From the IMG/VR virus record IMGVR_UViG_3300007515_000003, positions 34,824 through 98,823 of that record: a DNA stretch of 64,000 nt. The stretch is one strand, 5' to 3'. The notes under the pieces were generated by a model. That model did no database searches. It worked only from the letters and a program-made list of their open reading frames with translations, and was not told where the DNA came from. The translations under genes were made by a program, and so were the position numbers. Of this stretch, positions 1-64,000 are shown piece after piece (positions within the stretch are counted from its first letter, which is position 1; each line of letters opens with the position of its first letter). The DNA is from a virus.

Positions 1-186
1 TTCATCTGAATCAAGGTAAGATGTCGCGGCTTTCAGGTTGCATTGAAGTGTGTCTATAACTACATAAAGCTCAGTTATTTGCTTTGTTTTTTTATTAAGT
101 TCTAGTTGTAATTTGTTTCCGAATATAGAATCCTCTGGCCACGGTTGATTTCCGCTGCCACTCTCGTCGTCTGGCGTTTTTCGCAT
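1..186 (-). CDS. Partial hypothetical protein (3' end outside window)
   Basis: An uninterrupted 62-codon leftward frame starts with ATG at 186 and leaves the window. It begins MRKTPDDESGSGNQPW and continues with a lysine-rich, possibly coiled segment. I do not recognise the family. It is divergent from the rightward early operon at 583. No clear promoter is seen upstream. It could be a chance frame, but composition and codon use look coding. Confidence 0.55.
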   Translation of the reverse strand, partial: MRKTPDDESGSGNQPWPEDSIFGNKLQLELNKKTKQITELYVVIDTLQCNLKAATSYLDSDE

Positions 187-317
187 ATAGTTATTTACAC
201 GTCGGATTTTTTTTTGATTGGATCATTTGTTGTCCATTTTCGATCGATTTAGATATTGAAAAATACCACCCCCCCTCGAAAACTCAGATGTCGGTACCAT
301 ATTCAATTCACAAAATG

Positions 318-376
318 GGTAGGGTTGCTCCCCCCCCGGGGGGTAAGTTCTTGAGGCCCAACGACTTACAACTTTG
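318..376. repeat. Degenerate stem-loop repeat, copy 1
   Basis: The GC-rich core CTCCCCCCCGGGGGG is followed by the right arm GTAAGTTCTTGA and then a second left arm CAACGACTTAC. The arms match the family at 1429-15121, but the order is scrambled and the left arm before the core is poor. It looks like a decayed or rearranged copy. Confidence 0.5.
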
Positions 377-439
377 TAACGAAAAAAATCTCCCTTAGTA
401 AATGATTACCAAGTGTTTACGCATAAAAAAAAGTCGAGA
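377..439 (+). repeat. Duplicated leader block, copy A
   Basis: TAACGAAAAA, ATCTCCCT, AGTA, TGAT, TTACGCATAAAAAAAAG and TCGAGA occur here in the same order and spacing as at 2055-2117. Both copies lie 150-200 bases upstream of a rightward early gene, suggesting a shared regulatory or leader element or a past duplication. Confidence 0.6.
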
Positions 440-582
440 ATTGGTTTTTGCCCGTTTTTCCTCCGCACGACATGAAAAAAAACTTCTTTTTTTTCTCGTT
501 GAATACCAATGAGTTACGCATATGCTACTGCTTAAAATACGAATAAGCTCGTAAAATGTCAGATTTCTGTCATAATAAGGGT

Positions 583-888
583 ATGAAAATTGAGAAAGAC
601 TTCTCCCACATCGCTGAGGCAATCGCCTTGGCTAACGCCAGCAACAACGCAGTTGCTCCACAGTTCGCTGACTTGCTCGCTGACCTACAAGGTCAAAAGC
701 TTGCCGAAGATTTCACGGTTGAGCATGGCACGCAACACGCTTCAGATGATGAGGTGAAAGCCGAGTTCGTTTCCCTCGATGCAGTCGAGTCCGACAAGGA
801 CGACATCGACGAGAACGACGAGAATCTCGTTGATATGGATTGCGTAAGCGGTTCATTCGCTGACCTTTTCGACACTATCGAAAGCTAA
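583..888 (+). CDS. Acidic early protein, paralogue of 4622-4921
   Basis: Protein of 101 aa, strongly acidic in the C-terminal half. Residues 1-75 are almost identical to the product of 4622-4921, while the last 10-15 residues differ (ending DLFDTIES here). The start at 583 (MKIEKDFSH) is chosen over an in-frame ATG at 556 because the paralogue begins there. CATAAT, a possible -10 element, lies just upstream. The family is unknown; acidic small early phage proteins are often host-inhibitory or DNA-mimic proteins, but nothing here proves that. Confidence 0.85.
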   Translation: MKIEKDFSHIAEAIALANASNNAVAPQFADLLADLQGQKLAEDFTVEHGTQHASDDEVKAEFVSLDAVESDKDDIDENDENLVDMDCVSGSFADLFDTIES

Positions 889-892
889 GAAA

Positions 893-1039
893 ATGGACAT
901 CATAGACCACTGGCTCGACTTGCTCAACTTTGGTTCAGATACCGAGAAGGCTGAAGCCTTTGACCAACTGCAAGCAATGGGCTACTTTACGCCAGACGAT
1001 GAGCCAGAAACTTGGTGGCTCGATTCATCAGCCGAATAA
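893..1039 (+). CDS. Small acidic hypothetical protein
   Basis: A 48 aa frame beginning MDIIDHWLDLLNFG, four bases after the preceding stop. It is acidic and rich in D, E and W, with a C-terminal EPETWWLD segment. Position in a tight rightward operon supports it. No family recognised. Confidence 0.6.
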   Translation: MDIIDHWLDLLNFGSDTEKAEAFDQLQAMGYFTPDDEPETWWLDSSAE

Positions 1040-1070
1040 CTTTAATTAATAATAAAAACACAAAAAAATT

Positions 1071-1223
1071 ATGTTCAGAATAGAATCAATTCCTTTCGCC
1101 TCAAAATCTGGTTGGGTTATCGAATCCATCCCAATGCTGAAGAAGCAAGCTGAGAAGCTTTACCGCTCTCGTGTTGCCAATGCCACAGGAGCAAGACGCT
1201 TTCGCCTTGTCAAAGTTAAATGA
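1071..1223 (+). CDS. Small basic hypothetical protein
   Basis: A 50 aa frame (MFRIESIPFASKSGWVIES..., ending RFRLVKVK). The TGA stop overlaps the ATG of the next frame (ATGA), a sign of translational coupling. Basic C-terminus. Function unknown. Confidence 0.6.
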   Translation: MFRIESIPFASKSGWVIESIPMLKKQAEKLYRSRVANATGARRFRLVKVK

Positions 1224-1339
1224 GTACAACGCAACCAAAAATCCGTCTAAAGGTTTTGTTTACCAAGTCAAGACCTCACAAGGTCAAGCGTAATACTCTA
1301 CCACGCAAGGCCAAACACAAGCAACGCATTACTGCATAA
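1220..1339 (+). CDS. Very basic small protein
   Basis: A 39 aa frame starting in the ATGA overlap with the previous gene. It is rich in K and R (KSRPHKVKRN, RKAKHKQR), so nucleic-acid binding is plausible. No recognised domain. Confidence 0.5.
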   Translation: MSTTQPKIRLKVLFTKSRPHKVKRNTLPRKAKHKQRITA

Positions 1340-1340
1340 G

Positions 1341-1424
1341 ATGATTGAAAGCATACTAATAGCTGGGCTAATACTACTGTTTCCCATTATACTCTGCTCG
1401 CTGAGACCTCACTAAGCTACTGAG
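1341..1424 (+). CDS. Membrane micropeptide at operon end
   Basis: A 27 aa frame, MIESILIAGLILLF followed by a short polar tail, giving one hydrophobic segment. It is the last gene before the stem-loop at 1429. Similar operon-terminal membrane peptides occur at 2849, 6200, 6554, 10045 and 15207, which supports it despite its size. Confidence 0.5.
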
Positions 1425-1428
1425 TAGC

Positions 1429-1475
1429 AAAGACTTACGAGCCGGCCGGCAGCCCCTGTATACGTAACTCGTTGG
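1429..1475. repeat. Stem-loop repeat, copy 2
   Basis: Left arm CAAAGACTTACG and right arm CGTAACTCGTTGG enclose a GC-rich core with GCCGGCCGGC. It sits directly after an operon-terminal membrane peptide and 55 bases before a promoter cassette, and could act as terminator or processing site. Confidence 0.8.
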
Positions 1476-1529
1476 TACTCATGCCCTTAGCATACGAGTA
1501 TAGTGCAAAACATTAGTTGAATCTTAGCC

Positions 1530-1558
1530 TTGACAAATGGCTCTTTCTGTGGTATCTT
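1530..1558 (+). promoter_or_regulatory. Early promoter, leaderless type
   Basis: TTGACA, 17 bases, TATCTT; ATG begins 7 bases after the -10, about where transcription should start. The upstream block GTGCAAAACATTAG is shared with the promoters at 4359 and 5360. Confidence 0.8.
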
Positions 1559-1564
1559 ATAGGT

Positions 1565-1981
1565 ATGAATAACAATAAGAACATAAACCTAGATGTGTTG
1601 AAGATAGTACTGGATGCAACCACTCCAGCCAACCTTGCGAAGATAAATGTTTCGGGTGACTTCAATCTAGTACCAACGCCATTGACTCGTGACCAAGCCT
1701 GTGCAGCTAAGCGTATGCACGCACGCTGGCAAGCTCACACTACTGGCAACACCTATGTGCTTTATGTTCAGAACAGAACTTGCGACCATGCCTTTAGGGT
1801 AGTAGGTCACGGCAAGAACCCTTGGCAGGCTGTGCTACGCTACTACAAGGGTCTTGATAACAAGGGCAGTTGGATATGGCAATGCACTAAGGTGGTTGCA
1901 GTATACTCTTGCGTATGTGACAAGTCCACTCAGGCAGGCGATCTGCTCGCTGGTCAAGCTCAAGACAGAGCTCCTTGGTAG
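1565..1981 (+). CDS. Hypothetical early protein
   Basis: Protein of 138 aa, MNNNKNINLDVLKIVLD and so on. The start at 1565 is chosen because the promoter's -10 ends 6 bases before it, so an upstream in-frame ATG at 1517 would not be transcribed. It contains a basic W/H/R region (KRMHARWQAH) and four cysteines. No family recognised. The stop is immediately followed by the stem-loop at 1982. Confidence 0.8.
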   Translation: MNNNKNINLDVLKIVLDATTPANLAKINVSGDFNLVPTPLTRDQACAAKRMHARWQAHTTGNTYVLYVQNRTCDHAFRVVGHGKNPWQAVLRYYKGLDNKGSWIWQCTKVVAVYSCVCDKSTQAGDLLAGQAQDRAPW

Positions 1982-2031
1982 TCAAGGACTTACGCCACCG
2001 GCCCCCTCCGGGCGGGCCCCCTATGTCCTTG
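1982..2031. repeat. Stem-loop repeat, copy 3
   Basis: Left arm TCAAGGACTTACG, right arm ATGTCCTTGG, core with GGCCCCCTCCGGGCGGGCCCC. It starts one base after a stop codon. Confidence 0.8.
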
Positions 2032-2054
2032 GTGCTCAGCAGGTTACAGTTTTT

Positions 2055-2117
2055 TAACGAAAAATATCTCCCTAAGTACTTGATGCTCTGTTAGTTACGC
2101 ATAAAAAAAAGTCGAGA
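2055..2117 (+). repeat. Duplicated leader block, copy B
   Basis: Same ordered blocks as 377-439 (TAACGAAAAA, ATCTCCCT, TTACGCATAAAAAAAAG, TCGAGA). A TTCTGTCATAAT motif follows further downstream in both cases. Confidence 0.6.
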
Positions 2118-2303
2118 TGAGATTTTTTCCGCAATTACATAAAAAAAAGTTAAAAAAAAATGCATTTTCTTCTCGCTGATAATCAACAACTTAGGACAAT
2201 AATCTTCTCTTTTGAAAAAAAAGCTCGTCTTTTCGTCAAATTCTGTCATAATGGGAACCATAGACAATCGAGAAAGACTTTAACCCAAAAACCAAAAAAA
2301 ATT

Positions 2304-2537
2304 ATGCACGGCATTACAATACTAATTCACGAATTCAACTCCTTTGTTTCTGTCAAGATTCTAGATGGAGGCTTGTTTCCACGAGTCCGCACAACTGGAC
2401 GCCTTGACGGATTGTACAAGATTCTCAAAAATGAGCTTGCCCACTTCAAGGAAATGGGAATCGAAGTTTCCTTCGCTCGAAAGAACGCAGGAAAGTTTGG
2501 CGGTATCAAATGGAAAGACATTGCGAAACTTCGCTAA
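2304..2537 (+). CDS. Hypothetical early protein
   Basis: Protein of 77 aa from ATG 2304 (MHGITILIHEFNSF). The longer frame back to 2160 runs through an A-rich leader and is not used. Basic C-terminal half (ARKNAGKFGGIKWKDI). A leader of about 60 bases with a CATAAT -10-like box lies upstream, similar to the one before 583. Family unknown. Confidence 0.75.
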   Translation: MHGITILIHEFNSFVSVKILDGGLFPRVRTTGRLDGLYKILKNELAHFKEMGIEVSFARKNAGKFGGIKWKDIAKLR

Positions 2538-2545
2538 AAAAACCC

Positions 2546-2574
2546 TTGACAAAAACCACTTTTTAGAATAAAAT
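2546..2574 (+). promoter_or_regulatory. Early promoter
   Basis: TTGACA, 17 bases, TAAAAT; ATG is 11 bases after the -10, so a leader of only a few bases is predicted. Preceded by an A-tract. Confidence 0.75.
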
Positions 2575-2585
2575 AATAGAATAAA

Positions 2586-2840
2586 ATGATAGAAATTACA
2601 TACATCCTCCACAATCTAGATCGAGATGGCAATCGTTTAGACATTAAAAACCAACTCTTGCGAAAAGATATGTTTGAGAACGAGCAAGCTTGCTTTGATG
2701 CTTGGGCTTACTTAAAAGATCGAACAGAAGTTGAGATTCGCTCGACTAGAGAATTGACCCAAGAAGAGGTTGACCTTAAAGTCGCAACCGCTCGCAGAAT
2801 TGCCTCCGATTATCGCCCCGGCGTTTATAACGGAGATTAA
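2586..2840 (+). CDS. Hypothetical early protein
   Basis: Protein of 84 aa (MIEITYILHNLDRDG...). Beta-type N-terminus, then an acidic central segment with EVDLKVATARR. It has its own promoter, and the next small gene follows after 8 bases. No family recognised. Confidence 0.8.
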   Translation: MIEITYILHNLDRDGNRLDIKNQLLRKDMFENEQACFDAWAYLKDRTEVEIRSTRELTQEEVDLKVATARRIASDYRPGVYNGD

Positions 2841-2848
2841 ACAAACTA

Positions 2849-2935
2849 ATGACTGATCTAATCATAATGTTGCTCGCCTTGCTTGTGGTCACCAATCTGT
2901 GGTGTTGCTTGGTTTGGCTGATATCGGGTTCCTAA
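2849..2935 (+). CDS. Membrane micropeptide at operon end
   Basis: A 28 aa frame, MTDLIIMLLALLVV then NLWCCLVWLISGS, almost wholly hydrophobic. It is the last gene before the stem-loop at 2948. Confidence 0.5.
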   Translation: MTDLIIMLLALLVVTNLWCCLVWLISGS

Positions 2936-2947
2936 GCCCCTAATAAC

Positions 2948-2995
2948 CAAAGACTTACGCGCCGGCGGCGTCCCCCCGTCTCCGTAAGTCCTTGA
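2948..2995. repeat. Stem-loop repeat, copy 4
   Basis: Left arm CCAAAGACTTACG, right arm CGTAAGTCCTTGA, core GCCGGCGGCGTCCCCCCG. The arms are nearly perfect complements. Confidence 0.85.
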
Positions 2996-3045
2996 ATGGC
3001 AATAGGTTACAGAGTAAAAAAAGTGAAAAAAAGTGAAAAAAAAAC

Positions 3046-3074
3046 TTGACTTTCTCTGCTTTCTGTGCTATTGT
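3046..3074 (+). promoter_or_regulatory. Early promoter, leaderless type
   Basis: TTGACT, 17 bases, TATTGT, then ATAGGT directly before ATG at 3081. A-tracts upstream resemble an UP element. Confidence 0.8.
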
Positions 3075-3080
3075 ATAGGT

Positions 3081-3260
3081 ATGATTAAGATTGAAAAAGA
3101 CGATATCGTTCTCGACCGTTTCGGCGGTTTGTTTGTTGTGCTTGGCACAATCCAAAGCGGAGAGCTTGCAGAAGTTCGCCGTTGGGGAAGTTCCCAAATC
3201 TTTCACCTTGTCGTCGGCGACTTCGGCGACTCTCGTGGGCTTCGTAAAGTCGTGCAATAA
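3081..3260 (+). CDS. Small early protein, SH3-like look
   Basis: Protein of 59 aa from ATG 3081 (MIKIEKDDIVLDRFGG), fixed by the promoter fused to this codon. Alternating hydrophobic residues suggest a small beta-barrel. The N-terminus resembles that of the 4394 gene (MIKNKDVVVDRRGR), so they may be distant paralogues. Function unknown. Confidence 0.8.
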   Translation: MIKIEKDDIVLDRFGGLFVVLGTIQSGELAEVRRWGSSQIFHLVVGDFGDSRGLRKVVQ

Positions 3261-3297
3261 GGCACAAACAAAAGTAGAATAATGCAAAAGAAAAAGC

Positions 3298-3326
3298 TTG
3301 CAATTATCGCAAAACTGGTTTAGTAT
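3298..3326 (+). promoter_or_regulatory. Early promoter, leaderless type
   Basis: TTGCAA, 17 bases, TAGTAT, then ATAGGT and ATG at 3333. Confidence 0.7.
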
Positions 3327-3332
3327 ATAGGT

Positions 3333-3608
3333 ATGATTAAGATAAAAAAAGACTTCTGGACACAGAAAAATGTCCCCATGATTCACTTTCGCCAAGCGAA
3401 AATCCAAATGACCCTTGCCAATGGCGATAAGCTTGGCACGGTTCAAACTTTGCCGTTCCAAAAGAACGCACCAAGCAAAGGGCAATGGTTCGCCAAGGTT
3501 TCTGATGTTTGGGATGTCGCAGACATTTCTTTCCGTGATCTTGGCGTACAGTCTTGCGTTGCTCCAAAAGGTCACATCGCTTGGAATCTCGTAGGAAAGG
3601 GAGTTTAA
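3333..3608 (+). CDS. Hypothetical early protein
   Basis: Protein of 91 aa (MIKIKKDFWTQKNVPMIHF...). The N-terminal MIKIKKD resembles other early genes here whose starts are fused to the promoter (MIKIEKD, MIKNKD, MIKRKT), so this small segment is shared along with the promoter. Family unknown. TAATG overlap with the next gene. Confidence 0.8.
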   Translation: MIKIKKDFWTQKNVPMIHFRQAKIQMTLANGDKLGTVQTLPFQKNAPSKGQWFAKVSDVWDVADISFRDLGVQSCVAPKGHIAWNLVGKGV

Positions 3609-3838
3609 TGTTAAAAAGATTCTTTTTTCAAACTCTTTTACGAACTCGCTACTTTGTGGGCTTTTCAAAGGTGAAATACTTTTGGAGCTTAAAATCTGCC
3701 GAGGACTTCGCAAGAAATTGCAAAGATCTTGGAAAAACAACTGTCTGGCGTAAAGATCACAAAAGAATGTTTACTCACAACAATCTTGTCGATTACTCAC
3801 TCCACGAGGACGCAAAAAACTTTTCAACCTATCACTAA
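3608..3838 (+). CDS. Hypothetical basic protein
   Basis: Protein of 76 aa (MLKRFFFQTLLRTRYFVGF...). The start overlaps the previous stop (TAATG). Basic, aromatic N-terminus; no domain recognised. Confidence 0.7.
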   Translation: MLKRFFFQTLLRTRYFVGFSKVKYFWSLKSAEDFARNCKDLGKTTVWRKDHKRMFTHNNLVDYSLHEDAKNFSTYH

Positions 3839-3846
3839 AAAAACGC

Positions 3847-3875
3847 TTGACAAAAACGCAAAAATCTGACAAAAT
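3847..3875 (+). promoter_or_regulatory. Early promoter, leaderless type
   Basis: TTGACA, 17 bases, CAAAAT, 6 bases, ATG at 3882; preceded by an A-tract. Confidence 0.75.
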
Positions 3876-3881
3876 AAAAGC

Positions 3882-4052
3882 ATGATTAGAATAATTCAAA
3901 ACCCAAATCTCAAAAACTGGTTTTCTCTCATTAGTGGCGAAACGCTACTTGACCAAATCAAGGGAAAAGCTAACGCATTGAAAATCGCTCGCAAGATTGC
4001 AAGAGCCGAAGGCAAAATGATTTCCGAAGAGTTTAACGCAAACAAAAAATAG
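3882..4052 (+). CDS. Small basic early protein
   Basis: Protein of 56 aa (MIRIIQNPNLKNWFSLISGE...), with a basic helix (KIARKIARAEGK). Start fixed by the adjacent promoter. Function unknown. Confidence 0.7.
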   Translation: MIRIIQNPNLKNWFSLISGETLLDQIKGKANALKIARKIARAEGKMISEEFNANKK

Positions 4053-4054
4053 AA

Positions 4055-4252
4055 ATGTACATTCCACAAACTCCAGCACTAATTGATGCAAAAATTGCAC
4101 AAAAGAAAAAAGCCCTTTCCGAGTGGAAGGAAAAACTGAATAAGTCACGCAAACAGTCGTTTCTTGTAGCTAGAGCCTTGCAGGTCAAAACGCTAGAAGA
4201 AGAACTGCAAACACTGCGAGCGGTTCGAGCGGTACGGCTCACAAGGTGCTAA
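4055..4252 (+). CDS. Small coiled-coil-like protein
   Basis: Protein of 65 aa (MYIPQTPALIDAKIAQKKK...). Heptad-like K/E/L pattern through residues 10-55 suggests a helical hairpin or coiled coil. It is the last gene before the stem-loop at 4256. No family recognised. Confidence 0.7.
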   Translation: MYIPQTPALIDAKIAQKKKALSEWKEKLNKSRKQSFLVARALQVKTLEEELQTLRAVRAVRLTRC

Positions 4253-4255
4253 TAG

Positions 4256-4304
4256 TCAACGACTTACGCGCCGGCGGGCCCCCGGCGTTAGCGTAACTCA
4301 TTGA
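4256..4304. repeat. Stem-loop repeat, copy 5
   Basis: Left arm TCAACGACTTACG, right arm CGTAACTCATTGA, core CGCCGGCGGGCCCCCGGCG, itself self-complementary, so the whole element can form one long hairpin. Core and right side are almost identical to copy 6 at 5257. Confidence 0.85.
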
Positions 4305-4358
4305 AGACCAAGGAGTTAACGTGAGAGAATCGTGCAAAACATTAGTTGAAAGTTAGCC

Positions 4359-4387
4359 TTGACAAACAGGTGTTTCTGTGGTATAGT
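4359..4387 (+). promoter_or_regulatory. Early promoter, leaderless type (cassette)
   Basis: TTGACA, 17 bases, TATAGT, ATAGGT, ATG at 4394. The ~90 bases from the stem-loop to this promoter are duplicated at 5271-5397. Confidence 0.85.
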
Positions 4388-4393
4388 ATAGGT

Positions 4394-4567
4394 ATGATTA
4401 AAAACAAAGATGTAGTAGTAGACCGCAGAGGTCGCATTTTTCAAGTTGTCGATGCAGACTTTAAGACTGACCGACTAGGCAAACAAATCCTTTGCCGTTT
4501 GTACCGTTCGCAAAAGCGTTTCGCTTTCATGCCTTGGCAGGTAAAAAAGCATCCGTTTTTCTCTTGA
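4394..4567 (+). CDS. Small basic early protein
   Basis: Protein of 57 aa (MIKNKDVVVDRRGRIFQVVD...). Beta-rich and basic; possibly a distant paralogue of the 3081 product. Start set by the promoter. Function unknown. Confidence 0.8.
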   Translation: MIKNKDVVVDRRGRIFQVVDADFKTDRLGKQILCRLYRSQKRFAFMPWQVKKHPFFS

Positions 4568-4586
4568 AAATAATTGAAAAAAAAAC

Positions 4587-4615
4587 TTGACTTTTCCTTA
4601 AAAATAGATTAAATT
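4587..4615 (+). promoter_or_regulatory. Early promoter, leaderless type
   Basis: TTGACT, 17 bases, TAAATT, 6 bases, ATG at 4622; A-tract upstream. Confidence 0.75.
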
Positions 4616-4621
4616 GTAGAT

Positions 4622-4921
4622 ATGAAAATTGAAAAAGACCTCTCTCACATCGCCGAAGCTGTCGCTTTGGCTAACGCCAACGGAAACAAAGTTTCCGACC
4701 AGTTCGCTGACTTGCTCGCCGACCTACAAGGTCAAAAGCTTGCCGAAGACTTTACGGTTGAGCATGGAACGCAACACGCTTCAGATGATGAAGTGAAAGC
4801 CGAGTTCGTTTCTCTCGATGCAGTTGAAAATGACAACGAAGACGACGATTTCGACAATGATGAAAACCTCGTTGACATGAGTCAAATCTCTGGCTCGATG
4901 CGTGAAATCTTTGGAGAGTAA
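4622..4921 (+). CDS. Acidic early protein, paralogue of 583-888
   Basis: Protein of 99 aa, nearly identical to the 583-888 product over residues 1-75 (MKIEKDLSHIAEAVALAN...), including long DNA identity. The C-terminal tail is different (SGSMREIFGE). This is a recent duplication inside the early region. Its own leaderless promoter shows where translation starts. Unknown function; strongly acidic C-terminal half. Confidence 0.85.
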   Translation: MKIEKDLSHIAEAVALANANGNKVSDQFADLLADLQGQKLAEDFTVEHGTQHASDDEVKAEFVSLDAVENDNEDDDFDNDENLVDMSQISGSMREIFGE

Positions 4922-4928
4922 AAAAATT

Positions 4929-5264
4929 ATGAGAAAAGTCACAGAACAAATCAAGCAAGCCTTTGAGCAAGGCGAATCTAAAAAAGTCGGAAACACCGAG
5001 ACGGATGGAACAAGCGTTTTCTTGCATGGGAATGAAATTGTTCGCCGTGATGTGAGCGGTTTGGTCTTTGCTACGCTCGCAGGTTGGAACACTCCAACCA
5101 CGAGAGAAAGAGTCAACGGAATCACAGGAATGGGCTTTCATCAGGTCAACCATCAGGCTTGCCTAAATGGTGAACCGATTGACTCATCCGACTGGTTCGT
5201 CAAGACTGCTCAAGGTGATTCGCAAGCGTTGCCACCACCGCCTAAGTCACTGACTGTCAGCTAG
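4929..5264 (+). CDS. Hypothetical protein
   Basis: Protein of 111 aa from ATG 4929 (MRKVTEQIKQAFEQG...), 7 bases after the preceding stop. Helical N-terminus, then a region with FLHGNEIVRRD and FATLAGWNTPTTRERVN, which recalls small phage proteins that deal with gp5.5-like or mRNA targets, but I cannot assign it. Its 3' end enters the stem-loop at 5257. Confidence 0.75.
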   Translation: MRKVTEQIKQAFEQGESKKVGNTETDGTSVFLHGNEIVRRDVSGLVFATLAGWNTPTTRERVNGITGMGFHQVNHQACLNGEPIDSSDWFVKTAQGDSQALPPPPKSLTVS

Positions 5265-5305
5265 TTACGGGCCGGCGGGCCCCCGGCGTTAGCGTAACTC
5301 ATTGA
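5257..5305. repeat. Stem-loop repeat, copy 6
   Basis: Left arm TCAGCTAGTTACG, right arm CGTAACTCATTGA, GC core GGCCGGCGGGCCCCCGGCG. The left arm overlaps the last codons of the preceding gene. Confidence 0.85.
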
Positions 5306-5359
5306 AAACCAAGGAGTTAGCGCGAGAGAATTGTGCAAAACGTTAAGCGAATCTTAGCC

Positions 5360-5388
5360 TTGACAAAAGGGCTTTTCTGTGGTATTGT
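5360..5388 (+). promoter_or_regulatory. Early promoter, leaderless type (cassette)
   Basis: TTGACA, 17 bases, TATTGT, ATAGGT, ATG at 5395. Second copy of the stem-loop plus promoter cassette seen at 4256-4394. Confidence 0.85.
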
Positions 5389-5394
5389 ATAGGT

Positions 5395-5895
5395 ATGATT
5401 AAGAGAAAAACTAAAGCTTTCGTTTTTGACTTTGACGACACTCTTGCGTTCACCGATGCAAGAGTTCATGTGCTGAGTCGGTTCAAGAGTCAAGTGGTCG
5501 CAAGCTTGACCCCTAAACAGTTCAATGATGTAAAATTAAAGGAAGGCGAAAGCTTCGACTTCTCAGACTTCGACAGGGCAAGCTTTATCCGTGACGGCAA
5601 ACCAAGCAAGCTAATTGACTTGGCAAAAGATGTTTTTGAAGAAGGGCATTCTGTGTTTATCTTAACTGCTCGCAACGATTGCGTTTCTTCTGCGATTGCT
5701 GAATGGCTTACAGACTTCGGCATTGTTGCCAGAGAAGTCCATTGCGTAGGCGAAAAAGATACAGACATTGCAAAAGCAAAAAGACAAGTCTTGCTTGCAA
5801 TCATTGAAAACTTTGACAAGGTTTGGTTTTTCGATGATGATGCTCGAAACATTGAGCTTGCCCAAGAGCTAAACCTTAAAGCTAAAAAAGTGTAA
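5395..5895 (+). CDS. HAD-superfamily phosphatase-like protein
   Basis: Protein of 166 aa. HAD motif I is FDFDDTL (residues 10-16, nucleophile and acid aspartates), motif II FILTAR near residue 90, lysine further on, and motif IV WFFDDD near residue 144. The short cap and size fit small phage HAD phosphatases or the phosphatase half of polynucleotide kinase-phosphatase. The substrate cannot be told from sequence. It lies between two small genes in a rightward operon with its own leaderless promoter. Confidence 0.85.
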   Translation: MIKRKTKAFVFDFDDTLAFTDARVHVLSRFKSQVVASLTPKQFNDVKLKEGESFDFSDFDRASFIRDGKPSKLIDLAKDVFEEGHSVFILTARNDCVSSAIAEWLTDFGIVAREVHCVGEKDTDIAKAKRQVLLAIIENFDKVWFFDDDARNIELAQELNLKAKKV

Positions 5896-5903
5896 AAATT
5901 ACC

Positions 5904-6026
5904 ATGAATAAAACAAAACTTGCAAAGATAATGAAAGCCAAAGGCAAAAAGAATGTTTTCGCTAAACTGATAGAAATGCAAAAAAAGTTACAGAAAAGGC
6001 TTGACAAAAATCAGAAAAAAGACTAG
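5904..6026 (+). CDS. Lysine-rich small protein
   Basis: A 40 aa frame (MNKTKLAKIMKAKGKKNVF...), extremely basic. The next gene's promoter -35 and -10 lie within its last codons. Possibly nucleic-acid binding; unknown. Confidence 0.5.
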   Translation: MNKTKLAKIMKAKGKKNVFAKLIEMQKKLQKRLDKNQKKD

Positions 6027-6029
6027 TAT
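6001..6029 (+). promoter_or_regulatory. Early promoter, leaderless type
   Basis: TTGACA, 17 bases, TAGTAT, 6 bases, ATG at 6036. Located inside the end of the preceding gene. Confidence 0.7.
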
Positions 6030-6035
6030 AGAGGC

Positions 6036-6200
6036 ATGATTAAACAAGAAATCGAAAGACTCGTTTCCGTTTTGCAGGCATTGACCTTGCAAAAGTTGGA
6101 AGCAATTAGAAACGGCAAGCAAAGAGAAGCTTTGCAAATCCAATCGGTGCAGGTTGACATCGACAACAAAATCCAAGACCTAGAAAGGCAACTTTCTTAA
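6036..6200 (+). CDS. Small coiled-coil protein
   Basis: Protein of 54 aa (MIKQEIERLVSVLQAL...), with helical heptads throughout. The TAA stop overlaps the ATG of the next gene. No family recognised. Confidence 0.65.
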   Translation: MIKQEIERLVSVLQALTLQKLEAIRNGKQREALQIQSVQVDIDNKIQDLERQLS

Positions 6201-6280
6201 TGGAAATTGGAATCATTTTACTCGTTACCTTTTGCCTCGCAGGCTTGAGGGAAGCAATAAGCCCAACACTGAAAAAATAA
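6200..6280 (+). CDS. Membrane micropeptide
   Basis: A 26 aa frame (MEIGIILLVTFCLAGL, then a short polar tail). One hydrophobic segment; TAATG overlap with the previous gene and direct abutment with the next. Confidence 0.5.
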   Translation: MEIGIILLVTFCLAGLREAISPTLKK

Positions 6281-6544
6281 ATGAAACACTTTGAAATCTT
6301 AAAAGTCGGAGTTTCGCCAGAAAGGCGTTTCCTTCAAAAAACCATGAGCGGAGCAAATTGGACAAATCAGTGGCACGCTCACAAGTTTCTCAAGCTAGAT
6401 GAAGCAAAGCAAGAGGCTGACAGTCACGAGAATGTTGTCATAATCTGGGTTGATGAATCAATCCACAGCGGAGCAAATTGGGGCGAAGTAAATCCCGATT
6501 GCTCGCCAGACTTCGCTCGCCAGAGAATCGTTTCAACTCAATAA
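6281..6544 (+). CDS. Hypothetical protein with internal SGANW repeat
   Basis: Protein of 87 aa. The motif SGANWT/SGANWG occurs twice (residues ~23 and ~62), both at DNA level as an agcggagcaaattgg-type block, hinting at an internal duplication. The start abuts the previous stop. Function unknown. Confidence 0.75.
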   Translation: MKHFEILKVGVSPERRFLQKTMSGANWTNQWHAHKFLKLDEAKQEADSHENVVIIWVDESIHSGANWGEVNPDCSPDFARQRIVSTQ

Positions 6545-6553
6545 AATAAACTA

Positions 6554-6664
6554 ATGAGAGAATATAGAAATCTAATCATCTGCGGAATCTTATACTGCGC
6601 AGTCGCCACGCTAATGGTCGCAGGGTTTTACCTTGGTTGCCTTCTCAGCGTCGCAACTAACTGA
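6554..6664 (+). CDS. Membrane micropeptide at operon end
   Basis: A 36 aa frame, MREYRNLIICGILYCAVATL then a second hydrophobic run ending LLSVATN. Last gene before the stem-loop at 6668. Confidence 0.55.
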   Translation: MREYRNLIICGILYCAVATLMVAGFYLGCLLSVATN

Positions 6665-6667
6665 TTG

Positions 6668-6715
6668 CCAAAGAGTTACGCTTGGCCGGGCTCCCCCCTA
6701 AGTCATAAGTCGTTG
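6668..6715. repeat. Stem-loop repeat, copy 7
   Basis: Left arm CCAAAGAGTTACG, right arm CATAAGTCGTTGA, core TTGGCCGGGCTCCCCC. Confidence 0.8.
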
Positions 6716-6856
6716 ATACTCATACTGTTATGACCCAGAATGATTCGAGATGAATATTTGACCCTATTTGGCTTCAAAAATCAAGTAATTTCTCTATTTC
6801 TATTTAATTGATTATCAATAGTTTATAACTATTTTTATTCATTTGTAAAAAAGTGT

Positions 6857-6885
6857 TTGACTCAAAATGAGATTTAGTCTATTAT
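6857..6885 (+). promoter_or_regulatory. Early promoter
   Basis: TTGACT, 17 bases, TATTAT, 10 bases, ATG at 6896. Drives the small gene and the tmRNA-like element after it. Confidence 0.75.
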
Positions 6886-6895
6886 AGTAGGCATA

Positions 6896-7045
6896 ATGAA
6901 AAACGGAATAAGTCTCACCAAAAAGGAACTTCAAGAAATCATCGACCAAAATGTCGGTGACGCAAACGAGGGTTGTGTTCAGTCTCAACAGATTGTTGTC
7001 CACGCCCAATGGCTATTGGATAGGATTGCCAACCAATGGGGATGA
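6896..7045 (+). CDS. Small hypothetical protein overlapping an RNA element
   Basis: A 49 aa frame (MKNGISLTKKELQEIID...QWG). Its TGA stop lies inside the first stem of the tmRNA-like element at 7038-7110, so gene end and RNA 5' end share bases. Function unknown. Confidence 0.6.
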   Translation: MKNGISLTKKELQEIIDQNVGDANEGCVQSQQIVVHAQWLLDRIANQWG

Positions 7046-7110
7046 TTGGATTCGATTTGCACTGCTTCATCGGGGCAAAGACTGCGGTTCAACTCCGCAC
7101 ATCTCCACCA
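7038..7110 (+). ncRNA. Mini tmRNA-like (tRNA-like domain only) RNA
   Basis: The 73-base element starts GGGGATGATTGGATTCGA and ends GGTTCAACTCCGCA, CATCTCC, ACCA. The ends pair as a 7-bp acceptor stem with a G3-U70 wobble, the alanine identity mark of tRNA-Ala and tmRNA. TGCGG/CCGCA forms a T arm with loop TTCAACT, and TTTGC/GCAAA closes a central hairpin. The GGATTCGA box is typical of tmRNA 5' ends. There is no anticodon arm and no tag frame. It thus looks like the tRNA-like domain of tmRNA without its mRNA part. It could be a decoy or a vestigial attachment site. Confidence 0.65.
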
Positions 7111-7123
7111 ATTTTTAAGAATT

Positions 7124-7444
7124 ATGAGTAAAAATAAAAACAAAAATATTGCACTAATCGACGAGAAATGGGAAGCAATTGGACATTCAATGAACATCTC
7201 AAACGAGGCTTGCTCAAGGTTATTCAATGAGGTTTTGATTCCGCTTTCTGGAATGCAAGGCAAATTGAAGTTTGCCACAGGCAAAAGTGTGGTCGATGAA
7301 TCCGTTGACTGCATAGAAAACAAGTCAGTTCGCCGTACAGTTGCCGAAGTCAGAGACGGCATTTCAGGACTCCGTGAGATAGTCAAAGATATATCTCAAA
7401 GTCTCAGAGAGCAATCGGAAAAATACATTCGCGCAAATCCTTAA
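7124..7444 (+). CDS. Hypothetical protein, helical C-terminus
   Basis: Protein of 106 aa from ATG 7124 (MSKNKNKNIALIDEKWEAI...). The earlier in-frame ATG at 7046 would run through the RNA element, so it is rejected. The C-terminal third (VRDGISGLREIVKDISQSL) is helical. Last gene of the rightward block, followed by the stem-loop at 7448. Function unknown. Confidence 0.75.
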   Translation: MSKNKNKNIALIDEKWEAIGHSMNISNEACSRLFNEVLIPLSGMQGKLKFATGKSVVDESVDCIENKSVRRTVAEVRDGISGLREIVKDISQSLREQSEKYIRANP

Positions 7445-7447
7445 GCA

Positions 7448-7497
7448 TCAGCGACTTACGCTACAAGGGGGGACCCCGGCCCGTCGTAAGTCATTGA
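7448..7497. repeat. Stem-loop repeat, copy 8 (between convergent operons)
   Basis: Left arm TCAGCGACTTACG, right arm CGTAAGTCATTGA, core GGGGGGACCCCGGCCC. It separates the last rightward gene from the last gene of the leftward block. Confidence 0.85.
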
Positions 7498-7561
7498 CCT
7501 ACAACGGGTAACAGGCTAACCAATAATAAAACTATTTAGCTATTTAGTATTTACTATTTAG

Positions 7562-7786
7562 CTATTTAAGTTCCTCAATTAGCTCGTCTAATCGCTCATA
7601 GTCAAGCCCCGAATCATTCCAAGCAACTCTGTCTGGTGTTTCGGTAGACTCAAAGCAGTCTCGCATTTGACAAGCGAAGTCATGATAATTCTCGCACTCT
7701 CTTGCGAAATTGTAAAGACCTTCGTCATTGCCTATCCATAGGGCGACATTCCAAGTTGCGTGATTTTTCCATCCGTTATAACTCAT
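7562..7786 (-). CDS. NGWKNHATWNVALW small phage protein
   Basis: Protein of 74 aa beginning MSYNGWKNHATWNVALWIGN. This N-terminal motif is widespread in small uncharacterised phage proteins (DUF7249-like, from memory). The rest is acidic with several cysteines. The start overlaps the preceding stop (ATGA). Function unknown. Confidence 0.8.
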   Translation of the reverse strand: MSYNGWKNHATWNVALWIGNDEGLYNFARECENYHDFACQMRDCFESTETPDRVAWNDSGLDYERLDELIEELK

Positions 7787-7908
7787 AATTTTGATATATC
7801 GTGTCCGTGTTGTTCCATGTTTCGCAATGCCTCTTGTCTGGTCATGTTAAAACGACTCATAAGATACATTAGAAGCGTTGCTCCTGTTAATTCTATTTCA
7901 TTACTCAT
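7783..7908 (-). CDS. Small hypothetical protein
   Basis: A 41 aa frame (MSNEIELTGATLLMYLMSRF...). It overlaps both neighbours by a few bases (ATGA with the next gene), which supports translation. Unknown function. Confidence 0.6.
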   Translation of the reverse strand: MSNEIELTGATLLMYLMSRFNMTRQEALRNMEQHGHDISKL

Positions 7909-8101
7909 TTACAAGTCCAATCGTATAAGGAGAGTGTTCTGTCGCTCTGTTCAAATCAGATTCCAAATCTCGAATAAGTTCAATAACTACTTGAAGCGTT
8001 CCTTCAAGACCGATTGACTTTCCGTTCTTCAAAACCTCGTAGTTTTTCACAGGATTGTTTGTTGATTGTCTAATCATTCCTTCTATTGTTGAATAGCTCA
8101 T
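7901..8101 (-). CDS. Hypothetical protein
   Basis: Protein of 66 aa (MSYSTIEGMIRQSTNNPVK...). Helical, mixed charge. Start overlaps the previous stop by one base. No family recognised. Confidence 0.7.
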   Translation of the reverse strand: MSYSTIEGMIRQSTNNPVKNYEVLKNGKSIGLEGTLQVVIELIRDLESDLNRATEHSPYTIGLVNE

Positions 8102-8466
8102 TAGTCTGATAAAAGAGATTGGGTGTAATCGTTTCGGAGTTCATTGAGAAGGTCAACCCAAGCAACGCCATTCGTTTGAGCCTCACGCATTAGGCGAGTA
8201 ATCGCAACTTCATCTTGCCAACCGAGAACATCATCGAACTTAGCAAGCGGAAGCATCTTGTCGTTGTGGAACATTGCGACTTCGTAAGTTCCTTGCGATG
8301 CGTTGCCATAAAGCCCACCGAATTGCTTTTCTTTGTTCTTCATAGAGACAACGGAAATCTGAAATCCGTTTCCTAAATCAAGTCTAGCTTGGATTGCATC
8401 TGGATGGTTTGCGTGGTCGTTAAACTCCAAATCGGAGAAGGTTTTCGTCTTTTGTGTTTCAATCAT
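8101..8466 (-). CDS. Hypothetical protein
   Basis: Protein of 121 aa (MIETQKTKTFSDLEFNDH...). A beta-rich core (FQISVVSMKNKEKQFGGLYG, YEVAMFHNDKMLPL) is followed by a helical C-terminus. First gene of a four-gene leftward operon with a leaderless promoter. Family unknown. Confidence 0.8.
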   Translation of the reverse strand: MIETQKTKTFSDLEFNDHANHPDAIQARLDLGNGFQISVVSMKNKEKQFGGLYGNASQGTYEVAMFHNDKMLPLAKFDDVLGWQDEVAITRLMREAQTNGVAWVDLLNELRNDYTQSLLSD

Positions 8467-8472
8467 AAATAT

Positions 8473-8501
8473 ATTCTGACAGATAATAGGGTTTTTGTCA
8501 A
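8473..8501 (-). promoter_or_regulatory. Early promoter, leaderless type
   Basis: Leftward TTGACA, 17 bases, CAGAAT, 6 bases, ATG at 8466. Confidence 0.75.
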
Positions 8502-8510
8502 GGCTTTTTT

Positions 8511-8747
8511 TTATAAATCTTCCGTTAGGGCAAATATTCTTCCGTTGTAATCAACTTGGCTGGAAATGTTTGTAAAGGTTCTCTTTTCTAAATTGGCTCG
8601 CAAGCAATCTTCGCTGATATAATACTCTCGCAACCAAGGCGTTTTCTTCTTCTTCTGTTCTTCCGCTTTTCTGTCCACCTCTGCAATGACTATCACGCCA
8701 TCGTTTGAAAGTGAGAGTAAAAGGCTTTTGTCTCGTTTTAATTTCAT
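8511..8747 (-). CDS. Hypothetical basic protein
   Basis: Protein of 78 aa (MKLKRDKSLLLSLSNDGVIV...). Central basic patch EEQKKKKTPWLREYY. Start fixed by the fused promoter. Unknown function. Confidence 0.75.
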   Translation of the reverse strand: MKLKRDKSLLLSLSNDGVIVIAEVDRKAEEQKKKKTPWLREYYISEDCLRANLEKRTFTNISSQVDYNGRIFALTEDL

Positions 8748-8753
8748 CCCTTT

Positions 8754-8782
8754 ATACTAGATTAATTAAGCCTTGATGTCAA
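8754..8782 (-). promoter_or_regulatory. Early promoter, leaderless type
   Basis: Leftward TTGACA, 17 bases, TAGTAT, 6 bases, ATG at 8747. Confidence 0.75.
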
Positions 8783-8813
8783 GCTTTTTCTTTCGCTCGC
8801 AACATACTGAAGC

Positions 8814-8862
8814 TCAACGACTTACGCTGACGCCGGGGGCCGGCCCAGCCCTAAGTCCTTGA
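8814..8862. repeat. Stem-loop repeat, copy 9
   Basis: Left arm TCAACGACTTACG, right arm CTAAGTCCTTGA, core GCCGGGGGCCGGCCC. It begins immediately after the leftward gene ending at 8863. Confidence 0.85.
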
Positions 8863-9030
8863 CTATCTGCCGTTTAGGATTCTCAAGAGATGCTCGTAAG
8901 CTGGCAAGCCTGAGTTTAACCCATGAGCAACCCATTTTCCCTTTTCTTTACGGTAAAGCAAATCCCATTTGCAAGCGTAATCATGCACTCGCATTAGACC
9001 ATTGGGCAAGATTTCAGTTCGGTATCTCAA
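8863..9030 (-). CDS. Small protein with probable TTG start
   Basis: A 55 aa frame whose TTG overlaps the TGA stop of the GP88-like gene (TTGA), a typical coupled start. An in-frame ATG 12 codons later would give 43 aa (MRVHDYACKWDLLYRK...). It ends at the stem-loop. Basic and aromatic; function unknown. Confidence 0.6.
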   Translation of the reverse strand: MRYRTEILPNGLMRVHDYACKWDLLYRKEKGKWVAHGLNSGLPAYEHLLRILNGR

Positions 9031-9749
9031 GAGTTTATCCCTTCCTGTACGAATCCTGTCTCATCCTTTTTTGCCATACCCTTTTCGATAAGCCCGACAA
9101 TAACGCCTTGCTTGTCACGGAAACGCAAATCACTTTCATCGCCATTGATAACTTCGTGACCTTTCCAAGTTTTAGGTAACCTATCACGGAAAACCACGGC
9201 GACATTTCCACCCATTTGCAAAACCATATCGCAAAGCGTATCGTTATGCTCTGAGCGAGAAAAAGTCAAATGATAGTTGCTCGGAAAATCCTTAGCTTGA
9301 TTGACGAACTTTGCCATGCGTTGAAACGACTTGGTATAATCATAAAATTGCGTTTCGGGAAACTTTTGCATAAGCGTTTGACCATTTGCATCTTCAATGT
9401 TTTCCCATTCCAAATCGCTTGTGAGATTAGGGCGAAAAACCGCAGTCATTTCTTTCTTAACTGCTGACTTAATGCCTGAAGCAATTTCCTTTGCGAGCTT
9501 TTCCATGAACGCAAGCTTTTGTTCAAAGAATAACTTTGTCTTGGCAATGCGAGAGTCTTGGATTTTGTCCATTCGTCCACGACCAGCAGTATTCAAGCAA
9601 GCCATCGTGCAACCTTTGCTTCTCCATTGGCAAGCTTCGTACCCCGAAAGATTTGCTGGAGCAAGATGAATGCCCTTAGTCATGAAGCCAAAAGCTTCGC
9701 CTTTTACGATTTTGGCATTTCCTGCCGTGAGTAGAGTTGTCTTAATCAT
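9027..9749 (-). CDS. GP88-like phage protein
   Basis: Protein of 240 aa (MIKTTLLTAGNAKIVKGEAFG...). The N-terminal pattern LTAGNAKI, HLAPANLSG, then C-x8-C-x4-C resembles the 'gene product 88' family of phages, in which cysteines follow a GN-K motif. The family has no proven activity; the cysteines suggest metal or cluster binding. Start fixed by a leaderless promoter. It overlaps the next small gene by four bases. Confidence 0.65.
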   Translation of the reverse strand: MIKTTLLTAGNAKIVKGEAFGFMTKGIHLAPANLSGYEACQWRSKGCTMACLNTAGRGRMDKIQDSRIAKTKLFFEQKLAFMEKLAKEIASGIKSAVKKEMTAVFRPNLTSDLEWENIEDANGQTLMQKFPETQFYDYTKSFQRMAKFVNQAKDFPSNYHLTFSRSEHNDTLCDMVLQMGGNVAVVFRDRLPKTWKGHEVINGDESDLRFRDKQGVIVGLIEKGMAKKDETGFVQEGINS

Positions 9750-9755
9750 GCCTTA

Positions 9756-9784
9756 ATACTATCTTAATTCTGCTTTCTTGTCAA
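9756..9784 (-). promoter_or_regulatory. Early promoter, leaderless type
   Basis: Leftward TTGACA, 17 bases, TAGTAT, 6 bases, ATG at 9749. It lies inside the 3' end of the preceding gene. Confidence 0.8.
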
Positions 9785-9911
9785 CAATTTTCTTTGCTTT
9801 TTCAATTCCTTTTTCCATGCCGAACTGAGAAACCAAGCGTTTGAAAGTTTCCCAAGCAATCGTATTCTCGGGAAGCTTTTTCCATTCTTTCATTCTTTCT
9901 TTACTATTCAT
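9759..9911 (-). CDS. Small basic protein
   Basis: A 50 aa frame (MNSKERMKEWKKLPENTIAW...). Lysine-rich and helical. It has its own leaderless promoter and its last codons encode the next promoter. Unknown function. Confidence 0.65.
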   Translation of the reverse strand: MNSKERMKEWKKLPENTIAWETFKRLVSQFGMEKGIEKAKKIVDKKAELR

Positions 9912-9917
9912 GCCTTA

Positions 9918-9946
9918 ATTATGGCAGATTCTAGGGGCAAAGTCAA
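9918..9946 (-). promoter_or_regulatory. Early promoter, leaderless type
   Basis: Leftward TTGACT, 17 bases, CATAAT, 6 bases, ATG at 9911; A-tract upstream. Confidence 0.8.
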
Positions 9947-9991
9947 GCCTTTTTTTAAAATAAAATCAAAAGAAATCTAAACCCCTCTAGA

Positions 9992-10041
9992 CCAAGGACT
10001 TACGGACCGGCGGGGAGGCCGCCCGGGCCGTAACTCGTTGA
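9992..10041. repeat. Stem-loop repeat, copy 10
   Basis: Left arm CCAAGGACTTACGG, right arm CGTAACTCGTTGA, core CCGGCGGGGAGGCCGCCCGG. It follows the leftward membrane peptide ending at 10045. Confidence 0.85.
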
Positions 10042-10044
10042 TAC

Positions 10045-10134
10045 TCAGCTACCTACAGCGTGCACATAAACGCACAGGCTAGTATAAGTAGCAAAGGCAA
10101 CTGCTATAAATATATATAATAGTCTATTTGTCAT
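10045..10134 (-). CDS. Membrane micropeptide at operon end
   Basis: A 29 aa frame (MTNRLLYIFIAVAFATYTSL...), one hydrophobic segment, overlapping the previous gene's end and placed directly before the stem-loop at 9992-10041. Confidence 0.55.
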   Translation of the reverse strand: MTNRLLYIFIAVAFATYTSLCVYVHAVGS

Positions 10135-10309
10135 CACATTGCTTGTTGAGCTTGACAACTTTAAGCACCTTCTTAAAGGCTTCTTGCACTCCGTCAAGAA
10201 ACTCCTTGCTTCCCATTTCTGGATAAACATGGTTGATGTCGTTAGGATCGTAGACATTCAAGACATCTAAGATGACCTCGAAATCTTTTTTGTTTAGTGA
10301 TGTATACAT
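10124..10309 (-). CDS. Hypothetical protein
   Basis: Protein of 61 aa (MYTSLNKKDFEVILDVLNVY...). Helical with a basic C-terminus. In a leftward operon with the genes at 10314 and 10430. No family recognised. Confidence 0.7.
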   Translation of the reverse strand: MYTSLNKKDFEVILDVLNVYDPNDINHVYPEMGSKEFLDGVQEAFKKVLKVVKLNKQCDDK

Positions 10310-10313
10310 AATT

Positions 10314-10430
10314 CTATAATTCTTCTACCCACCAATAGCCTTCGCACTTAGTGAGAATGGTATCAATTCCGTTTTGTTGCTTCATGTAGACAAATTGCCT
10401 CGCATGGTGTTCGTGAATAAACTTATACAT
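10314..10430 (-). CDS. Small aromatic protein
   Basis: A 38 aa frame (MYKFIHEHHARQFVYMKQQN...EGYWWVEEL). Starts in a TAATG overlap with the preceding gene, which supports translation. Histidine- and aromatic-rich; function unknown. Confidence 0.6.
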   Translation of the reverse strand: MYKFIHEHHARQFVYMKQQNGIDTILTKCEGYWWVEEL

Positions 10431-10771
10431 TAAAAGTCTGCTCCATAGGTTTCTTGCTCTCCAAAGCAACCGTAATCTTCGTCAGTCCCGAATCCTGCGG
10501 AAGTCATGGCAGAATCAAAATCTCCATCCATACTTTCGTCGATATCTCTTTCGTCGTTGATGTGCCATTGCTCAACCTCTTCACAAGAAATCATCTTGCC
10601 GTGCCAATCGTAAACGGCAAATTGGATTCCAAGATTAAGGTATTCGCCAGTTTGATTAGCCTCATCTATCAGGACTTCTGCTCGCATATAAGCTTGCTCA
10701 AGACCTTCACGATTTTTGTTCCAGAAATAGTCAAGCGTTTCATTTACAATTACTTCATATCTTTTTATCAT
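10430..10771 (-). CDS. Hypothetical acidic protein
   Basis: Protein of 113 aa (MIKRYEVIVNETLDYFW...). The N-terminal IKRYEVIVNET resembles DpnD/PcfM-type small proteins; the C-terminus is very acidic (DIDESMDGDFD). First gene of a leftward operon with a leaderless promoter. Function unknown. Confidence 0.75.
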   Translation of the reverse strand: MIKRYEVIVNETLDYFWNKNREGLEQAYMRAEVLIDEANQTGEYLNLGIQFAVYDWHGKMISCEEVEQWHINDERDIDESMDGDFDSAMTSAGFGTDEDYGCFGEQETYGADF

Positions 10772-10778
10772 ACCTATA

Positions 10779-10807
10779 ATACTATACTAGAATGGATTTC
10801 GTGTCAA
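10779..10807 (-). promoter_or_regulatory. Early promoter, leaderless type
   Basis: Leftward TTGACA, 17 bases, TAGTAT, TATAGGT, ATG at 10771. Confidence 0.8.
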
Positions 10808-10817
10808 GGGTTTTTTT

Positions 10818-10941
10818 AAAAAAAGTGTCCCGTGCTGTGCCACATGACTGCACCCAGATTTATGAAGGTTGCGAGCCTTCTGTCTTGAGGGGTTTATGTC
10901 TCAAGTCTGACACGGGACTGAAATTGTGTTAAAATAATTAT
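10818..10941 (-). ncRNA. Orphan structured small RNA with own promoter and terminator
   Basis: A leftward unit without a convincing gene. From a promoter at 10948-10976 it would run through a closed multi-branch structure: GTCCCGTG (10918-10911) pairs with CACGGGAC (10834-10827), enclosing hairpins CTTGAG/CTCAAG, GAAGG/CCTTC with a 7-base loop CTCGCAA, and GTGC/GCAC. The closing stem is followed by a run of seven T, so it also works as a terminator. The layout is cloverleaf-like, with an anticodon-like loop, but there is no standard T loop and no CCA. It is not a recognisable tRNA or riboswitch. Confidence 0.65.
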
Positions 10942-10947
10942 ACCTAT

Positions 10948-10976
10948 AAGTATGACAGAATGAGCCGTGAAGTCAA
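10948..10976 (-). promoter_or_regulatory. Promoter of the orphan small RNA
   Basis: Leftward TTGACT, 17 bases, ATACTT (or CATACT with 16). A-rich sequence upstream. Confidence 0.7.
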
Positions 10977-10994
10977 GCTTTTTTTTCATTTTTT

Positions 10995-11047
10995 ATGTCG
11001 ATGCTTTGCTGTTTTGTAAACACGTTTCTCAAATGTGTCGATGAGAT
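10995..11047. repeat. Dispersed 53-bp repeat, copy A
   Basis: About 80 percent identical to 37159-37211. Both copies are bounded by ATGTCGAT and ATGTGTCGAT direct repeats and carry TTTGCTGTTTTGTAAACA-type centres. Copy A lies upstream of the small RNA promoter, copy B directly upstream of a start codon, so a regulatory site is likely. Confidence 0.65.
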
Positions 11048-11080
11048 AAACATAAGTTTGGTGTTGCAAGTCCCTAATAC

Positions 11081-11129
11081 CCAACGACTTACGCTGAAGC
11101 GGGGAGCCGGCCCCGTCATAAGTCATTGA
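11081..11129. repeat. Stem-loop repeat, copy 11
   Basis: Left arm CCAACGACTTACG, right arm ATAAGTCATTGA, core GCGGGGAGCCGGCCCCG. Confidence 0.85.
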
Positions 11130-11140
11130 TAGTCAACGAC

Positions 11141-11183
11141 AAAAAAAACTCCCCTCGATCCTTATATTTGACCGAGGGAAGTT
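11141..11183 (-). terminator. Intrinsic terminator
   Basis: Leftward AACTTCCCTCG pairs with CGAGGGGAGTT across a 15-base loop and is followed by eight T. It ends the operon of the DUF932-like gene. Confidence 0.8.
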
Positions 11184-11225
11184 TCTTATTTAAGAGCTGT
11201 ATTTGACCCCTTTTCGTTTCAATTT

Positions 11226-12005
11226 CTAGTTGGATTCAACTCCTGCAACAGGGTCAAAAGCATTATGGAAAATCTCAGAACGCTTAGGCAAGTGCATTAC
11301 ATTGCGTCCTTTGGACACTTCCGTGAACGCATTGTATAGCGAATTAAGATTGCGGTCTTGAAAGACCTTGTGGTCAGAATCTTTCCATTGCTCCCAAGCT
11401 TGAGCTAGGGTGGATTGACCAATTAAGTTGGTCTTGATTCCTGCCTCGTAGACATCGAAGATGAGGTGTTGAGCTTGCCTATCATTCAAAGGAATATCCC
11501 TATAAGCTTCGACTCGCTTATCTTGATGCTCCCACATGGGCAATAAAGCCTTGACAATATCATCCACTCTCTTGAGTAGCTCTTGCTTTACTTCGCCTAT
11601 GTGCTTGCGAGTAAAGACGACATCGTTATGAAAAACGAGATTGTCACAAATAAATGGTGCTTCACCTGCACACAATCCTGCTGCGAAAAGCTTATCGTGC
11701 GAGTTACGCATACCGACAACTGTTCCTCTATCCGAACCAACACGATTTGGATGAACAACTTGAAACATTCCGAAATAATGGTCGGCTTGCTTACCAAGAT
11801 TGTGGCATTCATTTACGATTTCAAAACCCGATTCTTCAAGGTTGTTGCGAGTTACATCGACAACAGTTGCGTGAGGAATTGGTTTCCAACGATTAGTTTC
11901 CTTGGGAGTCGGAACACGACGAACGGTATCCAAATCCACAACGGAACTTTTTGCTCCACAAATGCGGAGGTTCAACTTAGGAGTTTCTGCTATTGTATCT
12001 GTCAT
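11226..12005 (-). CDS. DUF932-like phage/plasmid protein
   Basis: Protein of 259 aa. The start at 12005 (MTDTIAETPKLNLRICG) follows a ~40-base leader from the promoter at 12046-12074. The central region (ESGFEIVNECHNL, YFGMFQVVHPN, VVGMRNSHDKLFAAGLCAG, PFICDNLVF) resembles DUF932 proteins found on phages and plasmids, which have a conserved but unproven role. The C-terminus is helical with W and D. It ends in a strong terminator. No catalytic residues can be assigned. Confidence 0.6.
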   Translation of the reverse strand: MTDTIAETPKLNLRICGAKSSVVDLDTVRRVPTPKETNRWKPIPHATVVDVTRNNLEESGFEIVNECHNLGKQADHYFGMFQVVHPNRVGSDRGTVVGMRNSHDKLFAAGLCAGEAPFICDNLVFHNDVVFTRKHIGEVKQELLKRVDDIVKALLPMWEHQDKRVEAYRDIPLNDRQAQHLIFDVYEAGIKTNLIGQSTLAQAWEQWKDSDHKVFQDRNLNSLYNAFTEVSKGRNVMHLPKRSEIFHNAFDPVAGVESN

Positions 12006-12045
12006 AATTTTTTGAGTTTCTATTTTTATCAATTGTTAAGCTATA

Positions 12046-12074
12046 AGTATAGGTGAAAATATGTTAAAAGTCAA
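12046..12074 (-). promoter_or_regulatory. Promoter with leader
   Basis: Leftward TTGACT, 17 bases, TATACT, then a leader containing TTAACAATTGAT before ATG 12005. The same AACAATC/T leader motif occurs at rIIA and 14520. Confidence 0.75.
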
Positions 12075-12077
12075 GCA

Positions 12078-12320
12078 TTAATTTTGCTCAAATGGCTTTT
12101 TTTCTTGCCCATTGAATCCAGTCATGTTCTCGTAGCATTGAGCCTTTTGGGCAATTTGCTGAAGGGTAATTCCAACCATGCCAATAGTCTCACTTTCCTC
12201 ATCACTTAGCTCACCTTCTACTGGCTTAATGCAAATCTCCCATAGCACATCCATGCACATCTTCATGATGTTCTCTGCGTTCAAGTTTTCGTCCGAGGCT
12301 TCGTTATTCAATATATTCAT
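12078..12320 (-). CDS. Hypothetical acidic protein
   Basis: Protein of 80 aa (MNILNNEASDENLNAENIMK...). Acidic and helical, with cysteines in the second half. A leader with TTGAGAAAGGATTGAAG lies upstream and contains a good Shine-Dalgarno. No family recognised. Confidence 0.75.
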   Translation of the reverse strand: MNILNNEASDENLNAENIMKMCMDVLWEICIKPVEGELSDEESETIGMVGITLQQIAQKAQCYENMTGFNGQEKKPFEQN

Positions 12321-12436
12321 TTTTTCTTCAATCCTTTCTCAATTATCAATACAAGTATTCTAGAGGAAAACTAGGGTAATTGCAAGCATAAAATCACTAA
12401 AACTAACATTTTTTTTAATGCTTATGTTGCTCTAGG

Positions 12437-12484
12437 TCAATAACTTACGACGGGCCCGGGGGCCCGCCAGCTAAAGTGAATTGA
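12437..12484. repeat. Stem-loop repeat, copy 12 (degenerate right arm)
   Basis: Left arm TCAATAACTTACG and perfect palindromic core CGGGCCCGGGGGCCCG; the right arm is diverged (TAAAGTGAATTGA). Confidence 0.75.
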
Positions 12485-12572
12485 TTGAGAGCCAAGTCGC
12501 CACACTTGGTGAAGCTTTCAAGGGTTAACCTACTAGGCGTAGTACTGCCTCTCAAAATCAATAGATAGATAA

Positions 12573-12737
12573 TTAAGCGAAGATCCGCTTCTCTAGTTTA
12601 TACAGCTGCTCAAGTAGATTGTCGTGCTCCTTTTTCTTCAAAGCCCAATCCTGACAATATGCTCCTGACTCCTCAGCCAATGCCAGCTCATAACCGAGCT
12701 GGCGAATCTTGGCTAAGAGAGTATAGTGCCGTGCCAT
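12573..12737 (-). CDS. Small coiled-coil protein
   Basis: A 54 aa frame (MARHYTLLAKIRQLGYELAL...). Helical, K/E-rich second half. It starts 2 bases after the previous stop. Unknown function. Confidence 0.65.
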   Translation of the reverse strand: MARHYTLLAKIRQLGYELALAEESGAYCQDWALKKKEHDNLLEQLYKLEKRIFA

Positions 12738-12739
12738 AA

Positions 12740-12952
12740 TTAGCTTACGACTGTTACCAACCTATCGTAGCGAAACCTACGATAACCTTCACGGTTGTGG
12801 CAATATGCCGTGAATCCGACAATGTTCTGACCTTCATTGGCATTGCCAAATTGGTCTTCTTGTACTGGCTTATCGACAGTATACAGTTCCGTTCTTCCGT
12901 CGGAAGTCTTGTATACGACTTGCCATCGTGTTGCGTTCTTGTTATTCTTCAT
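12740..12952 (-). CDS. Hypothetical basic protein
   Basis: Protein of 70 aa if started at MKNNKNATRWQVVYKTSDG; an ATG six codons earlier is possible. Beta-rich with a basic C-terminus (GYRRFRYDRL). It overlaps the end of the preceding gene. Family unknown. Confidence 0.7.
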   Translation of the reverse strand: MKNNKNATRWQVVYKTSDGRTELYTVDKPVQEDQFGNANEGQNIVGFTAYCHNREGYRRFRYDRLVTVVS

Positions 12953-13211
12953 TTTCTTTTCCAGTTTCATATTCGTTTATATCTTTTTTAGATTCTTGTT
13001 CTTTGGTTTCGTAAAGTTCTAATGATTGCTTGAGAGTTGCTTGGGCTTCTTCCAAAGTGTCAAATGGAATACAAATCAATTCTTGCTCCAAATTATATGG
13101 GCAATACTCTTGCTTCTCAGCAAAATATAAATCCCATGTTCCAGTATCGTCATCGTATTCTGGGCGATTAAGTGGTGGAAGTTCACAGTATTCTTGAATA
13201 TAATTAAGCAT
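12942..13211 (-). CDS. Hypothetical acidic protein
   Basis: Protein of 89 aa (MLNYIQEYCELPPLNRPEYD...). C-terminal third is E/K-rich and helical. Overlaps both neighbours. No family recognised. Confidence 0.7.
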   Translation of the reverse strand: MLNYIQEYCELPPLNRPEYDDDTGTWDLYFAEKQEYCPYNLEQELICIPFDTLEEAQATLKQSLELYETKEQESKKDINEYETGKENEE

Positions 13212-13383
13212 TGCGATTAAACTCTTGAGCCTTTCTGACTTTTTGCGTCACCATTACATTTGGGTCGTACAAGGATTCAACGAGAGGTTTGTTTCCCGTG
13301 TGAGAATACTTCTTGCACATATCGTGAAGTTGTTTGTGTTTTACTGGGTCTGAAACGCCCTTTTGTTTTGCTTCCTTACTCAT
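13204..13383 (-). CDS. Small basic protein
   Basis: A 59 aa frame (MSKEAKQKGVSDPVKHKQLH...). Positively charged; ends with an 8-base overlap into the next gene. Function unknown. Confidence 0.65.
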   Translation of the reverse strand: MSKEAKQKGVSDPVKHKQLHDMCKKYSHTGNKPLVESLYDPNVMVTQKVRKAQEFNRNA

Positions 13384-13604
13384 TAAAATAATCCTACTAC
13401 TCCGTATTCAACCTCGACTTGCTCAAGAAAATTATCTGCACAAGTTTCAACTGCGTTTTCATAAGCAACGCCATCTATGTCATCGCTTTCGTTAAAATAA
13501 TCAAAGAAGGGAAAATCCGCAAGGTCGTGAACGCTTATGCCAAGCTTCATCATAACCTTTGAATCTACATCTTCAACGAACTGTTCTATCGTGTTTTTAA
13601 TCAT
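13383..13604 (-). CDS. Hypothetical acidic protein
   Basis: Protein of 73 aa starting at ATG 13604 (MIKNTIEQFVEDVDSKVMM...), set by the leaderless promoter.  Acidic, with FFDYFNESDDIDG. No family recognised. Confidence 0.75.
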   Translation of the reverse strand: MIKNTIEQFVEDVDSKVMMKLGISVHDLADFPFFDYFNESDDIDGVAYENAVETCADNFLEQVEVEYGVVGLF

Positions 13605-13610
13605 GCTATA

Positions 13611-13639
13611 ATTATCGCACATTTTCGTTTCTTTGTCAA
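13611..13639 (-). promoter_or_regulatory. Early promoter, leaderless type
   Basis: Leftward TTGACA, 17 bases, GATAAT, TATAGC, ATG at 13604. Confidence 0.8.
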
Positions 13640-13647
13640 GGGTTAAA

Positions 13648-13872
13648 TTAATCTTTGCTTGCATCCATCCAAGCCCGATTGTAAACCTCTTCGGGATGAT
13701 GAAAATACCTATCGGAATCATTTGTCTTTTTATCTTCAGCAAAGCAATCAACAACGATTTGGCAAAGGTCATCAATGTTGTCGTTTGTAATTTCGTACTC
13801 TCTATCCAGTAAAGGGTTCATGTACGCAATGATGTTCTCTTGGATTTGTTCTTTTATCTCTTCGTTTGTCAT
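13648..13872 (-). CDS. Hypothetical acidic protein
   Basis: Protein of 74 aa from ATG 13872 (MTNEEIKEQIQENIIAYMN...), overlapping the previous TGA. Helical N-terminus, C-terminal HHPEEVYNRAWMDASKD. Unknown. Confidence 0.7.
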   Translation of the reverse strand: MTNEEIKEQIQENIIAYMNPLLDREYEITNDNIDDLCQIVVDCFAEDKKTNDSDRYFHHPEEVYNRAWMDASKD

Positions 13873-14108
13873 AAAACTTTTGCACCCACTTTGTAAACCG
13901 ACCAATTTCCATTACAATAAGGATAAGAACCTTCTGCCCAACTTACTGCACCATCAATGGAGCGAAAATAAATCGGTGATTCGGAAGGACTATCATCGTC
14001 AACGAGTGCGTATACTCCTTCTGCTATGTCGCAAGGTTCAGTCATCCTTTCTCGCTCAAACTGAGACTTAATTTCCATGTAATCATGTCCGTCTATGCAA
14101 TAATTCAT
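13869..14108 (-). CDS. Hypothetical protein
   Basis: Protein of 79 aa from ATG 14108 (MNYCIDGHDYMEIKSQFERE...), 2 bases after the preceding stop. Contains SIDGAVSWAEGSYPYC. No family recognised. Confidence 0.7.
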   Translation of the reverse strand: MNYCIDGHDYMEIKSQFERERMTEPCDIAEGVYALVDDDSPSESPIYFRSIDGAVSWAEGSYPYCNGNWSVYKVGAKVL

Positions 14109-14109
14109 C

Positions 14110-14520
14110 TTACCACCAAGAGTTGTAGTAAACCTTCTTGCCATCTGCGATTGCCTTGCGAGCATCTTGAATGAACTTCAAGTCAGTCAACTTGTAATGG
14201 TAGTCATTATCACCATAAGGATTTCCATCGGCATCTTCCCAAGCAAATGAATCGTCTCCGAAGAAAAACCCACCTGTTTCTGGCAATGCCTTGTTCGCTA
14301 CATGAGCCTCAAGTTGTTCTAGGTCTGACTCGCTGAGTTCAAGCTCAACGCAATTAAAATCGTTGCCAATTCCACTATCGGAATCACTAACGGCATTTCC
14401 CTTGTCTCGAAACAAGTCTTCCATCCATCCGTGAAGACGATTGTGCTTACGCCAGTAAGCGAGTTCTTCTTGCTCTGAATCCTCAGAGGTCTTTGCGTAT
14501 CCGTATTGGTCTAATCCCAT
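14110..14520 (-). CDS. Conserved phage protein, MGLDQYGYA / YWRKHNRLHGW family
   Basis: Protein of 136 aa. The signature MGLDQYGYA, AYWRKHNRLHGWMEDLF, ELPETGGFFFGDDSF-like segment and C-terminal VYYNSWW recall a family common in large phages and often mislabelled as a kinase. No catalytic motif is visible. First gene of the 12.5-14.5 kb operon; its leader contains TTAACAATCGAGAAAGAG. Confidence 0.8.
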   Translation of the reverse strand: MGLDQYGYAKTSEDSEQEELAYWRKHNRLHGWMEDLFRDKGNAVSDSDSGIGNDFNCVELELSESDLEQLEAHVANKALPETGGFFFGDDSFAWEDADGNPYGDNDYHYKLTDLKFIQDARKAIADGKKVYYNSWW

Positions 14521-14555
14521 TTTTTATCTTTCTCTTTCTCGATTGTTAAGCCTTA

Positions 14556-14584
14556 ATTTTGACAGAAAAATGCCCTAAAGTCAA
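14556..14584 (-). promoter_or_regulatory. Promoter with leader
   Basis: Leftward TTGACT, 17 bases, CAAAAT, then a ~30-base leader before ATG 14520. Confidence 0.75.
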
Positions 14585-14593
14585 GCTTTTTTT

Positions 14594-15004
14594 TTAGATT
14601 GCAAGAACTTCTTTTGTATAAAACTTCACGAACGAAGCGAACCATCTTGGTTTTTGCGTACTCACATCAACAAAAGATGAATGCTTGTAAGGATTGTATG
14701 TGATAGCAGTCATTTCCCACCATCCTATGTCATCCCAGCACGCAAATGAAGGATCAGGATGAGCGATGTATCCGCTGATGCCTGCATGGACATTTTTCCT
14801 TTTCTCCCGAAGAACCCTTTCTCTCCCTTTCGTGTTCACCTTCATCATTGCTGAATATAAATGTATTGGTTTTCCGTCAGAATGAGCCTTAACGAGACCG
14901 TCTTGCTTGATGCTCCAACAATCCTTGTGGAGATTCTTATAGACAAAAACCTTTTTGCTTTCATCCAGTTTATACCTTGGGTCTTCTTGTTTTAATTTAA
15001 TCAT
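14594..15004 (-). CDS. Conserved phage hypothetical protein
   Basis: Protein of 136 aa (MIKLKQEDPRYKLDESKKVF...). VFVYKNLHKDCWSIKQ-type opening and RERVLREKRKNVHAGISGY core are familiar from uncharacterised proteins of many phages. Monocistronic, with a leaderless promoter. Function unknown. Confidence 0.8.
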   Translation of the reverse strand: MIKLKQEDPRYKLDESKKVFVYKNLHKDCWSIKQDGLVKAHSDGKPIHLYSAMMKVNTKGRERVLREKRKNVHAGISGYIAHPDPSFACWDDIGWWEMTAITYNPYKHSSFVDVSTQKPRWFASFVKFYTKEVLAI

Positions 15005-15011
15005 ACCTTTA

Positions 15012-15040
15012 ATACTAGACTACTTTCATGGGCGTGTCAA
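15012..15040 (-). promoter_or_regulatory. Early promoter, leaderless type
   Basis: Leftward TTGACA, 17 bases, TAGTAT, TAAAGGT, ATG at 15004; upstream tract of eight A. Confidence 0.85.
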
Positions 15041-15071
15041 GCTTTTTTTTACACCCGTAAACCACTGCTCC

Positions 15072-15121
15072 CCAAAGAGTTACGCATAAAGGGGGAGGCC
15101 GGCGCCGTCGTAAGTCGTTGA
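15072..15121. repeat. Stem-loop repeat, copy 13 (last copy)
   Basis: Left arm CCAAAGAGTTACG, right arm CGTAAGTCGTTGA, core GGGGGAGGCCGGCGCC. No further copies were seen to the right of this point. Confidence 0.85.
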
Positions 15122-15145
15122 TGTTAAGTTGCTTGGGCGATCTCC

Positions 15146-15214
15146 TTAAGTGAAATTATTTTTATCATTATTTATATTTGAATGATTCACATTTGTATTT
15201 GTATATTTATTCAT
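15146..15214 (-). CDS. Possible asparagine-rich micropeptide
   Basis: A 22 aa frame (MNKYTNTNVNHSNINN...) overlapping the stop of the membrane peptide at 15207. AT-driven composition; may be chance. Confidence 0.25.
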   Translation of the reverse strand: MNKYTNTNVNHSNINNDKNNFT

Positions 15215-15281
15215 ACCATTCTTGTATAGCAATTTTTATTCCGAAGCATATTCCAATCAATATAATTATGCCTAATTCCAA
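15207..15281 (-). CDS. Membrane micropeptide with TTG start
   Basis: A 24 aa frame, hydrophobic (LELGIIILIGICFGIKIAI...), with TTG start and AAGGA seven bases before it. It fits the pattern of membrane peptides near operon ends before a stem-loop. Confidence 0.4.
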   Translation of the reverse strand: MELGIIILIGICFGIKIAIQEWYE

Positions 15282-15293
15282 TTTTATCCTTTC

Positions 15294-15887
15294 TTATTTT
15301 GTGTTAGAGTATTCTTTCCAAATCTCAATGTCTAATTCTCGCACACTTTTGTTACGAAGTCGAGCTAAATCCTTAAAAATGTCTGCCCAATAATCGTATA
15401 CCTTTTTGCTGCCAGGAGTGCTTTTAGGGGCGTTCACATATCCTTGATCTCTTAACCAAGACATGATGTGAGTATCCAACATAGGTTCATCAAAGTCCTT
15501 TCTGGTATTCGAGAGAAAGAATCGTGCGGTTTTCATTCCTATTCCACGAACCTTCATGAGTTCTTCAAGCGTAACATCCCTCAAGCTTTTCCAAGGGAAA
15601 GAATGACTACTGCTTAATTTAATAACATCAACATAGGAATCATACCGATCTCGATAGGGCGCAATTCTCTTTGCTTGCATAAACGATTTTAGTCCACCGT
15701 CTTTCTGTAGAAGTCGTATCCACTCAAAAGGAGATACATCTAGCTTTCTCGCACCTCTCAGAAACGCTTCTAATTTCGGAGCTTCGACCGCAGACTTCTT
15801 ACCTGCTACATTTATACCAAACAATAAAAACTCTTCTAATTCAGATTCAGTTCTATTGTAGTTCTTTACTTTTGCTGGATTAATCAT
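15294..15887 (-). CDS. HhH-GPD DNA glycosylase / endonuclease III-like protein
   Basis: Protein of 197 aa. A helix-hairpin-helix VRGIGMKTARFFL (about residues 112-124) is followed by the catalytic-type aspartate in MLDTHIMSWL, the hallmark of the HhH-GPD base-excision superfamily. The lysine used by bifunctional enzymes is not obvious and there is no C-terminal iron-sulphur cluster. Expected to remove damaged or modified bases from phage or host DNA. A second HhH protein is encoded at 25312. The substrate is unknown. Confidence 0.75.
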   Translation of the reverse strand: MINPAKVKNYNRTESELEEFLLFGINVAGKKSAVEAPKLEAFLRGARKLDVSPFEWIRLLQKDGGLKSFMQAKRIAPYRDRYDSYVDVIKLSSSHSFPWKSLRDVTLEELMKVRGIGMKTARFFLSNTRKDFDEPMLDTHIMSWLRDQGYVNAPKSTPGSKKVYDYWADIFKDLARLRNKSVRELDIEIWKEYSNTK

Positions 15888-15889
15888 GA

Positions 15890-16165
15890 TTAATATTGGT
15901 AACCGTATTCTCGTTGCAATTCATCAAAATAATTATATGAGTTATGTCTATTACAATTATATATAAATGATTCTAAATCTTTTACTTTCTTCTTAGCCTT
16001 TAGTGGATATCTTCTCCTCAGTAGAGATTTGATTTCTTCCCTTGTTGTTTTTATTTTATTCAATTGGTGAAAAGGCATCTCGCCTTCAAACTCCCAATCT
16101 AGAATGTCGTTATCGAGGTCAATCAAGAATCCTTCAACCATTTCAGTTTCGTTTTCGTATTTCAT
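15890..16165 (-). CDS. Hypothetical protein
   Basis: Protein of 91 aa (MKYENETEMVEGFLIDLDND...). Central basic stretch SLLRRRYPLKAKKKVKD. Operon with the genes on both sides (2-base gap, 1-base overlap). No family recognised. Confidence 0.75.
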   Translation of the reverse strand: MKYENETEMVEGFLIDLDNDILDWEFEGEMPFHQLNKIKTTREEIKSLLRRRYPLKAKKKVKDLESFIYNCNRHNSYNYFDELQREYGYQY

Positions 16166-16440
16166 TACAACATCGGGTTGCCAGAGTCAAGCTCGACACC
16201 CAGTACTGATTTTAATTTACGAAATGATTCGGACTTAATGAAGACCTGCCTAACATAGTCTTCTCCGCTATCTTCCACAACCTTAATGCGTCCTGCGACA
16301 TACATCGCACGGCAAGCCTCTCTTGGTTTTCCACCCCATTGGATGATGAGTTCTGTTTTAGGGAAGTATTCTGCGAGTTCAGCACATTGCTCCGCAGTAA
16401 CAAATCCCCATTGTTCAATGATTTCTTTTAGCAATTTCAT
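16165..16440 (-). CDS. Hypothetical protein, possible winged-helix fold
   Basis: Protein of 91 aa (MKLLKEIIEQWGFVTAEQCA...). The arrangement GFVTAEQCAELAEYF, REACRAMYVAGRIKVVEDSG resembles a small helix-turn-helix or winged-helix DNA-binding domain; this is a weak structural guess. First gene of an operon with the HhH protein, under a leaderless promoter. Confidence 0.7.
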   Translation of the reverse strand: MKLLKEIIEQWGFVTAEQCAELAEYFPKTELIIQWGGKPREACRAMYVAGRIKVVEDSGEDYVRQVFIKSESFRKLKSVLGVELDSGNPML

Positions 16441-16447
16441 ACCTTTA

Positions 16448-16476
16448 ATACTGACAGATTACCTTGGTCTTGTCAA
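16448..16476 (-). promoter_or_regulatory. Early promoter, leaderless type
   Basis: Leftward TTGACA, 17 bases, CAGTAT, TAAAGGT, ATG at 16440. It begins directly after the terminator at 16478-16503. Confidence 0.85.
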
Positions 16477-16477
16477 C

Positions 16478-16503
16478 AAAAAAACCTCCCCTTTTCGGGG
16501 AGG
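16478..16503 (-). terminator. Strong intrinsic terminator of the large non-coding unit
   Basis: CCTCCCC and GGGGAGG pair perfectly around a 5-base loop; leftward the stem is followed by seven T. Confidence 0.9.
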
Positions 16504-17167
16504 CTTTTAGAAGAGGCTTTTATGTAGTTACCTCAATGGTGATGATAGTGACCAGAGTCAATAAACTCCGCTACATTACCCAGTACGACGAGAAGGGACG
16601 CACAAAAATTGGAGTCGGTCTTACGAACTCCGAAGCCCGAATTATATTCACGATGCAGAGTTATGCCGACATAAAATAGATGGGGGATGGAAAGTTGGTA
16701 CTCCACCAACATTAACTATTTGCTTGGGTTATGCGACCTTCCGAAGAAGAATGAGACACGACTTCTCAGCCTTTACTCACAACTTGGGGCAGACTATTAT
16801 AATAGTTTCTGAGTTAATCCCAAGTACCTTTGCCGTCCACCACAGACTTACCTTAAAATCCCTTTTCCCACTTGGGCGTTAGAACTCCATCGGCGTGTAA
16901 ACCATCGCTCACGACAAATTGCAATCACGCACATAGCAATGTGCCAGTCATAAGGTCTGGCGACCCAATCCTCCGTCATTTGACTTTGGACTCCCTCGGG
17001 AGAGGTGATGACTATTGCACTTGCAGGGCATCTACATACCCTGTTTACAAGTTTCCCCGTAGGAATCTCCGTCGAGCTTCCTAAAGACTAAAATATTAAA
17101 GAACAAAAAATACCTGTGGGTTTTTCCTTTCGGTTATCGAGAACCCACTAAACTCGATTTTGATTAT
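16478..17167 (-). ncRNA. Large (~690 nt) structured non-coding RNA
   Basis: A promoter at 17174-17202 and the terminator at 16478-16503 delimit a leftward unit with no open frame of 60 codons or more on that strand. Structure is visible throughout. Near the 5' end is an H-type pseudoknot: ATCGAG (17158-17153) with CTCGAT (17141-17136), and GTGGGTT (17148-17142) with AACCCAC (17122-17116). Later come the nested hairpin at 17052-17019 (ACTTG/CAAGT, CAGGG/CCCTG), GCACAT/ATGTGC at 16944-16929, CCCAAGT/ACTTGGG closing 16876-16819, a C(UUCG)G tetraloop hairpin at 16749-16738, and GTTGGT/ACCAAC at 16710-16694. It matches no RNA I know by sight. Large phage RNAs such as GOLLD and ROOL are candidates for comparison. 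Confidence 0.75.
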
Positions 17168-17173
17168 GTAATA

Positions 17174-17202
17174 ATAATACTATATATTTGATTAAAAGTC
17201 AA
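17174..17202 (-). promoter_or_regulatory. Promoter of the large non-coding RNA
   Basis: Leftward TTGACT, 17 bases, TATTAT. It overlaps the stop codon of the preceding gene. Confidence 0.8.
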
Positions 17203-17396
17203 GCAATATTTGGAACTTTTCTCAATTTTCTTTGAGCTTGTAGTTCTGCCAACCTCTTATCCGCTTCAGCTTGTTGGGCGAAGATACTATCCTCAACTAC
17301 TGAGCCATAATTGGCGAACTTAGATTGTTTAACATAAACCCCTTTAGAGGCTTTCGACATAATGCTTGATGCTCGTGCGTTTGATGCAATACTCAT
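17199..17396 (-). CDS. Small basic helical protein
   Basis: Protein of 65 aa (MSIASNARASSIMSKASKGV...). Helical second half with Q/A/E (FAQQAEADKRLAELQAQRKL). Unknown function. Confidence 0.7.
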   Translation of the reverse strand: MSIASNARASSIMSKASKGVYVKQSKFANYGSVVEDSIFAQQAEADKRLAELQAQRKLRKVPNIA

Positions 17397-17420
17397 AATT
17401 TTATATTAATTAATTGTGTT

Positions 17421-17810
17421 TTAGTTACTGTGAAACTCTTCGGAATCAATGATGGGTAGGTATGGGACGGAGTATTCTTGCGGAAAGTCTGCTTCTCTGC
17501 TTCGCTCTTTCGCAAGTTGTTCTTTGGCTTGAGAAGAGAAATCGAATACTGCGTTCAAGGGAACATCATTAAAGACTTCCTTGGCACATCCTGCGACATC
17601 CTTCTCGTCACCCAAGACATCCGTAAAAACGCCCTGTTTGCGTACATCATTTATAGTAAGAAGAAAAGCCTGTTTGACCGCATGGCACATAAAACCATAA
17701 TGCCCAATCAACTCTCCTTCTGCGTTCTGCAACTCAAGATTGTAGTCATCTACTCGCACGATGGAGTAATCACCCAATCTCAATATTTTTTCATCTAATC
17801 TGATTTTCAT
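17421..17810 (-). CDS. Hypothetical protein
   Basis: Protein of 129 aa from ATG 17810 (MKIRLDEKILRLGDYSIVRV...), fixed by the leaderless promoter. A beta-rich N-terminal half resembles a small PH- or DUF-like beta domain (YNLELQNAEGELIGHYGF); C-terminus is charged. No family recognised. Confidence 0.75.
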   Translation of the reverse strand: MKIRLDEKILRLGDYSIVRVDDYNLELQNAEGELIGHYGFMCHAVKQAFLLTINDVRKQGVFTDVLGDEKDVAGCAKEVFNDVPLNAVFDFSSQAKEQLAKERSREADFPQEYSVPYLPIIDSEEFHSN

Positions 17811-17817
17811 AACTATA

Positions 17818-17846
17818 ATACTGACAGGTTTTGCCCTCTGTGTCAA
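17818..17846 (-). promoter_or_regulatory. Early promoter, leaderless type
   Basis: Leftward TTGACA, 17 bases, CAGTAT, TATAGTT, ATG at 17810. Confidence 0.8.
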
Positions 17847-18106
17847 CCCTTTTTTTCAACTTTCTTCGGATCTCGCTCTGGTAGTGGAGTTCCTTCGTAT
17901 AGATAAATATTTTCACCAGTGATTCGATACCCTTTCGTCTTGCTTCTGCACTTCTCGCACCAAGCTATAACTTTATTTAGGTCGGAATCGTTCATAATTG
18001 ACCCTGTCTTGCCTGTTTCCAACACTATCAACTCTCCTTTATATATTTTACTTGGAGGAGCAGGGTATTGGTTATTTGGAACATCGTCTATCTTCATTTG
18101 GATCAT
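17843..18106 (-). CDS. Hypothetical protein
   Basis: Protein of 87 aa (MIQMKIDDVPNNQYPAPPSK...), possibly starting at the fourth codon. CEKCRSKTKGY hints at a small metal-binding or structural turn. Its end carries the next promoter. Overlaps the upstream gene by 35 bases. Family unknown. Confidence 0.65.
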   Translation of the reverse strand: MIQMKIDDVPNNQYPAPPSKIYKGELIVLETGKTGSIMNDSDLNKVIAWCEKCRSKTKGYRITGENIYLYEGTPLPERDPKKVEKKG

Positions 18107-18272
18107 TTAAATAATATTGATTAGTAAACATATCTCTAACAGAAGTAACATTATTCATTAATTTTGTTAGTTCTTCTTTTATATTATTTAGTTCAGACTT
18201 ATTCTTATTTGCTTGTTTCGTGTTATTATATTTATCTAGTAAAGCATTTATATTTCGAGCTTGTTCATTCAT
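18072..18272 (-). CDS. Small coiled-coil protein
   Basis: Protein of 66 aa (MNEQARNINALLDKYNNTKQ...). N/K/E-rich helices. Unknown function. Confidence 0.6.
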   Translation of the reverse strand: MNEQARNINALLDKYNNTKQANKNKSELNNIKEELTKLMNNVTSVRDMFTNQYYLNDPNEDRRCSK

Positions 18273-18295
18273 ATATTTATATAAGTAATTATATA

Positions 18296-18529
18296 TTAAT
18301 GAAAGCCGTGACCCATGTGACTTGGGCAGTCTACCTCAGTATAGAATTGTTTATTTCCACCAATAGCGTTCTGATTTTTGAGCCATATTTGGAAGTTGCG
18401 TTCTTTTATTGAAGCATATTTATCAGTATTATTATTTGCAGGGTTGTAATCAATCCCCTCAGTAGTCATACATCCATTATTTGTTAAAATAGTAATAACA
18501 ATCAATATATTTATAGCAATCTTATTCAT
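18296..18529 (-). CDS. Probable exported protein or lipoprotein
   Basis: Protein of 77 aa. A hydrophobic N-terminus (MNKIAINILIVITILTNNGC) is followed by a cysteine at residue 20, so a lipoprotein is possible, though NNGC is a weak lipobox. The mature part is polar with two further cysteine/histidine residues. The start overlaps the upstream stop. Confidence 0.6.
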   Translation of the reverse strand: MNKIAINILIVITILTNNGCMTTEGIDYNPANNNTDKYASIKERNFQIWLKNQNAIGGNKQFYTEVDCPSHMGHGFH

Positions 18530-18698
18530 AATTCTTTATTTCTTCTTTTTTAATGTATTTATATTTAGTATAGTTCAATCCAAAGGCTAGATTCTTATTA
18601 AGAACTTCAAGCTCACTCAATTTAACTTTATTAATTTGCTTATTATTATTTGTATCAATTAAAATATATGTCGAAATTGGCGTATTGTCAGTTTGCAT
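18522..18698 (-). CDS. Hypothetical protein
   Basis: Protein of 58 aa from ATG 18698 (MQTDNTPISTYILIDTNNNK...). An ATG at 18746 is rejected because the promoter lies downstream of it. The leader contains AATAACAATCGGAAA. Unknown function. Confidence 0.65.
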   Translation of the reverse strand: MQTDNTPISTYILIDTNNNKQINKVKLSELEVLNKNLAFGLNYTKYKYIKKEEIKNYE

Positions 18699-18724
18699 AG
18701 TCGGTTTCCGATTGTTATTGAATG

Positions 18725-18753
18725 AGTATGGGCGATATTCCAACAAAAGTCAA
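18725..18753 (-). promoter_or_regulatory. Promoter with short leader
   Basis: Leftward TTGACT, 17 bases, CATACT; ATG about 27 bases downstream of the -10. Confidence 0.7.
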
Positions 18754-18997
18754 GTCAAAAATAATCTAAATTGAAATTAATTTATTAAAATCAATAAAAA
18801 TATATTAAAAAGTGCGATAGAATCTTTAATTGGTTGAAATTGAGTGAAATAAAGTCTTATTTGTATGAAGGACATTTATATTTTTACTATTATTTATATA
18901 AATAGAAGACCGAATACCCACTCTGACCCATTTTCCTCCACTATGCTCCACCACTTAACTTCTTTATTTATCAACAACATAGAAAAAAATCAATTAT
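18754..18997. other. AT-rich intergenic region without a visible gene
   Basis: About 240 bases of very AT-rich DNA (18770-18900) then a pyrimidine-rich stretch near 18915-18965. No gene, strong hairpin or tRNA seen. An origin or an A/T-tract binding region would be a guess. Confidence 0.5.
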
Positions 18998-19405
18998 TTA
19001 ATCAATCTTATTAATGCTATCTTCTTCTGTATATTGGTTATTAAGTTTATCTTTATACTCTTGTATGTTATTAATAGAGTCTTGTAATGCTTTGAGCTTA
19101 TCACCATCATATGTTTCGGGATGGGCTTTAAAGAGTCGCTCTTGCCTTTCAAAAGAAAGCGTTGCGACCTCTAGCACGGCATTTAAATCGCTTACGAGAA
19201 CCTTCTGATGCTCCATGTCCATTAACAAATCGCCATCTTTAATCGAGCTTCTCTCGCTCTTTGGCATCAGCTTATTCTGTGTTGCGATATACTTTAAATA
19301 ATCTTGCTCGTTGTTGAGTGAAATGTTTTCGGATTTCATTTCTGCTTCTTCCTTTAACTTCTTAATTTGTTTGTGGTAGTAATACCTAATCTCATTCATC
19401 GTCAT
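18998..19405 (-). CDS. Coiled-coil hypothetical protein
   Basis: Protein of 135 aa (MTMNEIRYYYHKQIKKLKEE...; the third codon is an alternative start). Helical and charged throughout, with coiled coil in residues 1-30 and 75-125. Overlaps the membrane peptide gene upstream. Function unknown. Confidence 0.75.
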   Translation of the reverse strand: MTMNEIRYYYHKQIKKLKEEAEMKSENISLNNEQDYLKYIATQNKLMPKSERSSIKDGDLLMDMEHQKVLVSDLNAVLEVATLSFERQERLFKAHPETYDGDKLKALQDSINNIQEYKDKLNNQYTEEDSINKID

Positions 19406-19502
19406 CTAGGTATGCAGTTGCAATATGTCCGATAAAAATAAGAACGCAAAACATAAGTCCAAAAACGGAAATCAATTTTATTACTTCAAATAATTCTGGC
19501 AT
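19392..19502 (-). CDS. Small membrane protein
   Basis: A 36 aa frame (MPELFEVIKLISVFGLMFCV...), one transmembrane helix and acidic tail DDDE. Overlaps both neighbours by a few bases. Confidence 0.6.
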   Translation of the reverse strand: MPELFEVIKLISVFGLMFCVLIFIGHIATAYLDDDE

Positions 19503-19765
19503 TAGTCCTCTCCTCTTTCTTCTTTTAATATATTTAAAATAGTTAAAGCTAAGTCATCAAAATCTTCATTATCCAATTCTTGCATATATTTATTCAAGTC
19601 AGATAATCTCAGTTTTCTAGTCTTTGCTCCATCTGCGATTAATGTTTTAATATATTCTTCTGAAAGCTTTTCAAGTCTAACCAAATCTTCTGGTTCACTT
19701 GGATTGATTTCTGCTCTCATTTTTTTAAGTTCATCAAAGAACGGATGCTCAAAGTTTCCTAACAT
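19502..19765 (-). CDS. Hypothetical acidic protein
   Basis: Protein of 87 aa (MLGNFEHPFFDELKKMRAEI...). Acidic, helical. One-base overlaps with neighbours. No family recognised. Confidence 0.7.
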   Translation of the reverse strand: MLGNFEHPFFDELKKMRAEINPSEPEDLVRLEKLSEEYIKTLIADGAKTRKLRLSDLNKYMQELDNEDFDDLALTILNILKEERGED

Positions 19766-19999
19766 TTAAAAATCGTTTACAGGGAAACATGAACTAAAAT
19801 GGGCAATAGCATTATCAATGTCATATATAATTCTCCGTCCATTATTCGCTTGACTCCAAAAATTACAACTGGCAACTAATGTATCCAAATATCTTACTAT
19901 ATATTCAGTAGAGGTATGATTTGGATATTGTTCGCCAATTTTTTCGAGCATTTCGGAAAGCGTATTCTGGAGTTCGTTGATTAACTCCTGCTCACCCAT
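19766..19999 (-). CDS. Hypothetical protein
   Basis: Protein of 77 aa (MGEQELINELQNTLSEMLEK...). Helical N-terminus. In the operon downstream of rIIB. Unknown. Confidence 0.7.
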   Translation of the reverse strand: MGEQELINELQNTLSEMLEKIGEQYPNHTSTEYIVRYLDTLVASCNFWSQANNGRRIIYDIDNAIAHFSSCFPVNDF

Positions 20000-20247
20000 T
20001 AGGAGACTTCCATCAACGCATCATGGATGAGGTGACGAGTTTTATAGTCTAGTAACCTTCCCTCATCATCTTGAGGCATAGCGTTTAAAGCTTCCGTAAA
20101 GTCAAGATTTAAGACCTCACACATACAAGCAACCTTGCGATAGATTCCGATTTCCTTATACTTTAAAATCGCCCACAATGCGTCTACTTGAGATTCCTGT
20201 GCCTCTAGGATAGAGTCGGTCAAAAGATTTCTTTGTAGTGTTTCCAT
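19999..20247 (-). CDS. Hypothetical protein downstream of rIIB
   Basis: Protein of 82 aa (METLQRNLLTDSILEAQESQ...). Helical with three cysteines; DDEGRLLDYKTRHLIHDAL near the end. 18 bases after rIIB. Unknown. Confidence 0.7.
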   Translation of the reverse strand: METLQRNLLTDSILEAQESQVDALWAILKYKEIGIYRKVACMCEVLNLDFTEALNAMPQDDEGRLLDYKTRHLIHDALMEVS

Positions 20248-20265
20248 GATAAAGTTCCCTATTGA

Positions 20266-21366
20266 TTAAGATACTGTCCATGCTGATAACGCAACATCAT
20301 CGGATTCATTTAAGGTGAAACCAAGGTCTTGTACGATTACCGCAACATCCTTGCATCTCCATCCTTCATCCCTGCATACCTTGAGTGATGCAATTAAATT
20401 AAGCGAAGGTTGTATTCCTTCATCCAATTTATTTTCAATATAGTTACGAAGTTCAAGTCTTGAAATATCTTCATCAGTTACCTCATCCTCGTAATCAAAA
20501 TCTTCTTCGTAATCGCATTCGCAATCATCGCAAGAACCTTCACATTCTCCATCGTCCTCATTTGAGCCATAGATAGGCTTATTCGGTTGATAGACAATCT
20601 TGTTCAACTCCACTCTGGAATCTGTAAGGTCTGCAACGACTGTGTATTTGCTGACTCGCAACTTCTGGAAGGAGCAATCCGTAGGAACGGAAACCGCATC
20701 TTGTGGGTCAAACTCCACAAGCAACAAGCGACCATTACTACCTGCCCAACCATCTGCATAGTCATAAGACCCAATATGCAGTCCATGAGAGCAATGCCTG
20801 TCCTTGTTATCGTCCACGCATCGGCGTTGAACTTCAACAGTCGCACCCACTTCATTAAGAATCTGATGCCTTTCGTTAGTCTCTCCTTGCAAGACAATGG
20901 TATCAGCATTGCCAGTAGACGACCAAAAATCTTTCTGCACTCCCTTGTACCCCAAAACCTTGCCTTCTGGCGTAATCGGTAATGATTTGTACCCAAGGAA
21001 AGTATAAAGTTCCTCAACAGAGTTTGCGGAAGGGTTCTCCAAAAGCCTACTAATGTAATTGGTCAAAGGAGTTGAATCCTTCAATCCTGCTCGCAACATA
21101 TCAAGCAGTTTATCTACCACAACTCCATGCAAACGATGTCCGTTGTAATAAACTACCTCGTCTTTCACTTCTAGTGAACCTTCAACGAAATCTTCTACTG
21201 CACTTTTTATATCCAACAGTTCTCCGACATCATCGTATCGTGCGTCAAGCAATGCTCTCCGCAACCTACTAAAGTTCGCATTATCGTTTCTGACTGTATA
21301 AGGCTTGCCCTCATAAAAGACAGTAATCGAGGTTTCGCTCAAGTTGTACGCTAATTTTTCGCTCAT
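20266..21366 (-). CDS. rIIB: RIIB-like protein
   Basis: Protein of 366 aa. The N-terminal domain (ITVFYEGKPYTVRNDNANFSRLR) and the middle LYTFLGYKSLPITPEGKVLGYKGV, ... CSHGLHIGSYDYADGW, VSVPTDCSFQKLRVSKY are the pattern of T4 rIIB. An acidic linker with D/E/C repeats (residues ~270-300) precedes a helical C-terminal domain. T4 rIIA and rIIB act at the membrane and are needed for growth in lambda lysogens; the mechanism is not settled. It lies directly downstream of rIIA, the same order as in T4. Confidence 0.9.
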   Translation of the reverse strand: MSEKLAYNLSETSITVFYEGKPYTVRNDNANFSRLRRALLDARYDDVGELLDIKSAVEDFVEGSLEVKDEVVYYNGHRLHGVVVDKLLDMLRAGLKDSTPLTNYISRLLENPSANSVEELYTFLGYKSLPITPEGKVLGYKGVQKDFWSSTGNADTIVLQGETNERHQILNEVGATVEVQRRCVDDNKDRHCSHGLHIGSYDYADGWAGSNGRLLLVEFDPQDAVSVPTDCSFQKLRVSKYTVVADLTDSRVELNKIVYQPNKPIYGSNEDDGECEGSCDDCECDYEEDFDYEDEVTDEDISRLELRNYIENKLDEGIQPSLNLIASLKVCRDEGWRCKDVAVIVQDLGFTLNESDDVALSAWTVS

Positions 21367-21402
21367 AATTTTTTTCTCTTTTTATTCGTGATTAAGTTAT
21401 AT

Positions 21403-21431
21403 ATAGTAGACTATCTGGTGTTAGTTGTCAA
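21403..21431 (-). promoter_or_regulatory. Promoter of rIIB with leader
   Basis: Leftward TTGACA, 17 bases, TACTAT, then ~35 bases with AAAGAGAAAAAAATT before ATG 21366. Confidence 0.75.
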
Positions 21432-21464
21432 GCCTTTTTTTTAAAAAGATTCGGGGGCAAGGAA

Positions 21465-23789
21465 TCAAACCTTAACCCCCTCATCACACATAGAAATATA
21501 TTCACCAATGTTTTTGCCGAAGTTTCCTTCTTGCATATTCTGCCATTGGTAGATTTCTTTAGATATATTCACCAGTAATGGGTATCTGTCTTGAATATCT
21601 TTGCACAAGTAATCATATTCTTTCCAGTTGTATGTATCGGGAAAGTTCTTTTTTACCCATTCTGGAGATTTTTCCCTCAAGAATTGCAATAGATTGTAGA
21701 GAGTCGTAACGACTTCATCATTTGCCGTTCCTTCTCTGCAAATAGTTGAAGCAATAATAAAGTCATGGTCTTTGCCTAATGAATCCTTGAGAAGTTTCAA
21801 AAGAGTAACTGACCCTCGATTGTTCAATACGGATTCGATAGCACGATAGTTTTTCATCTCATGCTCATGTTCCTTGAACGCAACCTTCTTCTCTCCTGCT
21901 TTAAGCTTTTTTCTATGCTTTACAAGATGCGTTTGAGCAAAATGAATCCTAAAATCTTCCCAATTCATCCATACGCTTTTATCAAGATTGGCACAATCTT
22001 TACGCCGAATACCATAAACAATCGGAAAGTTCTTTTTGTCGATATTCCTCATCTTAAAATATTGTATCTTGAGGTCTTTCAAGTCCATTATGGACTCTTG
22101 GCTTTTGCCATTTTCATTAACTATTTTATAATTAGCAATGGGAACATATACTAGAGGCACATCGTCTCCTAAAGATTCAAGGTCATCAAGTCCCAAGGCA
22201 TTTTCCCAATAGTCTGTATTCCTGTAACGATGGCGTTTTTCATCCGTTATGAACCCAAAGACAGGAACATCTGCCCGACTTTCGCCACTATGCCTAGTCC
22301 CTGCTTTTAACTTGGCTTTTTCAACCTTAGAAAGCAAATTGATGTTGTCTGGAGAGATTAAATCGAACCTCATACCATCGGTATCAGTCCAAAGGTGTTC
22401 TTCTCCATCCTCTGTTGAGGCATAAACGACATAAACTTCCGTAACATCTTCGTTCTCGTTAAATAGCGTCCTCGCCTTTAATGCGTTTCCGTAGGAACTT
22501 CCACCATCTTGTACTGCAAGAATACTTTTGTCGTGACATAATACCCTGCGTTGCTTACTGGACTTTACTCTATACCCATCAGTTGCATCTCCATCTGTTA
22601 ATTTAGTATATTCAGTAATAAGAATATCGTCAGTAAGCTTATAGTCTCTATCAAAAGATGGGCTAGTGATTTTAATTCCTTCCCATTCAAATGAGTTACG
22701 AAACAGTCCTTGCAAAGTATGTGGTAAAGCATTCATTACTTGAGCATACTTGCATTTGGCATCCCATAGGCAAGTTGCACTATCAAGTTTTTCCTTTGCA
22801 ATTTCTTCAATATCAGCTTTAATTTGTCGCAACTTGTCAATAATCGCAAGTTGTGTCTGCTTGTTATATTCTAACGACTCACGACTATGGTGGAGTTTGA
22901 GTTCTCCAATGTCGAATCGTATATATAAATTATCTTGTTGACAAAGTTCACGCAAATATCCTGCATCCGATTGAGTATCATCATCTTCGGATTTGCATAA
23001 TTCATTAAAATCAATCGAACCAGTATTAATAGGATAATGCACTCTTCCCATAAAGGCATGAGCCTCATGGTGAGTCCTTGCCCAATAATCTTCATTGTCG
23101 GATATAATTTGCCAAGTGGAATCCTTTGATTCCATAACAGTTTTCCATTCGGTAAGGAATTGTTCATCCTCACCTATTCCACGAAAAATCGGCATCTCAT
23201 CATCTGTAAAGAACTTAAAGAAACTTTTGCAAATATCTTTAAAGTTGTTTATATCTGAATCAGCAATAGCAACTTCAATAGACAATCCAGTTGGTTCGCT
23301 AGATGGTTCTTCATCTAGTTTGACGATTTTAGTATCATCATTTTCATCAACAAATACATTGTAAGAAGTTTTCTTTCCACCATGAAATGAAACACAAGTG
23401 AAATTATTCCCATAAGACAATGGTGCAAACTTCCCGATTCCAAATGCTCCAATATATGAATTAGAGTTCCGTTTGGTACTTTTTCCGTACTTAGAATATA
23501 ATCCAAAGACATCTTCTTGGCTCAAGCCACTTCCAAAGTCCCTAACGCAAAAGTTGGGGCTAAAGCGAGAAGGAATCGAGATTTCGACTTTCCGTTTTGC
23601 CTTTGCTTCAATGTTTGCGTCAAGTGCGTTTGCCGTAATTTCTCGGACAACCGCAAGTTGAGGATTTGAGTAATTGTTCCGCAAGAGTGATGCGACATAA
23701 CGCATATCTTCGGCATCAATGGTACATTCTACTGAATCAAAATCGTGTGAGGATATGACTCTTTTCTTTTTATCTTCTGCAATAATCAT
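21465..23789 (-). CDS. rIIA: RIIA-like GHKL ATPase protein
   Basis: Protein of 774 aa. The N-terminal GHKL ATPase domain is clear: VREITANALDANIEAK (N box, residues ~44-59), CVRDFGSGLS (G1 box), and SNSYIGAFGIGKFAPLSYG (G2 box). This matches T4 rIIA. The remaining ~500 aa is charged and helical. It lies just before rIIB with its own promoter. In T4, rIIA and rIIB are membrane-associated and protect against prophage-encoded exclusion; the role in this host is an inference. Confidence 0.9.
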   Translation of the reverse strand: MIIAEDKKKRVISSHDFDSVECTIDAEDMRYVASLLRNNYSNPQLAVVREITANALDANIEAKAKRKVEISIPSRFSPNFCVRDFGSGLSQEDVFGLYSKYGKSTKRNSNSYIGAFGIGKFAPLSYGNNFTCVSFHGGKKTSYNVFVDENDDTKIVKLDEEPSSEPTGLSIEVAIADSDINNFKDICKSFFKFFTDDEMPIFRGIGEDEQFLTEWKTVMESKDSTWQIISDNEDYWARTHHEAHAFMGRVHYPINTGSIDFNELCKSEDDDTQSDAGYLRELCQQDNLYIRFDIGELKLHHSRESLEYNKQTQLAIIDKLRQIKADIEEIAKEKLDSATCLWDAKCKYAQVMNALPHTLQGLFRNSFEWEGIKITSPSFDRDYKLTDDILITEYTKLTDGDATDGYRVKSSKQRRVLCHDKSILAVQDGGSSYGNALKARTLFNENEDVTEVYVVYASTEDGEEHLWTDTDGMRFDLISPDNINLLSKVEKAKLKAGTRHSGESRADVPVFGFITDEKRHRYRNTDYWENALGLDDLESLGDDVPLVYVPIANYKIVNENGKSQESIMDLKDLKIQYFKMRNIDKKNFPIVYGIRRKDCANLDKSVWMNWEDFRIHFAQTHLVKHRKKLKAGEKKVAFKEHEHEMKNYRAIESVLNNRGSVTLLKLLKDSLGKDHDFIIASTICREGTANDEVVTTLYNLLQFLREKSPEWVKKNFPDTYNWKEYDYLCKDIQDRYPLLVNISKEIYQWQNMQEGNFGKNIGEYISMCDEGVKV

Positions 23790-23826
23790 TTTTTTACTAT
23801 GTGTGGTTCTTGATTGTTATTCTATA

Positions 23827-23855
23827 AGTTTGACAGGTTAGATTGGTTTTGTCAA
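23827..23855 (-). promoter_or_regulatory. Promoter of rIIA with leader
   Basis: Leftward TTGACA, 17 bases, CAAACT, then ~40 bases of leader with AATAACAATCAAGAACC before ATG 23789. Confidence 0.75.
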
Positions 23856-23863
23856 GTCTTTTT

Positions 23864-24022
23864 TTAGTCTACGAGAAGATTTTCGTCTCCGAATAACAAA
23901 TACTTAGAATATATCAAGCATTGGATTTCGTGGATGTATCTCTCCTCGTTTTCTTGTGTGTCGATTGAGTAGTTTTCTATCTCCTCTATCTTTAAATTAA
24001 TTAATTCTTTTAGCTCGTTCAT
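23864..24022 (-). CDS. Small acidic helical protein
   Basis: A 52 aa frame (MNELKELINLKIEEIENYSI...). E-rich and helical. Its end carries part of the rIIA promoter. Unknown function. Confidence 0.65.
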   Translation of the reverse strand: MNELKELINLKIEEIENYSIDTQENEERYIHEIQCLIYSKYLLFGDENLLVD

Positions 24023-24049
24023 TTCTTAATATAATTACACTTTTTAAAG

Positions 24050-24376
24050 TTATTCTTCCCACATATATATTGGAGTATAATCGCCAACGAAAGCACATTC
24101 AATGTTGAAGGAAAAGTATTCCATTGCTTCCTCGCTTTCCATGCCGTCACGCTCAATTAATGTCTGTATAATACTGTCTGCAAAGTAAATCGCCCGACCA
24201 TGAGAATCGAACCCTGCCAAGGAATCGTCAAACCCATCTGCGAGCATTGCTTCTGGATTCAGTTCTGAAATAGTATTCTTGAGAGATTCTATGCGATTCG
24301 CACGATTTTGGCGAAGTTCCGCAAGGCAGAGTTCTCCTCTTAAATCATTAATTTCTGTTTCCTTTTCGTTTGTCAT
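24050..24376 (-). CDS. Hypothetical phage protein
   Basis: Protein of 108 aa (MTNEKETEINDLRGELCLAE...). C-terminal half GFDSHGRAIYFADSIIQTLIERDG and YFSFNIECAFVGDYTPIYMWEE resembles a small conserved family seen in several large phages; function unknown. Start set by a leaderless promoter. Confidence 0.75.
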   Translation of the reverse strand: MTNEKETEINDLRGELCLAELRQNRANRIESLKNTISELNPEAMLADGFDDSLAGFDSHGRAIYFADSIIQTLIERDGMESEEAMEYFSFNIECAFVGDYTPIYMWEE

Positions 24377-24383
24377 AAGAATA

Positions 24384-24412
24384 ATACTGACAGATTACGC
24401 AACCATTGTCAA
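24384..24412 (-). promoter_or_regulatory. Early promoter, leaderless type
   Basis: Leftward TTGACA, 17 bases, CAGTAT, TATTCTT, ATG at 24376. Confidence 0.8.
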
Positions 24413-24952
24413 GGCTTTTTTTCGCTTTAATGGCAAGATTCTTTCGACTAAGAAATCTATTACTGCAAAAGATATATCCATCATTTCTTGGCACTCTCTC
24501 CTGTCTCCACCGAATTGGGATTGGTTCGCACTAAATGCGACTTGATAACCTTCCTCGTCTCCTGCTGAAACTTGATTTTGCTTTATGGCATCCCATCCTC
24601 CACCTGCCTTCTGTTTCCATTGATAGGTGTTGTGATGGGAATGAATGTAGCAAATTGCGTTTGGACTTGTCCAACGAAAATCTCCAGTTGAGAATCTCTT
24701 TTCCATTTTATATTTTAAGAAGTCAATTTCCGCAAGAGGGAACTCATCCTTGAGATGCGAAAACTTTACGCATACTCCAGTATCCGTTTTCCCTTGTCTT
24801 TCAACAACCTGTTCGTAGAAATCATGCTTTGTTTTATATGAACAAGTTTGGATTTCGTTTGCAAATTGTCTGGTGACATTATTATTCTTGACGAATATAT
24901 CCTGTGGAGTATAATCGTACCAATGGATTCGTTTTGTTTGCCAATAATTCAT
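24395..24952 (-). CDS. Hypothetical protein
   Basis: Protein of 185 aa (MNYWQTKRIHWYDYTPQDIF...). Rich in W, H, Q and S; a HSHHNTYQWK cluster might bind metal. Ends in the next promoter. Four-base overlap with the gene upstream. Family unknown. Confidence 0.75.
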   Translation of the reverse strand: MNYWQTKRIHWYDYTPQDIFVKNNNVTRQFANEIQTCSYKTKHDFYEQVVERQGKTDTGVCVKFSHLKDEFPLAEIDFLKYKMEKRFSTGDFRWTSPNAICYIHSHHNTYQWKQKAGGGWDAIKQNQVSAGDEEGYQVAFSANQSQFGGDRRECQEMMDISFAVIDFLVERILPLKRKKALTMVA

Positions 24953-25131
24953 ACTATGTGCCTTTTGTCGTCTTTTCCTTTTGGGATTGTGTGATTAATA
25001 TATTCTATATAGTGAAATATATGTTGGACAATCATTTTTCTTGTCCCTGCATTTGACATATCAATTCTTTTAATATCCTTGAAGTCCTCTAATGCTTCCA
25101 CTCCTAATTTTATTTTATCCTGTAAGTTCAT
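24949..25131 (-). CDS. Hypothetical protein
   Basis: Protein of 60 aa if started at MNLQDKIKLGVEALEDFKDI; ATGs a few codons earlier are possible. Helical with a basic tail. Unknown. Confidence 0.65.
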   Translation of the reverse strand: MNLQDKIKLGVEALEDFKDIKRIDMSNAGTRKMIVQHIFHYIEYINHTIPKGKDDKRHIV

Positions 25132-25312
25132 GTGCATACTTGTTTGCATTTCTTCTAACTAAAAGTCTTTTTCCTATTTTTCGCTTTTTGTTATGAACGC
25201 TAGTTTTCTTTTCTAATTTTAAAAATACCTTTGGATAACCGCATAGTTTTGCAACTATTGCATTGCCATACGCTAAATCGCTACAAAGTAGTTCTTCTCT
25301 TTTTATATTCAT
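25115..25312 (-). CDS. Small basic protein
   Basis: Protein of 65 aa (MNIKREELLCSDLAYGNAIV...), basic C-terminal half (NKKRKIGKRLLVRRNANK). Nucleic-acid binding is plausible. Starts at the stop of the HhH gene. Confidence 0.65.
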   Translation of the reverse strand: MNIKREELLCSDLAYGNAIVAKLCGYPKVFLKLEKKTSVHNKKRKIGKRLLVRRNANKYAHELTG

Positions 25313-26091
25313 TAATTCTCAAGGCAATATGACCAGTACCTTGAGTTGCGTCTGCCTTGTACCTTATTCCAATATATTTCTCTTGCTACATTTGGAGCAA
25401 CTCCGTACTTGTTGCATCGGTCAAGCCACTCGTTTTCCATTTGCTCGTAAACCTTGAGACTACTGGCATGACCATTTGAGAGGTCATGTCCCATGAAGCG
25501 AAGAAGGTGAACATCCAAGCAACAAAGTTGTGATTCCGTTGGGTCACTCAACGAAAGAGCGTAGGTCGTTTTAGCGTTTCCTAGTCCGTATATAGTTCCA
25601 ATTAAACGATTCCGACATTCTTGCCAAGTCTCATCCTCTTGCCTTTTAAATTGCTCTGGATTCTCCCGAAACTTTTGTGCAAGTTGCCATAAGCCTTTGT
25701 TCCTTCGTTCGTACATTCCGACTCTCGCATCAAAGACCATTTGCTCCAACTTATCCTTGTCGATTGTCCAAGACAAATCTTTCATTGCCAAATTGTACCC
25801 TCGTACATTGCTTTCCCAAGTTGTGTGAACGCTCATAATGGCGAATACCCAACGATTAAAGCGTTCTGCATCCGAAGTGACAGTAAGGTTGTCCCAATAA
25901 TCGGTTTCAGTCTTGACTAGCTTCAAGGTGAGGTTGTCGAAGAAACTGTCAACCTTTTTAAGTTGACTTACCTTCGCAACTGCCTTTGCCTTTTCAAGAG
26001 TATTCTTGAAAGGAATTAGCATTTGGTCAAATGCCGTAGTAAGGTTAATGCCTACTGATTTCTCAGTTAGATTTTCTAGTGTGTTTTCCAT
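25312..26091 (-). CDS. HhH-GPD-like glycosylase-fold protein
   Basis: Protein of 259 aa from ATG 26091 (MENTLENLTEKSVGINLTTA). The pattern GTIYGLGNAKTTYALSL, then CCLDVHLLRFMG recalls the helix-hairpin-helix and Asp region of HhH-GPD DNA glycosylases, with a long helical N-terminal half. The HhH glycines are partly kept. DNA repair or base excision is likely but catalytic identity is uncertain. It lies next to DNA ligase and a UDG-like gene, a context consistent with base-excision repair. Confidence 0.55.
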   Translation of the reverse strand: MENTLENLTEKSVGINLTTAFDQMLIPFKNTLEKAKAVAKVSQLKKVDSFFDNLTLKLVKTETDYWDNLTVTSDAERFNRWVFAIMSVHTTWESNVRGYNLAMKDLSWTIDKDKLEQMVFDARVGMYERRNKGLWQLAQKFRENPEQFKRQEDETWQECRNRLIGTIYGLGNAKTTYALSLSDPTESQLCCLDVHLLRFMGHDLSNGHASSLKVYEQMENEWLDRCNKYGVAPNVAREIYWNKVQGRRNSRYWSYCLEN

Positions 26092-26101
26092 GATGATAAT
26101 A

Positions 26102-26130
26102 AGTCTTGAGGAAAAAGGCTTGAAAGTCAA
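26102..26130 (-). promoter_or_regulatory. Early promoter
   Basis: Leftward TTGACT, 17 bases, AAGACT; ATG 10 bases after the -10. Confidence 0.7.
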
Positions 26131-26189
26131 GCTTTTTTTTTACAAGACTCGTAAGTTTCTCATTAATAATTAGTTATGACGCAAAAAGT

Positions 26190-27395
26190 TTATTCGTAAT
26201 CTCTGAAAGCAATCGCATAAGGGAATCTTGGTATGCCATCTGGCGTAAGCTCAAAGAACTTAATCGTAGCTTCCTTATTAATATATTTTTCTCGATTGTT
26301 CAAGATTTCGGCAAGATACTCGAAAGTGCCTTTTATATTTGAATTAAAGGTTTGGTCTGTCTCGCTACAATAGCATACAAGATGCTTTGCCGTTCCTGCA
26401 CGATTTCCATTACCTTCCTCAATGTCAACAACTTTATACTCAGCGTCCATGAAGTCTTTTCTCTTCAATAGCGTTGCACTCCTCTTTTGCTCGTATGGAG
26501 AATCTATCCGAATCATTTGCCCCTCGTATCCTTCCTCAATATATTTTGAATAGAGATTTGTCAGTTGTTCTTCATTGAAAACTTCTGAAGTAGAGACAAA
26601 TTGGCAATGCGTACTAAGTGGTAGCATCGGTGAATCCGAATCCATTCTATTGAAGAATCTTTCAGAGAAATTACTCGATTCGTTTTTCTTGGTTGTTCTT
26701 GGTATATCATATATCCAATACTGAACCAATTTCTTAGATTCCACCAATGCGTCAACGAACTTATCCAGTTTCTTTTGAAAACTTTTATCTGTATCACTTT
26801 TTGAGCGAACTGGTTTTTGCTTTCTCACTAATGAAACTATTTTATTGAAATCATGCTTCAAGTCGTGATTATATAATTCTCCATCAAAAACGAGTTTTTC
26901 GTTATCAACAAAAGTTGGCTCAAGAGTCTTTAAAATATGTGGGATAGTTGTAATTGTTCTACCCTTGCGAGTCCTTGCTACAACTTCACCATTTTCAAGG
27001 CGAACGATGCAACGAATCCCATCCAACTTTGGCTGAGAATATACAAATCCATCATCTTTCCATTCTGCGTTTACCCTATCAAGTCTGTCCTCAAACTTTT
27101 GGGCGAGCATCGGTTCGTAATACTTCTTGCTCTCCGCATCTTCTGGAGTGAGTGCGTATCCTTCTTTTAGTTTCTTGTCCCAACGAGCCTTAGCCTCAAG
27201 TTCTGCCTGTTCCTCATCAGAGGTTTCATTGCTTCTGCCAACATTCTTCGCAGTTGCGTGTGTGGGTTTATCTTGAGTCAACTTCTTTCCGACCAATCCC
27301 TTGACCGCATAAAAAGAGTCTCCTTCTATGTGCATCGTCCATTCCCTAAGTTTCCCTAGAGAGTCAATCTTGTATAACTTTTTTAATTTAAGCAT
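26190..27395 (-). CDS. ATP-dependent DNA ligase
   Basis: Protein of 401 aa. Nucleotidyltransferase motif I is QPKLDGIRC with the adenylated lysine near residue 123; motif III is FDGELYNH, motif IV EGYEGQMIR, motif V LLKRKDF. An OB-fold C-terminal domain follows with VVDIEEGNGNRAGTAKHL. It seals nicks in phage replication, recombination and repair using ATP. The upstream residues 1-90 are an N-terminal extension. A leaderless promoter precedes it. Confidence 0.95.
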   Translation of the reverse strand: MLKLKKLYKIDSLGKLREWTMHIEGDSFYAVKGLVGKKLTQDKPTHATAKNVGRSNETSDEEQAELEAKARWDKKLKEGYALTPEDAESKKYYEPMLAQKFEDRLDRVNAEWKDDGFVYSQPKLDGIRCIVRLENGEVVARTRKGRTITTIPHILKTLEPTFVDNEKLVFDGELYNHDLKHDFNKIVSLVRKQKPVRSKSDTDKSFQKKLDKFVDALVESKKLVQYWIYDIPRTTKKNESSNFSERFFNRMDSDSPMLPLSTHCQFVSTSEVFNEEQLTNLYSKYIEEGYEGQMIRIDSPYEQKRSATLLKRKDFMDAEYKVVDIEEGNGNRAGTAKHLVCYCSETDQTFNSNIKGTFEYLAEILNNREKYINKEATIKFFELTPDGIPRFPYAIAFRDYE

Positions 27396-27401
27396 GGTTT
27401 A

Positions 27402-27430
27402 ATACTGACAGGTTTCGCCCCACCTGTCAA
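27402..27430 (-). promoter_or_regulatory. Promoter of DNA ligase, leaderless type
   Basis: Leftward TTGACA, 17 bases, CAGTAT, TAAACC, ATG at 27395. Confidence 0.85.
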
Positions 27431-27828
27431 GCATTTTTTTTGACTTTTTTCAATTTTTCCCTAATGTGTTGAATATAAAGGGCTTTCGCACGGATTTTTC
27501 CCCTCGCTGAAGGGTGGACGATTTGCGTATGGTCAATTTTGAGGTGAGTCAACATTCTTCCTACAATGTTGCCCATTCCTATTTTCTCTCCCTCCCATTT
27601 ATTTATCTTATTTAGAGATTTTTGGTCAATATTTTTGTCGGCATATTTCTTGCCATCCGAATCGTCTGTAAATAGATTAAGAAATGCACAATTATTTGGG
27701 TCAATCCCATTCGCTCTTAATGCTCTAAATAATTGATTTGCACATTGTGCTTCATCTTCCCAATATACTCCACGCTCTTGAGCAAGCCGACTTCTTTCCT
27801 GTCCTATAAATAATAGTTTATTTGTCAT
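27427..27828 (-). CDS. Uracil-DNA glycosylase-superfamily-like protein
   Basis: Protein of 133 aa. FIGQERSRLAQERG near the N-terminus, NCAFLNLFTDD in the middle and VHPSARGKIRAK near the end match the layout of small UDG-superfamily proteins, in which the HPS-like motif near the C-terminus binds DNA. The canonical catalytic GQDPY is replaced by GQERS. It could be a nucleotide-binding relative rather than an active glycosylase. Placed next to DNA ligase. Confidence 0.5.
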   Translation of the reverse strand: MTNKLLFIGQERSRLAQERGVYWEDEAQCANQLFRALRANGIDPNNCAFLNLFTDDSDGKKYADKNIDQKSLNKINKWEGEKIGMGNIVGRMLTHLKIDHTQIVHPSARGKIRAKALYIQHIREKLKKVKKNA

Positions 27829-27979
27829 GTTTATTTAATGCCTTAACGATTATATTTGCAAGGTGGAGGCTTCTGGTTTGTTCTTCTTTGGTATATCCTT
27901 CCCCGACAAAAATAGCATCAGTTTCGCAGGTCACATATATTTCTGAACCTTTCTTTCTTGTTTCGATTTTCCAATTCAT
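27818..27979 (-). CDS. Small hypothetical protein
   Basis: A 53 aa frame from ATG 27979 (MNWKIETRKKGSEIYVTCET...). Beta-rich N-terminus, overlapping the UDG-like gene start by 11 bases. Unknown. Confidence 0.65.
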   Translation of the reverse strand: MNWKIETRKKGSEIYVTCETDAIFVGEGYTKEEQTRSLHLANIIVKALNKHDK

Positions 27980-27989
27980 TATTAAGGCT

Positions 27990-28223
27990 TTACTTATTTG
28001 TCTCAATCGTATTCGCAATTCGCTCCATTGTTTTATTTAAAATAACAACTTGCGAGGTTAAAGCTTCAATGAAAGTACAAACATCACCTAGTCCGTTATC
28101 AATTCTTTTTGCACTATTTTCAGAATTGTGATTAAAGTCTGACCGCAAATCATCAATGCACGATGCAATATCGCTTATGTTATTTACTTGTCTCTCTTTT
28201 AGTTTGTAGTCGTAACCATTCAT
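27990..28223 (-). CDS. Coiled-coil hypothetical protein
   Basis: Protein of 77 aa (MNGYDYKLKERQVNNISDIA...). Helical, N/I/K-rich. Overlaps the upstream gene end. Unknown. Confidence 0.65.
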   Translation of the reverse strand: MNGYDYKLKERQVNNISDIASCIDDLRSDFNHNSENSAKRIDNGLGDVCTFIEALTSQVVILNKTMERIANTIETNK

Positions 28224-28462
28224 TGATATTTTTGGTGATGCCCACCTCTCATTTGGGATTCTTCTTCGGGTGATAACTTTTTAGAGTCAACAAAATCTTC
28301 TTCCTCTATACCGCAAGCTTCTAAAGTCTCAATAAAATGAGCGTCAGATTTCCAGAAAAGCTCAACAAGGTCGTCATAAACATACCTCATCAAATCATCC
28401 AAACTCATATCATCAACAATGTGTTGTGCGACTTTTTCTATATTTTCTTCGTTATATTCCAT
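28220..28462 (-). CDS. Acidic helical protein
   Basis: Protein of 80 aa from ATG 28462 (MEYNEENIEKVAQHIVDDMS...). Acidic with a short basic end (GGHHQKYQ). Starts 1 base after the previous stop. Unknown. Confidence 0.7.
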   Translation of the reverse strand: MEYNEENIEKVAQHIVDDMSLDDLMRYVYDDLVELFWKSDAHFIETLEACGIEEEDFVDSKKLSPEEESQMRGGHHQKYQ

Positions 28463-28463
28463 C

Positions 28464-28688
28464 TTACTCCCTGTTTGCCCACTCCTCGCACTCATTTTCA
28501 TTGTCTCCATTGAAAATTGGCTTTTCTTTTCTTTTCTTAAGGTCATCGTACTCATCATAGGTTTTATCAATCAACCTCTTGAGCCTGTCTGCACTTTCCC
28601 TGTCATCGGGTTCATACAGATTGTAATAATCAAGCTCCGCTTCTAGGTCTTTTATTTTGAGAGTCAAGTCTCTTAACTGTTTGTTCAT
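28464..28688 (-). CDS. Coiled-coil protein
   Basis: Protein of 74 aa (MNKQLRDLTLKIKDLEAELD...). Heptads over residues 1-55. Unknown function. Confidence 0.7.
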   Translation of the reverse strand: MNKQLRDLTLKIKDLEAELDYYNLYEPDDRESADRLKRLIDKTYDEYDDLKKRKEKPIFNGDNENECEEWANRE

Positions 28689-28882
28689 TGTCGTTCGATT
28701 TTTATCATTTTAATTTCATCCAACGCTTTATACAATGCCTCGCAATCGGAATACCCTTCTTCCATTTCTTCATCAAATATATCAAGGGCTAGAACTGCAT
28801 CACTTCTTTTAATTAATCCTTTCTGGACTTCCTTATTAAGTTCAGCTAAGAGTATATCTTTCATGCTTTTTTCGTTCGACAT
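28685..28882 (-). CDS. Hypothetical helical protein
   Basis: Protein of 65 aa (MSNEKSMKDILLAELNKEVQ...). Acidic helical, first of a short operon with leaderless promoter. Unknown. Confidence 0.7.
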   Translation of the reverse strand: MSNEKSMKDILLAELNKEVQKGLIKRSDAVLALDIFDEEMEEGYSDCEALYKALDEIKMIKIERQ

Positions 28883-28888
28883 GGTTTA

Positions 28889-28917
28889 AGATTGACAGAT
28901 TTCCTCCAACCTGTCAA
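28889..28917 (-). promoter_or_regulatory. Early promoter, leaderless type
   Basis: Leftward TTGACA, 17 bases, CAATCT, TAAACC, ATG at 28882. Confidence 0.8.
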
Positions 28918-28975
28918 GCCTTTTTTTTAAAAAAATTATATCCGCTTGTTGCTCAAGGAGATAGCGATTCTTTGC

Positions 28976-29248
28976 TTATTTGGTCTTTTCTCGTTCGCAA
29001 TTCGCTGATGCTATATTTATTTCATCTTCTGCAAGCATTATGTCCCTTTCCCTTTCCTCTATATGGTCATAAGGGTCATCGTATTTATATTTAATACTTT
29101 CAATGGAAAAATTAGAAGTTCCCATACCTTCGATATGGACTTGATACTCATCCTTCCAGATTGTTATTTGGTCTCCTTTTTCTAATTTATTTGCAATAAA
29201 AGAAATATATTCAAGGTATTTGTCGTGCGGTAATTCAGCCTTCTCCAT
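28976..29248 (-). CDS. Hypothetical protein
   Basis: Protein of 90 aa from ATG 29248 (MEKAELPHDKYLEYISFIAN...). A small beta segment (YQVHIEGMGTSNFSIESIKY) sits between helices. Overlaps the upstream gene by 14 bases. Unknown. Confidence 0.7.
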   Translation of the reverse strand: MEKAELPHDKYLEYISFIANKLEKGDQITIWKDEYQVHIEGMGTSNFSIESIKYKYDDPYDHIEERERDIMLAEDEINIASANCEREKTK

Positions 29249-29450
29249 AACTGCCTTTTTCTCCAAAAAGAGCATTCCACTCGTCACGAATATCAATATC
29301 GGGCATATTTTCAAGACCCTCAAATCCATCAATAAGCATATTAATAATATCAGATGTGTTCATATTCATTGCTTCTAGTTCTGCTAGGTCAAAACGCATA
29401 TCCTCTGTCGTAGGTTCGGTCTTTCTTATTTCTCTTGATGTCGTTCTCAT
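29235..29450 (-). CDS. Hypothetical acidic protein
   Basis: Protein of 71 aa (MRTTSREIRKTEPTTEDMRF...). Acidic helical. Three bases after the preceding stop. Unknown. Confidence 0.65.
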   Translation of the reverse strand: MRTTSREIRKTEPTTEDMRFDLAELEAMNMNTSDIINMLIDGFEGLENMPDIDIRDEWNALFGEKGSYGEG

Positions 29451-29453
29451 TAT

Positions 29454-29666
29454 TTACGCAACAGTAAAAAAGTTTTTTCGTTCTGCATCAACGCCGAATA
29501 ATGCTCCAGAATCATTACCCTCTGCATCCTTACTTGGATATATTAAACACCCATTATCTAACTCCAAAACAGGCGTATTCTTATGGGGGCATTTATACCA
29601 TCCCTCCTTTTGGTATTCCTCATCGGTCATCTGGCGAACCTTGATTATTTTACTTCCCTCAATCAT
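29454..29666 (-). CDS. Hypothetical protein
   Basis: Protein of 70 aa (MIEGSKIIKVRQMTDEEYQK...). The start RQMTDEEYQKEGW and C-x-x pattern (GWYKCPHKNTPV) resemble small phage proteins whose function is unknown. Confidence 0.7.
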   Translation of the reverse strand: MIEGSKIIKVRQMTDEEYQKEGWYKCPHKNTPVLELDNGCLIYPSKDAEGNDSGALFGVDAERKNFFTVA

Positions 29667-29669
29667 TGC

Positions 29670-29966
29670 TTATTCTTCTTTATGCAGGTGGATTGTTATT
29701 TGAACATTTTCATTTTCATTAGTGGGAAAAACCCATAAAAAGCTTTTATTTTCATGCAACATTTCTTCAAGTTCTTCGTTGCTAAAAGGTATTGAAATAC
29801 TGTAATCTTCGTTCATATTTTTTATGTTATTATTTAATTTTCTTCTTGTCGCATTATATTCTAATTCGTGAATATATTCATGAGTTTCAAGAAACTCTTC
29901 TTTGCTTAATTTATTAAAACTTTTTAATAAGTCTTTATCGTTGCAAAAGTCTTTATTCGTAGTCAT
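29670..29966 (-). CDS. Hypothetical acidic protein
   Basis: Protein of 98 aa from ATG 29966 (MTTNKDFCNDKDLLKSFNKL...). Helical with a C-terminal beta pair (NENVQITIHLHKEE). Unknown. Confidence 0.7.
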   Translation of the reverse strand: MTTNKDFCNDKDLLKSFNKLSKEEFLETHEYIHELEYNATRRKLNNNIKNMNEDYSISIPFSNEELEEMLHENKSFLWVFPTNENENVQITIHLHKEE

Positions 29967-30126
29967 TATTTGGTGAAGTACCACAAACAACTGCCTCCAT
30001 TAAGGTCATGCAATATTTGTCCACTTCCTTTTCGATTTCACTTGCAAGTCTTCGTCTATTAAATCCCCCACCTCGTTGTCTGATATGTTTATTTAATACT
30101 TCTAAAATTATTTTATTTAGTTCCAT
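29953..30126 (-). CDS. Small basic protein
   Basis: A 57 aa frame (MELNKIILEVLNKHIRQRGG...). Basic central stretch RRRLASEIEKE. Overlaps both neighbouring genes by about 14 bases. Confidence 0.6.
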   Translation of the reverse strand: MELNKIILEVLNKHIRQRGGGFNRRRLASEIEKEVDKYCMTLMEAVVCGTSPNNDYE

Positions 30127-30499
30127 CTTGTTTCTCTTTTAAGTCTATTAATGATAGTACCGCCGACTCTAATTCAAATCCTGCCTGTTTATATGTTCCG
30201 AAGGCGTGCCTTCCATCCATTTGTAGCCACATATTATATATCACCCTAATTCTCTCCTTATTTGGCAACATTGATATACTATTTGTGACATTAGACCAAA
30301 ATTGATACGAAAGTCTTCTCCTTATTTTCTTCTTTGGGTAATGTACTGCCAAAGGGCTTTTGACAAAATCGGCTATGTTTTTATGTTGTTGAAAGAGTGG
30401 TATATTTGGGGTATAGTAGTTGGCATTATAAGTTCCATTACCCTTGCTAGCTTGGTTGCTCGTTAATGCGTTCTGTGGTTTTGCGGTTCCGTATTTCAT
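30113..30499 (-). CDS. Basic hypothetical protein
   Basis: Protein of 128 aa (MKYGTAKPQNALTSNQASKG...). Residues 45-75 are basic (YPKKKIRRRLSYQFW); C-terminal GTYKQAGFELESAVLSLIDLKEK is helical. Preceded by a promoter. Unknown. Confidence 0.7.
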   Translation of the reverse strand: MKYGTAKPQNALTSNQASKGNGTYNANYYTPNIPLFQQHKNIADFVKSPLAVHYPKKKIRRRLSYQFWSNVTNSISMLPNKERIRVIYNMWLQMDGRHAFGTYKQAGFELESAVLSLIDLKEKQDGTK

Positions 30500-30508
30500 T
30501 GTGAAATA

Positions 30509-30537
30509 ATCATGGCAGGTATCGCTTTATTTGTCAA
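30509..30537 (-). promoter_or_regulatory. Promoter
   Basis: Leftward TTGACA, 17 bases, CATGAT; ATG 9 bases after the -10. Confidence 0.7.
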
Positions 30538-30751
30538 CCTTATTTTCCTTTAATTCTCTAAATACATCTTGCTCCTCTTGCTCATGAATATATTCCATCC
30601 AGTCATCGAACACCGAAAGAGCAACTACATAGTTATCGCTTTCTGCACAATATCCATCATTGTCAAGTTGGTTCATGTGCATTTTACAACCTTCCACCAC
30701 TAGGTCGATGGCTTCGCTGATGTGCATGGGCTTATTATTTGAATCACACAC
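30527..30751 (-). CDS. Hypothetical acidic protein
   Basis: Protein of 74 aa (MCDSNNKPMHISEAIDLVVE...), helical and acidic. Its last codons carry part of the next promoter. Unknown. Confidence 0.7.
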   Translation of the reverse strand: MCDSNNKPMHISEAIDLVVEGCKMHMNQLDNDGYCAESDNYVVALSVFDDWMEYIHEQEEQDVFRELKENKVDK

Positions 30752-30766
30752 GCTAGTATTTTTTAC

Positions 30767-30958
30767 CTAATCTTTGTTATATTTAAATTCCTCGCAGTAT
30801 GCAACTTCAGCATTTTGTTTCCATGTCTTGCTGATTTCCCAATCTTCATCGACTGCATCAAGGGCTAACTCCTCTGCTTTTTCTTTGGATTCTGCTTTGA
30901 TGTCATAATGGCGATATGTCGTGCTACTTATTTCTACTTGATACCATTTAGTTTTCAT
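30767..30958 (-). CDS. DpnD/PcfM-like small protein
   Basis: Protein of 63 aa (MKTKWYQVEISSTTYRHYDI...). YQVEIS, a beta strand, then IKAESKEKAEELALDAV is the layout of the DpnD/PcfM-like small domain found in phages and plasmids; function unknown. A related domain is at 30990. Confidence 0.65.
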   Translation of the reverse strand: MKTKWYQVEISSTTYRHYDIKAESKEKAEELALDAVDEDWEISKTWKQNAEVAYCEEFKYNKD

Positions 30959-30989
30959 TTTTATTCTTCTTAATCATCATTCATACGAC

Positions 30990-31214
30990 TTAAAAGGGGA
31001 CATCTTGGCTATCGTGATCCAATTCTCCGACATAGGTTATTTCCCAACCATGCGTCCAATCTGAGCTTCCTCTTCCATGTTCGTCAGACATTTCCATGCA
31101 CTCCCATGCTTTACTCTTTGCTTCTTGTACTGAGGTTGCGTTAATTTCAACTGATTCTCTTTTTAGAACCGAAAACTCAACCTCGTACCTTTTATTTTTA
31201 GTCTCCCCCTTCAT
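30990..31214 (-). CDS. DpnD/PcfM-like small protein
   Basis: Protein of 74 aa (MKGETKNKRYEVEFSVLKRE...). Same beta-beta-helix layout as the 30767 product (INATSVQEAKSKAWECM). The C-terminus is acidic with DHDSQDVPF. The two genes may be old paralogues. Confidence 0.65.
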   Translation of the reverse strand: MKGETKNKRYEVEFSVLKRESVEINATSVQEAKSKAWECMEMSDEHGRGSSDWTHGWEITYVGELDHDSQDVPF

Positions 31215-31353
31215 TGTCTAGCTTTGCTATTAGTGATTCTAGTTGGCGTATTTTTTCTAGGTTAGATGTTGTAAACTGACCTATGCCCTTGGTTGCGATG
31301 GAACGCTTTAATTCGTCTATTTTACGAATGAGGTAATTGTCTGCGTCCTCCAT
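31198..31353 (-). CDS. Small coiled-coil protein
   Basis: A 51 aa frame (MEDADNYLIRKIDELKRSIA...). Two helices; overlaps the next gene start by 17 bases. Unknown. Confidence 0.65.
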   Translation of the reverse strand: MEDADNYLIRKIDELKRSIATKGIGQFTTSNLEKIRQLESLIAKLDNEGGD

Positions 31354-31367
31354 TGAGCATATTTACA

Positions 31368-31544
31368 CTAATCAATATCGACAGTCTCTCCCAAGAAAAC
31401 TATAAAAGACTGTTTGGACGCTTTTGCTAATTTCACGGCGGTTCTTCGTGCCTTTGTTCTTCCTTGAACTTCTTCGACCACATATAGCCCGTCATATATT
31501 TCATAATAACCATTAAAGCTAGGATTTTTTACTACTTTAATCAT
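31368..31544 (-). CDS. Small hypothetical protein
   Basis: A 58 aa frame (MIKVVKNPSFNGYYEIYDGL...). Beta then helix with basic face (RTKARRTAVKLAKASK). ATGA overlap with the upstream gene. Unknown. Confidence 0.65.
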   Translation of the reverse strand: MIKVVKNPSFNGYYEIYDGLYVVEEVQGRTKARRTAVKLAKASKQSFIVFLGETVDID

Positions 31545-32029
31545 TTCGTTTCCTTTTTATCCTTGTTTCTCTCTGTGCGTATTATATGATGCACTTCGTC
31601 CTCAAATTCTTGAGTGCAATACCATTCTACATGAGTAACTCCCTTGAGGGTATCGCAGTCATCGTCAAAAAAGGATTTAGTTATTCCAAGTGGCGGACTC
31701 CATGCCGTTCTAAAACAATACTCTACATGAGTGTCGGATTCATTGGCAATTTCTGCGTCCTGAGAGTTCCATTTCGTACCCCAATTATCCAAACTCCATA
31801 CATACCAATTATTAGGCTTGCCTTCTTTGATAACAAGGTCGCCATCGACCATCTCCATGTCGTCACTATTTACTCCACCCTTCGCTTGAAACTTCTTTGA
31901 GTTTTTGGGCATGGGTATGATTTTATTAAAATCAAAGACATTATCCTTGGATTTAAATTTCTTTTTAAGTTCCTTTATTTTTTTCTTAGAAGCTTCGATT
32001 CTAAATGTATTATGCGTCCAGTTAGGCAT
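31541..32029 (-). CDS. Api92/DUF1281-like ferredoxin-fold protein
   Basis: Protein of 162 aa. MPNWTHNTFRIEA, FDFNKIIPMPK, NNWYVWSLDNWGTKWN and FRTAWSPPLGI are the signature blocks of the Api92-like family (DUF1281), widespread in phages. The fold is ferredoxin-like; the molecular role is unknown. Confidence 0.85.
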   Translation of the reverse strand: MPNWTHNTFRIEASKKKIKELKKKFKSKDNVFDFNKIIPMPKNSKKFQAKGGVNSDDMEMVDGDLVIKEGKPNNWYVWSLDNWGTKWNSQDAEIANESDTHVEYCFRTAWSPPLGITKSFFDDDCDTLKGVTHVEWYCTQEFEDEVHHIIRTERNKDKKETK

Positions 32030-32030
32030 C

Positions 32031-32291
32031 TTATTCGCTCCTGTATTTGCCGTCAGCCATATATTTGCATAAACTGCTTGCGTCAGTAAAATGGATAGTT
32101 TTAAGATCGGAATCTTCGTCCCATCGGGAAAGAATCCTGTCCATCATTCCGCTTTGCTTAACCTTCTGCCACCAATCATCTGGGTACATACCCGCTCTTG
32201 CCTCTTTGATTGCGTCACACGCATCCCTCCAATCTTGGGGGGACTGACAGGAGTCTAACCTGTCGAGTTCTTCTTGAGTAATATTTTTCAT
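32031..32291 (-). CDS. Hypothetical acidic protein
   Basis: Protein of 86 aa (MKNITQEELDRLDSCQSPQD...). Helical, with WQKVKQSGMMDRILSRWDED. First gene after a promoter. Unknown. Confidence 0.7.
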   Translation of the reverse strand: MKNITQEELDRLDSCQSPQDWRDACDAIKEARAGMYPDDWWQKVKQSGMMDRILSRWDEDSDLKTIHFTDASSLCKYMADGKYRSE

Positions 32292-32300
32292 TATGGTTTA

Positions 32301-32329
32301 ATGTTAGACTAATTCTTGGGGCTTGTCAA
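32301..32329 (-). promoter_or_regulatory. Promoter
   Basis: Leftward TTGACA, 17 bases, TAACAT; ATG 9 bases after the -10. Confidence 0.75.
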
Positions 32330-32353
32330 GGTTTTTTTATAAATTAAGTAAGA

Positions 32354-32548
32354 TTATCCCCATTGATAGAATAGATTCCCGTTGCCTTGTATGGTCATTC
32401 TGTAATTAGATTTGCATTTCGGGTAATCCCATTTTTCCGCAAAAGAAAAAAGAGCGTCATTTATGGAGTGATACTTCTCTGCGTAAACTTTGGTGCCAGT
32501 ACGCTTTAGCACAACTTCTAATGTATATTGCTCACGGAGTCTCCTCAA
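32354..32548 (-). CDS. Hypothetical basic protein
   Basis: Protein of 64 aa (MRRLREQYTLEVVLKRTGTK...). Overlaps the lipoprotein gene's end. Beta-rich. Unknown. Confidence 0.65.
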   Translation of the reverse strand: MRRLREQYTLEVVLKRTGTKVYAEKYHSINDALFSFAEKWDYPKCKSNYRMTIQGNGNLFYQWG

Positions 32549-33056
32549 AAGACCTCCCCGTTTTAAGATCGTATATTACGAGATCTGAATGAGATGAGCT
32601 ATACTCCACAACATATTCGTAAGCTTCGTTATGAGTTCTACAAGTGAACAGTAAATCATTTCCTGCATCGTTTACTTGGCGAACCTCATAACGATAATTA
32701 ACTTCACGCACAATATAGGAATGACCTGTCTTAAGATCATTCATATTATTTCGTTTTGCATATTCTTCTGCTTCTGCTTTCGTCGCAAATACGGGATTGA
32801 TAAAAGGGTCATTACCCCATCTCTCATCATATGCTTGATATAAAATAAAGGGTTGTTTTCTTAGGTCTGCGATTTTACCATTTGAGAGTGCATGGAGATA
32901 GTCTACAAGTCTCATATTTAAATCTGAAGCCTTCGCCCTCAGAACATCTTCGTCATAGTTCTCCATAGGAATAGGAGAGGTTACTACGGGTTTTTCCGTT
33001 GCGACGCAACCCACCATTAGGATTGCGATTAAAATAATTATGTCTGCTCGTTTCAT
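32532..33056 (-). CDS. Lipoprotein
   Basis: Protein of 174 aa with an N-terminal signal MKRADIIILIAILMVGC whose lipobox LMVGC ends at a lipidated cysteine near residue 17. The mature part is mixed charge and beta-rich (YIVREVNYRYEVRQVND). Exported to the inner or outer membrane surface. Phage lipoproteins often block superinfection or form spanin partners; the size argues against a spanin. Exact role unknown. Confidence 0.8.
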   Translation of the reverse strand: MKRADIIILIAILMVGCVATEKPVVTSPIPMENYDEDVLRAKASDLNMRLVDYLHALSNGKIADLRKQPFILYQAYDERWGNDPFINPVFATKAEAEEYAKRNNMNDLKTGHSYIVREVNYRYEVRQVNDAGNDLLFTCRTHNEAYEYVVEYSSSHSDLVIYDLKTGRSFEETP

Positions 33057-33277
33057 TGCTCTTTAAACCCTTCTGATTTTAAATAATCCTCTACCCCTCT
33101 GACTTCTGGAAACCACTCAAAGGCATCTGGCGAAAAACACTCGTCAACACTTTTGGGGTGATACCCCACAGAAACCAATAACCCTTTTATTTGAGGAATT
33201 AGTTCCGCTAAATTTAGATCGTCACCTTCGCTTTCCCAACTGAAGGTGCCTCCATATGATTCAATCGTTATTTTCAT
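33053..33277 (-). CDS. Hypothetical protein
   Basis: Protein of 74 aa (MKITIESYGGTFSWESEGDD...). Beta then helix; contains FSPDAFEWFPEV. Overlaps the lipoprotein start and the next stop. Unknown. Confidence 0.7.
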   Translation of the reverse strand: MKITIESYGGTFSWESEGDDLNLAELIPQIKGLLVSVGYHPKSVDECFSPDAFEWFPEVRGVEDYLKSEGFKEQ

Positions 33278-33450
33278 CCTCTCCCCAACACTCTAGCTTT
33301 TTCTGATTCGGGCACAGTGCTATCATGGATAACTCCCGAAATACCACTCGCTTTCTTATCTCCAAGAGGACGAACTAACCAATATACGATCTCGCTCAAT
33401 GGATGCGCGAACATATTGTGTACAAACCAATTTTTATATATTTTATTCAT
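33274..33450 (-). CDS. Small conserved-looking phage protein
   Basis: A 58 aa frame (MNKIYKNWFVHNMFAHPLSE...). HNMFAHPLSEIVYWLVRPLG looks like a short phage family I have seen in large phages; function unknown. Confidence 0.65.
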   Translation of the reverse strand: MNKIYKNWFVHNMFAHPLSEIVYWLVRPLGDKKASGISGVIHDSTVPESEKARVLGRG

Positions 33451-33686
33451 TTCTTTGTTATTCTTGCTTTAAGTCTGGCGCGTTCTTTCTTCGCTCCTTT
33501 GTTTTTTCCTAAAAGTTTATCCAAGTGGGCAAGTTGTTGCTTGTCTGAGCGTTTAGCTCTTGCTTCTGCGCATTTCTTTGCACTTTCCTGTCTGCGTTGC
33601 CGTTGGGGATGGGTGCATTTTTTTTGCGTAGAAGTAGTAATCTCTTCGACAACCCTTTTTTGTTCTTGTGGATATTTATTCGCCAT
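33447..33686 (-). CDS. Very basic protein
   Basis: Protein of 79 aa (MANKYPQEQKRVVEEITTST...), strongly basic in the second half (QRRQESAKKCAEARAKRS, LKARITKK). Nucleic-acid binding is plausible. Confidence 0.65.
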   Translation of the reverse strand: MANKYPQEQKRVVEEITTSTQKKCTHPQRQRRQESAKKCAEARAKRSDKQQLAHLDKLLGKNKGAKKERARLKARITKK

Positions 33687-33688
33687 GT

Positions 33689-33910
33689 TTAAATAAATTG
33701 AAATAGTTTAAGTAAAATGATCACTTGCAAGGCTACCGTTGCAAGCCCGAATAGAGTTCGCAGGAACTCCATTTTATGATTATGCCTATCAAACCAACGC
33801 TCTAGCTTGCTTCGGGGGCTCAAATTGTAAGGTTTTTTCCTTCTCCTGTTCTTGTTTCTTTTTTTATTTTGAAAAGGCGGTCGTGTTAAATCTTTTGGTT
33901 TATTGCTCAT
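33689..33910 (-). CDS. Membrane-anchored basic protein
   Basis: Protein of 73 aa. The N-terminal half is basic (KRNKNRRRKKPYNLSPRSK), the C-terminal third is a hydrophobic segment (FLRTLFGLATVALQVIILL). One TM helix anchoring a positively charged cytoplasmic domain. Unknown. Confidence 0.7.
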   Translation of the reverse strand: MSNKPKDLTRPPFQNKKRNKNRRRKKPYNLSPRSKLERWFDRHNHKMEFLRTLFGLATVALQVIILLKLFQFI

Positions 33911-33918
33911 TGCGTTAT

Positions 33919-33947
33919 ACTCTACTACATTTTGATCCTCTTGTCAA
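33919..33947 (-). promoter_or_regulatory. Promoter
   Basis: Leftward TTGACA, 17 bases, TAGAGT; ATG 8 bases after the -10. Confidence 0.75.
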
Positions 33948-33952
33948 GGAAA

Positions 33953-34273
33953 TTATTCAATTCCCCATTGTTTCTTGTAATCTGCTCTTTGCTCGTCAGA
34001 AAGCTTATCCCACCAGTTTTCATCAAAAAGCTCCCCCATGACATTTCTGCCGAAATCTTCAACAGATCTACCCTTCGGCATCATAGACTGAATAGCCTCT
34101 AAGACCTTTTTCCCTACATTGTCGTGGACGGTATTGAAGTTGTAGGTGGTCATATCTTTATCACTGCCATAACCAAATTCAATAGTAATATAACAATCAT
34201 CTATTACATCTGTTCTGTCCGTTACTGGACACTTCATGTTGTTAGTTATGTTGGATTCGCTGGGATCGGTCAT
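33953..34273 (-). CDS. Hypothetical acidic protein
   Basis: Protein of 106 aa from ATG 34273 (MTDPSESNITNNMKCPVTDR...). A beta strand pair (CYITIEFGYGSDKDMTTYNF) is followed by helices with a C-terminal NWWDKLSDEQRADYKKQWGIE-like end. Overlaps the upstream stop. Unknown. Confidence 0.7.
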   Translation of the reverse strand: MTDPSESNITNNMKCPVTDRTDVIDDCYITIEFGYGSDKDMTTYNFNTVHDNVGKKVLEAIQSMMPKGRSVEDFGRNVMGELFDENWWDKLSDEQRADYKKQWGIE

Positions 34274-34491
34274 TTTAAATCTCCTTGTTTTATTAATTCT
34301 TCCATACATTCAAAAGTCGCATCGCAACGAAGTTCATGAAGTTCCATCATGCCAATAATTATATTCATCTTTTGGTCTTCAGTTAAGCCCTCTTTTGTGT
34401 CGAACTCTTTATGCATCATGGCACTCAAGTCTTCATTCACTTGATACAAAGATTGTATACATTCTTCTAATTTAAATCTGTCGTATTTCAT
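34270..34491 (-). CDS. Hypothetical helical protein
   Basis: Protein of 73 aa (MKYDRFKLEECIQSLYQVNE...). Helical, with EDQKMNIIIGMMELHELRCD. Unknown. Confidence 0.7.
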   Translation of the reverse strand: MKYDRFKLEECIQSLYQVNEDLSAMMHKEFDTKEGLTEDQKMNIIIGMMELHELRCDATFECMEELIKQGDLK

Positions 34492-35096
34492 GTTGTCCTT
34501 TCAAATGCTGACTTCTGCCAATCAGCTGGGGAATCTTTTCCTAGATCATCATACTTAACTATATAGCATTCGATTAAAGAGTCAAGAAAAATATCCTCAA
34601 TTATTGCTTTTATTATTTTCCAATTACCTCCTGCAAGCCCACAAGAGATTCCATAAGGCAAACCTAGCACTTGCGGTTCGCCTGTCTCATGTTGAATGAA
34701 AAGCAAGTCTTCTTGCATTGCTTTCAATGCTTTCCAAAAATATTCATAGTTGACTTCTCTTTTCCTCACTGAATATCCCGATTGGGTATAGAGATTATAA
34801 ATCCTTCCTTTATTATTTGGTAGAAACATACTCTTAATTTCGGCTTTAGAGTAATCCCCTATTTGACATCTCCAATTCCCGCCATCATTGTATTCATTAT
34901 CCCATCGCTCTCTATCTGCTTCAAAGGCTTGCGGATAGCGATCCTTTATTTGCTTTGCGATACCTGCGCCCATAACATTTTGACAGTTGCAAGAATGCGC
35001 AATGACATTTATCCCAACATATTTGTCAGGGTCAGTTCCGCAGTGAGTCGGAAAGTCTAAGAGATTTCCGCTAATAACTTTGATTTCTTTTTGCAT
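34488..35096 (-). CDS. Macro-domain protein
   Basis: Protein of 202 aa. The N-terminal VISGNLLDF, INVIAHSCNCQNVMGAGIAKQIKDRYP and later LGLPYGISCGLAGGNW are the ADP-ribose binding signatures of the macro domain, of the Appr-1''-p type found in phages (for example in T4-like and marine phages). It probably removes or binds ADP-ribose, in NAD metabolism or reversal of ADP-ribosylation. Its own promoter precedes it; tRNA genes follow upstream. Confidence 0.85.
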   Translation of the reverse strand: MQKEIKVISGNLLDFPTHCGTDPDKYVGINVIAHSCNCQNVMGAGIAKQIKDRYPQAFEADRERWDNEYNDGGNWRCQIGDYSKAEIKSMFLPNNKGRIYNLYTQSGYSVRKREVNYEYFWKALKAMQEDLLFIQHETGEPQVLGLPYGISCGLAGGNWKIIKAIIEDIFLDSLIECYIVKYDDLGKDSPADWQKSAFERTT

Positions 35097-35106
35097 CGTT
35101 TAAACA

Positions 35107-35135
35107 AAGGTAGACTATAATAAGTATTATGTCAA
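35107..35135 (-). promoter_or_regulatory. Promoter of the macro-domain gene
   Basis: Leftward TTGACA, 17 bases, TACCTT; ATG 10 bases after the -10. Confidence 0.7.
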
Positions 35136-35148
35136 GAAAAAAAATAGT

Positions 35149-35178
35149 GGGTTCGCAGGGGCTTGAACCCTAAATTAG
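35149..35178 (-). other. tRNA 3' half remnant
   Basis: Leftward AGGGTTCAAGCCCCT, a complete T arm, is followed by GCGAACCCA, which looks like a 3' acceptor strand. No matching 5' half is present; the tRNA-Leu lies directly upstream. It looks like a fragment of a lost tRNA gene. Confidence 0.55.
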
Positions 35179-35261
35179 TGCGGATGGTGGGACTTGAACC
35201 CACACGCCCTACGGGCAACGGATTTTAAGTCCGTAGCGTCTACCGATTCCGCCACATCCGC
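35179..35261 (-). tRNA. tRNA-Leu(UAA)
   Basis: Cloverleaf of 83 bases. Acceptor GCGGATG/CATCCGC, D loop with AATCGGTAGAC, anticodon loop with TAA, long variable arm, T loop TTCAAGT. CCA is not encoded. Probably serves UUA codons, abundant in this AT-rich genome. Confidence 0.95.
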
Positions 35262-35269
35262 AAAAAAAA

Positions 35270-35359
35270 TGGCGGAGAAGGTGGGATTTGAACCCACGGT
35301 TGCGTTTCCGCAACACAACATTTCCAATGTTGCACAATAAGCCTCTCTGTCACCTCTCC
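35270..35359 (-). tRNA. tRNA-Ser(GGA)
   Basis: 90 bases with encoded CCA. Acceptor GGAGAGG/CTTCTCC, anticodon stem CAACA/TGTTG around TTGGAAA (anticodon GGA), long variable arm, T loop TTCAAAT. Confidence 0.95.
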
Positions 35360-35370
35360 TACTACCTTGA

Positions 35371-35553
35371 CTATTCATCATGTAATTTTCTCTTTTTAAC
35401 TATTTTCCAAACTTTGCCGTCTTTATCAAGGTCGCAACTCCAAAACATCACTTTGCTGTATAGAGGGTACAACCAAGCAAAGCAGTTAAGGCGCAAAAAC
35501 TGAGAAATAAAATCTCCAATGTAGTAAAGAATCTTACTTAAAAATACTTTCAT
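35371..35553 (-). CDS. Small protein between tRNA genes
   Basis: Protein of 60 aa (MKVFLSKILYYIGDFISQFL...). Amphipathic or membrane N-terminus, then WLYPLYSKVMFWSCDLDKDGKVW, a pattern I have seen in small conserved phage proteins. Function unknown. Confidence 0.7.
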   Translation of the reverse strand: MKVFLSKILYYIGDFISQFLRLNCFAWLYPLYSKVMFWSCDLDKDGKVWKIVKKRKLHDE

Positions 35554-35568
35554 TTATTTTATTTTTGA

Positions 35569-35644
35569 TGGAGCCACCTGTCGGGATCGAACCGACGACA
35601 TCCTCATTACAAGTGAGGTGCTCTACCAGCTGAGCTAAGGTGGC
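35569..35644 (-). tRNA. tRNA-Thr(UGU)
   Basis: 76 bases with encoded CCA. Acceptor GCCACCT/AGGTGGC, D arm AGCTCAGCTGGTAGAGC, anticodon loop CTTGTAA, T loop TTCGATC. Confidence 0.95.
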
Positions 35645-35818
35645 TTATTTTTTCTTATCTATTTCTTTTAAAATTTCTATTTTTTCTTGTTTTGTTAAGG
35701 CTCTATATTTTTTTTCTGCGCAAATCCATGCCGAGCGAATTCTTTGTGCGTAATGTGCTTTAAAAGTTTTATCGCTTATGAACTGGACTGTAAGATAGTC
35801 AATTATTTTGTTCTTCAT
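35645..35818 (-). CDS. Small basic protein
   Basis: A 57 aa frame (MKNKIIDYLTVQFISDKTFK...), very basic, helical. Its stop abuts the 5' end of tRNA-Thr. Unknown. Confidence 0.6.
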   Translation of the reverse strand: MKNKIIDYLTVQFISDKTFKAHYAQRIRSAWICAEKKYRALTKQEKIEILKEIDKKK

Positions 35819-35842
35819 GCTTCATGGTACACCCCTCGTCAT

Positions 35843-35986
35843 TCAAAGCAACACACTAATAATAAAGCCAATTGTTTTAAATATTTTTAATTCTGGAAGA
35901 GTGATGAACTTAAAAAACCTTTTACTACCTTGAGCTTGAAGTACTAACTCTCTAGTATTTATATACTTATGTCTTAAAAAGTTCAT
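35843..35986 (-). CDS. Small basic protein with hydrophobic tail
   Basis: A 47 aa frame (MNFLRHKYINTRELVLQAQG...), basic with a C-terminal hydrophobic segment (IFKTIGFIISVLL). It abuts the gene upstream. Possibly membrane-anchored. Confidence 0.55.
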   Translation of the reverse strand: MNFLRHKYINTRELVLQAQGSKRFFKFITLPELKIFKTIGFIISVLL

Positions 35987-36256
35987 CTACCAACTGTTGA
36001 AGGTTATGTTTTCTCTATTATTTGAGTGCTCTTTCATTTCTTTTAATATTTGCCTTAGAATCTCTTTTTGGGCAAGTATTTTCAGCCTGCCCTCTGACCT
36101 TGGGCATTTCTCGCATTGCTTATCAAGGGTCTTGATCATATCCTCTATTATTGAGCGATCAAATCTCCCCTTATAAGACCAACCCAGATCAAAGCCTCTA
36201 TGTAAGCCTTTTTGGTGAGCGGCCTCAAAGTCATTATGTATTCCATCATTAAACAT
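35987..36256 (-). CDS. Hypothetical protein
   Basis: Protein of 89 aa (MFNDGIHNDFEAAHQKGLHR...). Helical with CEKCPRSEGRLK. Unknown. Confidence 0.7.
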   Translation of the reverse strand: MFNDGIHNDFEAAHQKGLHRGFDLGWSYKGRFDRSIIEDMIKTLDKQCEKCPRSEGRLKILAQKEILRQILKEMKEHSNNRENITFNSW

Positions 36257-36260
36257 TTAA

Positions 36261-43592: not shown

Positions 43593-44644
43593 TAAAAAAC
43601 ATTCTCTAATCTGTTTATGATTTTCTGCTGGACCTTTTCGTTGTTTATGGAAAATTTCTGCAAATGCTCCGCCCCTATCTCCCTGTATTCTATTTGATTA
43701 AAGGAGTTTTTTATTTCCTCTAAATGATCTATTGCTGAATTCATATCCATGCAATTGTAATAATAGCCGAAATCTTTAATAAATCTAGAATTATGCACAA
43801 GGGGTATGCCAAGGTGCATTGCGTCAAAGTTGATGTAGTTCAACCCCCAGTCGTCACTGACATGCGAAACGAGGCAATTAGTTCCATTGGTAAAAATTTG
43901 ATTCAGTGGCCTTCTTGGGAAAAGACTTGTCTTGAGGCCGTTTATTTCGCTCACATATTTGTGAAAAGTTAAAAAGTATTGCGACTCCTTCATTTTTCCC
44001 TCAATACAATATAGGTCTGCATGATTAATTAATCCGGGAACCTGCTTATTTGCCCTCGCTGCGGTTGCAAATGGAAAAAGTGAATTTTTACTATATATTC
44101 TATTCATTTCGCAGATTGCTATACCTAGGCCATTGGACGTATCTATCGGTATTGCTCCACCGCATTTTTGCCTAAGGTAATCCCTCTCATAGAGAAACGG
44201 AACCGTAAAAACCCTCTCTGTATTATAAATTGTTTTAAAATAATCATTCGCTAAACTATGGTGGGCCAACGTCCATATTTCGTGGATATATTCCCTCCCC
44301 CCTCTATAATCTACGTCACCCAAGTTGCAATAAATCATTTCGGCAACGTCTCCGCAATACTCATTGTATGTCGAGTGCAAAACGATCTTTGTCTCATTGA
44401 AGATCTCCTTTCTCCACTGGTGCCTTGGTAGAAATCCAAAGCAAATTATAAGGTCAAGGCTTTTATATAATTCTAGGGACGGCGGGGCATGCCTCACCCC
44501 TTTGGGAATGTTGTCGCTATTTGTAATCGCAATGATATCGTACCCTAGATAATCTATTAATTTATAAAGGTAGTATGCGTGCTGCGGGGCCCCAGCGTGC
44601 CAAAAGGAAGTCTCGTCGAGAATTGCCGTAATTCCAATCTTCAT
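43592..44644 (-). CDS. GT-B-type glycosyltransferase-like protein
   Basis: Protein of 350 aa (MKIGITAILDETSFWHAGAPQH...). The layout, an N-terminal Rossmann half with LDLIICFGFLP and a C-terminal half with HLGIPLVHNSRFIKDFG, resembles GT-B glycosyltransferases of the DUF2827-type. It may modify phage DNA, capsid or host surface sugars. Upstream gene is an AbrB-like regulator. The donor and acceptor are unknown. Confidence 0.6.
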   Translation of the reverse strand: MKIGITAILDETSFWHAGAPQHAYYLYKLIDYLGYDIIAITNSDNIPKGVRHAPPSLELYKSLDLIICFGFLPRHQWRKEIFNETKIVLHSTYNEYCGDVAEMIYCNLGDVDYRGGREYIHEIWTLAHHSLANDYFKTIYNTERVFTVPFLYERDYLRQKCGGAIPIDTSNGLGIAICEMNRIYSKNSLFPFATAARANKQVPGLINHADLYCIEGKMKESQYFLTFHKYVSEINGLKTSLFPRRPLNQIFTNGTNCLVSHVSDDWGLNYINFDAMHLGIPLVHNSRFIKDFGYYYNCMDMNSAIDHLEEIKNSFNQIEYREIGAEHLQKFSINNEKVQQKIINRLENVF

Positions 44645-44988
44645 TTTGTTTGCTCGTGACCCAGGGGGTTAAAGGGGTGATCCGCAAGGTGGGGGTTGTC
44701 GAAGTTAAGGTGGTCCTTCAGGGCTTCGTTGCAAAGTTCGTTGAAGCTTATTCCTTTTTGGTGTGCGAATTGCATGTATTTAAATAATTCATCATCATTG
44801 AAGTCAAGCTCCACGGTCTCCATCTTAACTTTACGTATTTGGATTGAGCCTGCTGGCGTCGTTGTAAATTTTACGTCGTCCCCCTCCTTCCAGCGCAGCT
44901 TATTTAAGAGTACGGGTGGAATTTCAATAAATAAATCCCCAGTGGAGTCTTCTAATTCCTTGACTTCAATAATATGTGTCTCGCTCAT
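44641..44988 (-). CDS. SpoVT/AbrB-like regulator
   Basis: Protein of 115 aa. DLFIEIPPVLLNKLRWKEGDDVKFT is the swapped-hairpin AbrB signature; VELDFNDDELFKYMQFAHQKGISFNELCNEAL is a helical C-terminal region common in phage and bacterial relatives. Probable DNA-binding transcription regulator. Four-base overlap with the glycosyltransferase gene. Confidence 0.75.
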   Translation of the reverse strand: MSETHIIEVKELEDSTGDLFIEIPPVLLNKLRWKEGDDVKFTTTPAGSIQIRKVKMETVELDFNDDELFKYMQFAHQKGISFNELCNEALKDHLNFDNPHLADHPFNPLGHEQTK

Positions 44989-45022
44989 CTAGAATAGATC
45001 TTCTCATATTTAGAGATAAATG

Positions 45023-45253
45023 TCAAGGTTTATTTTTTTTAGATTCTTTATATTCCTTTATTCTTAATCGCATATATTCCTGGAAATAGAAATGATACGC
45101 CGCTTCGTCTTCATTATCTATAGCGATCCTCATTTCATTTTTATATACCTCAATCCAGTCTCGCTTATTTTCGTCGAATGCGGTGTCGGACGGCTGGGGC
45201 GTATCCGCGACAACGCAGCCTGTCATCAATAATAATACAAAATATTTCAGCAC
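45023..45253 (-). CDS. Small lipoprotein
   Basis: Protein of 76 aa; signal MLKYFVLLLMTGC with lipobox LMTGC. The mature part is helical (YHFYFQEYMRLRIKEYKE). It could be an outer-membrane spanin subunit, but this is weak. Confidence 0.65.
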   Translation of the reverse strand: MLKYFVLLLMTGCVVADTPQPSDTAFDENKRDWIEVYKNEMRIAIDNEDEAAYHFYFQEYMRLRIKEYKESKKNKP

Positions 45254-45267
45254 ATATTATGTTACAC

Positions 45268-45783
45268 TTATTCTCTCTTGTCTCCCGTTTGACGCTTTGA
45301 TCTTACTTCTTCTAAAAGCGCTTTTTGCGCTTCTTTAATTGCTTGATGTTTGTCTTTATTTGCCTCCTTAAAGGCTTTAATTAATTCTATAACGTCCTCC
45401 TTGGACTTACCTTTAAGATCTGTGCGTAATTTATTGCGCTGCTCATTCATTTCTTTTTTCTTTTCATGTAGAATCTTGATTTTCGCCTGTATTTCTGGCG
45501 AAGGCTTAGGTTTATCTGGGCGCGGCGGTCGAGCCTTATCTTTCTTTACGTTATTTAAAATCCATTTCGCTAACGTACTGCTTCCCATGCCAAACCCAAA
45601 AGGAAGTTTCTTGAAATCCTTAGTCTGTACTGCAGGTGGGCGCCCCCAGTGGGGCGGAAAGGGTTTGTTCGAGGGGCGTGAAATTTCGGGTTTGCCCTGT
45701 TCTGGTTTAGGTTTAATTTTTGGTCTTTCGCCTAATGCGCTAGACGCAAAGGCGGCGAATAATAGTATGGTTAGATATTTCAT
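45268..45783 (-). CDS. Exported proline-rich and helical protein
   Basis: Protein of 171 aa. A signal peptide (MKYLTILLFAAFASSALG, cleavage after ALG) is followed by a proline-rich linker (residues 20-55) and a K/E/Q-rich helical C-terminal half. Probably secreted or periplasmic. The style resembles host-like secreted proteins rather than standard phage genes. Function unknown. Confidence 0.75.
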   Translation of the reverse strand: MKYLTILLFAAFASSALGERPKIKPKPEQGKPEISRPSNKPFPPHWGRPPAVQTKDFKKLPFGFGMGSSTLAKWILNNVKKDKARPPRPDKPKPSPEIQAKIKILHEKKKEMNEQRNKLRTDLKGKSKEDVIELIKAFKEANKDKHQAIKEAQKALLEEVRSKRQTGDKRE

Positions 45784-45821
45784 TATTTATGATTACACTT
45801 TCTTATCTTGTTGTATGTTAT

Positions 45822-46454
45822 TTACGGGACAATAATTATTGAGGAATTTGAATATTGGTAAAAGGCGATGCCACCTCTATTGAGACCATAGAAATACATC
45901 CAGGTGGAAAGATCGCTCGAATAAATAAAGGGGAATACCCCTTGTTTTGTCCAAATCCAGTTTAATCCTTCTCTCCATAGCCAAAACCCCTCCCCTGATC
46001 TTTTTGGGAAAATCCACCCCAAATGTTCGTGATACATCCATATCTTATTTGATTGATAGAAATTTCCTAGCCAACCACTACGCCTCCAATTTGGGGAATT
46101 GTCGATTGCTGAGGAGTCGGTCAGGGTAACGTAGGTAAGGCCAAAATCCTTAAAACTGGACAATATAGCGTTTTCAATTTCACTTTCTTTTTTCAGTCTA
46201 TATTGGTTATATGCATCCCCTATTTCCTTAGGGTAGGGCCTTGTTTGTGGTTTTTCTCTGGCGGGGCAATCATCCATAAAGCAATTAATGAGGTGCCCGC
46301 AAGTCGGAGAAGGCTTTATTTTTCTACAATACTCTTCGTGCTTTTGCTGTTGCTCGGGGCAAATATACCTAACTCTTTTGACCCCAAGGCAGCTCCCTGC
46401 CAATAGGCTAAAGGCGACAAAAAGGAAAACCCCTCTATGCGCTATTATTTCCAT
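45822..46454 (-). CDS. Exported protein with W/Y-rich C-terminal motif
   Basis: Protein of 210 aa. Signal peptide with lipobox-like LLAGSC (cysteine near 21) and a cysteine-rich region (CPEQQQKHEEYC, CGHLINCFMDDC). Residues 130-195 contain LGNF, KIWMYHEHLGWIFP, GFWLWREGLNWIWT, and FPFIYSSDLSTWMYF. This repeating tryptophan/tyrosine pattern is one I have seen in secreted proteins of Verrucomicrobiota, so this is a candidate gene acquired from the host. Confidence 0.7.
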   Translation of the reverse strand: MEIIAHRGVFLFVAFSLLAGSCLGVKRVRYICPEQQQKHEEYCRKIKPSPTCGHLINCFMDDCPAREKPQTRPYPKEIGDAYNQYRLKKESEIENAILSSFKDFGLTYVTLTDSSAIDNSPNWRRSGWLGNFYQSNKIWMYHEHLGWIFPKRSGEGFWLWREGLNWIWTKQGVFPFIYSSDLSTWMYFYGLNRGGIAFYQYSNSSIIIVP

Positions 46455-46612
46455 TTGCAGTAATTTGGATTTTCTTCTCTTTTCCGACGCATATACTCTC
46501 TTTTTTGTCTGCGCCTTCTCTCTATATCTGCATCATCGTATTTCTTGCGCGCACGCAAGCGCGCCTCTTTACCTTTATCGCTCCCTGCGTATTTCTTTTG
46601 TCTATCGTCCAC
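46445..46612 (-). CDS. Very basic protein with GTG start
   Basis: Protein of 55 aa. The GTG at 46612 overlaps the preceding TAG stop (TAGTG). KKYAGSDKGKEARLRARKKY resembles the KGK-R N-terminal segment often found before HNH endonucleases or NUMOD-type modules. No HNH is present. Possibly DNA-binding. Confidence 0.6.
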   Translation of the reverse strand: MDDRQKKYAGSDKGKEARLRARKKYDDADIERRRRQKREYMRRKREENPNYCKWK

Positions 46613-46830
46613 TATTGCTTCTTTTTCTTGAATATTTTTTTTTGGGTCTTAGGCTCACCCCAGTTTATGTCGTCGTAATTGTTTTGGTATTTCTCTGAGA
46701 AAATACTTCTCGGCGAATCTCCCTTTCCTGCTCCTCCGTCCTTTCGATTGTATTTGTCGTGGAACTCAGAAATAATTTGATTTTCTGATTTTTTTTTAGA
46801 ATTTTTCATCATATAAACCAGGCTATGCAC
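46612..46830 (-). CDS. Basic hypothetical protein
   Basis: Protein of 72 aa (MHSLVYMMKNSKKKSENQII...; an ATG at the seventh or eighth codon is possible). Basic with a lysine tail. Unknown. Confidence 0.6.
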   Translation of the reverse strand: MHSLVYMMKNSKKKSENQIISEFHDKYNRKDGGAGKGDSPRSIFSEKYQNNYDDINWGEPKTQKKIFKKKKQ

Positions 46831-47039
46831 CTATTATTCTTTTGATCCTTTTGTACTTGTTGGCACCGATACCCTAAGTCTAGCATACGAATACAAAGCT
46901 CGGGGAAAAATTCCATTTCAAGCTCACATCTTATTTCGTCCGTTTCCTTTAGGTCTTCAAGCGTTCCACTTAGAACGCGCGAAGCCGAAACTTCGCTGCA
47001 AAATTCCTGACATATAGCCTCAGCCCTTGTTATTTGCAT
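46809..47039 (-). CDS. Hypothetical protein
   Basis: Protein of 76 aa from ATG 47039 (MQITRAEAICQEFCSEVSAS...), overlapping the lipoprotein stop. Cysteine-rich helical. Unknown. Confidence 0.65.
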   Translation of the reverse strand: MQITRAEAICQEFCSEVSASRVLSGTLEDLKETDEIRCELEMEFFPELCIRMLDLGYRCQQVQKDQKNNRCIAWFI

Positions 47040-47179
47040 TTGCAGTCTTGACAATTTGAGTTACAAGCGCCTGCTTCGCAACGACAGATTTTATCACCAT
47101 TGCATTTGTGTGTTAATAGAGCACATTTACAACCAGTCAAGAAAAGCAAGGTCATTATGATTACGATTAATTTTTTCAT
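47030..47179 (-). CDS. Cysteine-rich lipoprotein
   Basis: A 49 aa frame. Signal MKKLIVIIMTLLFLTGC with lipobox LTGC; nine cysteines in all, one at the lipidation site and eight in the remaining 32 residues. Short size fits an outer-membrane spanin or a small envelope lipoprotein. It overlaps the next gene's start. Confidence 0.65.
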   Translation of the reverse strand: MKKLIVIIMTLLFLTGCKCALLTHKCNGDKICRCEAGACNSNCQDCKCK

Positions 47180-47187
47180 ACTAAAAT

Positions 47188-47216
47188 ATAATACACTAAT
47201 AGGTTAATAATGTCAA
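47188..47216 (-). promoter_or_regulatory. Promoter of the cysteine-rich lipoprotein
   Basis: Leftward TTGACA, 17 bases, TATTAT; ATG 8 bases after the -10. Confidence 0.75.
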
Positions 47217-47689
47217 GTCGCTTCTGGGTTCCATGGAATTAATTTTTCTTCACCACTCTCTATTCTCTCTTGAAGCTTCCTAAGCTTGCCCCCCTCCTTT
47301 CTAACTGCTGAAGCTGAGAAGCCGAAAAAGGTTATCTCCCATAAAATGTGAGCAGCAGCTGTTGTATTGTCCATCGTCACCGCTTTATATATTTCACTAT
47401 CAATTAATTCTTCCCACTCAACAAGATCTATTGCATAAAGTTCATCCTCTACTTCGTTATACCAGCAAACATCAATAAACTTTTGATTATCATCTTCTTT
47501 CTCCGTAATATAAACCTTCCAATCTTTATTGGGATTCTTTTGAAGCTTGTAGAGATTTTGCCACGCTCCAAGAAAGCTCACGTCCGCATCGCTGATCTCT
47601 TCATTTGACTTATCTTTGTAATAAGTCTTATGGATAATATTAAATACCGATTTGTAGCTACATGCGTAAATTAAATCTCTTAAAGTCAT
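47213..47689 (-). CDS. DUF6557-like hypothetical protein
   Basis: Protein of 158 aa (MTLRDLIYACSYKSVFNIIH...). The start M-T-L-R-D-L and tail resemble DUF6557-type proteins from bacteria and phages; the function is unknown. Mixed charge. Overlap with the next gene by four bases. Confidence 0.6.
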   Translation of the reverse strand: MTLRDLIYACSYKSVFNIIHKTYYKDKSNEEISDADVSFLGAWQNLYKLQKNPNKDWKVYITEKEDDNQKFIDVCWYNEVEDELYAIDLVEWEELIDSEIYKAVTMDNTTAAAHILWEITFFGFSASAVRKEGGKLRKLQERIESGEEKLIPWNPEAT

Positions 47690-47940
47690 AACGGATCATT
47701 GTAAGCTGGAGGATGTTTTTCTCGATAATAAAATATATTGGGGGCAGCGTTATTGGCTGGAAGTTGATCGAAAATATATTGTACCTCTTTGATGTATTTT
47801 CTCTGTGTGTCTAGAAGGGTCTTCTGACTCTCAATAATAGACTTTAGCTCCTCATTCTCATCTTGTAGCTCATAAATATGAATTGCTATTATAAATGCAA
47901 AAATAAAAATCCCAACGGAAACAAAATCAAAATACTTCAC
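47686..47940 (-). CDS. Membrane plus coiled-coil protein, probable GTG start
   Basis: Protein of 84 aa if started at the GTG at 47940 (VKYFDFVSVGIFIFAF...). One TM helix then a coiled coil (YELQDENEELKSIIESQK), the layout of inner-membrane spanins (Rz-type), but assignment needs a partner. A longer frame starting at 48039 overlaps the 47927 gene and is rejected. Confidence 0.5.
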   Translation of the reverse strand: MKYFDFVSVGIFIFAFIIAIHIYELQDENEELKSIIESQKTLLDTQRKYIKEVQYIFDQLPANNAAPNIFYYREKHPPAYNDPL

Positions 47941-48130
47941 TATCTTCTTTACACTTATTCCTATCGCACTTATTTGAATAGGTTCCCACGCCACAAAATA
48001 ACGCCACTCCAAAACTAAAAAAACAAAACGGATCTCCATGAATAGCTGAATTTATTGCAAGAAAAACATTTATAACGCAAAGAACAATCAAAAGCTTGCC
48101 CCTCCCGTTTAAATATCTCCACGCTTTCAT
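47927..48130 (-). CDS. Small membrane protein
   Basis: Protein of 67 aa (MKAWRYLNGRGKLLIVLCVI...), two TM segments with a cysteine-rich tail (CGVGTYSNKCDRNKCKED). Overlaps neighbours. Unknown; holin-like in layout only. Confidence 0.6.
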   Translation of the reverse strand: MKAWRYLNGRGKLLIVLCVINVFLAINSAIHGDPFCFFSFGVALFCGVGTYSNKCDRNKCKEDSEVF

Positions 48131-48345
48131 TCTCCCTCTCCGAGCATCTCGTCTCCGATGTCTATATTCCCCGCATCAATCAACTCCTGCATTTTCTCCC
48201 TCAACGCCCCAATCATTACGAAAGTATTAATATCAAACTCCTCCAAGTACCGCTCGACCATATTATCAAGCTCAAAGCGAAACGCGTCCGTTTGCTCGTC
48301 GTAATCTTGGGGTCCGTCAATATAGAAATCATCATCAATGCTCAT
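48127..48345 (-). CDS. Acidic hypothetical protein
   Basis: Protein of 72 aa (MSIDDDFYIDGPQDYDEQTD...), acidic and helical. First after the tRNA region. Unknown. Confidence 0.7.
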   Translation of the reverse strand: MSIDDDFYIDGPQDYDEQTDAFRFELDNMVERYLEEFDINTFVMIGALREKMQELIDAGNIDIGDEMLGEGE

Positions 48346-48413
48346 TTATAATATTACACTCCTGTATTATATATTATATATACGCGAGATGTTATTCAAG
48401 TTAAATTTAAAAC

Positions 48414-48490
48414 TGGCGCGGGAGGAGGGATTTGAACCCTCGACCTACGGTTTAGAAGACCGTTGCTCTATCCTGCTGAGCTACTCCCGC
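48414..48490 (-). tRNA. tRNA-Arg(UCU)
   Basis: 77 bases with encoded CCA. Acceptor GCGGGAG/TCCCGCG-type pairing, D arm AGCTCAGCAGGATAGAGC, anticodon loop CTTCTAA, T loop TTCAAAT. It reads AGA codons. It begins right after the terminator at 48492-48524. Confidence 0.95.
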
Positions 48491-48491
48491 C

Positions 48492-48524
48492 AAAAAAAAG
48501 GGGCAGCACAATGCCGCCCCTTTT
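48492..48524 (-). terminator. Intrinsic terminator before tRNA-Arg
   Basis: Leftward GGGGC and GCCCC arms (plus GGCAT/TGC inner pairs) are followed by eight T. Almost symmetrical, so it could act in both directions. It closes the barrel-protein operon. Confidence 0.85.
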
Positions 48525-48547
48525 ATTCATGAGTAACCTTTGTGGTT

Positions 48548-48790
48548 TTACTCGGTGTTATTGTTTTGCTTTTGAAGTAAAGCCACAACAAGTAGGAGGG
48601 TAATTAGCCCAGCCAAACTTGCTCCTTCACCAACAAATCCATTTACAATGGATTGCAGGTTTGCGATCACGTTCATTCCTGCGGCTTCACCGAAGACAAC
48701 TTGTGCGAGCACAAGTAAGCCTACGATAGAGACGAGGACGCTGAAGATACCGCCAACGGCGGATCTGACTGTTTCTACTACGTTATTCAT
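48548..48790 (-). CDS. Small two-helix membrane protein
   Basis: Protein of 80 aa (MNNVVETVRSAVGGIFSVLV...). Two hydrophobic segments (residues 9-37 and 54-74), no charged core. In the same unit as the outer-membrane barrel and ends at a strong terminator. Could be a holin-like or structural membrane protein; unknown. Confidence 0.7.
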   Translation of the reverse strand: MNNVVETVRSAVGGIFSVLVSIVGLLVLAQVVFGEAAGMNVIANLQSIVNGFVGEGASLAGLITLLLVVALLQKQNNNTE

Positions 48791-48809
48791 AATAAATTTG
48801 TTCCTGTTT

Positions 48810-49487
48810 TTAGAAAGTTACGTTTAGGCCAATGCCCCAAACCGTCTCATTATTGCGGGATTCTGTATCCGACAAGGCTACGTCAGCAAAAACATTAAAC
48901 TGATCGTTAATCGTTCGAGAAACCTTTGCAGTCAAGCCTGTATAGGTTTCATTTTCTGAGACCAACGTGTCAGTAGATCCTAGCGTTCCTCCCAGATCAA
49001 GCATTGCAAGATCGAGATCCACGCTATAGGTTAATTGCCCTTCAAAAGTCTGAAGACTCTCGTCCGTGTTTTGATAGAATGCAATTGTGGGAGTAAGCGC
49101 AGTATTAAGCGAGATGGAAACGAATCCTTCAAGATCAGAATCTGCTGCCGTGCTATGATCTGTATTGTATACTCCAAGATAAGTATTCAGAAGATTATCC
49201 ATAAAGGACGTACCCACCCCTAGGGTAAGCTCATCTGTATCTCCTCCGAGAGAAGCCGTGCTTTGATTCGTTTGGAAGTTTCCAAACACGTCAACTCCCG
49301 AGAACTCACTAGAGAATCCAACCCGTGCCTGGACTGCTTCCTCTGAAAGTAGAGCTCCCCTTCGTGCATAATCCGAAGTGTATTTTGTGCTAACGTTTCC
49401 ATTAAAGGATTCGTTGGCGGCGTTTAAACTTACTGCCCCTAAAAGCAAGGCAGTAAAGGATATTGTTAGTTTGGTTTTATTTTTCAT
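48810..49487 (-). CDS. Outer-membrane beta-barrel (porin-like) protein
   Basis: Protein of 225 aa with a signal peptide (MKNKTKLTISFTALLLGAVSLNA, cut after LNA), then alternating-residue beta strands, GxGxxF-type turns and a C-terminal phenylalanine (WGIGLNVTF) as in outer-membrane barrels. Layout resembles TorF/Gcw_chp-type putative porins. A phage gene for an outer-membrane barrel is rare; it may change the infected cell's surface or block superinfection. Its promoter and terminator are strong. Confidence 0.8.
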   Translation of the reverse strand: MKNKTKLTISFTALLLGAVSLNAANESFNGNVSTKYTSDYARRGALLSEEAVQARVGFSSEFSGVDVFGNFQTNQSTASLGGDTDELTLGVGTSFMDNLLNTYLGVYNTDHSTAADSDLEGFVSISLNTALTPTIAFYQNTDESLQTFEGQLTYSVDLDLAMLDLGGTLGSTDTLVSENETYTGLTAKVSRTINDQFNVFADVALSDTESRNNETVWGIGLNVTF

Positions 49488-49496
49488 AAAGTTATA

Positions 49497-49525
49497 ATAA
49501 TAGTCTATATTTCTATATTTGTCAA
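49497..49525 (-). promoter_or_regulatory. Promoter of the outer-membrane barrel gene
   Basis: Leftward TTGACA, 17 bases, TATTAT; ATG 9 bases after the -10. Confidence 0.75.
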
Positions 49526-49531
49526 GTAAAA

Positions 49532-50131
49532 TTACGCTATTCTAATGGTTTTCCATGATACGCAGTTATTTTCTATTAACTTTTTAATGTGGCGCTGCTT
49601 TGGGCTCAGCTGGGCCTTTCCGCTTTTTATTTCTGTGAAAACCACCTCATCATCCTCAAATACAACATAATCTATAGGCTGCCCTAGGAATATTGCGTTC
49701 TCTGGATTGTAGGTAAAGTCTTCAAGGAAGGGCGCCAACTTCTCGGCTATATGCCCAAGCCTAACCTCTCCGCTTTTCTTTTGGGATAGTATCTTCTTTC
49801 TGGCCTCGGTTTCCTCTGTCAATTTTTTAGATAGCGCCACCGCGCTTTCTTCAAGCTTATTTTTTTCCTTATTAAAATCAGATCTCTCTATCTTGAGGTT
49901 ATCGTTGGCTGTTGCGAGGGTCTCTCTTAGGCCTAGAATCGTGGAACAAAGTGTTTCTTGAGATTTCGCACAAGACTTTAACTCGTCCTTGTATTGCTCT
50001 AATTGATCGTCAGTAAGCTTAAGCTTCGCATCCGCCCGGGATATCTTGCCGCTTTCCCTTAGCAATTTTACATTCAGCAAAATAACTACCGCGACAAGCG
50101 CGGAGATAACCAATGATAGTCCAAGTATCAT
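49532..50131 (-). CDS. Membrane-anchored PD-(D/E)xK nuclease-like protein
   Basis: Protein of 199 aa. N-terminal TM helix (MILGLSLVISALVAVVILLN), long coiled coil (residues 30-120), then LGQPIDYVVFEDDEVVFTEIKSGKAQLSPKQR: D (PIDYVVF), E-x-K (FTEIKSG). This is the architecture of the Holliday-junction-resolvase-related family (Endonuc_Holl). Role in phages unknown; a membrane-tethered nuclease could act on incoming or host DNA. Confidence 0.75.
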   Translation of the reverse strand: MILGLSLVISALVAVVILLNVKLLRESGKISRADAKLKLTDDQLEQYKDELKSCAKSQETLCSTILGLRETLATANDNLKIERSDFNKEKNKLEESAVALSKKLTEETEARKKILSQKKSGEVRLGHIAEKLAPFLEDFTYNPENAIFLGQPIDYVVFEDDEVVFTEIKSGKAQLSPKQRHIKKLIENNCVSWKTIRIA

Positions 50132-50325
50132 TCAGTGGATATATTATTCTTCTCGCAATAAGCGACACTATACCCCACCTTAAAGCTGAAACGCTCAACA
50201 AATAAAACCATGCCCATAATGACCCATGGCTCCCACGTATCAATCTTAAAATTGGAGAATATTAAAAACCCAATAATAATTAATGGGCAGAATTTATTTA
50301 ACGAATAATCAAGAATCGCCTGCAT
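50128..50325 (-). CDS. Two-helix membrane protein
   Basis: Protein of 65 aa (MQAILDYSLNKFCPLIIIGF...). Two hydrophobic segments. Four-base overlap with the nuclease-like gene. Function unknown. Confidence 0.65.
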   Translation of the reverse strand: MQAILDYSLNKFCPLIIIGFLIFSNFKIDTWEPWVIMGMVLFVERFSFKVGYSVAYCEKNNISTE

Positions 50326-50515
50326 CTTTTTTCTTTTTTGAGGGTTTTTTATGCGCCCAAGTCACTGCGGGCTCTATAATAAATTTCCTATTAAGTTCAT
50401 CTGTAATGTCTGAAGCTATAGTATCCACTGTACTCTCTTCCCCAAGAGAAAGTTTATACTTTTTATAACTCCCAATAGTTCTCTTTATTGTCTCTTTTAG
50501 ATTAATTTTGTTCAT
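50309..50515 (-). CDS. Basic hypothetical protein
   Basis: Protein of 68 aa (MNKINLKETIKRTIGSYKKY...), basic with lysine-rich tail. Unknown. Confidence 0.65.
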   Translation of the reverse strand: MNKINLKETIKRTIGSYKKYKLSLGEESTVDTIASDITDELNRKFIIEPAVTWAHKKPSKKKKDAGDS

Positions 50516-50517
50516 GT

Positions 50518-50943
50518 TTAAATGTCTGTGCTCCCAAAGCCTCCATCTCCTCTGTCGGAGTCAGAGAGGTTACTGTCTTCTGTTATTTTCATAAATGGAA
50601 TTTCAAATACAAGTAACTGTCCAATTTTATCTTGTATATCATACTCTTTATTTGTATCATTGTCAATACTAAACCTTAATTTTATTTCTCCCCTGTACCC
50701 TGCGTCGATAACGCCAACGCAATTTCTTAGCATTAAATTTGTTTTTGATACGCTTGACCTCGAAAAAAGAAGGCCGACACAGAAAGCCGGGATCTCCATT
50801 GCAAGCCCCGTACCATACTCGATAAAGCTGTATTTTTTATTTACCTCTTTAGAAATTGCCACAAGATCAATTCCTGCATCAGTGGGATGCGCTCTGCTTG
50901 GGATCTGCGCTTTAGGGTCTAATTTTTTGAATTTAATATACAT
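50518..50943 (-). CDS. dut: dUTP pyrophosphatase
   Basis: Protein of 141 aa. Trimeric dUTPase motifs in order: motif 1 HPTDAGIDL, motif 2 FSRSS, motif 3 GVIDAGYRGEIKL, motif 4 KIGQLLVFEI, motif 5 SDRGDGGFGST at the C-terminus. It hydrolyses dUTP to dUMP and keeps uracil out of DNA, feeding dTMP synthesis. It overlaps the dCMP deaminase gene, which makes the dUMP precursor. Confidence 0.95.
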   Translation of the reverse strand: MYIKFKKLDPKAQIPSRAHPTDAGIDLVAISKEVNKKYSFIEYGTGLAMEIPAFCVGLLFSRSSVSKTNLMLRNCVGVIDAGYRGEIKLRFSIDNDTNKEYDIQDKIGQLLVFEIPFMKITEDSNLSDSDRGDGGFGSTDI

Positions 50944-51407
50944 TGCTGTTCCACTGTTATATTTGCCTTTTTTAAAAAATTGATCGCCTCCTGAGATTTA
51001 TAAAATTCCCTAAACACGACTCTTTTTATTCCTGATTGAATTATTAGTTTTGAGCATTCTACGCATGGGGATATTGTTATGTACATTGTTGCTCCATCAC
51101 TCGACTGAGTGGATTTCGCTAGTTTAGTAATTGCGTTACTCTCCGCATGAAGAACTTCCGGCTTTGTTTTAAGTTTGTAGGTGCCCTCAACTAACTGACC
51201 CTCATCATCTACGACCAACTTAGGAGAAGGAACCTTGATTTCGCACTCATTATTAAATCCCGAAGGGGTTCCGTTGTATCCATCTGAAATAATTGCTCCA
51301 TCCTTAACAATTAGACAACCCACTTTTCTTCTTAAGGCTTTAGAAAGTTGTCCCCAAGTATTCGCCATGTCTAAATAGGCCCTATCAAAATCTGCCTGCG
51401 ACGGCAT
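50919..51407 (-). CDS. dcd: Deoxycytidylate deaminase
   Basis: Protein of 162 aa. Zinc-dependent deaminase: HAESNAI (His and catalytic Glu), ISPCVECSKLI (two zinc cysteines), with NGTPSGF in the N-terminal half. It converts dCMP to dUMP, and with dUTPase supplies dUMP for dTMP. It overlaps the dUTPase gene by 25 bases, so they are probably co-translated. Confidence 0.95.
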   Translation of the reverse strand: MPSQADFDRAYLDMANTWGQLSKALRRKVGCLIVKDGAIISDGYNGTPSGFNNECEIKVPSPKLVVDDEGQLVEGTYKLKTKPEVLHAESNAITKLAKSTQSSDGATMYITISPCVECSKLIIQSGIKRVVFREFYKSQEAINFLKKANITVEQQCILNSKN

Positions 51408-51408
51408 A

Positions 51409-51567
51409 TTAATTAATTTCCCATGTCTGGCGATTCATTTTAAATTGCTTTACTTTATACCACCAAAAAAAGGGAAGTGCAAGGGCGTGTCCTATAACAT
51501 ATATAATTACTAATGTCCCAAGCCACACCCAGAAGCTACTGAAAATAAATTGAAAAAAATCTGTCAC
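51409..51567 (-). CDS. Small membrane protein with GTG start
   Basis: Protein of 52 aa starting at GTG 51567, overlapping the upstream stop (GTGA). Hydrophobic middle (FWVWLGTLVIIYVIGHALAL) flanked by charged ends. Unknown. Confidence 0.6.
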   Translation of the reverse strand: MTDFFQFIFSSFWVWLGTLVIIYVIGHALALPFFWWYKVKQFKMNRQTWEIN

Positions 51568-52061
51568 TTCTCCCAAACCTGTGCGCCTTCAAGTTGAATA
51601 ATATCCTTGGAAAGGATCTGCGTAATTTGACATCGAGTTTTAGGGTTTTGGTAAATTCTGTATTTCGCTTCTCGCGGCGTAGCTACAAAAGGTAGATCCC
51701 ACCTGATTTTGCCCTTGGAAGAATTAACGTAATCAAGTAAGGCTTTCCTGCTCACCACAATGTAGTCATGGCTTCGTTCAAAAGCAATAAAGTGTGCAAT
51801 TCCATAAATCCAGCCATCTACCCCTCCGCTACCTTTAAATTCAATCCAGATCCATCTGTCCAAATACTTTGAGGGTTTCGGGGACTTCCTTCGCTTGACC
51901 GCGACAAGCATATGCACCTCTTTATTTCTTGCCTTATAGACTCCCTTCATGTTGAAGTCTATTCCCTTTCTTGACATCTCTCTGGAGCACTTTTCTATTT
52001 TGTACCCCCTATCTAGGGCCAAATCGAGGAAACTTTTTGCTTCCGGCTCTATGACTTCCAT
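51564..52061 (-). CDS. Nuclease-like hypothetical protein
   Basis: Protein of 165 aa. KGIDFNMKGVYKARN, HMLVAVKRRKSP and WIWIEFKGSGGVDGWIYGIAHFIAFE have the spacing of a PD-(D/E)xK-like core (D, then E-x-K). A family common in phages, but unproven. Function unknown. Confidence 0.55.
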   Translation of the reverse strand: MEVIEPEAKSFLDLALDRGYKIEKCSREMSRKGIDFNMKGVYKARNKEVHMLVAVKRRKSPKPSKYLDRWIWIEFKGSGGVDGWIYGIAHFIAFERSHDYIVVSRKALLDYVNSSKGKIRWDLPFVATPREAKYRIYQNPKTRCQITQILSKDIIQLEGAQVWEK

Positions 52062-52067
52062 TTTAGG

Positions 52068-52280
52068 TTACCAAATTTTATTAGGTTTTTCGACTTCCTT
52101 GACGATTATTTCGCTATCTTCCTTTGACAGACCAAGGGTTTTGTGAGATAAAGCTAGTGCGCTCCGTAATTTTGCCGCTCTTTCCTGGGCGGATTTACGA
52201 GAAGAATAATTTATGTCCTCGACCCTTCTGCCGTTTCGAGTAACAACAAAGACGCTAGAAATTTTAGGCATTTTTGCCAA
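52068..52280 (-). CDS. Basic hypothetical protein
   Basis: Protein of 70 aa (MAKMPKISSVFVVTRNGRRV...). Basic, helical. Unknown. Confidence 0.65.
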   Translation of the reverse strand: MAKMPKISSVFVVTRNGRRVEDINYSSRKSAQERAAKLRSALALSHKTLGLSKEDSEIIVKEVEKPNKIW

Positions 52281-52285
52281 CGTAA

Positions 52286-52609
52286 CTATGCCGTTGTCGT
52301 TGTGGTTTCTTCTGACGTTTCGTCAGTGGTTTCTTCTGACGTTTCGTCAGTGGTTTCTTCTGACGTTTCACCAGTGGTTTCCTCCTCGCCAGGACCATCT
52401 CCGGATTCCCTCAACTCTTGGGCAATTTCTTGCGCGCGAATATTTGTCAAGACCTCCTCAATTTGGGCGTCCTCCATGCCTTCTACCTCTTCCTTTGCTC
52501 TCTCGAGCGCCTTCTCTTGTACAATTTGAAGGGTTTGCTGCAAGGTGGCTTGCTGTAGGAAGGAGTTGGCGAGGGCCAATGTGACTTTATTTTTATCTGT
52601 ATCGTTCAT
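52286..52609 (-). CDS. Protein with acidic T/S/E repeat tail
   Basis: Protein of 107 aa. A helical N-terminal half (LANSFLQQATLQQTLQIVQE) then a low-complexity tail of TDETSEET-type repeats. At the DNA level the tail is a tandem 24-base repeat, so its length probably varies. Structural or scaffold-like; function unknown. Confidence 0.7.
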   Translation of the reverse strand: MNDTDKNKVTLALANSFLQQATLQQTLQIVQEKALERAKEEVEGMEDAQIEEVLTNIRAQEIAQELRESGDGPGEEETTGETSEETTDETSEETTDETSEETTTTTA

Positions 52610-52674
52610 ATGTAGTTAAGTTATTGGGTTAATGTTCAATTTAATTATAGAATCTAAGATGCACTTTATAAAAT

Positions 52675-52869
52675 TTATTTTTCATTTTTTTTGTTTTTTT
52701 CTTGAGCAGTATTTATCTCTAAAACTTTCGCGATGCATCCCGTCAGGGACCCGCTCCTGCAGGTCTCATTAAACATTGCTCTTGCTGTTTGCTTATCCAG
52801 TGCGTGATAATATCTTTTGTGAGGGGACTTGTCCCCATCTAGCTCGTATTTAACTAAAAAAAGACTCAT
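52675..52869 (-). CDS. Small hypothetical protein
   Basis: Protein of 64 aa (MSLFLVKYELDGDKSPHKRY...). Beta then helix, basic tail. Resembles a small phage family with ALDKQTARAMF. Unknown. Confidence 0.65.
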   Translation of the reverse strand: MSLFLVKYELDGDKSPHKRYYHALDKQTARAMFNETCRSGSLTGCIAKVLEINTAQEKNKKNEK

Positions 52870-53237
52870 TGCTTATTACTCTTGAGTACACGCTTAATTC
52901 GTATCTTTTCCCCGTGCATTAGTAATAAGTTTAGAAATTTAGAAATTTTATTTCTCTGAAGCGTTTTTCGTGACTCCTTCATGGGAACACCATAGGTTCT
53001 CGTCGCTCCTAAGAAATCTTTATAAGCCCTATTGAAAGATTTGAAATCTTCCCGAGACAACTCTTGCTCGAGCGACAAAATATCCGCATGATTGCAAACT
53101 AAGGTTCCTATTTGAGCTACAATGGTTGTGTTGTCTTTTTTGGAAACAATCCTTTTTCCTTCCACAGTCGCGCCAATATTAGGCGCATCTCCTGGGGAAT
53201 CTTTTGACTTGAAGAAGGACTTTAGTTTCTCGAACAT
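52866..53237 (-). CDS. Basic hypothetical protein
   Basis: Protein of 123 aa (MFEKLKSFFKSKDSPGDAPN...). Basic N- and C-termini, helical centre. Located just downstream of the tmRNA gene. Unknown. Confidence 0.65.
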   Translation of the reverse strand: MFEKLKSFFKSKDSPGDAPNIGATVEGKRIVSKKDNTTIVAQIGTLVCNHADILSLEQELSREDFKSFNRAYKDFLGATRTYGVPMKESRKTLQRNKISKFLNLLLMHGEKIRIKRVLKSNKQ

Positions 53238-53241
53238 AAAT

Positions 53242-53617
<376 letters not shown>

Positions 53618-53640
53618 AAAGGATTTTCCCTAGATTAATA

Positions 53641-53949
53641 TTACACCAAAGCAGCGGGAAGTTCTTCGGAAGCTTTCTCCGTGCTTTCTGTGGACGCCTG
53701 GTCCGAGGTTGTTGATGCCGCAGCCTCAGGAGATACCGAACGATACATCACGTAATCGGGCGCACGCTCGTTTTCTGTCTTGCCCTTATTGGAAAAGACT
53801 ACTACCTTCACCTTTTCTGTTACCCCAGGCATGGTTTCGATTTCGACATGACCAGTGAGGTACTTCTGGCCTTTGCCCTGGCGTACCCACAAAGCTCCGA
53901 GCTCTCGTTCACGCCATTCTGAATTAGTGTTTTCTTTTGTTTCACTCAT
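53641..53949 (-). CDS. DUF736-like or small ssDNA-binding-like protein
   Basis: Protein of 102 aa (MSETKENTNSEWRERELGAL...). Residues 13-70 (LGALWVRQGKGQKYLTGHVE, KVVVFSNKGKTENERAPDYV) resemble DUF736-type single-strand binding-like domains, while the tail is acidic and S/T/A-rich. Function unknown. Confidence 0.55.
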   Translation of the reverse strand: MSETKENTNSEWRERELGALWVRQGKGQKYLTGHVEIETMPGVTEKVKVVVFSNKGKTENERAPDYVMYRSVSPEAAASTTSDQASTESTEKASEELPAALV

Positions 53950-53971
53950 AGTTTTTAATTGTTAAGGATAT

Positions 53972-54000
53972 AGTATAGGTTATTTTGAATAGAATGTCAA
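53972..54000 (-). promoter_or_regulatory. Promoter with leader
   Basis: Leftward TTGACA, 17 bases, TATACT; a leader with CTTAACAATTAAAAAC precedes ATG 53949. Confidence 0.75.
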
Positions 54001-54025
54001 GAACTTTTTTTGTGTAAATTGGGAT

Positions 54026-54331
54026 GTGTTGCTTTTAATTGATTCTGAACTCACTGAACCGCCTTCATCGGTGACGCTGTTTAGGGATATAACGCTTTAT
54101 GCTGCCACCTTTAAAAAGATGGACATAATTCTGGAGGCAAAACCCGTAATGCAGGACTACTATTATAAATGGCTCAAGGAGCGCGGCGCATTTGACTTTA
54201 TAAAGGACATATTGGACTACGAAAAGGAGTACGGCAAAACAATTCGATATAGGTTCGGCGGTCACGCAGGAAACGTTAGTGTGAGAAGTATAGGTTACCA
54301 TAACTTTCAAAGGATTATAGGCTCAATTTAA
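54026..54331 (+). CDS. Small rightward protein of unknown function
   Basis: Protein of 101 aa (MLLLIDSELTEPPSSVTLFR...). FKKMDIILEAKPVMQDYYYKWLKERGAF looks coding and conserved-like. It runs against the neighbouring leftward genes and ends 4 bases inside the next gene. No promoter is obvious. The antisense leftward frame here is less convincing. Confidence 0.55.
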   Translation: MLLLIDSELTEPPSSVTLFRDITLYAATFKKMDIILEAKPVMQDYYYKWLKERGAFDFIKDILDYEKEYGKTIRYRFGGHAGNVSVRSIGYHNFQRIIGSI

Positions 54332-55113
54332 TACTTAAAGTAGTCAAAAGACGAATGATTATAGGAAAACCTTCCCAAATATATCTTTCTAGAGTCTCCG
54401 CCTGACTCATACCCCTTCGTAATCGGAGACCAATTTGGAAACTCACCTGAGATAACCCTTAAGAGGTTGTGTTCTATTTTCCATGGATCAACACTGTGAA
54501 GACTGTTGAAAAGAGTGAGATACTTAATTGCAATCTTCTCTCTTGTCTTTGACGGAAAAATAGGATAGACCGTAGCAAACGTTCCTGCCTTCCGCCTGGA
54601 AAACTCAATCCCGTGAGGGTTTTTGGGTATGTGAAGTTGGAAAAATTTATTTAAGAAAAATATTAATGGCCTGCTGAAGATATATGAGTATCTATCTTCG
54701 CTCACCTGATCGCCAGCGAAGCTTATTACGTTCACTTTCTTTGGGCAAGTCTTAATATATGCTGACTTTGTAATTACTTGGGATTCAATATTAAATTTGA
54801 GCCCGAGATTGACGCCCGCAAGGCCAGTGTCCCTGTTCCCCAGGCAAGCGGAGCTATTTGAGCAAAGATTTAATAGGGCTGATTTATATCTCGAGCTACT
54901 TGTGAAGCCCCTCAAAAAGCGATCTGAAAATTTTGGAAATTCGTCTAGTATTTTGCAGTATCCCTTGATGGAGATGATCTTGTCGCGCGTATAATTAATT
55001 CCTACTCCATCCAGGCACCTGTGGACAATTTTGAATTGCCTGCAATAATCCCCAAACTCCTTGAACTCCTCGCGCGAGAAAGTTTTATGGAGGTGATTAA
55101 GTATGTCGTCCAC
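54328..55113 (-). CDS. Hypothetical protein of the metabolic operon
   Basis: Protein of 261 aa (MDDILNHLHKTFSREEFKEF...). Basic and aromatic, with several cysteines (ALLNLCSNSSACLGNRD). Two SPxTK/S-P segments near the end. No family recognised. It is at the end of the 54-60 kb operon. Confidence 0.7.
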   Translation of the reverse strand: MDDILNHLHKTFSREEFKEFGDYCRQFKIVHRCLDGVGINYTRDKIISIKGYCKILDEFPKFSDRFLRGFTSSSRYKSALLNLCSNSSACLGNRDTGLAGVNLGLKFNIESQVITKSAYIKTCPKKVNVISFAGDQVSEDRYSYIFSRPLIFFLNKFFQLHIPKNPHGIEFSRRKAGTFATVYPIFPSKTREKIAIKYLTLFNSLHSVDPWKIEHNLLRVISGEFPNWSPITKGYESGGDSRKIYLGRFSYNHSSFDYFKY

Positions 55114-55149
55114 TGTCTTTGTTTTTTTGTCGAAAAATTTTTTTCAATC

Positions 55150-55791
55150 TTACGTTATATTAAAATGAGTCGAGTATGCTGATTTGCAGATTTCATAGAA
55201 AAAATAATTCTCTTTAGGGGTATACTCAGGGGAAAGACAAACAAAAAGATAGTCAAAATCTATGCTAAGTATTTCTTTGTTTAATCTAGTCTCAACAAAT
55301 ATTGAGGGCTTCTGCTTGATGCAAAAATCCTCGCTATCGTGCGTAAAGGCAAGCTTGCTAGTAAAAAGAACATTTCTCGCATCAATAATGTCATAGCTTC
55401 TGTCCTTGTAATACGCTTCACAGAACAATTCCACCATCTCTTCTGAGAATTCCTCTGAATAGGGCTGCTTGATCCAGGTATAAGAATTAAGATTTAAGTT
55501 TAGCGCAGACCATAATACCCAATCTGATGAGCCTGCTATGCCCGCTCGAACTTCGGCAATTGATGCTTCCTTCTCATAAAAAATATCATGATGGAGATCT
55601 ACGTTATAGATGTCGAGCTCTCCGTCGATGCCGTTAAGCATATCTAGTATATCTGCATGATACTGTGCCAATGCCACCCTAGACTTATCTTTTATCCCAT
55701 GCAGCGCTTTAATAAATAAATCGAAAACCTCGACCATATCATGTGTGTCCAGGCAATAATCTATATCTATGGATAATATTTTTTTATTCAT
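55150..55791 (-). CDS. UPF0489-like protein (peptide-arginase fold)
   Basis: Protein of 213 aa from ATG 55791 (MNKKILSIDIDYCLD). LSIDIDYCLDTHD, IYNVDLHHDI and SIDFDYLFV have the aspartate/histidine pattern of UPF0489 proteins, a group that includes peptide arginases which turn peptide arginine into ornithine. The N-terminal D-x-D and V-D-L-H-H-D are likely metal ligands. If correct this phage may modify peptides or small guanidino compounds. Confidence 0.55.
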   Translation of the reverse strand: MNKKILSIDIDYCLDTHDMVEVFDLFIKALHGIKDKSRVALAQYHADILDMLNGIDGELDIYNVDLHHDIFYEKEASIAEVRAGIAGSSDWVLWSALNLNLNSYTWIKQPYSEEFSEEMVELFCEAYYKDRSYDIIDARNVLFTSKLAFTHDSEDFCIKQKPSIFVETRLNKEILSIDFDYLFVCLSPEYTPKENYFFYEICKSAYSTHFNIT

Positions 55792-56305
55792 TGAAGCAAA
55801 AAACATTTACCTGAATCATCGGGGCGTCACATTCGAGGAGTATGTCGAAAAACCTATCTGCCTTGGGCGGCGCGCTCACTAACCTATTATGTTTGGGGTG
55901 ACACCTATGATACTTTGCTTCTTGTCGTAATTGCAGAGGTAGGATCTCATTAGGGGAATAAAAAAGAGAGCCCCCCGTAAAGTTGGCGCCCTCGGACAAA
56001 AAATATATGACGTGTTTATTAATATCTCTGCCGTCATACTGCTGGTAATCATGAGGGCCCAGGGGTATGCTCTTGGCGGAAAAGGAATTTACGAGACACC
56101 CGTGGTCAGGCAAGGGGTCTTCGTATCCAAGGTCCTCAAGAATACGAGCAGAAAGCCTGTTGAAAAATTTATTATTTATATTTTTAACGCTGTCGTGTAG
56201 AATTTTCGATTTGAATTTTCTAAGTTTATAGCGACGAGTAATATCGCTTGCACAAAAGTCAGCGAGGCGCGTCGGCAGAAAATCATCTTGGACTTCAATT
56301 TTCAC
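55784..56305 (-). CDS. 2OG-Fe(II) oxygenase-like protein (degenerate site)
   Basis: Protein of 173 aa (MKIEVQDDFLPTRLADFCAS...). DDFLP, GPHDYQQYDGR, HVIYFLSEGANFTGGSLFYSPN and NRLVSAPP match the prolyl-hydroxylase layout, but the distal histidine seems replaced. Possibly an inactive or modified-site family member, or a false match. It overlaps its neighbours. Confidence 0.5.
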   Translation of the reverse strand: MKIEVQDDFLPTRLADFCASDITRRYKLRKFKSKILHDSVKNINNKFFNRLSARILEDLGYEDPLPDHGCLVNSFSAKSIPLGPHDYQQYDGRDINKHVIYFLSEGANFTGGSLFYSPNEILPLQLRQEAKYHRCHPKHNRLVSAPPKADRFFDILLECDAPMIQVNVFCFNE

Positions 56306-56933
56306 TTTTCGAAAAAGACTTAAGTAATACCTGAGACGGTACTACCTTGTTGAAATTATTTTTTGTAGTATTAAATATTTTAAGCCACCCAAACAATCTT
56401 CCCACCATCGGAAAGTATGATATATAGTCTCTGGGAACTTCCGCATCTAAAAGTAAAGCGGACATAGCGCAACCAACATTCATATGTACCGGCAACATCT
56501 CTTCCAGGGTAAGACAAAACCTCATTCGCTCCCTAATAAGATCCGGGAATGAGCGTATTAAGAATTTTACGCGGGGATCTCCGCCCCTAATTGAAGGATG
56601 CCCAAAGCCCGGAACCCTTTGGTCGGCGCAATGATATTCTCCGTAGACAACATCGGGGGAGCGTTGGTAATTTTCCTCGATAAAATATGCTATCTCATTG
56701 ATTAATAAATGCTTGTCGCTTACGCAATTTAGCCCTGCTGCTGCAGCGCTAGGAAATGAGGCCCCGCAATTCGCCGCAAGCGCAACCACGCAAGAACTCG
56801 GCGGCTCTGCAGGTTCCGGAAACTCAATAAAGCTTGAGCAAATCGTGCTGCATAGCTCGTAAACTCTTTCGTCTTCCGTCTCTATGTTTAAATGAGAAAA
56901 TATTGTTTTAAAAAAATTATATTCTACATTCAT
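56295..56933 (-). CDS. Citrate-synthase-like domain protein
   Basis: Protein of 212 aa. VVALAANCGASFPSAAAAGLNC, then VPGFGHPSIRGGDPRVKFL (G-x-G-H-x...D-P-R) and NVGCAMSALLLDAEVPRDYI, FPMVGRLFGWLKI match the C-terminal half of citrate synthase / citryl-CoA lyase. Normal enzymes have about 370-430 aa; this is half-length, lacking the N-terminal part. Unusual in a phage. Catalytic state unknown. Confidence 0.65.
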   Translation of the reverse strand: MNVEYNFFKTIFSHLNIETEDERVYELCSTICSSFIEFPEPAEPPSSCVVALAANCGASFPSAAAAGLNCVSDKHLLINEIAYFIEENYQRSPDVVYGEYHCADQRVPGFGHPSIRGGDPRVKFLIRSFPDLIRERMRFCLTLEEMLPVHMNVGCAMSALLLDAEVPRDYISYFPMVGRLFGWLKIFNTTKNNFNKVVPSQVLLKSFSKSEN

Positions 56934-57408
56934 ATTTATTCGCTACAATCTCGTAATCTAGTTTGGATTTCTTTGCAATATTTAAACAGCTATTAAATGA
57001 GGGTTTATTGTTTGTGGATATTTCCGTTAATACAAATTCAATACCTTTAATCCTGAGGGCTTCAAGAACCTTCGCGTGTAATTTCGTCGCAAGGCCTTGA
57101 TTCCTATAAGCCTTTGCAATGACCGTAATAACTCCCACTGCGATTTTTTTATCGAGATCATATACTTGATTGAGGCATGTAGATGCGCAGCTAAAGGCAA
57201 TTGGAACACTGGGCTCCTCAAAGGGGCCTGCGGAGACAAGGTATGCCGGATCTTGATTGATTAGCGTAGGTCTGACCTCTAGTGAGAAAAAATTATCTAC
57301 ATTCTTTCTTGTTGCCTTGAGTGGAAGATGGAGGCCCTCGTTTTCATTGAACGCCGCAAGGAGTAAATCCTTTATTTCTACCTCATCCGCCAGAGTGGCC
57401 TCCCTCAT
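56917..57408 (-). CDS. GNAT-family N-acetyltransferase-like protein
   Basis: Protein of 163 aa from ATG 57408 (MREATLADEVEIKDLLLAAF). Motif A AVGVITVIAKAYRNQGLATKLHAKVLEAL, with Q/R-x-x-G-x-A for acetyl-CoA, and a C-terminal TEISTNNKPSFNSC. A longer frame to 57507 overlaps the upstream gene's coding part and is rejected. Substrate unknown. Confidence 0.75.
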   Translation of the reverse strand: MREATLADEVEIKDLLLAAFNENEGLHLPLKATRKNVDNFFSLEVRPTLINQDPAYLVSAGPFEEPSVPIAFSCASTCLNQVYDLDKKIAVGVITVIAKAYRNQGLATKLHAKVLEALRIKGIEFVLTEISTNNKPSFNSCLNIAKKSKLDYEIVANKYECRI

Positions 57409-57418
57409 TAATCTATCA

Positions 57419-58405
57419 TTAGGTAATAACTTCACAATCCACCTCCAATAGCGATGATAGATCTCCACCTCCAGCATAACTAATTGCGCTCTGGAGGTCT
57501 TGTTCAATCTCTAAAAGTTTTTCAGAATACGAGAACCCGCTTGCAGTAATCTCTCTCTGAACTCCCTCGACGTGATTTCTGTGACCTTTATTCTCTGCGC
57601 TGGCAGAACCAAAATAAGCTTTTCGTTTTAAGCCATCGGCACAAAGAATCGTCTTCGCCGGACTGTCGTTGCAACCCGCAAATAAAGCGCCAGCCATAAC
57701 CATAAAGGCGCCCGCATGAATTGCCTTAGCAATATCCCCGGAGGAAGTTATGCCCCCATCGGCAATAATTGGAACTTTGTCGTCGCCCGTTCCGGCATAT
57801 ACTCCAGCACATTTTTGCACACAAGAAAACATTGGCATTGTGAATCCTGTCTTATCTTTTGTAGTACAAGGACTTCCTTGTCCGATGCCCACCTTAACTA
57901 TAGACGCTCCCCATTTATATAAGTCCCTTACCGCCAACTCTGTCGTTACATTGCCCGCAATGATTTTGCACCCATCCATAAAACAGGCGGGCGCCTGCTG
58001 GAGTAGGAACTTAATCATTTTTTCCATTTTCCTGCAATGGCCATGTGCAATATCGATTGTAATATAATCTACTCTAAGATTTTCGTTTGAAATTTGTTTA
58101 ATTATATGCTCATCTTCTGTTTGTACTCCAATGCTAATTGAAATTGTCTTCCAATTTTCTTTATTTGCTTTACGCACAAAGTCTACAATATCTATATTAA
58201 ATCTATGCATGATGTAGAAATAATGATTCTCTGATAGCCACCGCGCCAAACCCTCATCTATGACCGACTTCATGTTTGCGGGAATGATGGGCAGCTTGAA
58301 CGAATCTCCATTGAAAAGGGAGACTGAGGTGTCGCATTCTGAGCGAGAACTGCAATCACTATACCTAGGGACTAGGCAAACATCTGAGTATTTAAACAGT
58401 TTCAT
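57419..58405 (-). CDS. guaC: GMP reductase / IMP dehydrogenase family protein
   Basis: Protein of 328 aa from ATG 58405 (MKLFKYSDVCLVPRYSDCSS). TIM-barrel of the IMPDH/GMP reductase family: IIAGNVTTELAVRDLYKWGA, KVGIGQGSPCTTKDKTG (catalytic loop cysteine in SPCTT), PIIADGGITSSGDIAKAIHAGA, YFGSASAENKGHRNHVEG. No CBS domains, so GMP reductase is favoured (GMP to IMP). It would raise IMP and lower GMP. Overlaps the cupin gene. Confidence 0.85.
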   Translation of the reverse strand: MKLFKYSDVCLVPRYSDCSSRSECDTSVSLFNGDSFKLPIIPANMKSVIDEGLARWLSENHYFYIMHRFNIDIVDFVRKANKENWKTISISIGVQTEDEHIIKQISNENLRVDYITIDIAHGHCRKMEKMIKFLLQQAPACFMDGCKIIAGNVTTELAVRDLYKWGASIVKVGIGQGSPCTTKDKTGFTMPMFSCVQKCAGVYAGTGDDKVPIIADGGITSSGDIAKAIHAGAFMVMAGALFAGCNDSPAKTILCADGLKRKAYFGSASAENKGHRNHVEGVQREITASGFSYSEKLLEIEQDLQSAISYAGGGDLSSLLEVDCEVIT

Positions 58406-59384
58406 ATTGTCGATTGATAAGGGAGTTAATGGTTCCGAAATGTGCCAGATGAACTGCCCGACTGAAAAGATCACTCTTGAACAATCCAGAAAATAAATAA
58501 GCATCTATATTTCTATCATCTATAAAGTCCCTACTCACGCTAATTGAATTCGTAAGGCTTTCTGCGTAATGCCCCGTCATTGATGGAACATATATAACGT
58601 CTCCGGCCTGGATATCATTAACATAAACATCGATCGAGCTCATAACTTCTAAAAGTTTACCTGCTTCGGTGGAATTCAATTGAGAAACAATTCTAATGCT
58701 GTCCCCCTCTAAAGAAAACCTTAACGATTCCAGTAAGGGATTATCAAACTTACCCTCAAGAAATATCTGTTGATCTGGAGGAATAATAAAAAACCTTTTA
58801 ATGCCACAGCACTGCTGAATCGTCGTGTGAATATCGTCATGGTCGCTGTGTAATTCGCTAAGTGTTCCTTTGGGGCCTATAAAAAACCAAGTGTGCATAT
58901 GCCCGTATACTACCGCATCCCTGAAGGTAGGTAAATATCTGTCGAACCAATCTCCAAAAAATGACGGGCAAGAGACGTGCTTTATGAAATCTTCTAGGTG
59001 CTCGCAATTTAACGCAAGGCAATATAGTTTATCTTCTATAGTGAAATCGCTAAAAGTCGTATCTCCTGACGAAGGGTGGTAAACCATTGCATTCTTGAGC
59101 GGACTGCCCTCAATAATATAGTCTATATATTGATGTAGGGTTGCTGTGATCTGCTCCTCATTTTGACAGAGCGAGCGCTTTAGCTTAATCTCCTTGTCTG
59201 GCAATCTTTGTTTAAAATTATCAAAATTTAACGTTCTTGCTAGCTCGTTATCTATAGCGTCTTTAAAGACGCAGGGTTTATCTCTGTCCAGCTGAAAATC
59301 TACCGCAGAGGGGCGCGGTTTGTACTGTAAGCTAAGCTTAGGTTTAACACAAGCCTTATTCACTTGTGAAAAACCCAATACCAT
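58392..59384 (-). CDS. Cupin/JmjC-like 2OG-dependent oxygenase
   Basis: Protein of 330 aa from ATG 59384 (MVLGFSQVNKACVKPKL...). LHSDHDDIHTTIQQCCGIKRFFIIPP and DVIYVPSMTGHYAESLTNSISVSRDFID have the H-x-D ... H layout of Cupin_8/JmjC oxygenases. An upstream in-frame ATG at 59426 is also possible, but the 59356-59487 small frame covers it. Substrate unknown. Confidence 0.7.
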   Translation of the reverse strand: MVLGFSQVNKACVKPKLSLQYKPRPSAVDFQLDRDKPCVFKDAIDNELARTLNFDNFKQRLPDKEIKLKRSLCQNEEQITATLHQYIDYIIEGSPLKNAMVYHPSSGDTTFSDFTIEDKLYCLALNCEHLEDFIKHVSCPSFFGDWFDRYLPTFRDAVVYGHMHTWFFIGPKGTLSELHSDHDDIHTTIQQCCGIKRFFIIPPDQQIFLEGKFDNPLLESLRFSLEGDSIRIVSQLNSTEAGKLLEVMSSIDVYVNDIQAGDVIYVPSMTGHYAESLTNSISVSRDFIDDRNIDAYLFSGLFKSDLFSRAVHLAHFGTINSLINRQYETV

Positions 59385-59487
59385 CCCTGATGCACCAAGA
59401 TATACAAAGTCCGGCGGCGCCCACAATCCAGTCTCCCGGAAAAAATTCTGGGTAAGTTGAATTTGCTGCTGCTAATAGTTCGATCAT
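59356..59487 (-). CDS. Small membrane peptide, coupled start
   Basis: A 43 aa frame (MIELLAAANSTYPEFFPGDW...). A hydrophobic stretch with IVGAAGLCISWC follows. ATG overlaps the upstream TGA (ATGA) and has a good Shine-Dalgarno (AAGGA). Overlaps the JmjC-like start in another frame. Confidence 0.6.
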   Translation of the reverse strand: MIELLAAANSTYPEFFPGDWIVGAAGLCISWCIRDGIGFFTSE

Positions 59488-60023
59488 CTGAATTCCTTTC
59501 TTAGTAGTCTCCACCTATCGGAGTCGATTGTTTTTGTGCCATCATTAATAGCATATAACATATCAACGATTTCGTCAAGAGAATTATAAATATATTTATG
59601 TGGAAACATTCCTAACATCCAAAGCGGGGTCTTTGTTTTGCCTCCCTCCATGCTTACGAAGACGGGCTTCTTCATTCTTACTGCGGTTACAATCTCTTCT
59701 GCGCTTCCCCAGCTAGCAACATCAGGAACAAGATGAGCTATAATAAAATCGCTTCTATCTACAAGGTTAAGGTCATATGCCCTCACTGTCTTCATTCTTT
59801 CGGTTACCCGGTCATACTGTTTAGTTTTCATCCACGTATCCATTTCTTCTCTCGTACCTTCGTCCTCCTCTACATCTTTCATGAAAGGTTTATTATATGG
59901 GTCAAAGCAGGTGACCCCGAGCGACTTTAATCTATCGGTGACTTCAGCCCTCCAGTTCCTTCCTGAGAGGTACTGCATGTGCCCAACTAAATATGTCTTG
60001 GTTCTATACAATAAATTTGACAT
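59484..60023 (-). CDS. Nucleoside 2-deoxyribosyltransferase-like protein
   Basis: Protein of 179 aa. TYLVGHMQYLSGRNWRAEVT, FDPYNKPFMKD, and SDFIIAHLVPDVASWGSAEEI match the family (Nuc_deoxyrib_tr): N-terminal glycine loop, then the catalytic glutamate in GSAEEI. It swaps or hydrolyses bases on deoxynucleosides. First gene of the operon; four-base overlap with the next. Confidence 0.75.
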   Translation of the reverse strand: MSNLLYRTKTYLVGHMQYLSGRNWRAEVTDRLKSLGVTCFDPYNKPFMKDVEEDEGTREEMDTWMKTKQYDRVTERMKTVRAYDLNLVDRSDFIIAHLVPDVASWGSAEEIVTAVRMKKPVFVSMEGGKTKTPLWMLGMFPHKYIYNSLDEIVDMLYAINDGTKTIDSDRWRLLRKEFR

Positions 60024-60029
60024 ATTATA

Positions 60030-60058
60030 ACCTTACCATATCGGTAAGGATTTGTCAA
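60030..60058 (-). promoter_or_regulatory. Operon promoter with palindromic operator
   Basis: Leftward TTGACA, 17 bases, TAAGGT. A perfect inverted repeat CCTTACC-gatat-GGTAAGG (60031-60049) covers the spacer and -10, so a repressor should block it. Very short distance to ATG 60023. Confidence 0.75.
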
Positions 60059-60061
60059 GTG

Positions 60062-64000: not shown

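Follow-up and report, generated by a model that had tools for sequence, protein, structure and literature searches.

A candidate freestanding manA-family RNA gene in a phage, with an apparent boxA leader

What does a phage genome encode in a stretch that is bounded by a promoter and a terminator and yet holds no gene of 60 codons? This question is raised by a locus on the minus strand of a 64-kb segment of viral DNA (64,000 nt of IMG/VR record IMGVR_UViG_3300007515_000003; the whole segment is hereafter called the window). For this locus the original prediction was that of a large structured RNA unit, which would be a new RNA or a divergent version of a known class. Our analysis supported that proposal, and the class is most likely a diverged manA (RF01745). 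We read window positions 17202-16478 (-) as a self-contained gene of a marine phage for a large folded noncoding RNA, and consider the locus to be best explained as a freestanding gene for a manA-family noncoding RNA of the phage, with a probability of roughly two in three. The features of the unit and its neighbors are collected in Table 1.

Table 1. Features of the candidate RNA gene and flanking frames (window coordinates).
Feature	Position	Strand	Basis or remarks
Freestanding ncRNA gene	17202-16478	-	Promoter, H-type pseudoknot, boxA-like site, core, 3' element, terminator
Upstream small ORF, 65 aa	17199..17396	-	Similar small gene upstream in L003, L061 and L224, by reading
Sigma-70 promoter TTGACT-17-TATTAT	17174..17202	-	Sequence; conserved in relatives
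Leader H-type pseudoknot AUCGAG/CUCGAU + GUGGGUU/AACCCAC	17116..17158	-	Sequence; compensatory changes in relatives
boxA-like antitermination site TGTTCTTTAATATTTT	17090..17105	-	Sole exact copy within the window
Putative expanded, diverged manA core	16673..17087	-	manA 8-mers, profile alignment
manA P1 hairpin GGAA-GCUCGACGGAGA-UUCC	17062..17081	-	Usual short distance 3' of boxA
Module X	16611..16671	-	Immediately 3' of manA core; 92% identical to L229 counterpart
3' pseudoknotted element GGUAAUGUAGCG-P1-UGGUCA..UCAUCACC-P2-GUAACUACAUAAAAGC-P2'	16513..16580	-	69 distinct instances
Intrinsic terminator AAAAGCCTCCCC-GAAAA-GGGGAGGTTTTTTT	16478..16508	-	12-pair stem + U tail
Downstream 91-aa ORF	16165..16440	-	In synteny with the RNA in most relatives; without a Pfam match

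As predicted, the leftward strand is free of 60-codon frames (the longest has 59 aa), and on the other strand of the unit there are two frames of 70-71 aa, both with TTG starts. The comparison that had been proposed as a possible refutation came out on the side of an RNA: the relatives described below covary and differ by indels and inserted modules, and a conserved protein frame was not apparent among them. Folding energy was not used as an argument, since the window RNA was only mildly more stable than shuffled sequences (z -2.1) and the opposite strand scored equally. When the window RNA or the unit of a relative was compared by BLASTN with 50,697 phage records, no match was returned, and an Rfam cmscan with the window RNA gave nothing convincing at E<=10, with weak matches to the terminator hairpin only. 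The model search suggested at the outset likewise found no match in the window RNA, and GOLLD, ROOL, OLE, HEARO and group I introns were rejected as its identity (no Rfam covariance model match at E<=10). An identical copy of the locus was found in a 211-kb IMG/VR contig; the expanded-core variant is therefore known from only one distinct sequence.

Both predicted ends of the unit were recovered. The promoter is present at the expected place, in a 50-bp block that is approximately 75-97% identical in many relatives, and the strong terminator was found as a 12-bp stem followed by a U tail. An automated terminator scan did not call the latter, probably because the U tail partly pairs into the stem.

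Relatives of the locus were reached through the 91-aa gene and a RIIA-like protein, and comprised approximately 50 large marine phage contigs. In the first of them, the slot immediately upstream of the 91-aa gene held an Rfam manA (88 bits), and manA scored above gathering in 12 of the 17 first related contigs (G002 included), with the same 91-aa gene adjoining it in most relatives. Further copies were collected with a clade model; a loose manA pattern produced mostly chance matches and also 12 genuine manA. In an alignment of 40 copies from relatives, 97.5% of cells were paired and 28 of 58 pairs had changed on both sides, giving a covariation of 0.335 versus 0.163 in shuffled alignments, a signal that collapsed in slid controls. 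These 40 relatives share a constant layout of promoter, leader hairpin, boxA, 5-210 nt, manA, 20-200 nt and terminator. A sigma-70 promoter was recognized in approximately 37 of them and an intrinsic terminator in no fewer than 34, the number called by a simple rule, to which inspection by eye adds at least one. The 5' UTR position expected of manA was thus not what we found, the window and most of the 40 relatives having their own promoter and terminator. Moreover, two contigs (G009 and G010) carry the intact unit at another genomic site, before other genes, which indicates that we are dealing with a unit, as opposed to a leader that belongs to the 91-aa gene. With boxA, promoter and terminator around it, manA in this phage group is best read as an independent RNA gene and not as a 5' UTR switch. 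Between boxA and manA, we also observed a recurrent hairpin module (AACAATGAGTCGATAGCTGAGTATCGGACATTGACTCGTT; L036 1600-1660, L060 1080-1135, and upstream of manA in L159) and, in an insert at L205 10730-10760, a hairpin resembling a tRNA T arm (TTAGGGGTTCGATTCCTCTAA).

The 5' end of the transcript is marked by a leader hairpin, (A)UUGAG..CUCAA(U), that recurs in most of the 40 relatives. In the window and approximately 10 relatives its loop base-pairs with a stretch that lies 5' of boxA, which gives the H-type pseudoknot that had been predicted from the window; compensatory changes across these relatives agree with it, the second helix occurring as GAGGC/GCCTC, GGGGC/GCCCC, GGAT/ATCC, GGGC/GCCC, GGGGT/ACCCC and GTGGGTT/AACCCAC. 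A generic leader pseudoknot score was not above shuffles across the relatives overall, and our claim is restricted to the conserved hairpin-anchored form. The boxA sequence TCTTTWANATTTT was matched at 12 or more of 13 positions in 38 of 40 relatives versus 2% of shuffled upstream regions, and exact boxA words usually occurred once per 10-22 kb locus, immediately before manA. In G011, which is without manA, the exact TTCTTTAA word was absent from the expected place. The window unit thus bears an apparent antitermination leader of the boxA/nut type at the 5' end of an untranslated transcript.

The core that follows is approximately 415 nt long, versus approximately 215 nt for manA in relatives. 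It did not reach the RF01745 gathering score of 55.2 bits, with no match at E<=10, and it went undetected by covariance models built from 11 and 40 clade manA copies (R1 and R2) with filters off. Nonetheless, 17 manA 8-mers fall within it. The average for 420 nt is 1.5, and the count elsewhere in the window stayed at or below 8 on either strand, so that the core stands out as its only peak. Profile alignment of the core to manA gave z values of 2-3.9, each half scoring above nearly all shuffles. The manA words follow one another at manA positions 11, 93, 47, 165, 59, 75 and 200, which amounts to two colinear series that overlap. The P1 loop is of the manA type (UCGACGGAG); such UCGACGG-type loops are common to eight clade manA and the isolated cyanophages S-CREM1 and P-SSM2. 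Regarding the smaller elements of the original prediction, the GCACAU hairpin (16944-16929) and the UUCG tetraloop hairpin (16749-16738) are present, and the 7-bp long-range pairing could not be identified unambiguously. The long-range pseudoknot that closes the manA core, UGUGGG/CCCACA, is invariant in 39 distinct relatives; its counterpart in the window could only be GGGGA/UCCCC (17058-17054 with 16687-16683). Since the 8-mer cluster is densest here and its words are partly out of order, the core is probably a manA that has expanded or become partly duplicated.

Together with the negative model searches, the same disorder of words means that the core could instead be a replaced domain, with a different or distantly related RNA domain substituted for manA within the cassette of promoter, boxA, module X and 3' element. 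Module X is found directly after manA in L229, and its strong conservation beside a core that covariance models cannot recognize would fit recombination better than slow drift. We nevertheless hold replacement to be unlikely, given the unique 8-mer peak, the P1 hairpin with its UCGACGGAG loop at canonical spacing from boxA, and the copy-A words 11, 93 and 165, which stand at spacings of +0 and +24.

Downstream of module X, the 3' pseudoknotted element has a distribution of its own. The contigs of viruses that contain its pattern number 89, and among 84,980 species genomes of bacteria and archaea there are 3. The usual place of the element is immediately 3' of an open frame, and a terminator followed it in 16% of cases versus 1.2% at random positions (14 times commoner). 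The pseudoknot helix UGYRR/YYRCA was fully complementary in 67 of 69 distinct copies (shuffles: mean 36, maximum 45), a comparison in which the search pattern fixes part of the 3' strand and the copies are mutually related. GGC was paired exclusively with GCC, and P2 occurred in 56 different sequences. No Rfam match for this GGY...CAUAAAAGC element was obtained in the window RNA or in four carrier loci, and the element appears to constitute a separate phage RNA family that had not been described. One contig (L197) carries it in tandem, at 3709 and 3835 (-), and in unrelated phages (L189 and L194) it stands immediately before strong terminators.

Among isolated cyanophages, manA was detected in three of the eight scanned (S-CREM1, S-SSM7, and P-SSM2). 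In S-CREM1, manA begins 2 nt after a tRNA-Leu and ends at a tRNA-Asn, and in S-SSM7 it has its own promoter and a tRNA-Gly directly 3' of it; both arrangements are compatible with a processed RNA. In P-SSM2, manA also has its own promoter, and purL begins 16 nt after its end, an arrangement that fits the published cis-regulatory reading as well (PMC2864571). A single array in S-CREM1 (9745-10567; L287 946-1768) interleaves wcaG, manA and an abiF-like RNA with tRNAs, and because of this interleaving wcaG may also be an RNA gene and not a leader.

These arrangements bear on the main rival account, a cis-regulatory riboswitch or attenuator in which manA would sense a metabolite and set terminator read-through into the 91-aa gene. 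Rfam classes manA as Cis-reg, Weinberg et al. place it before metabolic genes (PMC2864571), the 91-aa gene lies downstream in most relatives, and the position of purL in P-SSM2 is what such a switch would predict. On the other hand, a sensor for the next gene fits poorly with the variable distances, the terminators and the mobile position of the unit. Whole modules are inserted in the 20-200 nt between manA and the terminator, many downstream genes seemingly have their own TTGACA promoter past the terminator (by reading), and the unit stands before other genes in G009 and G010. In addition, manA adjoins tRNAs in S-CREM1 and S-SSM7, and boxA antitermination would defeat an attenuator. We therefore regard a riboswitch at this locus as doubtful. 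Finally, a decayed, non-functional remnant of a manA cassette losing constraint after an insertion would account for a core that is diverged, enlarged and below covariance model detection, but it is highly improbable when promoter, leader pseudoknot, boxA, module X, 3' element and terminator are intact and conserved and the window RNA folds somewhat more stably than shuffles.

How might a freestanding manA gene work? A host-type RNA polymerase would transcribe the unit from the sigma-70 promoter. In rRNA operons, boxA recruits NusB and S10 (NusE) and permits the transcription of untranslated RNA (PMC4807359). Host NusB and S10 could read the phage boxA in the same manner, helped by the leader hairpin, which would keep the polymerase elongating through a long, untranslated and Rho-sensitive RNA and may aid co-transcriptional folding. 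The manA core would have doubled in length, probably by internal duplication and drift, and the independently mobile 3' pseudoknotted element probably serves to shield the 3' end or to bind a partner. Once released, the product would be a stable structural RNA that acts in trans while infection proceeds, its most likely target being translation, through the ribosome, a tRNA or an RNA-binding protein; the combination of boxA, promoter, terminator and tRNA linkage argues for such a stable trans-acting RNA. We give slightly better than even odds to the general statement that manA sequences are genes for stable trans-acting phage noncoding RNAs, antiterminated by boxA, linked to tRNAs in cyanophages and not riboswitches, with the 3' element as a further undescribed phage RNA family. 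Since 2010, manA has stood as an orphan among riboswitch candidates. As an RNA gene in its own right in these phages, a reading backed by two isolated cyanophages, it would call for the search of a trans partner instead of a ligand. Two further gains from the locus are a noncoding RNA of phage origin whose leader is apparently of the boxA antitermination kind, and a pseudoknotted RNA element, present in dozens of phages, that seems not to have been described before.

Other RNAs were observed elsewhere in the window. A full-length phage-encoded tmRNA lies at 53242-53617 (-), with the tag ANNIVRFEDFTACGEELALAA, and the same phage has four tRNAs besides it. At 7038-7110 (+), a 73-nt sequence scored 56 bits across the full tmRNA model; it has tmRNA-like 5' and 3' ends, a T arm and a CCA end, with no room for a tag region, and is possibly a minimal tmRNA-like tRNA or a decoy.

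Compared with known systems, the 3' element GGY...CAUAAAAGC is shared by the 3' regions of phage genes that are unrelated, in some cases ahead of a terminator, and matches no known family. GOLLD and ROOL (PMC12286853) are likewise large phage-encoded structured RNAs often found near tRNAs, but neither a sequence nor a model match links them to the window unit, whose core would be manA-derived. The leader resembles rRNA leaders and the lambda nut site (boxB-boxA) in that a long untranslated RNA has, at its 5' end, a hairpin and then a boxA of the TGnTCTTTAAnA type; it differs in serving a phage noncoding RNA and in a hairpin that is often an H-type pseudoknot. The closest resemblance is to manA itself (RF01745; Weinberg et al. 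2010, PMC2864571), which is present in bona fide form, with strong covariation, in the cassettes of relatives, and whose P1 with a UCGACGG loop and many words recur in the window core. In contrast to the published manA, which is located in 5' UTRs, the window core is approximately twice as long and below model detection, and its unit is freestanding, with a boxA leader and a terminator.

Follow-up and report, generated by a model that had tools for sequence, protein, structure and literature searches.

A phage operon that may encode a natural-product-like cassette with a predicted ABBA-fold prenyltransferase

What does a phage make with a tight run of metabolic genes placed behind a single promoter? 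The window analysed here, a 64,000-nucleotide stretch of a virus record of 98,823 bp (IMGVR_UViG_3300007515_000003), carries such a run, and its sequence also lies inside IMG/VR contig IMGVR_UViG_3300009104_001827, a large phage of 211,117 bp. A first-pass annotation of the DNA had proposed the synthesis of a modified nucleotide or small molecule, perhaps for DNA base modification. We put at about 0.5 the probability that the operon is a phage-borne natural-product-like cassette, whose putative enzymes build or modify a compound or peptide that is both prenylated and acylated.

Nine genes behind an old phage promoter

Nine co-directional genes run leftward between positions 54328 and 60023 of the minus strand (Table 1). 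The tight block that the first-pass annotation described is thus present, although with nine genes rather than ten, even when a previously unnamed 43-aa membrane peptide is included. Neighbouring genes overlap at seven of eight junctions (4-29 nt, with the starts as inferred here), and the sole junction without overlap is a 36-nt gap before the last gene. This layout fits one polycistronic unit, and such close packing gives unrelated passengers no space. Comparison of the operon DNA with annotated phages found no similarity.

Table 1. Coordinates of the promoter region and the nine genes of the operon, in positions of the window.
Feature	Position	Strand	Basis and remarks
Promoter-operator	60024..60058	-	TTGACA, -10-like TAAGGT, inverted repeat
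Deoxyribosyltransferase-like protein, 179 aa	59484..60023	-	PF15891 and PF05014 near cut-off; old phage block
43-aa single-TM-like peptide MIELLAAANSTYPEFFPGDWIVGA...	59356..59487	-	Kept in related phages
JmjC / Cupin_8 hydroxylase-like protein, start inferred	58392..59384	-	PF13621; HxD...H
GMP reductase (GuaC2-like), ~328 aa from MKLFKY	57419..58405	-	PF00478; PRK05458; 1ypf
GNAT acyltransferase, start inferred (GTG)	56917..57435	-	PF00583
Citryl-CoA-lyase-like protein, 212 aa	56295..56933	-	PF00285; model vs 6hxp
2OG-oxygenase-like short protein, degenerate	55784..56305	-	Without HxD motif
UPF0489-like putative metal hydrolase	55150..55791	-	PF12640 weak in relatives; SxDxD and DxHHD motifs
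ABBA-fold prenyltransferase-like protein, 261 aa, last gene	54328..55113	-	AlphaFold2 model, Foldseek, VIA-align

The single promoter and perfect palindrome noted earlier were both found again. TTGACA (60058-60053) is followed by a 17-nt spacer, TAAGGT (60035-60030) and 6 nt to the ATG, and a perfect 7+5+7 inverted repeat, CCTTACC-gatat-GGTAAGG (60031-60049), overlaps the -10 element. The repeat is the only match in the window with two or fewer mismatches, against a chance expectation of 0.05. Across related phages, 16 distinct promoters place TTGAC(A) 29 nt before the ATG of the deoxyribosyltransferase-like gene. Summed over these 16, palindromic pairing reached at best 99, compared with a mean of 70 and a maximum of 83 after shuffling, and about half of them show no inverted repeat above chance. 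The two other phages with the full gene set carry an inverted repeat at the equal position with different letters, and a separate phage group has its own repeat, shifted three bases further on. The operator thus belongs to the old phage promoter, and L005, a phage that lacks the cassette, has it too.

The genes nearest to this promoter are old as well. The deoxyribosyltransferase-like gene and the membrane peptide form a conserved phage block that occurs with or without the remaining genes. The deoxyribosyltransferase assignment made in the first pass is borderline and falls marginally short of the Pfam cut-offs (PF15891, 29.7 bits against 30; PF05014, 26.0 against 28.8). The start of the 43-aa peptide overlaps the stop of the deoxyribosyltransferase-like gene (ATGA), and a peptide of the form FF-x-GD(W/F) follows this gene in related phages. 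We considered the peptide as a RiPP precursor and rejected it, as it is equally conserved in phages with and without the prenyltransferase-like gene.

Composite architecture across related phages

We collected neighbourhoods by searching viral contigs with the GMP reductase, citrate-synthase-like, last-gene and UPF0489-like proteins; the compared contigs come from metagenomes, and some of them are truncated. The citryl-CoA-lyase-like gene was found in 17 contigs, all of which have the GNAT gene upstream of it and the prenyltransferase-like last gene downstream, and the GMP reductase gene is found in 10 of the 17 and absent from seven. The stable unit is therefore the trio of GNAT, lyase-like gene and last gene. 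The last gene directly follows the lyase-like gene, except in the three fullest phages, where the 2OG-like and UPF genes lie between them. Every contig found by the last-gene search also carries the lyase-like gene unless the contig ends first; one further contig (L067) was reached solely by this search. The JmjC, 2OG-like and UPF0489-like genes accompany the trio in three phages only, namely the window phage, L002 and L009. The operon is thus composite, with an old block, an optional GMP reductase, the trio, and a JmjC/2OG-like/UPF addition.

Identity across the related phages is 82-89% for the deoxyribosyltransferase-like protein, 50-62% for GMP reductase, 38-54% for the lyase-like protein and 25-42% for the last gene. 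In those pairs that allowed a calculation, dN/dS of the prenyltransferase-like and lyase-like genes is 0.05-0.15, and both proteins are under strong purifying selection.

The earlier assignment of GMP reductase stood up well, with 191 bits to PF00478 and a whole-length alignment at 3.5e-77 to the solved GMP reductase 1ypf; the score against NCBIfam PRK05458 (339.5 bits) is just under the curated cut-off of 344, and the catalytic Cys loop GIGQGSPCTTKDKTGF is kept. The protein belongs to the same family as the GMP reductases encoded by Bacillus phage G, XacN1, Cr30 and other phages, and is 46.7% identical to that of phage G. In contrast to those genes, the one described here precedes the trio, though the trio also exists without it.

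The neighbourhoods bear on the idea that the product is a modified purine deoxynucleotide destined for phage DNA. GMP reductase and the deoxyribosyltransferase-like protein do share a promoter, which speaks for such a pathway. However, the first is dispensable and the second independent of the rest, so that the purine deoxynucleotide theme put forward in the first pass does not survive the comparison. Moreover, three carrier contigs that were searched have no gene of the thymidylate-synthase or nucleotide hydroxymethylase families, and the trio consists of CoA- and prenyl-type folds, which have no known base-modification role. We consequently regard DNA base modification as very improbable. 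The annotation had named scattering of the genes in relatives as a refutation, and the outcome is divided: GMP reductase is scattered with respect to the rest, and the trio is not.

The same patchiness could reflect an ordinary composite moron region, in which nucleotide-salvage and unrelated accessory genes share a promoter and do not add up to a single pathway. Many phages that lack the trio encode GMP reductase, which is widespread (71 phage records), and the restriction of the JmjC, 2OG-like and UPF genes to three carriers would also be expected of such a region. Independent passengers, in contrast, would hardly remain unseparated in 17 contigs as the trio does, and we think this explanation unlikely.

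Predicted folds of the conserved trio

The last gene, which the first-pass annotation left unnamed, is the most informative gene of the operon. It belongs to no sequence family and is recognised by no profile: a TIGR04445 (TruF/PatF family) search of ten carrier contigs came back empty at E <= 10, the last-gene profile returned nothing from the PDB sequences, and no profile search tied the protein to a known prenyltransferase at the sequence level. A deeper alignment contained no stretch conserved enough to serve as a pattern in the search for a cellular ancestor.

An AlphaFold2 model built from 14 phage sequences (pLDDT 89.3, pTM 0.89) predicts a ten-strand antiparallel alpha-beta-beta-alpha barrel. 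The top Foldseek match of the model was the geranyltransferase PirF (6.5e-5). The best 50 structural entries listed were all ABBA prenyltransferases, and the top ten were all cyanobactin-type peptide enzymes. In VIA-align the highest Z score belonged to DciF, an arginine bis-prenyltransferase (15.0), followed by KgpF (14.9), PirF (14.5) and PatF (14.3), with PagF and LimF also at the top. In ABBA enzymes, basic and Tyr residues of the barrel strands hold the diphosphate and shield the carbocation; in the alignment of the 14 sequences, K50, Y52, K54, Y142, Y144 and E170 are invariant and K243 nearly so, which makes the Lys and Tyr residues candidates for this role. The last gene is thus predicted to have the ABBA superfamily fold, with prenyl transfer as its putative activity.

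Fungi, actinobacteria and cyanobacteria use ABBA prenyltransferases in natural-product pathways. Enzymes of the cyanobactin F-family take DMAPP or GPP and prenylate peptides at Tyr, Ser, Thr or Trp, or at the guanidine of Arg (PMC9609003, PMC13290415). The last gene resembles this family (PatF, PagF, PirF, KgpF, LimF, DciF/AgcF/AutF) in its predicted ten-strand barrel and similar size, with Z scores of 13.4-15.0, but it shares no detectable sequence similarity with it, is phage-encoded, and has a GNAT and a citryl-CoA-lyase-like protein as partners. Neither a dedicated (PatE-like) precursor peptide nor a linked PatA/PatG-type protease was recognised. A search of predicted viral structures with the model gave no match at E <= 0.001, an absence that is not proof by itself, and the literature that we searched contained no phage-encoded ABBA prenyltransferase.

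The citrate-synthase-like gene of the first pass was borne out (PF00285, 35.6 bits against a cut-off of 27). The protein aligns by profile with citryl-CoA lyase at 3.6e-10, and its model (pLDDT 83) matches citryl-CoA lyase 6hxp with a Z of 21.2, which predicts a citrate synthase / citryl-CoA lyase fold. It shares this fold and both catalytic-His positions (H75, H112) with the citryl-CoA lyase of Hydrogenobacter and the citryl-CoA lyase module of ATP citrate lyase. Unlike these, the phage proteins are shorter (202-218 aa), and the Asp of LNVDG, which completes the His-His-Asp triad, is replaced by Gly154 in 13 of 13 aligned phage sequences, so that standard cleavage or condensation is not expected. 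Degenerate-pattern scans of a genome collection, whose short patterns could miss distant ones, found no cellular relatives of the lyase-like protein. The third member of the trio, the GNAT, had been named correctly (PF00583, 24.7 bits against a cut-off of 20.7) and conserves the acyl-CoA motif R-x-x-G-x-A/G.

A putative prenylated product and its tailoring

The joint retention of a predicted prenyltransferase fold, an acyltransferase and a fold of CoA enzymes points to a prenylated and acylated compound or peptide that is assembled or tailored with host DMAPP or GPP. The co-travel of the trio suggests that a prenylated compound is made or decorated, rather than that DNA bases are modified. The first-pass proposal of a modified small molecule is strengthened by this strict linkage of a prenyltransferase fold to the GNAT and citrate-synthase-like genes. 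In such a scheme, a biosynthetic cassette would have been inserted behind an older phage transcription unit. The last gene might move a dimethylallyl (or geranyl) group from a host-supplied diphosphate onto a nucleophilic group in a peptide or a small acceptor, and the GNAT could acylate that scaffold from acyl-CoA. The lyase-like protein, having lost its catalytic Asp, may bind a CoA thioester or carboxylic acid and carry out an altered chemistry. GMP reductase and the deoxyribosyltransferase-like protein would act in nucleotide metabolism and be tied to the cassette only through the common promoter. Against the scheme, a search of three carrier contigs found no prenyl-diphosphate (polyprenyl) synthase, and the operon has no recognisable scaffold-building enzyme such as an NRPS or a PKS.

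The prenyltransferase-like protein, the GNAT and the JmjC hydroxylase could instead form a protein-modification cassette that acts on a phage structural protein or a host protein. This stays among the main rivals, since in the relatives compared the block comes immediately after large tail-fibre-like genes. The substrates of cyanobactin-type prenyltransferases are peptides (PMC13290415), and phage homologues of the UPF0489-like protein occur elsewhere among 2OG-oxygenase-like genes, on contigs with virion-type genes. On the other hand, protein modification offers no evident task for the citryl-CoA-lyase-like protein and the UPF0489-like hydrolase, and the neighbouring fibre genes differ between phages that share the same trio. 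On balance we consider modification of a protein improbable.

Returning to the prenylated compound or peptide, its target could be the infected host or competitors. We hold as a more tentative proposition, at somewhat under even odds, that a family of large marine-type phages possesses a virus-specific pathway, built of the GNAT, the altered citryl-CoA-lyase fold and the ABBA prenyltransferase, that makes a natural product during infection, namely a viral specialised metabolite without a known counterpart in cells. The biosynthetic clusters of phage genomes are mostly bacteriocin-type ones carried by prophages. A review (PMC12360287, citing Dragos et al. 2021) describes clusters with a proposed advantage for the bacterial host. 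The operon is like them, as they are summarised there, in that a virus carries genes resembling those of specialised metabolism; it differs in that its carrier is a large phage and in its set of ABBA prenyltransferase-like, citryl-CoA-lyase-like and GNAT genes, which we saw nowhere else. The trio is held together by purifying selection in diverse phages, which would imply that a specific product is of advantage to those viruses. The trio also offers a small, expressible system with which to ask whether phages make their own chemistry against hosts or rivals.

In the fullest version of the operon, a JmjC/Cupin_8 hydroxylase and a UPF0489-like metal hydrolase may tailor the product. Several oxygenase-like genes had been reported here, and one of them is retained. 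The JmjC gene, recognised earlier as cupin/JmjC, scores 51 bits against PF13621 (cut-off 27.4), its HxD motif (H-S-D) and distal His are invariant in three relatives, and it falls in the JmjC / Cupin_8 class; judged by this profile match and motif, it is the sole credible oxygenase of the operon. Its profile retrieved nothing useful from the PDB sequences, and degenerate-pattern scans of the genome collection, which could miss distant ones, found no cellular relatives. The 2OG-like protein, in contrast, shows neither a PF13640 match nor an HxD motif, its copies share only 26-27% identity, and profile and motif do not support an assignment to the 2OG-Fe(II) oxygenases.

The UPF0489-like label was not fully confirmed: PF12640 gave only weak matches, in two relatives, the best at 18.9 bits against a cut-off of 27, and a profile search of the PDB sequences returned nothing useful that would confirm a link to arginase. 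D9, D11, D65, H67, H68 and D69 are invariant in 13 phage proteins and form SxDxD- and DxHHD-type motifs, which we take to resemble those of binuclear metal hydrolases of the arginase type.

Boundaries of the operon

At the promoter-operator of the first operon gene, which is deoxyribosyltransferase-like, the -10 box lies 6 nt upstream of the ATG, a spacing that is kept in relatives and from which the first-gene transcript is predicted to be leaderless. The opposite end of the operon is faced by a convergent 101-aa gene, which gave no match in a Pfam search and is kept in related viral contigs (L002, L003, L009, L015). A tmRNA is also present at the matching position in L002, L008, L009, L013, L014, L015 and L035.

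Candidate partners and host

The acyl-carrier-domain protein, with the attachment-site sequence GMDSLSLME and a 53% identical homologue in the L002 phage, could be a carrier partner for the operon GNAT acyltransferase. UPF0489-like genes of other viral contigs are surrounded by 2OG-oxygenase-like genes, suggesting that UPF0489 and oxygenase form a recurring pair. DUF1501 proteins are typical of Planctomycetota and Verrucomicrobiota, and the DUF1501 gene in G001, a 211-kb phage contig containing the same sequence as the window, is therefore a hint that the phage host belongs to these groups.

Features in the window and in other viral contigs
Feature	Location	Strand	Remarks
Promoter-operator of first gene	window 60024-60058	-	
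101-aa gene	window 54026-54331	+	
Phage-encoded tmRNA	window 53242-53617	-	tag ANNIVRFEDFTACGEELALAA; directly downstream of operon
283-aa protein, acyl-carrier (phosphopantetheine attachment) domain	window 40182-41033	-	28.9 bits, cut-off 20.8
UPF0489-like genes amid 2OG-oxygenase-like genes	L053 and L054 about 8254-10612; also L055-L063		
DUF1501 protein	G001 159430-160704	+	291 bits; twin-arginine-like start
Putative sulfotransferase-like genes in a row (MISHKHKYIFVHIPKCGG...)	G001 205773-208933	+	by eye only
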